DNA from: a bacterium
GTDB taxonomy: Bacteria; NPL-UPA2; JAUVJM01
Direction: 5' to 3'
Assembly (NCBI GenBank): GCA_030606215.1
Contig: JAUWGW010000018.1
Location: 1-32,593, forward strand
DNA length: 32,593 bases
Each line of letters starts with the position of its first letter. Position 1 is the stretch's first letter. Under the pieces are notes generated by a model, which saw only the letters and a list, made by a program, of their open reading frames with translations, made no database searches and was not told the origin of the DNA. Shown in pieces: positions 1 through 32,593 of the stretch. Position numbers and translations under genes: made by a program.

Positions 1-106
1 GTATCTTCGTTATCGCTGATGTCAACGTTGTCTTACCATGGTCTACATGCCCTATCGTCCCTATGTTTAAATGCGGCTTCTTCCTCTCAAATTTCTCCTT
101 TGCCAT
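1..106 (-). CDS. tuf: Elongation factor Tu, N-terminal part (runs off window)
   Basis: First 35 codons of EF-Tu, the GTPase that brings aminoacyl-tRNA to the ribosome. The minus strand reads [20 protein letters not shown] followed by [14 protein letters not shown]. This contains the P-loop GHVDHGKT and the typical EF-Tu amino terminus; the rest lies outside the window. The ATG at 106-104 is preceded by a strong ribosome site AGGAGG (complement of 115-120). It lies about 105 bp downstream of tRNA-Thr, the usual thrT-tuf arrangement, and is presumably co-transcribed from the promoter at 319-347. The identity is secure; whether other tuf copies exist is not visible. Confidence 0.97.
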
Positions 107-212
107 CTCCTATCCCTCCTTACTACTTGCTCCTGTCGTTACAATTTTCCGTATATAAAAAGACGTAAAACTCCCCTTTTTTCCCCGCTCAAGACCAAAA
201 ACGGCGAATTTT

Positions 213-288
213 TGGAGCCCACGACCGGAATCGAACCGGTGACCTCATGCTTACCATGCATGTGCTCTACCAACTGAGCTACATGGGC
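213..288 (-). tRNA. tRNA-Thr(GGT), CCA encoded
   Basis: The minus strand folds as a complete tRNA. The acceptor stem pairs GCCCATG with CGTGGGC, the anticodon stem/loop is ATGC-ATGGTAA-GCAT with anticodon GGT (Thr), and the T-arm is ACCGG-TTCGATT-CCGGT. The discriminator is T and CCA is encoded (213-215). It sits between a strong promoter and tuf, so it is probably processed from a tRNA-tuf transcript. Confidence 0.96.
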
Positions 289-318
289 ACAACTCTTTAA
301 TTAATCAAGCGAGAATGA

Positions 319-376
319 ATTTTACCAACCAATATTAATCCTGTCAACACTTTTTTTAAAAAACTTTTTTAAAAAA
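319..376 (-). promoter_or_regulatory. Strong sigma70-type promoter of tRNA-Thr/tuf with UP-like A/T tract
   Basis: On the minus strand a perfect -35 TTGACA (complement of 342-347) lies 17 bp from a -10 TAAAAT (complement of 319-324). Directly upstream (351-376) are alternating T6-7/A6 tracts, which resemble an RNA-polymerase UP element. The start site would fall about 25 nt before the tRNA. This is what one expects for a stable-RNA/EF-Tu transcript. Confidence 0.85.
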
Positions 377-447
377 CTTCTACAGATTCCTTTTCTTGCA
401 AGCGTGAACATTATTTGGTAAAATCACTGTGATAGTTTGAGTCAAAT

Positions 448-1656
448 TTAGGCATAAAAAGGCTCCAAAGTCCTCTTAAGTTTTCCATGGAGGTAGGCTA
501 TAGCTATACCGTAGTTGGTTATGGGGACCCTTTTAGCTTTTGCTTCATAGATTCTGCTTAAAGCTTCTTTCCTATTTAACATACAACCACCGCAATGGAT
601 AATCAGTTTATACTCTTTTAAATCAGAAGGAAAATCATGTCCAGAATAAACATCAAAGTTTATCTTACTACCGACTCTTTGATTAATCCATCTGGGGATT
701 TTTACTCTTCCAATGTCATCACTTATAGGATGATGAGTGCAGGCCTCAGCAATTAAGATTTTATCATCCGCTCTCAGCTTACCTAGATTTTCCGTTCCTT
801 TAACCAGCTCTTTCAAATCGCCTTTTGAACGGGCAAAAAGAATGGAAAAACTTGTAACTAAAACGTCATCTGGTACCTGCTTAAAAACTTCTTCAAATGC
901 CTGAGAGTCAGTTACTACCATTTTTGGTTTTTGTTTTAAATTGTTAATGGATGCCAAAATATTCCTTTCATTTACTATCAGACAGGTCGCTTTTTTTTCT
1001 AATATTTCTCTTATTGTCTGTTGCTGGGGTAAAATTAATCTTCCCTTAGGTGCTTGCTTGTCTATGGGAATAACTAAAATAACTAAATCTTCTTTCTTGA
1101 TGAGATCTGAAATAAGAGGGGGAGGATTTATCCACTCATCTGGTAACAACTTAATAAGCTTATTTTTTACTTTCGCAGTTGTTTCCCAATTTCTGTTTAA
1201 CGTACAGGTTTCAACATAATGAATTTTTTCTTTATTTAATCTCCCTTTTAAATCCTTGTCTGGTGAAAAAAGGTCTATTTTATTTAAAATGACTAAGATA
1301 GGGGTATTTCTTTTTCTTGTTTCTTCTAAAATTTTTTCCTCATACTCTGTCCATCTATTTGCCTCTGTAACTAAAAGGCTAATGTCAGCGCGCTCAAAAA
1401 CCTTACAGGTCTTGTTAATCCTTAATTCTCCTAATGCACCAAAATCATCCAATCCCGCAGTATCAATAAATAAAACCGGACCAATAGGTAATAGTTCCAT
1501 TGGTTTCTCAACTGGGTCAGTAGTTGTGCCAGCAATTTCAGAAACAATTGAAACCTCTTGACGAGTTATAGCATTAAGTATTGAGGATTTACCTGCATTT
1601 CTCCTACCAAAGATGGCTATATGGAGACGCAGACCTTTTGGTGTTTTTTGTTGCAT
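448..1656 (-). CDS. hydF: HydF, GTPase scaffold for [FeFe]-hydrogenase maturation
   Basis: 402 aa. HydF carries the 2Fe precursor of the H-cluster and hands it to HydA. Visible GTPase motifs: P-loop GRRNAGKSS near residue 17, TTTDP (switch I), DTAGL (G3) and NKID (G4) in the first 160 residues. The C-terminal cluster-binding domain keeps the expected cysteines in EACTHHP and HCGGC. The start ATG is preceded by AGGAG at 10 nt. It overlaps the end of hydE by 40 bp and is the last gene of the rrf2-hydCBAGEF operon. Family length and all motifs are intact, so it is probably functional. Confidence 0.95.
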   Translation of the reverse strand: MQQKTPKGLRLHIAIFGRRNAGKSSILNAITRQEVSIVSEIAGTTTDPVEKPMELLPIGPVLFIDTAGLDDFGALGELRINKTCKVFERADISLLVTEANRWTEYEEKILEETRKRNTPILVILNKIDLFSPDKDLKGRLNKEKIHYVETCTLNRNWETTAKVKNKLIKLLPDEWINPPPLISDLIKKEDLVILVIPIDKQAPKGRLILPQQQTIREILEKKATCLIVNERNILASINNLKQKPKMVVTDSQAFEEVFKQVPDDVLVTSFSILFARSKGDLKELVKGTENLGKLRADDKILIAEACTHHPISDDIGRVKIPRWINQRVGSKINFDVYSGHDFPSDLKEYKLIIHCGGCMLNRKEALSRIYEAKAKRVPITNYGIAIAYLHGKLKRTLEPFYA

Positions 1657-2624
1657 TTTAAGGAATCTCCTCTGTCTTGAGAAATTAATCTTTTCGCCTT
1701 AAAGATTACTTCTTTGGCTCTTTCTAAATTTATTCTCACTTTATTATCATAAATGGCATAATCCTTTCGATAATATTCAGGAGTAAAATCGGGCATAAGG
1801 ACATTACAACCTGCATTAAGGCCTGAAAGCTGCCCTTGAGCAGGATTTAAAGTGGCTAATGCAGTGGTAGCAGGTAGATGAGTATTTTTAGTAAGTATGC
1901 GACTAAGGGCTAAAACCTTCAATGTTAGTTCTAAACTCCCACAAGGAAAATCCCTTAAAGGGGTATCTTTTTGTGGAATAAATGGACCGATTCCTGCCAT
2001 ATCTACATCTAAATTTTTAAAAATCAAAATATCATCTGCTAAATCTCTTAAAGTTTGACGAGGTAGCCCAACAATATTTCCTGCTCCAATTTGATAATCT
2101 AATTTTTTAAGATATTCTATAGTTTCGAGTCTTCTTTTTAGAGTCTGACATGGATGAAGTCTTTCGTAAAGCTTGGGATTAGCTGTTTCATGTTTTAAGA
2201 GATATCTGTCAGCCCCAGCGTCTTTAAAAGCTTTATAATCATCAAATGGTCTTTCTCCTATAGATAAAGTCATAGCAATTTGAGGATTTTCTTTTTTTAT
2301 TTTTTTAATAATTCCCGATAACATCTTTTGACTAAATCCAAAATCATCCCCTGATTGCAAAACAATTGTTCTTACTCCCCATTGGATTATCTGACTGGAT
2401 AGTTTTATTATTACAGAGGGAGACATCCTATAGCGAGAAACTTTTTTGTTTTCCCAACGAAGACCACAATAAAGACAACTGCGAGAGCAGTGATTAGAAA
2501 ACTCGATTATTCCTCTAATATGAACCTCATCGCCCACATAATCCCTCCGAACCTTACCTGCTTCCTTAAAAAGTCCTACGGGACTTTTTTCTTCTAATCT
2601 TTCTATAATTTCTTTTCTATCCAT
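1617..2624 (-). CDS. hydE: HydE, radical SAM maturase of [FeFe]-hydrogenase
   Basis: 335 aa. HydE is a radical-SAM enzyme that acts on the HydG-derived Fe(CO)2(CN)Cys synthon on the way to the 2Fe subcluster of HydA. The SAM [4Fe-4S] motif CX3CX2C is seen as CSRSCLYC around residue 45. Length fits the family (about 350). The ATG at 2624 has only a closely placed AAGGA, so translation may be coupled to hydG, whose stop lies 44 nt upstream. It overlaps hydF by 40 bp. Position between hydG and hydF and the lack of biotin-synthase context make HydE rather than BioB the clear choice. Confidence 0.94.
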   Translation of the reverse strand: MDRKEIIERLEEKSPVGLFKEAGKVRRDYVGDEVHIRGIIEFSNHCSRSCLYCGLRWENKKVSRYRMSPSVIIKLSSQIIQWGVRTIVLQSGDDFGFSQKMLSGIIKKIKKENPQIAMTLSIGERPFDDYKAFKDAGADRYLLKHETANPKLYERLHPCQTLKRRLETIEYLKKLDYQIGAGNIVGLPRQTLRDLADDILIFKNLDVDMAGIGPFIPQKDTPLRDFPCGSLELTLKVLALSRILTKNTHLPATTALATLNPAQGQLSGLNAGCNVLMPDFTPEYYRKDYAIYDNKVRINLERAKEVIFKAKRLISQDRGDSLKCNKKHQKVCVSI

Positions 2625-2668
2625 ATCCTTATACTATATACTATCTCGTGCAAGAAAGTGATGAAATT

Positions 2669-4156
2669 TCAAAAATAAAGGTCTCTTTCCCCATTTTCTA
2701 TTCTTTTATAGTATTGAATAAACTTAAGGTACACTTGAGGTAACTTCTCTTTAATCTCACTAATTTCCCTATTTATAATTCTCTCACCTATTTTTTGGGT
2801 TTCCTGACTCGCAAAATCATCTAACCATTCCCTAAAGGTTAAGACTGCATTGAGTTTGCAAAACCATCTTTCTTTGCCATGCTTTAATAAATCCATAATA
2901 CATTTCCCTGTCCTCCCGCATCTATAGCCAGCAGTACAGAATGAGGTTATGTATCCATTCAAAGCAAACTCTCTTATTACCTCATCAAGACTTCTTGTAT
3001 CACCTAAAAAGAACTGTTGCCGTTCTCCTTCTTGTTCAGTATATCTATCACTATAGGCACCAATACCAATTCTGGTGGAAGCATCTGTTTGAGTACATCC
3101 TAAAGGAATTACTTCTCTTCTAATCTTAGGTGTTTCTCTTGCCGTTAAAATCATACCGGTATAGGGAACGGAAAGTCTGATTACTGCAATTAGTTTTTTA
3201 AAATCCTCGTCTGAAACTTTATATTTTGCCTGTTGAATAAAAGGGGTATTGGCTGCTGGCTCCAAACGTGGGAAAGAAATTGTATGAGGGCCCACGCCAA
3301 AGTGTTTCTCTAAATCTATAGTATGATATAAAAGACCCATAACTTCAAATCGCCAATCATAAAGCCCAAATAAAACTCCAATGGCAACATCATCTATACC
3401 TGCTTCTTGCGCCCGGTGTAATACATAAAGTCTCCATCTGTAATTTGATTTTATGCCCGCAGGGTGAACTTTTCTGTAAGTTAAGTGGTGATATGTTTCC
3501 TGGAATACCTGATATGTTCCAATACCTACTTCTTTTAAAATTTTTAGTTTCTCAATGGACATTGGAGGAGCATTTATATTAACACGTCTAATTTCACCAT
3601 TTCCTACTTTTGTCTCATAAATTGTCCTTATTGTATCGACGATATAATCTATATCTGATAGAGGGTGTTCTCCATAAACTACGATAAGGCGCTTATGCCC
3701 CAAAGATACAAGTACCTCTGTTTCTCTTCTTACTTCATCTAAGGTTAATCTCCTTCTTACTTCTTTAGTGTTTTCTTTCCTAAAAGCACAGTAAAGACAG
3801 CTATTCACACAGAAATTACTGCAATAAAGGGGAGCAAATGTTACAATCCGATTATCATAAACACATTTCTTAATCTGGCCTGCTGCCTGAAAAATCTGAC
3901 CCCATAAATCTTTATCTTCTACATTTAAAAGTGCGGCTGTCTCATCCGGCTCTAATCTCTCAATATTAAGGGATTTCTGAATAATATCTCTTACTTTATT
4001 TTTTTGAGGATTCCTATTTTTCCTTAAGATCTCCTCTATCTTTTCATCATTTATAAAATCTTTTCCATCTTCCATAAAATGGGTAATCTCATCTTCTCTA
4101 ATTACATTCTTTATCCAGTCGCTAATTGATAAATCAGTAACTAATTGAACATTCAA
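2669..4156 (-). CDS. hydG: HydG, tyrosine lyase making CO and CN for the H-cluster (variant C-terminal motif)
   Basis: 495 aa. HydG is a radical-SAM tyrosine lyase that makes the Fe-bound CO and CN ligands of the H-cluster. The SAM cluster motif CVNSCLYC (CX3CX2C) is present near residue 117, followed by the TIM-barrel region. The C-terminal auxiliary cluster is unusual. Classical HydG has CTAC...C (CX2CX22C), but here the sequence is FCTAGYRCGRTGKC (C407, G410, C413, C419) with the last cysteine in WFC (C433). First and last cysteines keep the classical 26-residue spacing while the middle one is Gly. New cysteines lie 3 and 9 residues after it. The gene is 17 nt after hydA in the same operon. 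It could be a natural HydG subclade. Confidence 0.94.
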   Translation of the reverse strand: MNVQLVTDLSISDWIKNVIREDEITHFMEDGKDFINDEKIEEILRKNRNPQKNKVRDIIQKSLNIERLEPDETAALLNVEDKDLWGQIFQAAGQIKKCVYDNRIVTFAPLYCSNFCVNSCLYCAFRKENTKEVRRRLTLDEVRRETEVLVSLGHKRLIVVYGEHPLSDIDYIVDTIRTIYETKVGNGEIRRVNINAPPMSIEKLKILKEVGIGTYQVFQETYHHLTYRKVHPAGIKSNYRWRLYVLHRAQEAGIDDVAIGVLFGLYDWRFEVMGLLYHTIDLEKHFGVGPHTISFPRLEPAANTPFIQQAKYKVSDEDFKKLIAVIRLSVPYTGMILTARETPKIRREVIPLGCTQTDASTRIGIGAYSDRYTEQEGERQQFFLGDTRSLDEVIREFALNGYITSFCTAGYRCGRTGKCIMDLLKHGKERWFCKLNAVLTFREWLDDFASQETQKIGERIINREISEIKEKLPQVYLKFIQYYKRIENGERDLYF

Positions 4157-4173
4157 TTTTTTGCCTTCTCTAT

Positions 4174-5895
4174 TTAGTATCTGTTTCTTTTAGTATAACT
4201 TGTATGTAAAAGTTTGTGTGCCTTCTCGCTCAAGGGTTTACCTAAAAATTCCTTATAAAGTGTAATAATAGCAGGATTTTGGTGGGATTTCCTGATGGGC
4301 TTATTTTTATCTTCTTGATATAGACTTTTAGCTCTCGCTTTCCTGATTTCAAGATTTGTGGGCATAGGCTGACCCCCTCCTCCAAGACATCCTCCAGGGC
4401 AAGCCATTATTTCAATAAAATGATAAGGAGATTTACCCTTTTGAACCTCCTCTAACAAAACTTTAGCATTAGATAACCCATGAGCAATTGCAACTTTTAA
4501 ACTTAAACCATTTAGATTTATTTCTGCATTCTTTATTCCTTGCATACCTCTTACCTCTTCAAATTCTATCCGGGGTAAAGTTCTTCCTGTTACAATTTCA
4601 TAAGCAGTTCTGAGCGCTGCCTCCATCACCCCTCCTGTAGCTCCAAAAATTACTCCTGCGCCAGAAGATATTCCCAAAGGTTTATCAAAATCTTCATTGG
4701 GTAAATTAACAAAATCTATCCCTGCTTCTTTAATCATTCGGGCTGCTTCCCTTGTAGTTAGCACTACATCTACATCCTGCACTCCTGATGCTTTCATTTC
4801 AGGACGTTGTGCCTCAAACTTTTTTGCTACACAGGGCATAATAGAGACAACACACATATCTTGAGGTTTAATACCTGCTTTTTGAGCATAATAGGTTTTA
4901 GCTATAGGGCCAAACATCTGCTGGGGAGATTTACAGGTGGAGAGATATTCCAAACACTCAGGGAAGAAATGCTCAATATACTTTATCCATCCTGGAGAAC
5001 AAGAGGTGACCATAGGAAGAGTACCTTTATTTTTTATCCTCTCTATCAACTCATGCGCCTCTTCCATAATGGTTAAATCTGCACCAAATTGGGTATCAAA
5101 GACTCTATCAAAACCCAATCTTCGCAGCGCTGTCACCATTTTACTGGTAACTAAACTTCCTGGTGGCATACCAAATTCCTCCCCAATAGCTGCTCTTACT
5201 GCAGGGGCAGTCTGGACTACCACGAACTTTTTTGGATTAGAAATCACTTCCCATGCCTCATCCACTACGGTTCTCTCTCGCAATGCGCCAGTGGGGCAGG
5301 CAAGAATACACTGACCGCAGGTAGTACATTCTACATTATTCAATCCTTTATTAAAAAAGGTTAAAACTTGAGTTCTTCCACCTCGATTAACAAATTCAAT
5401 TGCACCTACAGATTGAATTTCAGAACATACCCTTATACATCTACTACATTGAATACATTTATTGGGGTCTCTTATTATGGCAGGAGAAGTAGTATCAGGT
5501 TCGTAATGATATTTCCTTGCCTTTTTAAATCTTAATTCTCTTACCCCTAAATCGTAAGCTAATTTTCCTAATTCACAGGTTTGACTTCTCTCACAGGTAA
5601 AGCAATCTTCAGGGTGATTGGCTAAAAGTAATTCTACAATCATTTTTCTTGCTCGTCTTATGCGAGCAGTGTTTGTCCTTACCACCATACCTTCTTCTAC
5701 TACAGTTGCACAAGAAGGTTCTAGGCGTGGTCTTCGGTCTATCTCTACTACACAAATTCTGCAGGCTCCATAAATAGACAAATCCTCGTGGTAACAAAGA
5801 TGGGGAATATCAATATTCATTTTTTTTGCTGCCTCAAAGATAGTAGTCTCTTTGGGAACCCGTACCTTTTGGCCATCAATGGTTAGGTTAATCAT
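4174..5895 (-). CDS. hydA: HydA, catalytic subunit of NADH-type [FeFe]-hydrogenase
   Basis: 573 aa, cytoplasmic. It reduces protons or oxidises H2 at the H-cluster. Domains in order: plant-type [2Fe-2S] (C34, C45, C48, C62), His-ligated [4Fe-4S] (HPEDCFTC...C, about 93-110), two [4Fe-4S] ferredoxin motifs (CIQCSRCIRVC and CTTCGQCILAC, about 145-205), then the H-domain. H-cluster signatures are L1 TSCSPGW (Ser in place of the second Cys of the common TSCCP), L2 MPCVAKKFE and L3 MACPGGCLGGGG. No extra C-terminal [2Fe-2S] domain as in the larger Thermotoga-type HydA. It sits with hydB and hydC, so it should exchange electrons with NAD(H) through the FMN subunit. Confidence 0.95.
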   Translation of the reverse strand: MINLTIDGQKVRVPKETTIFEAAKKMNIDIPHLCYHEDLSIYGACRICVVEIDRRPRLEPSCATVVEEGMVVRTNTARIRRARKMIVELLLANHPEDCFTCERSQTCELGKLAYDLGVRELRFKKARKYHYEPDTTSPAIIRDPNKCIQCSRCIRVCSEIQSVGAIEFVNRGGRTQVLTFFNKGLNNVECTTCGQCILACPTGALRERTVVDEAWEVISNPKKFVVVQTAPAVRAAIGEEFGMPPGSLVTSKMVTALRRLGFDRVFDTQFGADLTIMEEAHELIERIKNKGTLPMVTSCSPGWIKYIEHFFPECLEYLSTCKSPQQMFGPIAKTYYAQKAGIKPQDMCVVSIMPCVAKKFEAQRPEMKASGVQDVDVVLTTREAARMIKEAGIDFVNLPNEDFDKPLGISSGAGVIFGATGGVMEAALRTAYEIVTGRTLPRIEFEEVRGMQGIKNAEINLNGLSLKVAIAHGLSNAKVLLEEVQKGKSPYHFIEIMACPGGCLGGGGQPMPTNLEIRKARAKSLYQEDKNKPIRKSHQNPAIITLYKEFLGKPLSEKAHKLLHTSYTKRNRY

Positions 5896-5923
5896 ATCTG
5901 CTCTGCCATTCTTAAAAACCTTT

Positions 5924-7189
5924 TTACATAGGGCAAATCTTCAGCTTGCATTTCTTTTTTGAAATATGTTCCTTAAATTCACCGGGAAACTTCTCTATGA
6001 TAGACCTAACTGCATTAAGTGCTGCCTGACCCAATCCACAGCGAGAGGTATCATACATCACTTCTTGTAGCTCTTTTAAAAGCAGAATATCACTTAAATT
6101 CCCTTGACCCTGGGTAATATTTGCAAAAATCTCCCGTGTACGTTTTGTGCCCTCTCGACAGGGGGCACATTTTCCGCAAGATTCATAATCAAAAAATTCT
6201 GCACATCTTTTAGCTAAATCTACTATGCAGCGGCTATCATTTATTATAATTACTGCCCCTGAACCTAACATACTACCTGCTTTTTGCACGCTGGGATAAT
6301 CCAAGGTTATATTTAACTCTTTATCAGTCAAAAGATTGCTGGAAACTCCACCTGGCAATATCGCTTTGAGCTTTCCTCGTACACCTTGACCACATTTTTC
6401 TATCAATTCTTTTAAAGTAATATTTGCAGGGAGTTCATATACTCCGGGCCTGTTAACATCTCCAGAAAGGCAATATAATTTTGTCCCACAAGATAAAGGA
6501 GAACCTATTTGAGAAAACCAATCTCCACCCTTTAAAATAATCTCTGGAATATTTGCGAATGTCTCTACATTATTTAAAACTGTTGGCTTATTCTTAAATC
6601 CAACAAATGTAGGGAAAGGTGGCTTTACCCGAGATTGTCCTTTTTTACCTTCCAGTGAATCTAAAAGGGCAGTCTCCTCTCCACAAACATAGCTGCCAGC
6701 ACCTCGGAAAAGCGTGATTTTAAAGGAAAAATTAGAGCCAAGAATATTCTTCCCTAAGAAATTATTCCTCTCTGCTTCTTCTATTGCCCTTTTTAAGATT
6801 TCATAAGCCTTGAAATACTCTCCTCGGATATAAATAAAACCTTCTTCGGCGCCAACGGTAAACCCACAGATAATCATTGCCTCCAGAACCAAATGGGGGT
6901 CATTTTCTAAGATGATTCTATCTTTAAAAGTACCCGGTTCACCCTCGTCAGCATTACAAACCACATATTTAGGATATTCTTTACACTTTTTGGCGAATTC
7001 CCATTTTAATTCCGTAGGAAATGCTGCACCACCCCTACCTACCAATTTAGATTTCTTGATTTCAAATAGAATTTGGTCTGGCTTCATCTTAAGGGCTTTT
7101 TTAAAAGCATTATAGCCCCCTTCTTTTAGATAACTATCTATATTCCCTTTATAGCCTCTCTTTTCTATATTCTTTAAGACCACTTTCAT
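5924..7189 (-). CDS. hydB: HydB, NuoF-like FMN/NAD(H) subunit of the hydrogenase (short form)
   Basis: 421 aa. It binds NAD(H), FMN and one [4Fe-4S] cluster. Seen: GRGGAAFPTELKW and CNADEGEPGTFKDR (FMN/NAD fold), GAGSYVCGEETAL, and the cluster motif CGKCAPC with the fourth Cys in SRCGLG. Compared with about 600-aa bifurcating HydB proteins it lacks the N-terminal thioredoxin-like [2Fe-2S] domain. It also stops at KKKCKLKICPM, where the C-terminal two-cluster ferredoxin would normally start. Its ATG overlaps the hydC stop by 4 bp, so it is translationally coupled. It is probably the NADH-oxidising module that feeds HydA. Confidence 0.92.
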   Translation of the reverse strand: MKVVLKNIEKRGYKGNIDSYLKEGGYNAFKKALKMKPDQILFEIKKSKLVGRGGAAFPTELKWEFAKKCKEYPKYVVCNADEGEPGTFKDRIILENDPHLVLEAMIICGFTVGAEEGFIYIRGEYFKAYEILKRAIEEAERNNFLGKNILGSNFSFKITLFRGAGSYVCGEETALLDSLEGKKGQSRVKPPFPTFVGFKNKPTVLNNVETFANIPEIILKGGDWFSQIGSPLSCGTKLYCLSGDVNRPGVYELPANITLKELIEKCGQGVRGKLKAILPGGVSSNLLTDKELNITLDYPSVQKAGSMLGSGAVIIINDSRCIVDLAKRCAEFFDYESCGKCAPCREGTKRTREIFANITQGQGNLSDILLLKELQEVMYDTSRCGLGQAALNAVRSIIEKFPGEFKEHISKKKCKLKICPM

Positions 7190-7659
7190 CTTTTAGCTTT
7201 ATATTGAAGAATTACCTTTTTTACTTTTTTAGGCGTCAAATTTCCATAAACTTCTTTATTGACCATCATAGCCGGCGCCTTATCACAAAGACCTAAACAG
7301 GAAACTGCCTCTATAGTAAATTTTTTATCTTTTGTAGTTTGGCCTGTTTCAATATTTAATTCATCTTTTAACGTCTCTAAAATCTTTTTTGAACCTCTAA
7401 GATAACAAGGCAAAGATACGCAAATACGAATAACATACTTACCCTGTCTTTGCAGATTAAACATAGAATAAAAAGTAGCTACACTATAAACCTCAACTGG
7501 AGGTAGATTTAACTCTTTAGCTAAAAATGTAATAATCTCTTCTGTCAAATATCCGCATTTTTCACAAGCAACATGGAGACAGGGCAGTAGTGCTTCATTC
7601 TTATTCCCACATTCTTTTAGCACCATCTTTAGCTCTCTCTCACATTTTGCCAAAGACAT
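7186..7659 (-). CDS. hydC: HydC, NuoE-like [2Fe-2S] subunit of the hydrogenase
   Basis: 157 aa, thioredoxin-like [2Fe-2S] protein of the NuoE/HydC family. The four ligands are visible as CVSLPC (CX4C) and CLGLC (CX3C). It forms the electron relay beside HydB. The start has an ideal GGAGG site 7 nt upstream of ATG 7659. It lies 11 nt after the rrf2 stop and overlaps hydB by 4 bp. The N-terminal part carries extra cysteines (residues about 6-37), normal for helical NuoE starts. Confidence 0.93.
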   Translation of the reverse strand: MSLAKCERELKMVLKECGNKNEALLPCLHVACEKCGYLTEEIITFLAKELNLPPVEVYSVATFYSMFNLQRQGKYVIRICVSLPCYLRGSKKILETLKDELNIETGQTTKDKKFTIEAVSCLGLCDKAPAMMVNKEVYGNLTPKKVKKVILQYKAKR

Positions 7660-7670
7660 CTTACCGCCTC

Positions 7671-8120
7671 CTATCTTGCCTTTATCTTACCATGTATATT
7701 TTTGGTAGACTTATTAAGAAGACTTAACAGAGACTTAGAATCCATTATCTCCTTTAATTTGATTGTAGCTTCTTCAAAGAACCTTTGCGCCCCACACCTG
7801 CCACATAACGGACAGTTATAACATCCTTTCTTGTCCATAAGAATACAAGGGGTTAGAGCAATTGACTCTCCTACACATTTTAAAATATCTCCAATACTAA
7901 TATTAGAGGGCGCTTTTGCTAACAAAAAACCTCCTTTAGGGCCACGGACACTTTTGACAAAACCACATTTTTTGAGTCTGATAAATAGCTGCTCAATATA
8001 ATCTATAGAAATTCTTTCTTTTTCAGAAATATGCTTAACAGAAACAGGGCCTTCCCCATAATGTTTTAGGAGGGCAATCATCAGTCTAATTCCATATCTT
8101 CCTTTGGTGGATATTTTCAT
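7671..8120 (-). CDS. Rrf2-family Fe-S/redox transcription regulator
   Basis: 149 aa. The N-terminus MKISTKGRYGIRLMIALL is the typical Rrf2 winged helix. A Cys-rich segment follows at about residue 90-115 (TPCILMDKKGCYNCPLCGRC), where IscR-like members ligate an Fe-S cluster. It is first in the operon, directly upstream of hydC, and a strong IscR-type operator overlaps the promoter. It therefore probably senses Fe-S or redox state and controls hydrogenase expression as well as itself. The ribosome site AAGGA abuts the ATG, unusually close. Assignment to the family is firm; the signal is inferred. Confidence 0.9.
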   Translation of the reverse strand: MKISTKGRYGIRLMIALLKHYGEGPVSVKHISEKERISIDYIEQLFIRLKKCGFVKSVRGPKGGFLLAKAPSNISIGDILKCVGESIALTPCILMDKKGCYNCPLCGRCGAQRFFEEATIKLKEIMDSKSLLSLLNKSTKNIHGKIKAR

Positions 8121-8123
8121 TCC

Positions 8124-8195
8124 TTAAGTATTTCCACGCTTGATCTGTACCTTAGCCATCTTTCTTTTAGTTTCTAATACTAGACCCTCTTCCAT
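8124..8195 (-). other. Possible 23-codon leader ORF before rrf2
   Basis: Between the hyd promoter and rrf2 there is a 23-codon frame (MEEGLVLETKRK then MAKVQIKRGNT) whose TAA lies 3 nt before the rrf2 ATG. Its ATG is only 11 nt below the -10 box, so it would be read from a leader of a few nucleotides. It might supply ribosomes to rrf2, whose own Shine-Dalgarno is too close. It is short enough to be chance. Confidence 0.25.
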
Positions 8196-8206
8196 CTTAG
8201 TTTAAT

Positions 8207-8235
8207 TTTATAACATATACGAGTATTTTAGTCAA
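8207..8235 (-). promoter_or_regulatory. Promoter of the rrf2-hydCBAGEF operon
   Basis: Minus strand: -35 TTGACT (complement of 8230-8235), 17-bp spacer, -10 TATAAA (complement of 8207-8212). This gives a leader of about 80 nt before rrf2. The -35 box lies inside the palindromic operator described separately, so a bound regulator would block RNA polymerase. Confidence 0.8.
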
Positions 8236-8255
8236 GTATGATGTTAGTCAAGTAT
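8215..8255 (-). promoter_or_regulatory. IscR/Rrf2-type operator with a second half-site
   Basis: The minus strand at 8239-8215 reads ATACTTGACTA then AAA then TACTCGTATAT. This closely follows the E. coli IscR type-1 consensus as I recall it (ATASYYGACT, three W, AGTCRRSTAT). The half-site ATACTTGACTA recurs exactly 16 bp upstream (8255-8245). It overlaps the -35 box. The pattern is seen directly; its use by the adjacent Rrf2 protein is inferred. Confidence 0.6.
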
Positions 8256-8267
8256 TTTGGCGAGGGT

Positions 8268-8307
8268 GAGGACGCAGGACTGCCAAAGCCAGGCCAAAGC
8301 CGAATAG
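8268..8307. repeat. Degenerate intergenic repeat, partner near 24546-24586
   Basis: Starts GAGGACG and ends AAGCCGAATAG after about 40 bp, with an internal direct repeat GCCAAAGCC-AG-GCCAAAGCC (8282-8301). The same boundary words with the same spacing occur at 24546-24586 beside tRNA-Pro. It may be a decayed interspersed repeat. Confidence 0.35.
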
Positions 8308-8337
8308 AGTATTGCATTACCACTTTTTTAAAACTTC

Positions 8338-8366
8338 TTGCTTTTGAGGAAAGATGATGATAATAT
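8338..8366 (+). promoter_or_regulatory. Promoter of the nucleotidyltransferase-fold/TPM/LemA operon
   Basis: TTGCTT (8338-8343), 17-bp spacer, TAATAT (8361-8366), about 20 bp before the ATG at 8386. It is divergent from the hyd promoter. Confidence 0.6.
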
Positions 8367-8385
8367 CAGACAGTAGCTACTATGT

Positions 8386-9177
8386 ATGAAAGCACTGTCT
8401 GAATTGCAGCATGAAAAGGGGGATATCACATTGAGTGAATTAGTTAATTTAGCCAGTTTGCCTCAACAGGTAAGAAAAATAGTAGAGCCCTACAGCCTGG
8501 GTATGATTAAACTTCATGGAGATAATCTCAAGACTATCATTGTTTACGGCAGCTCTACCGGCAAGGATTTTATTGCTGGCAAATCTAATATCAACCTTCT
8601 CTTTGTCTTCAAAGAGTTAGAGTTCACATCTCTCAGGATGAGTCTCAAATCAGTAGCCAAGGGAAGGAAGAAAGGAATTATTGCTCCTCTTTTCCTTACC
8701 GAGAGGCATATTAAAACTTCAACAGATGTCTTCCCCATTGAATTCCTGGAAATGAAAGAGAACCATATCACCATATATGGACAGGATATACTGGAAGCTC
8801 TGGAGATAAAAAAGGATAATATACGACTCCAGTGTGAGCAGCAGCTTAAAGGGAAATTGATCAGGCTGAGACAGGCATACCTGGAGATCGGATTGAGAAG
8901 AAAAGGGGTTGAAGCTCTCCTCGTTGAATCCCTTACCTCTCTCATTCCTACCTTCCGTAATATGCTTCGTCTGAAGGGATGGAAAGTTCCGCTGGAGAAG
9001 GAGGAAGTCATAAACAGAATCTCTTCCGAATTTGATGTGGATAGAGGAGTTTTTCTCAGCATCCTGAGAGATAAGAGGGGAGACGAAAAAATTGCAGGGA
9101 TGGAAGCAGATAAGTTCTTAGGAAAATATTTAGAAGAGATTCGTAAATTAGCAATCGCTGTGGATGAATTAAAATGA
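8386..9177 (+). CDS. Nucleotidyltransferase-fold protein with a degenerate active site
   Basis: 263 aa. Around residue 53-72 the segment YGSSTGKDFIAGKSNINLLF looks like the GS...DxD core of the minimal nucleotidyltransferase fold, but both metal-binding Asp are replaced by Asn (NIN). Catalysis is therefore doubtful. The C-terminal half is helical and charged. Its stop overlaps the start of the TPM gene by 4 bp (ATGA), so the two are translated together. The trio with TPM and LemA suggests a cell-envelope-related role, but the function is unknown. The ribosome site is weak; the start is chosen because the nearby upstream ATG (8380) is quickly closed by a stop. Confidence 0.75.
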   Translation: MKALSELQHEKGDITLSELVNLASLPQQVRKIVEPYSLGMIKLHGDNLKTIIVYGSSTGKDFIAGKSNINLLFVFKELEFTSLRMSLKSVAKGRKKGIIAPLFLTERHIKTSTDVFPIEFLEMKENHITIYGQDILEALEIKKDNIRLQCEQQLKGKLIRLRQAYLEIGLRRKGVEALLVESLTSLIPTFRNMLRLKGWKVPLEKEEVINRISSEFDVDRGVFLSILRDKRGDEKIAGMEADKFLGKYLEEIRKLAIAVDELK

Positions 9178-9923
9178 AGCTACATCACCTGTTTGTGGTA
9201 GTAATATGTCTTGCGGTTGGCACAGCTCTGGCTGAGGAGCCCGGATTCCCCGAATACGCCGGCTATGTCAACGACTTTGCTAATGTTATCTCCGGAGATG
9301 CAGAGGCTCAGTTGACCTCCCTCATCCAGGCAGTGGAAAAAAGCACAACAGCAGAAATAGCTATTGTTACTGTCCCGACAATAGCCCCACTGCCAATTGA
9401 AACGTATGCGGTAGAATTATTTGAGCGTTGGGGAATAGGTAAAAAAGGGGAAGATAACGGTGTCTTGATTGTTCTGTCCATGAAGGAGAGAGCAGGGAGA
9501 ATAGAGACGGGATATGGTCTGGAAGGAGCATTGCCGGATGCTCTTTGCTCGCAGATAATCCGCAAGAAAATGCTCCCTTATTTCAAACAGCAGGAATTTG
9601 GGAAAGGACTTCTTGCAGGAACTGTGGCTGTGGCTGAAGAGATTTCCAGGGAATACAATGTAGATTTAAAGGAAGCTCTGGCGAAAACTGGTTATGTATC
9701 TGACCGTTCATCCCCAACCGGCTCAATTTTCAGCACTTTGTTCACGCTGCTTTTTTTCATCCTCATATTTGGTTTGCGCATGGGGCTATTTGGCTTTTTA
9801 CTTTTCGGGAGACCTGGATACTGGGGTCGTGGCGGGCATACTGGCACCGGCGGTTTTGGAGGAGGATTCGGCGGCTTTGGAGGAGGTTTGAGTGGAGGAG
9901 GCGGAGCATCGTTCAGATGGTAA
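9174..9923 (+). CDS. Secreted/membrane-anchored TPM-domain protein (YgcG family)
   Basis: 249 aa. Signal peptide at residues 1-20 (hydrophobic core then TALAEEP). TPM domain at about 25-170, beginning PEYAGYVNDFANVIS and containing AEIAIVTV and RIETGYGLEGALPD. A transmembrane helix follows at about 181-210, then a Gly-rich tail (about 218-249, repeated GGFGG) ending GASFRW. TPM domains face the periplasm or lumen and are linked to envelope or photosystem quality control; here the role is unknown. It overlaps the preceding gene by 4 bp and is followed 13 nt later by lemA, a common pairing. Confidence 0.9.
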   Translation: MKLHHLFVVVICLAVGTALAEEPGFPEYAGYVNDFANVISGDAEAQLTSLIQAVEKSTTAEIAIVTVPTIAPLPIETYAVELFERWGIGKKGEDNGVLIVLSMKERAGRIETGYGLEGALPDALCSQIIRKKMLPYFKQQEFGKGLLAGTVAVAEEISREYNVDLKEALAKTGYVSDRSSPTGSIFSTLFTLLFFILIFGLRMGLFGFLLFGRPGYWGRGGHTGTGGFGGGFGGFGGGLSGGGGASFRW

Positions 9924-9936
9924 CAAGGAGTGAATC

Positions 9937-10506
9937 ATGAAAAAGGGATGTCTGGTTGCAGCAGGGATCATTCTTCTACTTATTATTTTTCTTGGAATCT
10001 GGTTCATTTCAGGTTATAATAGAGTGGTAAGACTGGATGAGGCAGTTAAGGCAAGCTGGAGACAGGTTGATACTGTGCTTCAGAGGCGCTATGACTTGAT
10101 TCCAAATCTCGTAAACACAGTTAAAGGATATGCCGCTCATGAGAGGGAAATATTCACTGAGATTACAAAACTTCGCAGTCAGTGGGCATCTGCCAGAACC
10201 AATCAGGAAAAGATGAAAGCCGCAAGGGGGATGGAAGGAGCTATTTCGCGTCTCCTGTTAGTGGCTGAGAATTATCCTGACCTCAAGGCGAGCGAAAACT
10301 TCTTATCTCTGCAGACTCAACTGGAAGGGACCGAAAACCGAATTGCAGTTCAGAGGATGCGGTACAACGAGAGTGTGCGGACTTTCAATACTTATATCCG
10401 CACTTTGTTTGGAAGTTTCTTTGCCCGAATAAGGGGACTTACTGAACCTGCCGCCTACTTTGAAGCTGAGGAGAAAGCAAGGGAAGTTCCCAAGGTAGAA
10501 TTTTAG
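9937..10506 (+). CDS. lemA: LemA family protein
   Basis: 189 aa. One N-terminal membrane helix (about residues 6-26) followed by a helical bundle with the family hallmarks YNRVVRLDEAVKASW, RYDLIPNLVNTVKGYA and RMRYNESVRTFNTYI. Start ATG with AAGGAG 7 nt upstream. It follows the TPM gene by 13 nt, so the two form an operon as in many bacteria. The biochemical role of LemA is not settled. The C-terminus ends soon after YFEAEEKAREVPKVEF, as usual. Confidence 0.94.
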   Translation: MKKGCLVAAGIILLLIIFLGIWFISGYNRVVRLDEAVKASWRQVDTVLQRRYDLIPNLVNTVKGYAAHEREIFTEITKLRSQWASARTNQEKMKAARGMEGAISRLLLVAENYPDLKASENFLSLQTQLEGTENRIAVQRMRYNESVRTFNTYIRTLFGSFFARIRGLTEPAAYFEAEEKAREVPKVEF

Positions 10507-10512
10507 ATCTCT

Positions 10513-10588
10513 GGCGCTATCGTCTAGGGGTCTAGGACACCACCCTCTCAAGGTGGAGACACGGGTTCGATTCCCGTTAGCGCTACCA
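10513..10588 (+). tRNA. tRNA-Glu(CTC), CCA encoded
   Basis: Complete cloverleaf: acceptor GGCGCTA/TAGCGCT (first pair G-U), anticodon arm CCACC-CTCTCAA-GGTGG with anticodon CTC, T-arm ACGGG-TTCGATT-CCCGT. Discriminator A and encoded CCA at 10586-10588. It starts 7 bp after the lemA stop and may be processed from that transcript. Confidence 0.96.
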
Positions 10589-10624
10589 TGTGTTATCGTT
10601 GGTTAGTGAGGCTGGAGTTCCAAA

Positions 10625-11002
10625 ATGGATAGAATAATGGCAAAAACATACGCAGGTTCGGAAAAGAGAAAACATCCTCGTTTAGGAGAAAATGTGCCTT
10701 TGCTCTATGAGGCTCCTGAAACCTCGGAAATTAAAACTTCTTCCACAATAAATATAAGTGGTGGCGGGTTTTGCTTTGAAACTGAGTTCTGTCTTTCTCC
10801 CGGTAACATCTTGAAAACCCAGATTTACAAACCAATTGATGACCCGTCAACAGCAAGACTCCCGATATATGCTACTGCGAAAGTTATGTGGATAAAGCAG
10901 ATTGAGATCGGTAGATATGAATCGGGCTTGCAGTTCATTGACATAGATGAGAAGCATCGAGACGAAATTATCAGGGATGTAGGAGAGAAACTTAAAAGTT
11001 GA
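10625..11002 (+). CDS. PilZ-domain protein (probable c-di-GMP receptor)
   Basis: 125 aa, a single PilZ domain. The c-di-GMP binding signature is visible: the arginine motif RKHPR near residue 16-20 and NISGGG (D/NxSxxG type) near residue 43, then a beta-barrel ending ESGLQFIDID. Start ATG 10625 with GGAG 7 nt upstream; a second Met four residues later is possible. It lies alone between tRNA-Glu and the convergent synthase gene. The type of output (motility, polysaccharide or pili) cannot be told. Confidence 0.87.
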   Translation: MDRIMAKTYAGSEKRKHPRLGENVPLLYEAPETSEIKTSSTINISGGGFCFETEFCLSPGNILKTQIYKPIDDPSTARLPIYATAKVMWIKQIEIGRYESGLQFIDIDEKHRDEIIRDVGEKLKS

Positions 11003-11038
11003 ATTTTGTCGTCAAGAAGATGTTTCTGGGAGGAAGCA

Positions 11039-12292
11039 TTAGGGAATTACCGTCATAATTTTTCTTGCCTGTTCAGGATATTTTGCAATGAATTTGAGTT
11101 CGCCTTCAGTCAACGGTTTCTGCGTGTGAACATTTGCAAAACGCACAAGTTCTAAGATTCTCGTTGCCTCAGCATCATCTTTAAACTCTACCTCTAATTT
11201 ATCATAGACATTTCTAAAACCTTTAATTCCACTATACTCACCGGCAACTATCTGTCTTCCTGTCTCAATAATCTCTGGTTCTCCCCGTCCAAGTTCTTCA
11301 AAATCATACAACTCATAGTTACGTCTGTCTTTCAGAGCTCCATCGGCATGAATACCTGAGGAATGTGCAAAAGCATTATCGCCAGCAGCTACCTGGTTAA
11401 TCGGTATCGGGACTCCAAAAGCATATGATGCGTATTTTGCAATCTGCCAGCTTTTCCCCAGGTTTATTCTCTCATCAAGCAGGTTACTTTTCTCAAATCC
11501 ACTGGATTTCTTGAGACCTACTATTACCGATACAAGGTCACAATTTCCTGCCCTTTCGCCCATCCCATTCACAGCAGTGTTAATGTACACATCCACCCCG
11601 GCGTCAATTGCTCCTTTCGCACCTGCAACCGAGTTCGCGGGAGCCATTCCGAGATCATTATGACAATGCATTTCTATAGGAATTTTTACAGCCTCGGCGA
11701 GTTTTCTGACCCGTTCATATATCGTGAGGGGGTCATCATAACCAAGTGTATCACAATATCTTATTCTATCTGCATGGTGCTCCTTTGCCGCGAGAGAAAA
11801 CTCTACTAAATAGCCCATATCTGTTCGTGAGGCATCCTCAGCATTGACTCCAATAGTAACAACCCCAAGTTCTTTTGCTCTGTCAAGAGCGTCAATCATC
11901 ATTTTAATAATGTTTGGTTTGGAAGAGCTCTCAGAAGATTTTCTGACAACCCGTCCCTGAAATTTGCCGCGAGTCATCTGCTCAGAAGTTGAGATTGAAA
12001 TGTTGAGATGCTTGACATTTGTTAACCTGAACGATTCTTCTACATCTTTAACAATAGCCCTGCACCATCCTGTTAAAATTATAGGTTTCAATACACCCAT
12101 CTCTGCGAGCTCAAGGTTGGCATTGAGATAGTTTGTCTCATGGCGCGTTACAGGGAATCCAAACTCACTCTGGTAAACTCCCATCTCGTTAAGATAGATG
12201 TTTATCATTGTTTTCTCCAGCTTCGCAAGCCCGAGTTTTGCTGTCTGGACACCGTCTCTATTTGTAACATCAATTATGTATATTTTGGGCAT
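11039..12292 (-). CDS. Homocitrate/2-isopropylmalate synthase family enzyme (DRE-TIM metallolyase)
   Basis: 417 aa. It belongs to the acyl-CoA/2-oxoacid condensing enzymes. Seen: IIDVTNRDGVQTAKLG (substrate/metal start motif), EMHCHNDLGMAPANS (metal-binding HxH), AVNGMGERAGNCDL and SGIHADGALK. It lacks the long LeuA leucine-regulatory domain, so its length fits NifV/homocitrate synthase-like members rather than LeuA. The true 2-oxoacid substrate is not decidable from sequence; no nif or lysine genes lie nearby. It starts 3 nt after the nadB stop with a GAGGGGG site and closes the aroE operon. Confidence 0.8.
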   Translation of the reverse strand: MPKIYIIDVTNRDGVQTAKLGLAKLEKTMINIYLNEMGVYQSEFGFPVTRHETNYLNANLELAEMGVLKPIILTGWCRAIVKDVEESFRLTNVKHLNISISTSEQMTRGKFQGRVVRKSSESSSKPNIIKMMIDALDRAKELGVVTIGVNAEDASRTDMGYLVEFSLAAKEHHADRIRYCDTLGYDDPLTIYERVRKLAEAVKIPIEMHCHNDLGMAPANSVAGAKGAIDAGVDVYINTAVNGMGERAGNCDLVSVIVGLKKSSGFEKSNLLDERINLGKSWQIAKYASYAFGVPIPINQVAAGDNAFAHSSGIHADGALKDRRNYELYDFEELGRGEPEIIETGRQIVAGEYSGIKGFRNVYDKLEVEFKDDAEATRILELVRFANVHTQKPLTEGELKFIAKYPEQARKIMTVIP

Positions 12293-12295
12293 TTG

Positions 12296-13825
12296 TTATC
12301 CCCCTCTCTTGGTGACAATATGCCTTTTCCACTTTTTATCATCAGTTGCCGGGAAGTCGGAACGAAAATGAGCTCCACGACTTTCCTCCCGCCTCAATGC
12401 TGAGGCAGTAATCAGTCTGGCAACTGTAACCATATTCCTGAGTTCAAACTCTTCCTGTGAAGAAAGTGGAACCTCTAATATTTTATCCCATTCCTCTAAT
12501 TTTTCAAGCGCTTCTTTAAGAGATTTCCCACATCTGATGATACCAGCTTTCTCCTCCATCAGTTCCTGGAGAGATTTTTTTATTTCCCCAAAGTTTATTT
12601 TGGGTGAGGCATCTTTATTCGGGCGAGCTCTGTTCGGGCGAGCAAGCTCGCCAAGACATTTTGATGAAGATACCCCCGCTCTTTTCCCAAAAACCAGCCC
12701 TTCAAGGAGAGAATTACTTGCAAGTCTGTTTGCTCCGTGAACTCCCACTGAAGCCGCCTCCCCACATGAGAACAACCTCTTTATGTTAGTCTCGGAGTTC
12801 AAGTCCGTTTTGACCCCACCCATAAGAAAATGTGCCGCAGGTCTTACGGGAATAAGGTCTCTGGTTATATCCTGCCCGTATTTCTTACAGGTCATGTATA
12901 TATTAGGGAAGCGGCGCTTCAAAAAATCGGGCTTTAAATGTCTCATATCAAGAAAGACATTGCTACTTTTGGTCCTCCACATCTGGTTGAAGATAGCTCT
13001 ACAGACCACATCGCGCGGAGCAAGATCTCCCATCTCATGATATTCACTCATGAAAGCTTCCCCTTTTGAATTTTTAAGAACTCCACCTTCACCGCGCACA
13101 GATTCAGATATTAGAAAACAGGGAGCGGACGGAAGATAAAGAGTTGTTGGATGGAATTGAATAAATTCCATATCCTGCAATTCACATCCAGCTCTATACG
13201 CAATAGCAAGCCCATCACCTGTGGCAACCGGTGGATTGGTTGTATCCCTATAGAGTTGACCAGCACCACCGCTTGCAAGAATTATTGCAGAAGCAAAGAT
13301 AATCTGTTCTTCCCCATTTTGATCCATAATAAGCGCACCTGAGCACTCCTCTCCTTCAATTAGGAGATCTATGAGAAAGGTGTGTTCAAAGAATTTTATA
13401 TTTTCTATTCCCTGCACCCTTCGCATAAGTGTTCTGTGGACTTCCTCCCCGGTCGCATCGCCCATGGCATGTATTATACGCCTGATTTTGTGTGCTCCTT
13501 CCTGTGTGAAAGAAAGTTTCCCATTTTCTTTATCAAAATTTGCACCCCACGATATGAGTTCCTCAACTCTGGGGACTCCTTCCTCAACAAGGATTTTCAC
13601 CGCAGACTCATCGCATAATCCTACCCCGGCTTTAAGAGTATCCTTCATGTGCAGTTCGGGCTCATCCCCTTCGGCAAGAGCAACCGCAATACCTCCCTGC
13701 GCACGCCAGGTGGAACTTTCCATAACCTTCCCCTTCGTGATGACAAGTACCTCTCCAGAACCGGCTAATTCTATAGCGGCTCTCAACCCTGCTACACCAC
13801 CACCAATTACAAGAAAATTCGCCAC
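12296..13825 (-). CDS. nadB: L-aspartate oxidase
   Basis: 509 aa. FAD enzyme oxidising L-aspartate to iminoaspartate, the first step of NAD synthesis; in anaerobes fumarate can be the acceptor. Seen: dinucleotide motif VIGGGVAGLRAAIEL, RAQGGIAVAL, RRIIHAMGDATGEEVHR and SLLEGLVFG near the end of the FAD domain. The start is taken at GTG 13825 because GGGAGG lies 6 nt upstream; a GTG five codons earlier is the alternative. An in-frame insertion of about 12 residues (LARPNRARPNKD) comes from a palindromic repeat at 12618-12652. It lies 30 nt after rnfC. No nadA or nadC is in the window. Confidence 0.93.
   Translation of the reverse strand: MANFLVIGGGVAGLRAAIELAGSGEVLVITKGKVMESSTWRAQGGIAVALAEGDEPELHMKDTLKAGVGLCDESAVKILVEEGVPRVEELISWGANFDKENGKLSFTQEGAHKIRRIIHAMGDATGEEVHRTLMRRVQGIENIKFFEHTFLIDLLIEGEECSGALIMDQNGEEQIIFASAIILASGGAGQLYRDTTNPPVATGDGLAIAYRAGCELQDMEFIQFHPTTLYLPSAPCFLISESVRGEGGVLKNSKGEAFMSEYHEMGDLAPRDVVCRAIFNQMWRTKSSNVFLDMRHLKPDFLKRRFPNIYMTCKKYGQDITRDLIPVRPAAHFLMGGVKTDLNSETNIKRLFSCGEAASVGVHGANRLASNSLLEGLVFGKRAGVSSSKCLGELARPNRARPNKDASPKINFGEIKKSLQELMEEKAGIIRCGKSLKEALEKLEEWDKILEVPLSSQEEFELRNMVTVARLITASALRREESRGAHFRSDFPATDDKKWKRHIVTKRGG
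12618..12652. repeat. Palindromic repeat inserted in frame within nadB
   Basis: Two copies of TTCGGGCGAGC (12618-12628 and 12633-12643); the second runs into a perfect hairpin GGCGAGC-AA-GCTCGCC (12637-12652). It encodes Arg/Pro-rich residues between the FAD domain and the C-terminal helices of NadB, probably a tolerated loop. It resembles REP-type or protein-coding palindromic elements. Confidence 0.6.
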
Positions 13826-13855
13826 TTCGCTCCTCCCCACAGCCCCTTCGGGGAA

Positions 13856-15190
13856 CTACGTTAGGGAAAATCCTTCCCCTAACAACCCCTTTTTCCCCAC
13901 TGCCGCAATTTTTGCTTTCCCATACTTGATAAGCTGGACAATCTGTCTTTTTGCAGGGCATATATAAGCGCACGAGCCACATTCCATACAGTCAGAAAGA
14001 CCGGATTTCTCACATTCATCCCACTGTTCTTTCTCAATGTATGTAGCAAGTTCACCCGGGAGAAGTCCCATTGGACAGACATCAACGCAGAACCCGCATC
14101 TTATACATTCAGAAGGTCTAAAATCCGGAACATCCTTTGAAGAGAAAACAATAATCCCGCATGTCCCTTTAATAACAGGAGTCTGGAGACTATATTGTGC
14201 GACCCCCATAAGAGGTCCACCTGCAACTAACTTTGTGATTGTTTCTACAGTTCCCCCGCAGAACTCAATCAAATCTTTAAATGGGGTCCCGATTCTCACT
14301 CTTATATTTTTTGGCTCCACAACATTAGGTCCTGCGACTGTAACCACTCTTTCTATCAACGGTTTACCGAGGAGAACTGCATCTGCGCAAGCTTTCGCCG
14401 TTGCAGCATTGTTGACCACCACTCCAACATCAGGCGGAAGTCCGCCTGAAGGAACTTCCCTGTTGAGAATTGCTTTTATAAGTTGTTTCTCACTACCCTG
14501 TGGATATTTTGTTCTAAGCAGCACCACTTTTATTCCTGGCTCAGACGATGAAGCCTTTTCCATTTCTCTCATAGCCTGCGGCTTATTATCCTCAATGGCA
14601 ATATAACCTTTATTGACTCCGAGAGCGTGCATGAGAATTTTCATTCCTGTAACTATTTCTTCTGCATTCTCAACCATTAATCTGTAATCTGCGCTGATGT
14701 ATGGTTCACATTCAGCTCCGTTCAGGATAAAGGTGTCAATCTGTTTTTGCGGGGAAATTTTGACAGCCGTTGGGAATCCTGCCCCTCCAAGCCCAACAAT
14801 ACCTGCAGAACGGACGATTTCTCTTATCTCCCCGGGAGTTAATATTTCATATGAACTGTGACCCCTCAATTCCACCCATTCATCCCCTTCTCTTTCAATA
14901 ACTATTGCCTCCTCCCTCCCGACAACAGGATGTGGATGCATGGAGATTGCAGTAACTTTCCCGGAGATAGCAGCATGAACAGGAGCTGAGACAAAAGCGT
15001 TGCTTTCCCCAATCTTTTCCCCTGTTTTTACTTTATCTCCAACAGAAACTGTTGGAGTGGCAGCCGCGCCCGTATACTGTCCCAATGGGATGAAGACCTT
15101 TTGAGGAAGCGGAAGTGTCTCCACTGACTTTTCAGCTGTGAGACTTTTATACTGAGGAGGATGTATCCCTCCCGGAAATGTTTTTATCAT
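13856..15190 (-). CDS. rnfC: RnfC-like electron-transfer protein
   Basis: 444 aa. In the Rnf complex RnfC is the NADH/FMN-interacting subunit. Seen: N-terminal FPGGIHPPQYKSLT, the barrel-sandwich segment (PVHAAISGKVTAI), a Gly-rich nucleotide/FMN fold with GLGGAGFPTAVK and NGAECEPYISADYRLM, and two C-terminal [4Fe-4S] motifs (CIRCGFCVDVCP and CMECGSCAYICP). All domains look intact. No rnfD, G, E, A or B follows; downstream lie nadB and a synthase gene. It therefore either joins Rnf subunits encoded elsewhere or serves as a stand-alone soluble oxidoreductase, as RnfC-like PduS proteins do. Confidence 0.9.
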   Translation of the reverse strand: MIKTFPGGIHPPQYKSLTAEKSVETLPLPQKVFIPLGQYTGAAATPTVSVGDKVKTGEKIGESNAFVSAPVHAAISGKVTAISMHPHPVVGREEAIVIEREGDEWVELRGHSSYEILTPGEIREIVRSAGIVGLGGAGFPTAVKISPQKQIDTFILNGAECEPYISADYRLMVENAEEIVTGMKILMHALGVNKGYIAIEDNKPQAMREMEKASSSEPGIKVVLLRTKYPQGSEKQLIKAILNREVPSGGLPPDVGVVVNNAATAKACADAVLLGKPLIERVVTVAGPNVVEPKNIRVRIGTPFKDLIEFCGGTVETITKLVAGGPLMGVAQYSLQTPVIKGTCGIIVFSSKDVPDFRPSECIRCGFCVDVCPMGLLPGELATYIEKEQWDECEKSGLSDCMECGSCAYICPAKRQIVQLIKYGKAKIAAVGKKGLLGEGFSLT

Positions 15191-15196
15191 CTTCGC

Positions 15197-15772
15197 TCAG
15201 TTTTCGCGTATCCGTGAACTGCTCACCGCTAACCGCCTTTCAGGGATAAACAACTCCAATTGCGGAGGTCTATAGAAACTGTAGCATTTGAATATACGGA
15301 TAAGCTGGAGCAAATCATTGTCCACATAATTTACATTTGTCCTTACATGGTGTATGAGACAGTCAAGAATTACTGGAAATTCAATCACATGGTCAACCCC
15401 GTTTTGTCTGAGTAAGCTTACGCTTTTTTTTAATGTTTCTTTGACACCCGGCAATTTTGGCACAACAATAATCTTCTTGAATCTTTTTCTCTCAAAAAAC
15501 CTCTCTGCTTCTTTCAAGCTCTCCTCCCCCAGGAAACTGAAAATTTCAGGGGATGAATCAATTACAGATGGAAAGAATACTTCTGTATGCCACCCTTTTA
15601 CGTCAACCAGAGCCTGATGGACTTTGTTAAGGCTATCCGCCGACAGAATGAAATCCCCTGAATGAGTTCCTTTTGCCTGAACCCTCTTTACCAGAAGGTA
15701 TGTTTCCTTTTTCACAAAGAAACCATTTAATTCAAAGAATATCCTCACAAGTTCTTTGCTGACGTCACTCAT
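15197..15772 (-). CDS. Unknown protein, possible PD-(D/E)XK nuclease fold
   Basis: 191 aa; family not recognised. The first 75 residues show a pattern seen in restriction-endonuclease-like folds: a helix (VSKELVRIFFELNGFFV), a strand, then GDFIL with Asp, then ALVDVKGW, which could be the (D/E)xK strand. The rest is mixed alpha/beta with KKIIVVPK and DHVIEFPVIL. The start is placed at ATG 15772 because GGGAGG is 3 nt upstream; this overlaps the aroK stop by 8 bp. It lies 6 nt before rnfC in the aroE operon. The nuclease idea rests on motif spacing only. Confidence 0.7.
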   Translation of the reverse strand: MSDVSKELVRIFFELNGFFVKKETYLLVKRVQAKGTHSGDFILSADSLNKVHQALVDVKGWHTEVFFPSVIDSSPEIFSFLGEESLKEAERFFERKRFKKIIVVPKLPGVKETLKKSVSLLRQNGVDHVIEFPVILDCLIHHVRTNVNYVDNDLLQLIRIFKCYSFYRPPQLELFIPERRLAVSSSRIREN

Positions 15773-16283
15773 TTCCCTCCCCCCCTTCAAGAAAATTCAG
15801 GATTTTACTTACTACTTCCTCAACTGAGAGATTTGAAGTTTCAACTTTAAAATCAGCTTGGGAATAGAAAGGTTCCCGGAAACCGAGAAGTTCCTCAATT
15901 GTCTGCTCAGGATAGTTTACCCTGAGAAGTGGTCTGCTCCCATCCCCCTGTGTCCTCCTGCGCGCTGCTTCCGGTGAGACAGCAAGCCAGATAATAACTC
16001 CATTCTTGCGAAGGTTTGCCATATTTTCCGGATCCAGCACAACTCCCCCTCCGGTGGCAATCACCTGGTTTCCATCTTTGACTGCCCTAACTACCATTTC
16101 CTTCTCTAATTTTCTGAAGTAGCCTTCCCCCAGGTCAGAGAATATTTCCTGGATTGTCTGCCCCTGTTCTTCCTCAATCAGTTTGTCAATATCTATGAAT
16201 TTGCGATTCAACTTTTCAGAAATCATCTTCCCAACAACAGTTTTTCCGCTCCCCATGAAGCCAATGAGAATAATATTTTTCAT
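15765..16283 (-). CDS. aroK: Shikimate kinase
   Basis: 172 aa. Phosphorylates shikimate at the 3-hydroxyl in the aromatic amino-acid pathway. Seen: Walker A GFMGSGKT near residue 8, substrate-binding FIDIDKLIEEE, ATGGGVVL, and the lid Arg region GDGSRPLLR. Usual family length. It is 9 nt after aroC and overlaps the next gene by 8 bp, within an operon that also carries aroE and aroC. Confidence 0.96.
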   Translation of the reverse strand: MKNIILIGFMGSGKTVVGKMISEKLNRKFIDIDKLIEEEQGQTIQEIFSDLGEGYFRKLEKEMVVRAVKDGNQVIATGGGVVLDPENMANLRKNGVIIWLAVSPEAARRRTQGDGSRPLLRVNYPEQTIEELLGFREPFYSQADFKVETSNLSVEEVVSKILNFLEGGEGNE

Positions 16284-16292
16284 CTCTTTAGT

Positions 16293-17435
16293 CTATGCTT
16301 TTTTCATTTGATTCAGATACCCTTTGTAATTTCTTCTAATCTCCCGCAATGTATCACCACCAAACTTTTCCTGAAATGCCTTTGCAATTTCTATTGCGAC
16401 AACTGCCTCTGCCACAACACCTGCCGCTGGAACTGCACATACATCACTTCTCTGGATTGAAGCTCTCACCCTTTTCTTTGTCCTCAAGTCAATTGATGGA
16501 AGTGGTTTCTGGAGTGTTGGAATTGGTTTCATCACTGCACGCAGGATGATTGGTTCCCCATTTGTTACACCTCCTTCCAACCCTCCGGCATTATTTGATT
16601 TATGTCGGAAACCGTCCCTGTAGATAATCTCATCATGAACTTCTGAACCGGAGAAACCTGCATAGCTGAAACCAAGCCCTATTTCAACCCCTTTAATTGC
16701 CTGGATACTCATTACTGCCTGCGCAAGCTGACCATCAAGTTTCCTGTCCCAGTGCACATAACTACCAAGTCCTGGCGGGATTCCTGTAACAATCACTTCG
16801 AAAGTCCCGCCAAGAGTATCTCCTCTGCGTTTTGCGGCATCTATTTTCCTTCTCATTCTTTGTGCTGCCTCTTCATCAAGACAGCGGAGAGGAGATCTAT
16901 CAACCTCTGAAAGAATTTTCTTGCTTTCATCCTGTCGACTCTGGACTATTTTCACTGCAGAATTCGCTTTGACAGTTCCAATCTGAGTGACATGGCTTAT
17001 TACTTCTATTCCTACTTCCCTGATAAGCGTCCTTGCAATCGCTCCAACTGCTACCCTGGTTGCAGTTCCACGAGCGCTGGAACGCTCCAGGACACTCCTC
17101 AAGTCTTTGTGGTTATATTTTAATGCTCCTGCTAAATCTGCATGTCCGGGTCTTAAAGCAGTTAAAGGCGGGGAAGAATGCCATTTCTCCCCTGCTTTAT
17201 TGGGAATGATAAGACAGACTGGACTTCCAATTGTAATGTCACCGCGTACCCCTGAAAGTATCTCAACATGGTCCTCTTCCATTTTCATCCGTTCACTTCT
17301 TCCATAGCCAATCTGCCGTCTTGCAAGTTCCCGGTCGATGAGGGAGCTCTTCAAACACAGCCCTGACGGGACACCTTCCACAATTGCTATGAGACACCTC
17401 CCATGTGATTCGCCTGCAGTTAGATATCTAAGCAT
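16293..17435 (-). CDS. aroC: Chorismate synthase
   Basis: 380 aa. Converts EPSP to chorismate with reduced FMN. Seen: MLRYLTAGESHGRCL at the N-terminus, ERSSARGTATRVAVGA, and RSDVCAVPAAGVVAEA near the end. An open frame continues 29 codons upstream into pilD, but the conserved start MLRYLTAGESHG fixes the ATG at 17435, 1 nt after the pilD stop. Coupled translation with pilD is likely. Confidence 0.96.
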   Translation of the reverse strand: MLRYLTAGESHGRCLIAIVEGVPSGLCLKSSLIDRELARRQIGYGRSERMKMEEDHVEILSGVRGDITIGSPVCLIIPNKAGEKWHSSPPLTALRPGHADLAGALKYNHKDLRSVLERSSARGTATRVAVGAIARTLIREVGIEVISHVTQIGTVKANSAVKIVQSRQDESKKILSEVDRSPLRCLDEEAAQRMRRKIDAAKRRGDTLGGTFEVIVTGIPPGLGSYVHWDRKLDGQLAQAVMSIQAIKGVEIGLGFSYAGFSGSEVHDEIIYRDGFRHKSNNAGGLEGGVTNGEPIILRAVMKPIPTLQKPLPSIDLRTKKRVRASIQRSDVCAVPAAGVVAEAVVAIEIAKAFQEKFGGDTLREIRRNYKGYLNQMKKA

Positions 17436-17436
17436 T

Positions 17437-18249
17437 TTATCCAAGCCCTCCAATATACCATAATATGATTTTCTCCCCTTTAAAAATTGCAATAATTGCA
17501 CCAAGAGCAAGATATGGTCCATACGGAATGTAGCTTCCGCTTGTTTTCAGTTTCAAGATTATCCCGACGATAGAGCCAATTAAAGCAGAAATAAAAATAG
17601 TGAGGAGAACCATCTGCCATCCGAGAAAAGCCCCTATCATTGCGAGAAGTTTAACATCTCCAAAACCCATCGCCTCCTTCTTGAAAATAGCCCGCCCCAA
17701 AATACCAAGCACAATTAGAAATCCTCCTCCAAGAATTATCCCTGAAAGAGAATCTGCCATAGAAGCAATTGCAGGTGATGTAAATAACCTATCCCATGGC
17801 TGGGGACGAATGTGGACTGCCGGATGAAGAATTGACAAAAGCGAACCCAGCACTATTCCGGAACAATCTAAAACATCCGGTATTATTCTGTATTCAAAAT
17901 CTATGAAACTCATGACGACAAGAGACGATGTAAATACCAAATAAATAAGCAAATTAATACTCAACCCAAACTGCATATACAATGTTAGGAAAAGTAGAGA
18001 CGAGATGAACTCAACAATAAAGTAGCGTTTTGATATTGTCCCGCCGCAGTATCTGCATCTTCCTTTAAGGAAAATGTAACTTAACATCGGTATATTGTCA
18101 AACCAGCGGATATGTCTGCCACATTTGGGACAATGTGAGCCGGGCTTAATGAGAGATTCACCCCTTGGAAGGCGGTGAATACAAACATTGAGAAAACTCC
18201 CAACAACCGCTCCAAGAATAAAAAAGACTATTCCCGCAGCTATTTGCAT
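17437..18249 (-). CDS. pilD: Type 4 prepilin peptidase (A24 family)
   Basis: 270 aa inner-membrane aspartic protease that cleaves and N-methylates prepilins or type II secretion pseudopilins. Seen: N-terminal helix with GSFLNVCIHRLPRGES, two zinc-type CxxC pairs (HCPKCG and RCRYCGG), catalytic Asp in SFIDFEYRIIPD and in GFGDVKLLAMIGAFLG. About seven to eight hydrophobic segments. It sits between aroE (10-bp overlap) and aroC. It implies pili or a type II secretion system elsewhere; the PilZ protein nearby fits that. Confidence 0.95.
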   Translation of the reverse strand: MQIAAGIVFFILGAVVGSFLNVCIHRLPRGESLIKPGSHCPKCGRHIRWFDNIPMLSYIFLKGRCRYCGGTISKRYFIVEFISSLLFLTLYMQFGLSINLLIYLVFTSSLVVMSFIDFEYRIIPDVLDCSGIVLGSLLSILHPAVHIRPQPWDRLFTSPAIASMADSLSGIILGGGFLIVLGILGRAIFKKEAMGFGDVKLLAMIGAFLGWQMVLLTIFISALIGSIVGIILKLKTSGSYIPYGPYLALGAIIAIFKGEKIILWYIGGLG

Positions 18250-19112
18250 CTTTTTATGACTTCTTCCCTTACCGCCTGTTTCATTACACTTATTGGCGGC
18301 TCCTTACCAGTCCACAGTTCAAATGAGGCCGCTCCCTGATAAACAAGCATACTGAGCCCATTCACTGTTTTTGCCCCCCTTTTCTTTGCCTCCTCCAGTA
18401 AAGGGGTGGATAACGGAGTATAAATCAAATCATAGACAGTAAGTCCTTCATGGAGGCATTCTGTGTTTGAGACAGGCATTTCCCCCTTCATTCCAAGAGG
18501 AGTAACATTCACAAGAAGTGTGCAGGAGGAAATCTCCTCCCCAATAGAATTTGAGCTAAGAGGCATTGCTTTTATTTTGACCTCCGGGAACTTTTGCCTT
18601 ATCTCGGACACCAGTTTCTCCGCCCGCCTGGCAGTTCTATTGGCTATTATCAGTTCTGAAGCTTTCTCCTTCGCAAGAGCAAAAGAAATAGCTCTTCCCG
18701 CACCGCCCGCGCCAAGCACGACAACTTTTTTTTCCCCAGGTGTGAAACCAGCATCCTCAGATAAGGATTCCAGGAAACCTTCTATATCCGTGTTATATCC
18801 CTTTAACTTACCTGATTCAATAACCACTGTATTTACTGCTCCCGTAGCGGCTGCTTCCTCACTGAGTTCATTCATATACTGGATGGCGTTTTCCTTATGT
18901 GGGATTGTCAAATTCACCCCGCAGATACCAAGTGCTGGCAGTCCAAGAAGAGCATCCCTGAGATGTTCCGGTTTGACTTCAAAAGCTGCGTATAGATAGT
19001 CAAGACCGCATGCTCTAAATGCGGCATTGTGCATTGCAGGGGATGCACTATGCTTGACAGGATAACCAAACACACCAACGACTTTTGTCTCAGGACCAAT
19101 CTCGGGCTTCAT
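18240..19112 (-). CDS. aroE: Shikimate dehydrogenase
   Basis: 290 aa. NADPH-dependent reduction of 3-dehydroshikimate. Seen: VVGVFGYPVKHSASPAMHN (shikimate site), NLTIPHKENA with the catalytic Lys, GAVNTV, NTDIEGF, the NADP motif VLGAGGAGRAI and NRTARRAEKL. A longer open frame runs upstream over the divergent nudix gene, but ATG 19112 matches the family start. That ATG lies only 8 nt below a -10 box (TATACT), so the mRNA would be almost leaderless. First gene of the operon through to the synthase gene at 11039. Confidence 0.95.
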   Translation of the reverse strand: MKPEIGPETKVVGVFGYPVKHSASPAMHNAAFRACGLDYLYAAFEVKPEHLRDALLGLPALGICGVNLTIPHKENAIQYMNELSEEAAATGAVNTVVIESGKLKGYNTDIEGFLESLSEDAGFTPGEKKVVVLGAGGAGRAISFALAKEKASELIIANRTARRAEKLVSEIRQKFPEVKIKAMPLSSNSIGEEISSCTLLVNVTPLGMKGEMPVSNTECLHEGLTVYDLIYTPLSTPLLEEAKKRGAKTVNGLSMLVYQGAASFELWTGKEPPISVMKQAVREEVIKRCK

Positions 19113-19120
19113 TTTCAGAA

Positions 19121-19149
19121 AGTATATCACTCTATCAGATTTGTGGCAA
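19121..19149 (-). promoter_or_regulatory. Promoter of the aroE operon, probably leaderless
   Basis: Minus strand: TTGCCA (complement of 19144-19149), 17-bp spacer, TATACT (complement of 19121-19126). The aroE ATG begins 8 nt after the -10 box, so transcription would start at or 1-2 nt before the start codon. No Shine-Dalgarno fits such a transcript. Confidence 0.65.
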
Positions 19150-19239
19150 CATTTTAGTTGCATGACACTGCAAAGTATGATACAGAATACAACGGATAGC
19201 TTGAGTAGTGAGTTTTGGACTTGATCCCAGGACAAATAA

Positions 19240-19776
19240 ATGGATGAGAAAACTGTAGAGCGGAAATATGTACATAAAGGCAGAATTATAAATCTGCGAG
19301 TTGATAAAGTTCTTCTTCCCAATGGCAGGGAGGCTCTCAGGGAAATTGTAGAACATCCTGGAGCTGTTGCAGTAGTTCCAGTTCTTCCTGACGGGAGAAT
19401 TGTTCTCGTCAGGCAGTTCCGTAAACCTGTTGAGGAAGCTCTGCTTGAAATTCCGGCAGGGAAACTTGAGAAAGGAGAAAATGCAGAGACCTGCGCCATG
19501 AGAGAGTTAAAAGAGGAAACAGGATTCCGGGCAGGGAAACTTGAAAAAATTCTCAGATTTTTCCCCTCACCGGGGTTCAGCGATGAATGTATCCATCTGT
19601 TTAAGGCTACTGAACTTCAGAAAGGGGAGAAGAATACAGAGCACGATGAATTGATTGAAACGGTCTTTCTGAGCGCTTCTGAAATTGTGAAACTGATTGA
19701 AGAAGGCAAGATAAAGGATGGGAAAACCATCATCGGGACATTTTATTTGCTCTCTACTCTGCCTCCAAGTTCGTAG
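19240..19776 (+). CDS. NUDIX hydrolase, ADP-ribose pyrophosphatase type
   Basis: 178 aa. The Nudix box is complete near residue 76-98: G-x5-E-x7-REL-x-EE-x-G (GKLEKGENAETC, then AMRELKEETGF). The N-terminal strand region (VERKYVHKGRIINLRVDKV) and PSPGFSDECIHLF are typical of ADP-ribose pyrophosphatases (NudF-like). It likely cleaves ADP-ribose to AMP and ribose-5-phosphate. Start ATG 19240 with AGGA 7 nt upstream. Its 3' end overlaps the convergent acetyltransferase gene by 34 bp. Confidence 0.92.
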   Translation: MDEKTVERKYVHKGRIINLRVDKVLLPNGREALREIVEHPGAVAVVPVLPDGRIVLVRQFRKPVEEALLEIPAGKLEKGENAETCAMRELKEETGFRAGKLEKILRFFPSPGFSDECIHLFKATELQKGEKNTEHDELIETVFLSASEIVKLIEEGKIKDGKTIIGTFYLLSTLPPSS

Positions 19777-20216
19777 ATAAGCGCTACTTCATCACAATTT
19801 GGAAATTTCGGGCATCTTATACATTCGCTCCAGATTTTATGCGGTAGGAGTGATTTATCAATCAGTTTGAACCCGTTTTTCTCAAAGAAGTCTTGGCTGT
19901 AGGTAAGAGCAAAAACTTTTCTGAGCCCAATTTCCTCAGCTTCTGACAGACATACCTTTAATAATTTTGTCCCTATACCTCTCCTGTGATTTTTCTCATC
20001 AACTGCAACTGATTTGATTTCACCGAGGTCTTCCCAGTCAACATGAAGCGCCGCACAACCAATAATTTCCCCTTCCTCCTCACAGACCCAGAAATCCCGT
20101 ATAGTCTCATAAAGCTCACTGATAGAGCGTGGAAGCATCAATCCTTTCTCAGCCCAGTTGCCAATCAGCTTCTTAATTTTTTCAACATTCTCGACTTTTG
20201 CCTTTCTTATCAGCAT
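19743..20216 (-). CDS. argA: Short-form N-acetylglutamate synthase (GNAT)
   Basis: 157 aa GNAT acetyltransferase. Acetyl-CoA site seen in SVAVDEKNHRRGIGTKLL. The end LPHKIWSECIRCPKFPNC followed by DEVALIYEL is characteristic of the short stand-alone N-acetylglutamate synthases (Mycobacterium ArgA type), which start arginine synthesis. ATG 20216 is chosen because GGAGAT precedes it at 5 nt; a TTG two codons earlier is possible. It overlaps purN by 35 bp. No other arg genes are here. Confidence 0.85.
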   Translation of the reverse strand: MLIRKAKVENVEKIKKLIGNWAEKGLMLPRSISELYETIRDFWVCEEEGEIIGCAALHVDWEDLGEIKSVAVDEKNHRRGIGTKLLKVCLSEAEEIGLRKVFALTYSQDFFEKNGFKLIDKSLLPHKIWSECIRCPKFPNCDEVALIYELGGRVESK

Positions 20217-20844
20217 TTTCAATCTCCCCGATTCTCACCCGTCCATCTACAATTTCAAGTTTCCCATCTGCAAATAGTTGAATTGCTCTTGGATATAGTT
20301 TGCACTCTTCTTTAAAAATTCTTGCGGCAAGAGTCTCAGGGGTATCTTCATCTTTTACGGGAACTGCAGACTGAAGTATTATCGGGCCGTGGTCATAAAC
20401 GTTATCTGCAAAGTGGACTGTGCATCCGGAAACTTTAGCTCCATATTCAATCACAGCTTCGTGCACATGGTGTCCATATAACCCCGTACCGCAAAAAGAA
20501 GGAATCAGCGCAGGGTGAATATTCATAATACGCCCATTCCATTTCTCATCCGCTTTAAAAAGATGCATGAAACCTGCCATAACAATAAGGTCTATTTCAT
20601 TTTTGTTGAGATGCTCATTGATTGCCTTGCTGAATCCGTCTGTGTCCCCCTCTCTCTTATATTCCTTGTAGGGAACACAGATAGTTTCAATTCCTTCTTT
20701 CCTTGCTCTTTCAAGTCCGTATGCATCAGGACGACTCCCGAGAACAACAACAACTTCTGCAGTTAGTTTACCTTCCTTTATGTGGTCAACTATATTCTGA
20801 AGCGTCCGCCCTCCACCTGAAAGTAGAACAGCAATTCTTACCAT
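20182..20844 (-). CDS. purN: Phosphoribosylglycinamide formyltransferase
   Basis: 220 aa. Transfers a formyl group from 10-formyl-THF to GAR in purine synthesis. Seen: VRIAVLLSGGGRTLQNIVDH (GAR/phosphate loop), AGFMHLF, the catalytic NIHPALIPSF with Asn and His, CTVHFADNVYDHGPIILQ with the catalytic Asp. The loop GTGLYGHHVHE is a little longer than in E. coli PurN. ATG 20844 has GGGGAG 6 nt upstream. It starts 11 nt after the AIR-synthase-like gene. Confidence 0.93.
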   Translation of the reverse strand: MVRIAVLLSGGGRTLQNIVDHIKEGKLTAEVVVVLGSRPDAYGLERARKEGIETICVPYKEYKREGDTDGFSKAINEHLNKNEIDLIVMAGFMHLFKADEKWNGRIMNIHPALIPSFCGTGLYGHHVHEAVIEYGAKVSGCTVHFADNVYDHGPIILQSAVPVKDEDTPETLAARIFKEECKLYPRAIQLFADGKLEIVDGRVRIGEIENADKKGKSREC

Positions 20845-20855
20845 CACTTCTCCCC

Positions 20856-21866
20856 TCACAGTATTTTTGTTATCTCATCCTGTTCAAAAAATGGGAATGC
20901 CTTCTTCTTCCCTTTTTTAACCGACTTCACCCCGGGTTCCTCTACAACCCTGCCAATTACTGAAACATTTATCCGGTTATCTCTCAGTAATTTCTGGACC
21001 TTATCTGTTATCTCCGGAGCTGTGATTATGATGAGGGAACCTGAGGCAATCAGACCAAACGGATTCAATTTGAATTCATTACATAACTTAAGACTCTCAG
21101 GAAATACAAATATTTTATCCTCCTCAATTTCTACCCCGACTTTAGAAGCTTTTGCCAGTTCATATAATCCCATGGAGAGTCCACCTTCAGTCGGGTCGTG
21201 CATAGCATGAATCCCCGGGAGAGTGTTCGCAAGAAGAGCCTCTTTAAGAACACTTATTCCTGGAACTTTTGCAAATTCCTTCATTCGCTTTATAGCAGCG
21301 GGCCTATATTTTTTCTTCAGATAACTCTCTTTCTCCCTGACAATAATAGATGTTCCTTCAATAGCAATCCCCTTTGTTAACAGGACATCATCCCCCTTCT
21401 TTGCACCGGAAGATAGCACAAGCTTATCTTTTGAAACCTCTCCCAGCATTTGCCCGACAATTATTGTTCTGTCAAGATGAGAGGTAATTTCTGTATGCCC
21501 TCCGCAAAAGGAAATCTCAAACTCCCTGCAGGCTGATGATATATTTTCAAAAATTTCTTCAACATATTTTTCTCCTGCTTCACCTTCCGGCAGTAGGATT
21601 GTTGCGAGAAACCATCGCGGAACCGCACCCATAGTCGCAATATCATTCGCATTTATGTTAACCGCATACCAGCCGCAGTCTTTACCTACAAAAGTAATCG
21701 GGTCTGTCTTTGCAACAAGGCATGTATCTCCAAAATCTATAACAGTTGCATCTTCTCCTATAGACGGCCCAACCAGAACTTGTTTGTCTATGGTTACATA
21801 TTGTTTGAGCAACCTCTCAAGCAAAACTTGCGGCAATTTCCCTACAGGGAAAAACTGTTTTTTCAC
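20856..21866 (-). CDS. AIR synthase-family ATPase (HypE/PurM-like)
   Basis: 336 aa. Belongs to the PurM/HypE/SelD superfamily. Seen: GPSIGEDATVIDFGD, NINANDIATMGAVPRWF, FCGGHTEITSHLDR, HAMHDPTEGGLSMGLYE, ending FPFFEQDEITKIL. These resemble HypE more than PurM, but the C-terminal PRIC cysteine that HypE uses to carry the cyano group is missing, so it is not a working HypE. Because purN follows directly it could be used in purine synthesis, though the motifs argue against true PurM. GTG 21866 is preferred (AAGG 8 nt upstream); TTG 21896 would overlap the upstream pseudogene. Confidence 0.8.
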   Translation of the reverse strand: MKKQFFPVGKLPQVLLERLLKQYVTIDKQVLVGPSIGEDATVIDFGDTCLVAKTDPITFVGKDCGWYAVNINANDIATMGAVPRWFLATILLPEGEAGEKYVEEIFENISSACREFEISFCGGHTEITSHLDRTIIVGQMLGEVSKDKLVLSSGAKKGDDVLLTKGIAIEGTSIIVREKESYLKKKYRPAAIKRMKEFAKVPGISVLKEALLANTLPGIHAMHDPTEGGLSMGLYELAKASKVGVEIEEDKIFVFPESLKLCNEFKLNPFGLIASGSLIIITAPEITDKVQKLLRDNRINVSVIGRVVEEPGVKSVKKGKKKAFPFFEQDEITKIL

Positions 21867-21880
21867 CGTGCGAACCTTTT

Positions 21881-22550
21881 TTATAACGCCTTCCAATACC
21901 CGCCTTTATCAGGGCCGATTCTTTCAATGAATTCTTTTTCTTTTAGTTTCTCTATATGTTTTTGGACTGCAGAGGGATTTATATTTAGTTTATCTGACAA
22001 TTCTTTTCTTGATATCTTTGAATTTTCTTTAATTAACTGTAATATTTCTGCTTGCCTTTCTGTTAATTCTGACCACCTTTTCTGACCACCTTTTCTGACC
22101 ACCTTTTCTCCGACCTTTTCCTCCGCCTCTGCCATCTTTAGGTATTCCCTGCTCTGCTTAAAAGTAATGTAAAAATGAATATCAGTATATTCTACATTAG
22201 GGAAAGGAGTACTTTCCGCCTTACAAATATCTTTCATTCTTTTAAACCCTGTGCCCATTTTTTCGCCAAACTGAATTCTGGAAAATAAATCAGAAGTTAG
22301 CTGGTTTCTTCTAAAAACTGTTTTGCCTAATCTAAACTTTTGGGGCTATATTCTGAATTTCAGACCTTAGGCGATTAGTTATTTTTACTGCTCTGATTTT
22401 TCCCTCATCTGTCACTCCTACCAATATCCTCCCTCCTAAAGAATTAGAAAAAGCCACAATATCTTTATCTATGCCTGATAATCTCTCTTTGAATTCAACC
22501 CTGTAGCCTTCGCCCTCTTTTAGAATTAGAGCAAGCTCTTTTTTATCCAT
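21881..22550 (-). pseudogene. AlbA_2/RecG-like ATP-binding regulator, internally deleted
   Basis: Two remnants of one gene in different frames. The 5' part (22550-22332) encodes an AlbA_2 (Schlafen-like) start: GYRVEFKERL, DIVAFSNSLGGRILVGVTDEG, NRLRSEIQNIAP, then a stop. The 3' part (from about 22345 to 21881) encodes the typical end: RRNQLTSDLF, EKMGTGFKRM, then a winged helix (LTERQAEILQLI, KISRKELSDKLNINPSAVQKH). Around 200-300 central residues are gone and the frames do not join. The 3' part also carries a 13-bp triplication. Full relatives are stand-alone transcriptional regulators. It is inactive as one protein; the winged-helix piece (21881-22258) might still be made. Confidence 0.8.
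22070..22108. repeat. 13-bp tandem repeat, three copies
   Basis: TGACCACCTTTTC is repeated three times without interruption, followed by a degenerate copy. Thirteen is not a multiple of three, so each unit is read in a different frame, giving the VVRKGGQKRWSE stretch of the pseudogene. Confidence 0.9.
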
Positions 22551-22583
22551 TTTACCTGCCTAAATTTTCTTAAGGAATTATTC

Positions 22584-22665
22584 TTTGCTCGGTCTCGTCC
22601 GCCCCGCCGGGCTTGAGAAACTGCCTTCCCCTTTAATTGGCAAATTTTGAATGGGGGCAAAATTT
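22584..22665 (+). repeat. 82-bp inverted repeat, left arm
   Basis: Reverse complement of 24407-24488 with one mismatch (81 of 82 positions). Allowing a 1-nt gap, the match runs 5 nt further outward (TTATT). It contains an internal hairpin AAATTTTG-AATGGGGG-CAAAATTT (22642-22665) and a G+C-rich block (CGTCCGCCCCGCCGGGC). It lies 34 bp upstream of the AlbA_2 remnant and bounds the toxin-antitoxin island. Confidence 0.95.
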
Positions 22666-22703
22666 ACCTTTTAAATAGAAAATAACATTGGAAATCACCT
22701 GCC

Positions 22704-22732
22704 GTTACCCAACGCAAATAGCGTTAGGTAAC
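22704..22732. repeat. Stem-loop just inside the left inverted repeat
   Basis: GTTACC-C-AACGC, loop AAATA, GCGTT-A-GGTAAC. As minus-strand RNA all 12 positions pair (one U-G). It lies 35 bp downstream of the nuclease frame and could protect or end its transcript, although no T tract follows. Confidence 0.6.
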
Positions 22733-22766
22733 AGTCAGTATGAATTGATTGGTTATATTGTTTTAT

Positions 22767-23353
22767 TTAAAATATTTTCAATCGCGCTGTTTTAAAAAAA
22801 TCTAAAAGTTGACGATCCATTAATTTTCCAGCAATTATTTCATTAAAATTTGATGGTTGCCGCTCATCGGTTACTATAAAAAATTTTTCTGACTTAACAT
22901 ACTTTTCGATATAATTATTCCCATTCCTATCATTTGTATTTAATGCGCTTAACAATACTAATTCCTGTGGTATTTTCTTGTTTCCTTTTAGGTATTCTTT
23001 GTATCCGCTACGTATTATCTCATCAATATCTTTGATGCATTGATCGAATCTCCTACCTACAGAACAATCAGTAATAAAAATAATAATATTCTTTTCTCCA
23101 TTGTCTAACATGTATTTTATGATCAAAGCCTTTTTTGCTAAAAGACTTTATTTCAACTAAATATTTTTCATTTTTGTACTGAAAAATAATATCGGGAGTT
23201 GTTGATTTGTATTTGGAATCGCCAACTTCTTTGATCTTCCTCGGCAGAATTAAGGCATTCTTTCACAATTGGAGCTATGGAAAATTTCTGAAAACCTAAC
23301 GAAAGATCAACCCCAAGTTCTTCAGGAGATTTTTCTGTTTTCGATGATGACAC
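22767..23353 (-). pseudogene. PD-(D/E)XK nuclease-like gene with two frameshifts
   Basis: Three frames joined give about 194 residues. Frame 1 starts at GTG 23353 (GGAG 7 nt upstream) and reads SSSKTEKSPEELGVDLSL through IVKECLNSA. A shift at about 23239 (GG) leads to KIKEVGDSKYKSTTPDIIF and YLVEIKSFSKK. A second shift at the A6 run (23131-23136) leads to YMLDNGEKNIIIFITDC and on to the stop at 22767. TPDII, 12 residues, then EIK is a good PD-(D/E)XK nuclease core. Each shift equals one extra base. It is probably a dead restriction-type nuclease next to a toxin-antitoxin module; the family is not recognised, and sequencing error is the alternative. Confidence 0.7.
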
Positions 23354-23365
23354 TGAAATACTCCA

Positions 23366-23464
23366 TTACTTTGTAACCTTTTTAGACCGAACAATTAATA
23401 AACGAGCTTCATTTTCACTAAAATTTTCTTGTAAGGATTAATTTACTTTTCTGCCAACATCCAT
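23366..23464 (-). pseudogene. Short 32-codon frame with an internal stop
   Basis: After hepT an AAGGA site leads to ATG 23464. The frame reads MDVGRKVN, TAA, SLQENFSENEARLLIVRSKK and stops at 23366, where the nuclease ribosome site begins. With one base change it would be an intact small gene; otherwise it is the tail of a larger lost gene. The product is not recognised. Confidence 0.4.
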
Positions 23465-23476
23465 GCAATTCCTTCG

Positions 23477-23821
23477 CTATGTAATATCCTTCAAAATTTG
23501 CTCCACCTCCGCTTTGAGCTTCGGAATATCTTTTTTTGTTGTAGACCAGACTGCTTTGATATCTACTCCAAAATAATCATGAATCAGCTTATCCCGCATT
23601 CCAGCTATATCTTTCCAGGGAATATGAGAGTATTTGCTTCGCAAACCAGTAGAAATTCTCTTAGCCGCTTCTCCGATAATTTCAATCTGCCGAATGACCC
23701 CGTCTTGAAGAAGCAAAGTCTTGGTAAAAACTCCCCGGTTAACCCCGGAAAGATACCCTTCAATTCTAATAACTGCATCTAAAATATGCTTTAGATATAC
23801 AGTATCATCTCGCCCTTTCAT
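23477..23821 (-). CDS. hepT: HepT-family RNase toxin
   Basis: 114 aa, HepT (DUF86) toxin of the MntA-HepT type VII toxin-antitoxin family. The RNase motif R-X4-H-X-Y is intact (RDKLIHDY near residue 76-83); its Tyr is the residue AMPylated by MntA in known systems. Helical throughout ([29 protein letters not shown]). ATG 23821 has GGAG 7 nt upstream and overlaps mntA by 17 bp, so the pair is translationally coupled. It appears functional, unlike the nuclease gene downstream. Confidence 0.93.
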
Positions 23822-24101
23822 AAACTATCTCCATTTCCTTTTTAATCCTGCCTCTCAAATAGGGACTGATAGAAGCTTCAGTCAGTAAGTCTGTCTTTTT
23901 CCCTAAAACTTCAGAGAACATCCTCTCCATCCTTACAAGTTCAAGCAAACTCTTAGTTTTAGAAAAACGAACTAAAAAATCAATATCGCTCTCCTTTGTA
24001 TAGTCTCCTTTAACAAAAGAGCCGAATATTGCCAAGAACACAATGTCGTTCTTCTTGCACGCTTCCAATAACTTCTTTTTATTATTAATGGTGCCTCTCA
24101 T
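23805..24101 (-). CDS. mntA: MntA-family nucleotidyltransferase antitoxin
   Basis: 98 aa minimal nucleotidyltransferase. Catalytic signature [18 protein letters not shown] (GSF-X10-DXD) is intact at about residue 26-43. In characterised pairs MntA adds AMP to HepT and silences its RNase activity. AGAGGA precedes the ATG at 4 nt. Order xre (12 nt upstream), mntA, hepT implies one autoregulated operon. Confidence 0.93.
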
Positions 24102-24113
24102 AACTTCCTCTTT

Positions 24114-24320
24114 TTATCTATTCTTATTTCCCTTTACCAACTCATCAATAGGAACCCCCAAAGCAGAGGCTATTTTACTAACCGTAGTAATGGTTGGCTC
24201 TTTTGCAATGCCCTGTTCAATCTTTATAAGGGTATTATTAGAAATATCTGCAAGACGGGCCAGTTTTTCTTGCGATAACCCTTTTTTCATTCTAAATCTT
24301 TTTATGTTCTTTGCAATCAT
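24114..24320 (-). CDS. XRE-type helix-turn-helix regulator of the toxin-antitoxin operon
   Basis: 68 aa, a single HTH_3 domain: NIKRFRMKKGLSQEKLARLA, DISNNTLIKIEQG, TTVSKIASALGVPIDEL. It likely binds as a dimer to the palindromes just upstream (24332-24352 and 24368-24385) and represses xre-mntA-hepT. A separate XRE gene is not a required part of MntA-HepT, so it may instead be the controller of the lost restriction-type system. SD is weak (AAAGGT). Confidence 0.9.
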   Translation of the reverse strand: MIAKNIKRFRMKKGLSQEKLARLADISNNTLIKIEQGIAKEPTITTVSKIASALGVPIDELVKGNKNR

Positions 24321-24331
24321 AACCTTTTATG

Positions 24332-24385
24332 ATACTACTTTTGTAATAGTATTTTTATTTATCGCCCGTTATAGTATTATATAAC
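24332..24385 (-). promoter_or_regulatory. Operators and -10 box of the xre-mntA-hepT operon
   Basis: Palindrome 1: ATACTA-9 nt-TAGTAT (24332-24352). Palindrome 2: GTTATA-6 nt-TATAAC (24368-24385), which covers a perfect -10 TATAAT (complement of 24376-24381). The -35 is poor; a TTGCTT at 24403-24408 is too distant. Binding at these sites would block transcription. Confidence 0.55.
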
Positions 24386-24406
24386 AAATTAAATGAAAAA
24401 TAAAGC

Positions 24407-24488
24407 AAATTTTGCCCCCATTCAAAATTTGCCAATTAAAGGGAAAGGCAGTTTCTCAAGCCCGGCGGGGCGGACGAGACCGAGCAAA
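24407..24488 (-). repeat. 82-bp inverted repeat, right arm
   Basis: Partner of 22584-22665 in opposite orientation, one mismatch (corresponding to left position 22628). Encloses 1.74 kb. The xre -10 box lies 25 bp inside its inner edge. Outward of it lie 169 bp and then tRNA-Pro. Confidence 0.95.
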
Positions 24489-24657
24489 AATAACCACCTT
24501 TTTAAAAATTTGTTCGGAGCAACCTTAAAAAAACAGATTTTTTGCGAGGACGTAGTCTTGAACGAAGCGAAGGATAAGCCGAATAGGAAAACTAAATGTC
24601 GGGGCAGGCAAAATGGGTTCGCACTTCGTTTAATAACTGCGACCAGATTAGACATTC
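24489..24657. other. Non-coding spacer between island and tRNA-Pro
   Basis: No gene seen; 24321-24657 as a whole is free of genes. It holds the second copy of the degenerate repeat GAGGACG...AAGCCGAATAG (24546-24586) and GTCGGGGC at 24599-24606, which matches 8 bp of the tRNA-Pro acceptor end. A weak CCAGA/TCTGG hairpin (24643-24660) lies at the tRNA 3' end. Confidence 0.5.
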
Positions 24658-24736
24658 TGGTCGGGGCGACTGGATTCGAACCAGCGACCCCTTGCACCCC
24701 ATGCAAGTGCGCTAAACCAAACTGCGCTACGCCCCG
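24658..24736 (-). tRNA. tRNA-Pro(GGG), CCA encoded
   Basis: Minus strand: acceptor CGGGGCG/CGCCCCG (C1-G72, typical of Pro), anticodon arm CTTGC-ATGGGGT-GCAAG with anticodon GGG, T-arm GCTGG-TTCGAAT-CCAGT, discriminator A, CCA at 24658-24660. Its 3' end points to the inverted-repeat island, a usual location for integrated elements. Confidence 0.96.
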
Positions 24737-24740
24737 ACAC

Positions 24741-25064
24741 TCAATCATTCTCAAGCAGTTCGAGAACGGAGATAAGTTCGTTCTTGATTTCAGAAAGGGT
24801 AAAGTTTAGGGTTTCTCTCCCTGAAACCTTCTCCGGCTGCCCCTGCAATCTCTTCTTTGCTCCGGCAATTGTATATAGTTCTTCATACAGGAGTTCTTTT
24901 ATTTTCAGGATAAGTTCAATATCTTTTTTTTCATAATCTCTTTTTCCTGCTCTGTTCTTAACAGGGCGAAGGTTCGGGAATTCAGTCTCCCAGTAACGCA
25001 GAACATGCGGTTCTACTCCTGTGATTTTGCTTACTTCGGTTATGGAATAAAACTTTTTCGCCAT
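24741..25064 (-). CDS. MerR-family transcription regulator
   Basis: 107 aa. N-terminal MerR winged helix: YSITEVSKITGVEPHVLRYW then EFPNLRPVKNRAGKRDYEKKD. A C-terminal helical part of about 45 residues acts as dimerisation helix; there is no Cys-based metal site. This short form is common in housekeeping regions (like the regulators upstream of chaperone or lipid genes). It lies 24 nt after gpsA and 4 nt before tRNA-Pro. Target unknown. Confidence 0.88.
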   Translation of the reverse strand: MAKKFYSITEVSKITGVEPHVLRYWETEFPNLRPVKNRAGKRDYEKKDIELILKIKELLYEELYTIAGAKKRLQGQPEKVSGRETLNFTLSEIKNELISVLELLEND

Positions 25065-25088
25065 CTGGACTCTGGACCTGAGACTTTT

Positions 25089-26105
25089 CTATATACTCCC
25101 CAGAAACTCATCTTCAATTTCCGGTCGTGGTGTCCTGACCATCAAATCAGATGCCGCACTGCGAGCATCCTTTCCCTCAAATAACACCGCATGAATCTGT
25201 TCAGTTATAGGGACATCTACTTTATTAATACCTGCCAGTTTATAGGCGCACCTGGTCGTTCGCACACCTTCTGCGACCTGTCCTATGGTAGATAATGCCT
25301 CGTCAAGACTTTTCCCCTGTGCAACAAGTTCCCCGAGTTTTCTATTTCTGCTATACTGACTGATACATGTTGTAATGAGATCCCCCATCCCTGATAAACC
25401 TGCGAAAGTTGCTGGACTTGCTCCCATTGCAACTCCAAGGCGGGTAATTTCTGCAAGTCCCCTGGTCAGGATAGCGGCTTTTGTATTATCTCCAAATCCG
25501 AGACCATCAGAAATGCCCGCTGCAATAGCAATAATATTTTTTAATGCCCCACCTAATTCAACTCCAATCACATCGGAATTAGTGTAGACGCGAAGATTAT
25601 TCGTCATAAATAGCTTCTGCATATCTCCTGCCAAATCCTTGTCTATTGAAGAAACTACCACCGTGGTTGGTATGTTTCTGCTGACTTCCTCGGCATGACT
25701 TGGACCTGAAAGAACACAGACCTTGCTTTCAGGCAACTCTTCCCTGATAACTTCTGACATCCGTTTAAGCGAACCTTCCTCAATACCTTTTGCAGCGCTC
25801 AAAACTATAGCTTTTTGCTTGATTCCTCCAACCTTTCTCACAACTTCACGCATACAATGTGATGGAACAGCAATTACAATAATTTCTGTATTATTCAGCA
25901 CCTCTTCAAGTGAAGAACTTACAAGAATTGTTTCAGGAATATGGACGGATGGCAGGAATTTAGTATTTTCCCTCTTCTTGCTGAGAACTTCCGCCGCTTC
26001 CTCAAAAACTTCCCACAACCTTACACTCTCGCCTTTATTGGCAAGATGAATTGCAAGCGTTGTCCCCCAGCTCCCTGCTCCAAGAACCGCCACATCCGTT
26101 TTCAA
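25089..26105 (-). CDS. gpsA: Glycerol-3-phosphate dehydrogenase [NAD(P)+]
   Basis: 338 aa. Makes sn-glycerol-3-phosphate from DHAP for phospholipids. Seen: VLGAGSWGTTLAIHLANKG, VLSAAKGIEEGSLKR, SGPSHAEEV, VELGGALKNIIAIAAGI with the catalytic Lys, AGLSGMGDLITTC. The start is a TTG at 26105 that overlaps the plsY stop by 4 bp (TTGA), with GGAG 6 nt upstream. PlsY uses the product, so the pair forms a phospholipid-precursor operon. Confidence 0.95.
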   Translation of the reverse strand: MKTDVAVLGAGSWGTTLAIHLANKGESVRLWEVFEEAAEVLSKKRENTKFLPSVHIPETILVSSSLEEVLNNTEIIVIAVPSHCMREVVRKVGGIKQKAIVLSAAKGIEEGSLKRMSEVIREELPESKVCVLSGPSHAEEVSRNIPTTVVVSSIDKDLAGDMQKLFMTNNLRVYTNSDVIGVELGGALKNIIAIAAGISDGLGFGDNTKAAILTRGLAEITRLGVAMGASPATFAGLSGMGDLITTCISQYSRNRKLGELVAQGKSLDEALSTIGQVAEGVRTTRCAYKLAGINKVDVPITEQIHAVLFEGKDARSAASDLMVRTPRPEIEDEFLGSI

Positions 26106-26716
26106 GCCGCTCTCCGCCCTATCTTATTCTCTTTATGATGAATTAACCTCACAATATTTGCTCTGTGTTTAACCACTATCAGGATTGATATTGCAATCCC
26201 GAAAAATAGAGTTGCCCTCTCCTCGCCTGATAACCACATAAAAACTGGCAGGCTGACAGCAGACGTAATCGAACCAAGCGAAACGTATCCGCTCACTCCT
26301 GTAACAATGAGCCAGACAACTGCAGCTAACCCAACAGCTTTCGGTGATATTCCGAGGAGAACCCCTGCACTTGTTGCTACTCCTTTACCTCCTTTGAACC
26401 CTAAAAATATGCTCCAGTTGTGCCCTGCTATAACTGATATACCTGCTAAAATCCTGAGGCACGCTAAGCTTAAGGAAGTGTTGAAATGGCTCGCTATATA
26501 CGGAGCAACTAAAGAAACAGAAATTAACCCTTTAGCTATATCAATAAGGAGTACCAGTATCCCAGGACCTGGACCAAGCACGCGGAATGTGTTTGTTGCA
26601 CCTACATTCCCGCTCCCGAATTTACGAATATCAATCCCTCTGAGGATTTTCCCAACTAAGTAACTTGTTGGAAAAGACCCGAGGAGATAACATGCAATTA
26701 TAGTAACTATAACCAT
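26102..26716 (-). CDS. plsY: Acyl-phosphate:glycerol-3-phosphate acyltransferase PlsY
   Basis: 204 aa integral membrane enzyme, first acylation of glycerol-3-phosphate. Family motifs: ACYLLGSFPTSYLVGK, KFGSGNVGATNTFRVLG and FKGGKGVATSAGVLLG, with five to six hydrophobic helices. ATG 26716 is preferred over ATG 26725 because AGGA lies 9 nt before it and the -10 box ends only 4 nt before the earlier ATG. Upstream of gpsA with 4-bp overlap. Confidence 0.94.
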   Translation of the reverse strand: MVIVTIIACYLLGSFPTSYLVGKILRGIDIRKFGSGNVGATNTFRVLGPGPGILVLLIDIAKGLISVSLVAPYIASHFNTSLSLACLRILAGISVIAGHNWSIFLGFKGGKGVATSAGVLLGISPKAVGLAAVVWLIVTGVSGYVSLGSITSAVSLPVFMWLSGEERATLFFGIAISILIVVKHRANIVRLIHHKENKIGRRAA

Positions 26717-26729
26717 CTTGCGCATTCCT

Positions 26730-26759
26730 ATACTAACTCATTCTCCAGCATTTTGTCAA
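26730..26759 (-). promoter_or_regulatory. Promoter of plsY-gpsA
   Basis: Minus strand: TTGACA (complement of 26754-26759), 18-bp spacer, TAGTAT (complement of 26730-26735). The leader to ATG 26716 would be about 8 nt, or none if the first ATG at 26725 were used. Confidence 0.6.
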
Positions 26760-26845
26760 TTCAATTGCTGAATTAATTTTTTCCTTGCTTTTGCGCAGAA
26801 ACTGGTGCAATATTTATTCTCAGGTTTGTGTGGGAGAAAAATAAG

Positions 26846-28552
26846 ATGGCGGAGACAAAATTTGCTTTAGGACTGGACTACGGCACTAACTCTGTGAGAG
26901 CGTTAATAGTAAATATCTCCAATGGAGATGAGATTGCCACCTATGTCTATGATTATAAGCGGGGCAGGGCTGGCATTATTACAGATGAGAAAGATGCAAA
27001 TATCGCCCGCCAGGACCCGATGGATTATATTGAGGGGTTAAGAGGTTCCATTAAAGGTGCCCTGGAAAAAGCCGCGCAGGTTAAAGGATTCAGTCCGGAG
27101 AATATCATCGGTATCGGTGTAGACACTACAGGCAGCACCCCTATTCCGGTTGACAGGAACGGCCAACCACTATCTTTCTCTCCCGAATTTAAGGATAATA
27201 TCAATGCTCTTGCCTGGCTCTGGAAAGACCATTCCAGCCATGCTGAGGCGGAAGAGATTACTGATTTAGCCAGGAAAATGCATCCGGAATATTTGACCAA
27301 ATGTGGCGGGGTTTACTCCTCAGAATGGTTTTTCTCCAAGGTCCTGCATTGTTTGCGTGTTGACCCCGCTGTTTTTAGGGCCGCCTATAGCTGGGTAGAA
27401 TTAGCTGATTTCATACCCAGTTTACTCACTGGAGAAAGCAAACCTGAGAATCTCAAGAGAAGTATCTGTGCGGCCGGTCATAAGGCTATGTATAATAAAA
27501 ATTGGGGAGGGTTACCGGCTAAGAATTTTCTTAATACTCTTGCCCCTGAATTAGGCACCTTGAGAAATAGACTCTATACTGAAGCATATACCTCTGATAC
27601 AACAGCCGGGGTTTTGTCTGAGGAGAAAGCAAAAGACTTAAGGTTACAAGCAGGCATCCCTGTTAGTGTTGGCGCATTTGATGCGCATATGGGTGCAGTA
27701 GGAGCCGGGATAGGACCAGGAACATTAGTAAAGATTATCGGCACCTCAACCTGCGATATGATGGTCGTGCCTGATAGAGAGAAACTACCTGACATACCAG
27801 GTCTCTGTGGGATAGTGGATGGGTCTATCTTACCAGGTTGCTTTGGGCTGGAAGCCGGTCAATCAGCCGTAGGAGATATTTTCAACTGGTTTGTAGAAAA
27901 TCTTACTACATTTACTGATAGTAACCAGGCTCAGGATATGCACCAGTCCCTTACCGAAAAGGCAGGTTCTCTTAAACCCGGCGAGAGCGGGTTGCTTGCA
28001 CTTGACTGGAATAACGGTAATAGAACCGTATTAGTTGACGCCAGGCTAACAGGGCTTATCGTAGGCCAGACGCTTAATACAAAACCAGAAGAGATATACC
28101 GGGCTTTAATAGAAGCAACCGGCTATGGTGCCAGAATAATCATCAATAGATTTGAAGAATACGGTATAAAGGTAGAAGAGGTGATAGCCTGTGGCGGGAT
28201 AGCGGAAAAGAATCCTTTGCTCATGCAAATTTATGCCGATATTTTTGAAAGACCTATAAAAGTATCCCGTTCTTCTCAAACCTGCGCTCTGGGAGCGGCT
28301 ATGTTTGGAGCAGTAGTTGGGGGTAAAGAAAGAAGTGGGTACAGGAGCGTTGAAGAAGCTATAGAGCGTATGTCCGGGGTGAAGCCGACGGTTTATTACC
28401 CCGGTAAGAAGAGGAGCTTGATTTATTCCAAACTCTTCAGGCTATACCAGCAATTACATGATATATTTGGCACACATCAATATTCCTCCAACCTCTACAA
28501 TGTGATGAAGGAATTATTACAGATAAAACAGGAGACGAGAGAGCATGCTTGA
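26846..28552 (+). CDS. araB: Ribulokinase
   Basis: 568 aa FGGY-family sugar kinase phosphorylating L-ribulose. Seen: FALGLDYGTNSVRALIVN (phosphate 1), GVDTTGSTPIPVD, LAWLWKDHSSHAEAEEIT (typical of AraB), SVGAFDAHMGAVGAG, IGTSTCDMMV, and CGGIAEKNPLLMQIYADI. ATG 26846 has GGGAG 9 nt upstream; an in-frame GTG at 26828 is less likely. It overlaps araD by 8 bp. No araA isomerase is present here, so L-ribulose must come from an enzyme elsewhere. Confidence 0.94.
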   Translation: MAETKFALGLDYGTNSVRALIVNISNGDEIATYVYDYKRGRAGIITDEKDANIARQDPMDYIEGLRGSIKGALEKAAQVKGFSPENIIGIGVDTTGSTPIPVDRNGQPLSFSPEFKDNINALAWLWKDHSSHAEAEEITDLARKMHPEYLTKCGGVYSSEWFFSKVLHCLRVDPAVFRAAYSWVELADFIPSLLTGESKPENLKRSICAAGHKAMYNKNWGGLPAKNFLNTLAPELGTLRNRLYTEAYTSDTTAGVLSEEKAKDLRLQAGIPVSVGAFDAHMGAVGAGIGPGTLVKIIGTSTCDMMVVPDREKLPDIPGLCGIVDGSILPGCFGLEAGQSAVGDIFNWFVENLTTFTDSNQAQDMHQSLTEKAGSLKPGESGLLALDWNNGNRTVLVDARLTGLIVGQTLNTKPEEIYRALIEATGYGARIIINRFEEYGIKVEEVIACGGIAEKNPLLMQIYADIFERPIKVSRSSQTCALGAAMFGAVVGGKERSGYRSVEEAIERMSGVKPTVYYPGKKRSLIYSKLFRLYQQLHDIFGTHQYSSNLYNVMKELLQIKQETREHA

Positions 28553-29216
28553 GAAACTGCGGCAGGAGGTCTGGGAAGCAAATATGTCCCTCCCCGAAAA
28601 CGATCTGGTAGTGGGGACAACAGGAAATGTCAGCGGCCTGGATAGAGACTCAAACCTGGTGGTTATCAAACCCAGTGGGGTAAAATATAGCGAGCTAAAA
28701 CCGGAAGATTTAGTTGTTCTTGACCTGGAAGGTAAAGTAGTAGAAGGAAAACTAAAACCCTCCGTAGATACCCCTCACCATCTTTATCTTTACCGCAACC
28801 TGAAAGGTATTGGAGGTATCATCCATACCCATTCTCCCTATGCCACTATGTTTGCCATGCTTGAGAGGTCTATCCCGGTTTATAATACCACTCAGGCAGA
28901 TATCTTTGGGAGAGAGATACCCTGCGCCCCTTATGTAGATAACCAGGCTGACCATATTGGTAAAGCTATCCTAAAAAATTACAAAGAAGGTTGTCCTGCT
29001 ATTCTCTTGGGTAAACATGGAGTTTTTACCTTTGATGAGACACCCACCAGAGCACTTCGTGCTGCAGTCATGCTGGAATATGCAGCGAAGACTGCCAAAG
29101 GGGCATTGGAATTAAGTGCGGCTCTCGGCAAAGAGCTCACTCCATTTAGTGAAGAAGAAACACAGAAATGGTATGCCCGCCATCACGGCGGCGGATACGG
29201 ACAGGAGGGAAAATAA
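28545..29216 (+). CDS. araD: L-ribulose-5-phosphate 4-epimerase
   Basis: 223 aa class II aldolase-fold enzyme giving D-xylulose-5-phosphate. Zinc ligands seen in IIHTHSPYATMF and GKHGVFTF; TTGNVSGLDRD and KPSGVKYSEL form the phosphate site. The usual SSDTPTHL reads SVDTPHHL. It overlaps araB by 8 bp; its TAA shares one base with the next ATG. Confidence 0.94.
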   Translation: MLEKLRQEVWEANMSLPENDLVVGTTGNVSGLDRDSNLVVIKPSGVKYSELKPEDLVVLDLEGKVVEGKLKPSVDTPHHLYLYRNLKGIGGIIHTHSPYATMFAMLERSIPVYNTTQADIFGREIPCAPYVDNQADHIGKAILKNYKEGCPAILLGKHGVFTFDETPTRALRAAVMLEYAAKTAKGALELSAALGKELTPFSEEETQKWYARHHGGGYGQEGK

Positions 29217-29728
29217 TGGATGTTATGAAAGCAATTGAAACAAGAAGGAGTATAAGGAGTTACAAAGATAAGGAAATAGAAGAGGATAAACTCAAGAGGG
29301 TTCTTGAAGCAGGAAGACTTGCTCCTTCTGCAAACAACCGTCAGGAATGGAAATTTGTTGTTGTCAGGGATAAAGATACCCGTCAGAAACTCGCTGTTGC
29401 CGCACGTAACCAGCACTTTGTTGGTGAGGCACCTTGCGTGATTGCTGCCTGTGCAACTGAGACGGAGCATGTAATGAGGTGCGGTCAGCTATCTTACCCG
29501 ATTGACGTTGCAATTGCAATTGACCATATGACTCTGAAAGCTGTTGAAGAGGGACTCGGGACATGCTGGATTGGCGCATTTGATGAAGGGGAAGTGAAAA
29601 AAATCCTCGGTATTCCTGAAAGAATCAGGGTGGTAGAACTACTTCCAATCGGGTATCCTGAATATGTTCCCTCTCAGACACCGAGAAAGATGCCTGAGGA
29701 AGTAGTGGTATTCGAAAAATGGTCGTAA
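29216..29728 (+). CDS. Nitroreductase-family flavoprotein
   Basis: 170 aa FMN oxidoreductase. Seen: AIETRRSIRSYKDKEIEEDK, APSANNRQEWKFVVV and GLGTCWIGAFDEGEVKKILG, the usual fold elements. ATG 29216 is confirmed by AGGAGGG just upstream and its overlap (TAATG) with araD. Short, single-domain member of the family found often in anaerobes; substrate unknown. Coupling to araBD may be only positional. Confidence 0.9.
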   Translation: MDVMKAIETRRSIRSYKDKEIEEDKLKRVLEAGRLAPSANNRQEWKFVVVRDKDTRQKLAVAARNQHFVGEAPCVIAACATETEHVMRCGQLSYPIDVAIAIDHMTLKAVEEGLGTCWIGAFDEGEVKKILGIPERIRVVELLPIGYPEYVPSQTPRKMPEEVVVFEKWS

Positions 29729-29740
29729 TCGTGTAATAAA

Positions 29741-29824
29741 TCAGAGTTCAGATTTCTTTTTCTTCCTCTTCTTCTTCTTCTTGCCGCCTTTCTGGTCTCT
29801 GCCTTTACTAAATCCTCTTGCCAT
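29741..29824 (-). CDS. 27-residue, strongly basic micro-protein
   Basis: Not recognised. ATG 29824 is preceded at 6 nt by a perfect AGGAGGG (complement of 29831-29837), among the best ribosome sites of the window. The product starts MARGFSKGRDQKGG, followed by ten residues that are all Lys except one Arg, and ends SEL. Such charge suggests RNA, ribosome or DNA binding (small ribosomal proteins like bTHX are comparable only in size and charge). It lies 50 nt after the DJ-1 gene behind a stem-loop, and runs convergent to the nitroreductase gene 12 nt away. Confidence 0.65.
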   Translation of the reverse strand: MARGFSKGRDQKGGKKKKKRKKKKSEL

Positions 29825-29843
29825 CGTTTTCCCTCCTAATCAA

Positions 29844-29865
29844 CATCGGGAGATGTCTCCCAATG
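29844..29865 (-). promoter_or_regulatory. Stem-loop between DJ-1 gene and micro-gene
   Basis: Minus strand CATTGGGAGA-CA-TCTCCCGATG: ten pairs including one T-G, with a tight loop. It begins 9 nt after the DJ-1 stop and ends 6 nt before the ribosome site of the micro-gene. No T run follows, so it is more likely a processing or protection element than a terminator. Confidence 0.5.
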
Positions 29866-29874
29866 GACTTGAGA

Positions 29875-30483
29875 CTATTTAGTGAGTGCATTAACAAAAG
29901 CTTCGGCAAATTCTTTTGCACTCTGCGGACCGTTTGCTGTAATTATATCGCCGTCAATCTCAACTCCTGCGCCTGTATATGTTGCGCCTCCCCGACTCAG
30001 TTTTCCTGCTTCTGAATTCCAGACAGTAGCTTTCTTCCCATTTAGAACACCTGCATTTGCCAGCGTTACAGGAGCAATACAGATTGCCCCGAGTAATTTT
30101 CCTTTTTCCAATGTGCTTCTTACAATTTCATGAGCTTTCGAATCTTCCCAGTACTCTGAAGAACCCCCTCCGCCGACAAAAATCACAGCGTCATAATCCT
30201 GCGCTTCTACATCTCCAATCAATACATCAGGTTTTGCAGTTGCGCCAAGAACCCCTCTGGATTCTTTCAATGATGAAGATGCTATTGTTACCTTCGCTCC
30301 TTCCCTTTCAAATATCTCTTTCGGGACTTGAAGTTCTTCATCCCTGAAGTTATTACTCGCAATAATCATCAGTATTTTCTTCCCTTCCAGTTTTCCCATT
30401 TCTCTCCCCCCTTCTGCAAAAATACAGACCACGGTTAAGAATAAGCCCACAATAGTATGCCCCAGGAGGCAATTTCTTAGCAT
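29875..30483 (-). CDS. DJ-1/PfpI-family protein with signal peptide
   Basis: 202 aa. Residues 1-25 (MLRNCLLGHTIVGLFLTVVC) form a signal peptide or membrane anchor, unusual for cytosolic DJ-1 relatives. The domain follows: KILMIIASNNFRDEELQVP with the conserved Glu, DAVIFVGGGGSSEYW, and the nucleophile Cys in LLGAICIAPVTLANAG. Possible activities are glyoxalase/deglycase or peptidase-like; none can be assigned. ATG 30483 has AGGTGG 7 nt upstream; an in-frame ATG at 30510 would put a hydrophilic stretch before the signal. Confidence 0.88.
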   Translation of the reverse strand: MLRNCLLGHTIVGLFLTVVCIFAEGGREMGKLEGKKILMIIASNNFRDEELQVPKEIFEREGAKVTIASSSLKESRGVLGATAKPDVLIGDVEAQDYDAVIFVGGGGSSEYWEDSKAHEIVRSTLEKGKLLGAICIAPVTLANAGVLNGKKATVWNSEAGKLSRGGATYTGAGVEIDGDIITANGPQSAKEFAEAFVNALTK

Positions 30484-30518
30484 TTTGTTACCACCTTTGT
30501 ATGGTGCCATATCTTAGA

Positions 30519-30547
30519 ATTTTAACAGGCGAGAGAGCGGAAATCAA
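30519..30547 (-). promoter_or_regulatory. Promoter of the DJ-1 gene
   Basis: Minus strand TTGATT (complement of 30542-30547), 17-bp spacer, TAAAAT (complement of 30519-30524). The IS66 element ends 20 bp upstream of the -35 box, so the promoter was spared. Confidence 0.7.
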
Positions 30548-30566
30548 GAAAAATGAGAATTTCCCA

Positions 30567-30620
30567 GTAACCCCTCAGTTACGGGTGGGGACGAACTGTA
30601 GCGGTTCGATTCATCGAACC
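30567..30620 (+). repeat. IS66 left inverted repeat with subterminal hairpin
   Basis: 37-bp repeat 30567-30603, followed by hairpin GGTTCGAT-TC-ATCGAACC (30603-30620), then TGAAAG. The repeat matches 32557-32593 exactly in reverse complement. Confidence 0.95.
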
Positions 30621-30729
30621 TGAAAGAGAGGGGTAGGTTTATAGACTGATTGAAGTAGATACACTCCTACCATCCTTGTTTTATCCTGCTGTCATCACTA
30701 TGATTTATTGAAGGATACTGTCTTGTAGC

Positions 30730-32109
30730 TCAGGTATCAGGTGGAGGGAACAGGGATTGGTAGGAATCAAAACCAGGATCAGCAGCTAATTTGTCTAAGG
30801 CAGATTTAAATTGAGCGGCAAAATCAGGAGTATGTTTTTTTAGTGTATGCAGAACTGTCATCAGGATTTCACGTGTCTTTGCGCCTTCATCTGATTGAGA
30901 GCCAAAACTAACTTTGCGGGCAATAACGGTAGGGCGAAGTTCCCGCTCAACGAGGTTATTCTCCGCAGGTACATCACGGTTTTTGACCCAGTGGTACATT
31001 CGATGAGCATTGTCACGGAATATATCCTGGATTCGTTGTATGCCGGGATGCTTAGCAGGTTTGCGAACAACCCGCAACATTTTTTTCTTAAGAGCGAGAG
31101 TTTCCTGGTAGAACCTTTTATCGGAGATATCCTGAGAACGTAGACGCATAGCCTGGGTGAGCAGAGGAGCGAAAGTACTCACGAAACAGTTTATCTCAGT
31201 ATTTTCAGGGAATTCTTTTTCCAGGTCTTCAACCTCCCGTAGCAAGTGAGCATAGCAATATTGCAAAGACACTGGAGCTTTATTGTATGCGTTATACCGG
31301 TCTACTACCAGCACCCCAGGAAGCTTCTTGGTGCCAAGAACCTCAAGTGGTATTTTGGAAGAGCGAGTATTACGAAACCGGAATATACTAATCTTCTCAG
31401 TGCAAAATAGCCAGCTATAACCAGAATGCCCGTCATTACGCCAGCCTGTTTCATCAGCATGCCTGACCGGAGATTCCCGATATTCCAAAACTAATTTCTC
31501 AGGAATGTCTCTAAATAATTGTCCCAACCGGTGCAGTGCACCAATCATGCTCCCTATACCAATACCAAGGTGAGCTTCTAATCGCCCTAATGGAATCCCA
31601 TATATATAATGCTGTAGGGCTATATGTGAGAGCAACTCATTCCCGAACAATGATTTGGGCAACACCCCAGGGATCTTCCCTTGGAAAACTCGACCACATT
31701 TGGTACATTTCCTTCGCCAGATGTGGTAAACAGTCTTCTTAATCTTTACAGGTTGAATGTTTATCACTGTTCTGGAACGGAGCCCCTTGCTTTCTTTAAG
31801 TTCACTACCACATTCAGGACACTTGTCTCCCACATCTATATCTACCACGCAATCAGCTTTTGATTCATCAACTCCCTGCCGTCCATGTCCAGGATGGCCG
31901 TGACGTGCTCCGCCACGTTTGCCCTGCTGCTCCTCTGAGGTATTGGGTTTAACGGGAATTTTGGAGGATGGTGTAGAAGAACCAAAAAATCCTTCCCCGG
32001 CTGTGCGCTGTTGATACCGTAATCGGGCTTTTAAACGGTGAACTTCTTCCTTGAGATGATCAATTTCAATCTGCTTCTCAAAGCAGCCCTGGCAGAAGTA
32101 TCGCGGCAA
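30730..32109 (-). CDS. tnpC: IS66-family transposase
   Basis: 459 aa. Layout: N-terminal Cys pair (FCQGCFE) and coiled coil (DHLKEEVHRLKARLRYQQ), linker with HGHPGHGRQ, zinc finger CPECG...CTKCG (about 97-141), then the DDE_Tnp_IS66 domain. The catalytic acids are HADETGW, VVDRYNAY and ENNLVERELRP. All three and the C-terminal region are present, so it may be active. The start is a TTG at 32109, 1 nt after the accessory gene, with GGGAG at 9 nt. Confidence 0.95.
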   Translation of the reverse strand: MPRYFCQGCFEKQIEIDHLKEEVHRLKARLRYQQRTAGEGFFGSSTPSSKIPVKPNTSEEQQGKRGGARHGHPGHGRQGVDESKADCVVDIDVGDKCPECGSELKESKGLRSRTVINIQPVKIKKTVYHIWRRKCTKCGRVFQGKIPGVLPKSLFGNELLSHIALQHYIYGIPLGRLEAHLGIGIGSMIGALHRLGQLFRDIPEKLVLEYRESPVRHADETGWRNDGHSGYSWLFCTEKISIFRFRNTRSSKIPLEVLGTKKLPGVLVVDRYNAYNKAPVSLQYCYAHLLREVEDLEKEFPENTEINCFVSTFAPLLTQAMRLRSQDISDKRFYQETLALKKKMLRVVRKPAKHPGIQRIQDIFRDNAHRMYHWVKNRDVPAENNLVERELRPTVIARKVSFGSQSDEGAKTREILMTVLHTLKKHTPDFAAQFKSALDKLAADPGFDSYQSLFPPPDT

Positions 32110-32110
32110 T

Positions 32111-32449
32111 CTACTTTCTCCCGCTTCCTTTTTCCCTCAAACAGATGATATCTCGCTGTACCTTTGTTATCTTTTCCATGATCATCTTTAAGCTCCGGTA
32201 GTTCTGCGCCCATAGTTTGACTTCTGAATTGAGTTGGCGCGGAACATACAAACAACGTGTCTTCCCTTTCTCCTTCCAGGTTAAAGACATAGCTGGATGT
32301 TTCGGCCCTCCACGCCGGCAAGCGCAACCTTTAGAGCCGCAGGTACGTTTCGTTTCTACCACTGTTCCCTGAATCCATGGGTCAAGGTTGACGAGTTGCT
32401 TAATGAGGTTCTTCCTCTTCGCTTCCAGCCTGGCTCTCTTTCTATTCAT
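32111..32449 (-). CDS. IS66-associated accessory protein (DUF6788-like)
   Basis: 112 aa, basic. Central TKRTCGSKGCACRRGGPKHP carries three Cys in a CX4CXC pattern, followed by YLTWK-type strand (MSLTWKEKGKTRCLYVP) and a helical end. Small proteins of this kind precede the transposase in related IS66 elements. It may aid transposition, but the role is unproven. Directly upstream of tnpC (1-nt gap). Confidence 0.85.
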   Translation of the reverse strand: MNRKRARLEAKRKNLIKQLVNLDPWIQGTVVETKRTCGSKGCACRRGGPKHPAMSLTWKEKGKTRCLYVPRQLNSEVKLWAQNYRSLKMIMEKITKVQRDIICLREKGSGRK

Positions 32450-32539
32450 AACCTTATTGTAGTAATACTATAAGGCTTTGTCAAGAAAAAAATGACGCGT
32501 GCTTCGCGTGTTACTTCTCCTACCTGCCCCCTTCTTTCA

Positions 32540-32593
32540 GCTCGGATAAATCCGAGCGCTACAGTTCGTCCCCACCCGTAACTGAGGGGTTAC
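32540..32593 (-). repeat. IS66 right inverted repeat with subterminal hairpin
   Basis: 37-bp repeat 32557-32593 and hairpin GCTCGGAT-AA-ATCCGAGC (32540-32557). Same architecture as the left end, with different stem sequence. The remaining 32450-32539 holds only the leader of the accessory gene. Confidence 0.95.

Follow-up and report, generated by a model that had tools for sequence, protein, structure and literature searches.

Why should two nearly identical DNA arms in opposite orientation enclose a small toxin-antitoxin locus beside a tRNA gene, with no enzyme at hand that could have moved it? The window analysed here, a stretch of 32,593 nucleotides from a bacterium of the GTDB lineage NPL-UPA2 (contig JAUWGW010000018.1, assembly GCA_030606215.1), contains such a locus. 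An earlier sequence-only reading had interpreted it as a possible MITE-like cargo unit, an invertible segment or a module built between two copies of a genomic repeat, and this interpretation is partly supported by the results below. We propose, with a probability of roughly 0.84, that the locus is an integrated element, now decayed, from a family whose serine recombinases target tRNA genes.

Inverted arms and toxin-antitoxin cargo in the window

The arms described by the sequence-only reading were recovered by BLAST, positions 22584-22665 on the plus strand matching 24407-24488 on the minus strand with 81 of 82 positions identical (E = 5.9e-36). A 29-base arm pattern occurs twice in the window and in none of 100 shuffles. 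The homology of the arms extends past these 82 bp, from 24402 to about 24653 in the right arm and from about 22562 in the left, and arm-to-arm identity drops outside the core. The right arm also matches a copy in genome G061 (E = 2.3e-7) and, over 85 bp at 83% identity, a copy at an unrelated intergenic place in G006, a genome of the window's own phylum; the outer part of the left arm is more similar to this G006 copy than to the right arm. The near-identical 82 bp thus lie within a longer and more diverged homology, which argues against terminal repeats cut at that length. In the window's own genome (1.52 Mb, 93% complete) no arm match above chance was found beyond this pair.

These observations bear on the suggestion of a transposase-less, MITE-like cargo unit, in which the 82 bp would be terminal inverted repeats recognised by a DDE transposase encoded elsewhere; the inverted near-identical ends, the cargo genes and the lack of a transposase inside would correspond to such a unit. 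A unit defined by such ends is contradicted by arms whose family homology runs past them on both sides, by the failure to see a target duplication there by eye, by the presence of only two copies in the own genome, and by the recombinase tail and tRNA core that the arms bear; we regard this explanation as hardly tenable.

No known RNA family was recognised in the arm, tRNA-Pro being the sole Rfam match, and its RNA folding is no better than that of shuffles. No arm match was obtained in PLSDB or INPHARED, and neither the palindrome nor the recombinase stub (Table 1) had a match in IMG/VR. One 18-mer match from the virus and plasmid searches sits in unrelated sequence and was set aside.

Table 1. 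Features of the island and its surroundings (window coordinates)
Feature	Coordinates	Strand	Remarks
AlbA/Schlafen regulator, N-terminal half domain	22332..22550	-	profile 1-60 of 118; flank beyond left arm
Left arm, part B, truncated	22562..22670	+	box-3 hairpin and palindrome; near-identical core 22584-22665
Palindrome, left arm	22640..22667	.	one mismatch
Broken reading frame	22767..23353	-	nuclease according to the sequence-only reading only
hepT, HepT-like (HEPN) RNase toxin	23477..23821	-	intact; above Pfam cut-off
mntA, MntA-like nucleotidyltransferase antitoxin	23805..24101	-	intact; above Pfam cut-off
xre-family HTH regulator	24114..24320	-	intact; above Pfam cut-off
Right arm, part B	24402..24639	-	downstream region of serine-recombinase gene: box 2, box 3, palindrome; core 24407-24488
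Palindrome GCAAATTTTG-N8-CAAAATTTGC, right arm	24405..24432	.	
Box-3 hairpin (GCCCggcGGGGCGGACGAGACCGAGC)	24454..24487	.	
Box-2-like segment ending GCGAGGACG (reverse CGTCCTCGC)	24544..24586	.	partly by eye
Recombinase tail stub CLIWSQLLNEVRTHFACPDI*	24592..24654	-	homologous to SLIWSQLLNAVRTYFE in tRNA-Pro-specific recombinases
att core hexamer TGGTCG	24640..24645	-	antisense of tRNA-Pro 3' end CGACCA
Last 8 nt of part A (GTCTAATC)	24646..24653	-	identical to G348 recombinase gene
tRNA-Pro(GGG)	24658..24736	-	3' end CGACCA; inferred integration target

Several earlier statements on the genes of the locus hold. The xre, mntA and hepT genes are intact, the tRNA-Pro neighbour is where it had been placed, and the regulator gene on the left flank is internally deleted, its HTH end (21881-22258) being split from its N-terminal half. 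The mntA-hepT pair, a nucleotidyltransferase antitoxin adjoining a HEPN toxin by Pfam profiles, resembles the type VII MntA/HepT system in gene pair and in domains (PF01934, PF01909); unlike in that system, its NCBIfam scores of 34.4 and 49.9 bits do not reach the equivalog cut-off of 60, and an additional xre lies upstream. The remaining frame had been called a frameshifted PD-(D/E)XK nuclease gene: its decay is confirmed and the nuclease label is unproven, no match having been found in Pfam, NCBIfam or PADLOC. Four more HepT-like genes are found elsewhere in the window's genome (G000 contigs C13, C24, C27 and C23; L116, L127, L135 and L140), and the search of about 1.5 kb to either side of them showed no tRNA.

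Because the inverted repeats are long and nearly identical in their inner parts, they might also act as an invertible switch, in which recombination between the arms turns the toxin-antitoxin segment on or off, and serine recombinases are able to invert DNA. The arms enclose the promoter region of xre together with the gene, and the upstream sequence is common to G414, so that inversion would not uncouple the promoter from xre, and no recombinase is present in the window; such a switch is very improbable.

Paired arms and their cargo in Omnitrophota

The inner end of the arm is formed by a 28-bp palindrome, which was searched with up to one mismatch in 384 genomes of the phylum to which an Omnitrophota relative belongs. 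Thirteen places in nine genomes matched, and the same pattern read backwards, as a control, gave no match in the 384. Four Omnitrophota genomes carry inverted palindrome pairs on one contig, 5.0-7.5 kb apart. The palindrome stem covaries, both sides being changed in 20 cells where shuffles give 8.8, and the flanking stem extends it.

Among the cargo between arms are BsaWI, Tsp45I and MjaI restriction systems, other methyltransferases, an OLD-like ATPase accompanied by SbcCD-like genes, an AAA_13 protein that matches PDC-S06, a candidate defence family, and a PLD nuclease together with a C5 methylase. A type III restriction-modification system and a nuclease of the Mrr type come from loci in which one arm or only the recombinase end was seen. 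Eleven units, the window included, have both arms on one contig, and clear cargo of defence or toxin-antitoxin type is present in eight, the exceptions being G088 (a sub-threshold nSTAND), G259 (MutS_V) and G174:C4 (no match). In three units the arms are directly followed, on the outside, by a gene for a serine recombinase of about 500 residues, and PF00239, PF07508 and a zinc ribbon were identified in the two scanned.

Single, diverged, intergenic arm fragments in three genomes of the window's phylum (G006, G007 and G008) had first raised another reading, that of a REP- or BIME-like dispersed repeat, two copies of which happen to neighbour an ordinary toxin-antitoxin locus with no mobile unit involved. 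It was dropped after inverted pairs enclosing cargo appeared in other genomes, and it also has against it the lack of further copies in the own genome and the anatomy of core, stub and tRNA, with paired arms and a tRNA core in five complete elements; we judge it improbable. The earlier idea of a bounded unit gains from the same data: instead of single copies scattered with no link to cargo, the own genome has this pair only and the palindrome pairs of Omnitrophota enclose mostly defence genes. The complete elements are all from Omnitrophota, and in the window's own phylum only arm fragments were seen, apart from one distant serine recombinase in G007.

Some of these loci show features of their own. 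The contig of G259:C12 (L198), 5850 bases long, has identical inverted arms at both ends around a single 1642-residue MutS_V/AAA-like protein; it could be an excised form or a contig bounded by repeats. Both arms in G203 have, at their outer end, a perfect 27-bp hairpin with a 3-nt loop (L199, 2194-2250). Further partial arms lie past the main element of G173:C8 (L241, oriented, 5164-8941), a pattern that insertion or loss of more than one cassette could produce.

Recombinase genes, attachment sites and a probable remnant at tRNA-Pro

Homologs of the recombinase were found in 70 of the 384 genomes. Thirty loci were examined, and in most of them the end of the gene lies within or at a tRNA in antisense orientation (His, Ser, Asp, Ala or Pro); most also carry, upstream of the gene's start, a 33-162-nt inverted copy of its 3' end. 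This test was positive for nine out of nine recombinases of this clade and for none of four distant ones, and 102 other long ORFs used as a control gave one weak match. Complete elements have a second inverted pair, termed part B (337-513 nt, 87-99.7% identity), located between the upstream copy and the far end of the cargo. Many contigs break off a few hundred bases before the start of the recombinase gene, which repeated arms would lead one to expect; assembly limits could also be the cause.

The attP copy is the same as attR through the terminal hexamer of the tRNA, and then diverges, in 25 of the 26 loci tested; one base differs inside the hexamer at L208, and agreement goes on for a few bases past it at the Ala locus, two Asp loci and one Ser locus. 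The cores are TGGGGT for His, TGGCGG for Ser and Asp, TGGTCG for Pro and TGGTGG for Ala, antisense of the CCA end, and in all five complete elements the far-end B arm starts with this TGG. From the hexamer agreement and this TGG start, the sites can be assigned as attP (A-core-B), attR (A-core-tRNA) and attL (host-core-B), part A denoting what would be the last 90-160 nt or so of the recombinase coding sequence. The reading frame crosses the core into a short tail, [AKE]-V-R-T-Y-F in the Pro and His types, which places attP inside the 3' coding end of the recombinase itself. In the Pro-type tail, 25 changes were synonymous and 19 non-synonymous (25/44, against 23% synonymous expected); the sequences being related, this serves as a guide and not as a formal test, and as such it suggests that the stub is conserved as coding sequence.

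The right arm of the window carries the same signature, with the core TGGTCG and a recombinase tail peptide 12 bp from tRNA-Pro. On the minus strand it reads GTCTAATC-TGGTCG-CAGTTATT, to be compared with GTCTAATC-TGGTCG-CAGCTATT in the tRNA-Pro-specific element of G348; in a longer read, GTCTAATC-TGGTCG-CAGTTATTAAACGAAGTGCGAACCCATTTTG, the first 17 bases equal the G348 attP (17/17) and the tail is homologous. The hexamer likewise stands between A and B in G348, G122 and G376. Within the window, a hexamer equal to the tRNA 3' end and placed between A and B is seen in the right arm only, with the tail stub in frame within B of that arm. The left arm has neither core hexamer nor box 2, and its truncation at about 22562 leaves no attL (host-core-B) at the far end of the unit. 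No recombinase homolog was found within the window, and an intact gene between attP and attR is absent. From the tRNA through the attP remnant and the cargo to the second arm, the parts follow one another as in an intact element that lacks its recombinase. Judging by these losses, the window copy is a decayed, not a functional, member of the family. The earlier suggestion of an addiction module that outlives its cargo is compatible with intact toxin-antitoxin genes beside other frames and a recombinase that are broken or gone.

The closest relatives of mntA-hepT, in Omnitrophota, likewise lie at tRNA-Pro in the same orientation, and in one of them (L008) the far end of the island bears the recombinase tail together with a palindrome-like arm. 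A relative from the window's family, G001, keeps plsY-gpsA-merR-tRNA-Pro and differs beyond tRNA-Pro; no empty tRNA-Pro site was found in this genome, whose synteny breaks at that gene.

Among other loci, the mntA-hepT relatives L007, L008, L009, L010 and L152 occur repeatedly downstream of tRNA-Pro in differing genomic contexts, and xre is cut at the tRNA end in L007. Fragments resembling a tyrosine-recombinase C-terminus (DVATTLRYYVDVFPEDLEEAAEMLV) were seen by eye downstream of hepT in L007 (about 6380-6470) and L008 (about 6400-6470 and 7100-7190). In G007, of the window's phylum, a 522-residue serine recombinase runs antisense into tRNA-Asp without an inverted copy (L164, 1140-2708), and a box-3-like fragment lies upstream of it (123-173).

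Proposed element and its relation to known systems

The arms, core, stub, order and tRNA of the window, and the matching anatomy in relatives, can be read directly from the sequence. It is proposed that an intact element has the order host, core-B arm (attL), cargo, inverted B-core-A (an intact attP), recombinase gene, A-core (attR) and tRNA, where the core would be the hexamer identical to the tRNA 3' end and part B would extend the recombinase frame by a few residues before its hairpins and palindrome. Integration at the attP in the 3' end of the recombinase gene would give the protein a different tail, encoded on the antisense strand of the tRNA, and with A-core-B duplicated in inverted orientation upstream of the gene, attP would be present twice. 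The 81/82 pair would be explained because the cargo lies between two inverted B arms. In the window, a deletion would have taken the recombinase gene and nearly all of A beside tRNA-Pro; what remains would be 8 nt of A, the core and B, followed by xre-mntA-hepT and the broken frame as cargo, and a truncated left B arm.

The precision of the junctions across many loci suggests that the recombinase catalysed integration at tRNA ends, and the order of the element points to loss of the recombinase by deletion in the window. The arms may have been kept alike through inversion or gene conversion, and the inverted attP pair may flip or mobilise the cargo. More tentatively, and at somewhat short of even odds, the recombinase between two inverted attP sites might allow a circular form to flip recombinase against cargo and to integrate at a tRNA end via either site, and the intact attP that would always be retained next to the integrated recombinase could capture more cassettes. 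Such capture by the element, and a role of its cargo in defence, are put forward as hypotheses.

An odd inverted repeat would thereby be explained as belonging to a class of small defence islands, seemingly unreported, in bacteria that have received little study. The TGGNNN core supplies a rule by which exact ends and target tRNA may be read, and the family offers recombinases with predictable tRNA-end targets. It may also be a good place to look for defence genes, given that restriction-modification and related functions make up most of the observed cargo, and the dual inverted attP, if true, would constitute a serine-recombinase system for collecting such genes. No description of the combined architecture was found in the literature searched, a scope outside which preprints and most subscription journals lie, and a large survey of serine recombinases (PMC10083194) does not mention tRNA in its main text; within that literature the family appears undescribed.

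Large serine recombinases are known from SCC and ECC, where ECC ends are direct repeats of about 50 bp and SCC targets rlmH (PMC6222049). SCCmec/SCC and the Enterococcus cassette chromosome (CcrAB) share with the present family a large serine recombinase and an island at the 3' end of a conserved gene, and SCC att sites show dyad symmetry, as here. Unlike in SCC, the target here would be a tRNA 3' end, attP would lie in the 3' coding end of the recombinase, duplicated in inverted orientation, and the cargo lies between long inverted arms with hairpins. The yeast 2-micron plasmid (FLP/FRT) has the end of its recombinase gene and the recombination site in a long inverted repeat that divides the circle in two, and the recombinase gene end is similarly placed here; FLP is a tyrosine recombinase of a eukaryotic plasmid that does not integrate, and flipping in the present elements is a hypothesis. 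SSV-type archaeal integrases integrate at tRNA genes, and as in the family proposed here their attP lies within the integrase's own gene. A review of these 'suicidal' integrases, which treats tyrosine enzymes, describes self-disrupting recombinases as exclusively archaeal (PMC8371274); in contrast to the SSV enzymes, the present one would be a bacterial serine recombinase that is split only at its extreme C-terminal tail and keeps a second, inverted attP, and would thus provide a bacterial counterpart to the self-splitting integrases.
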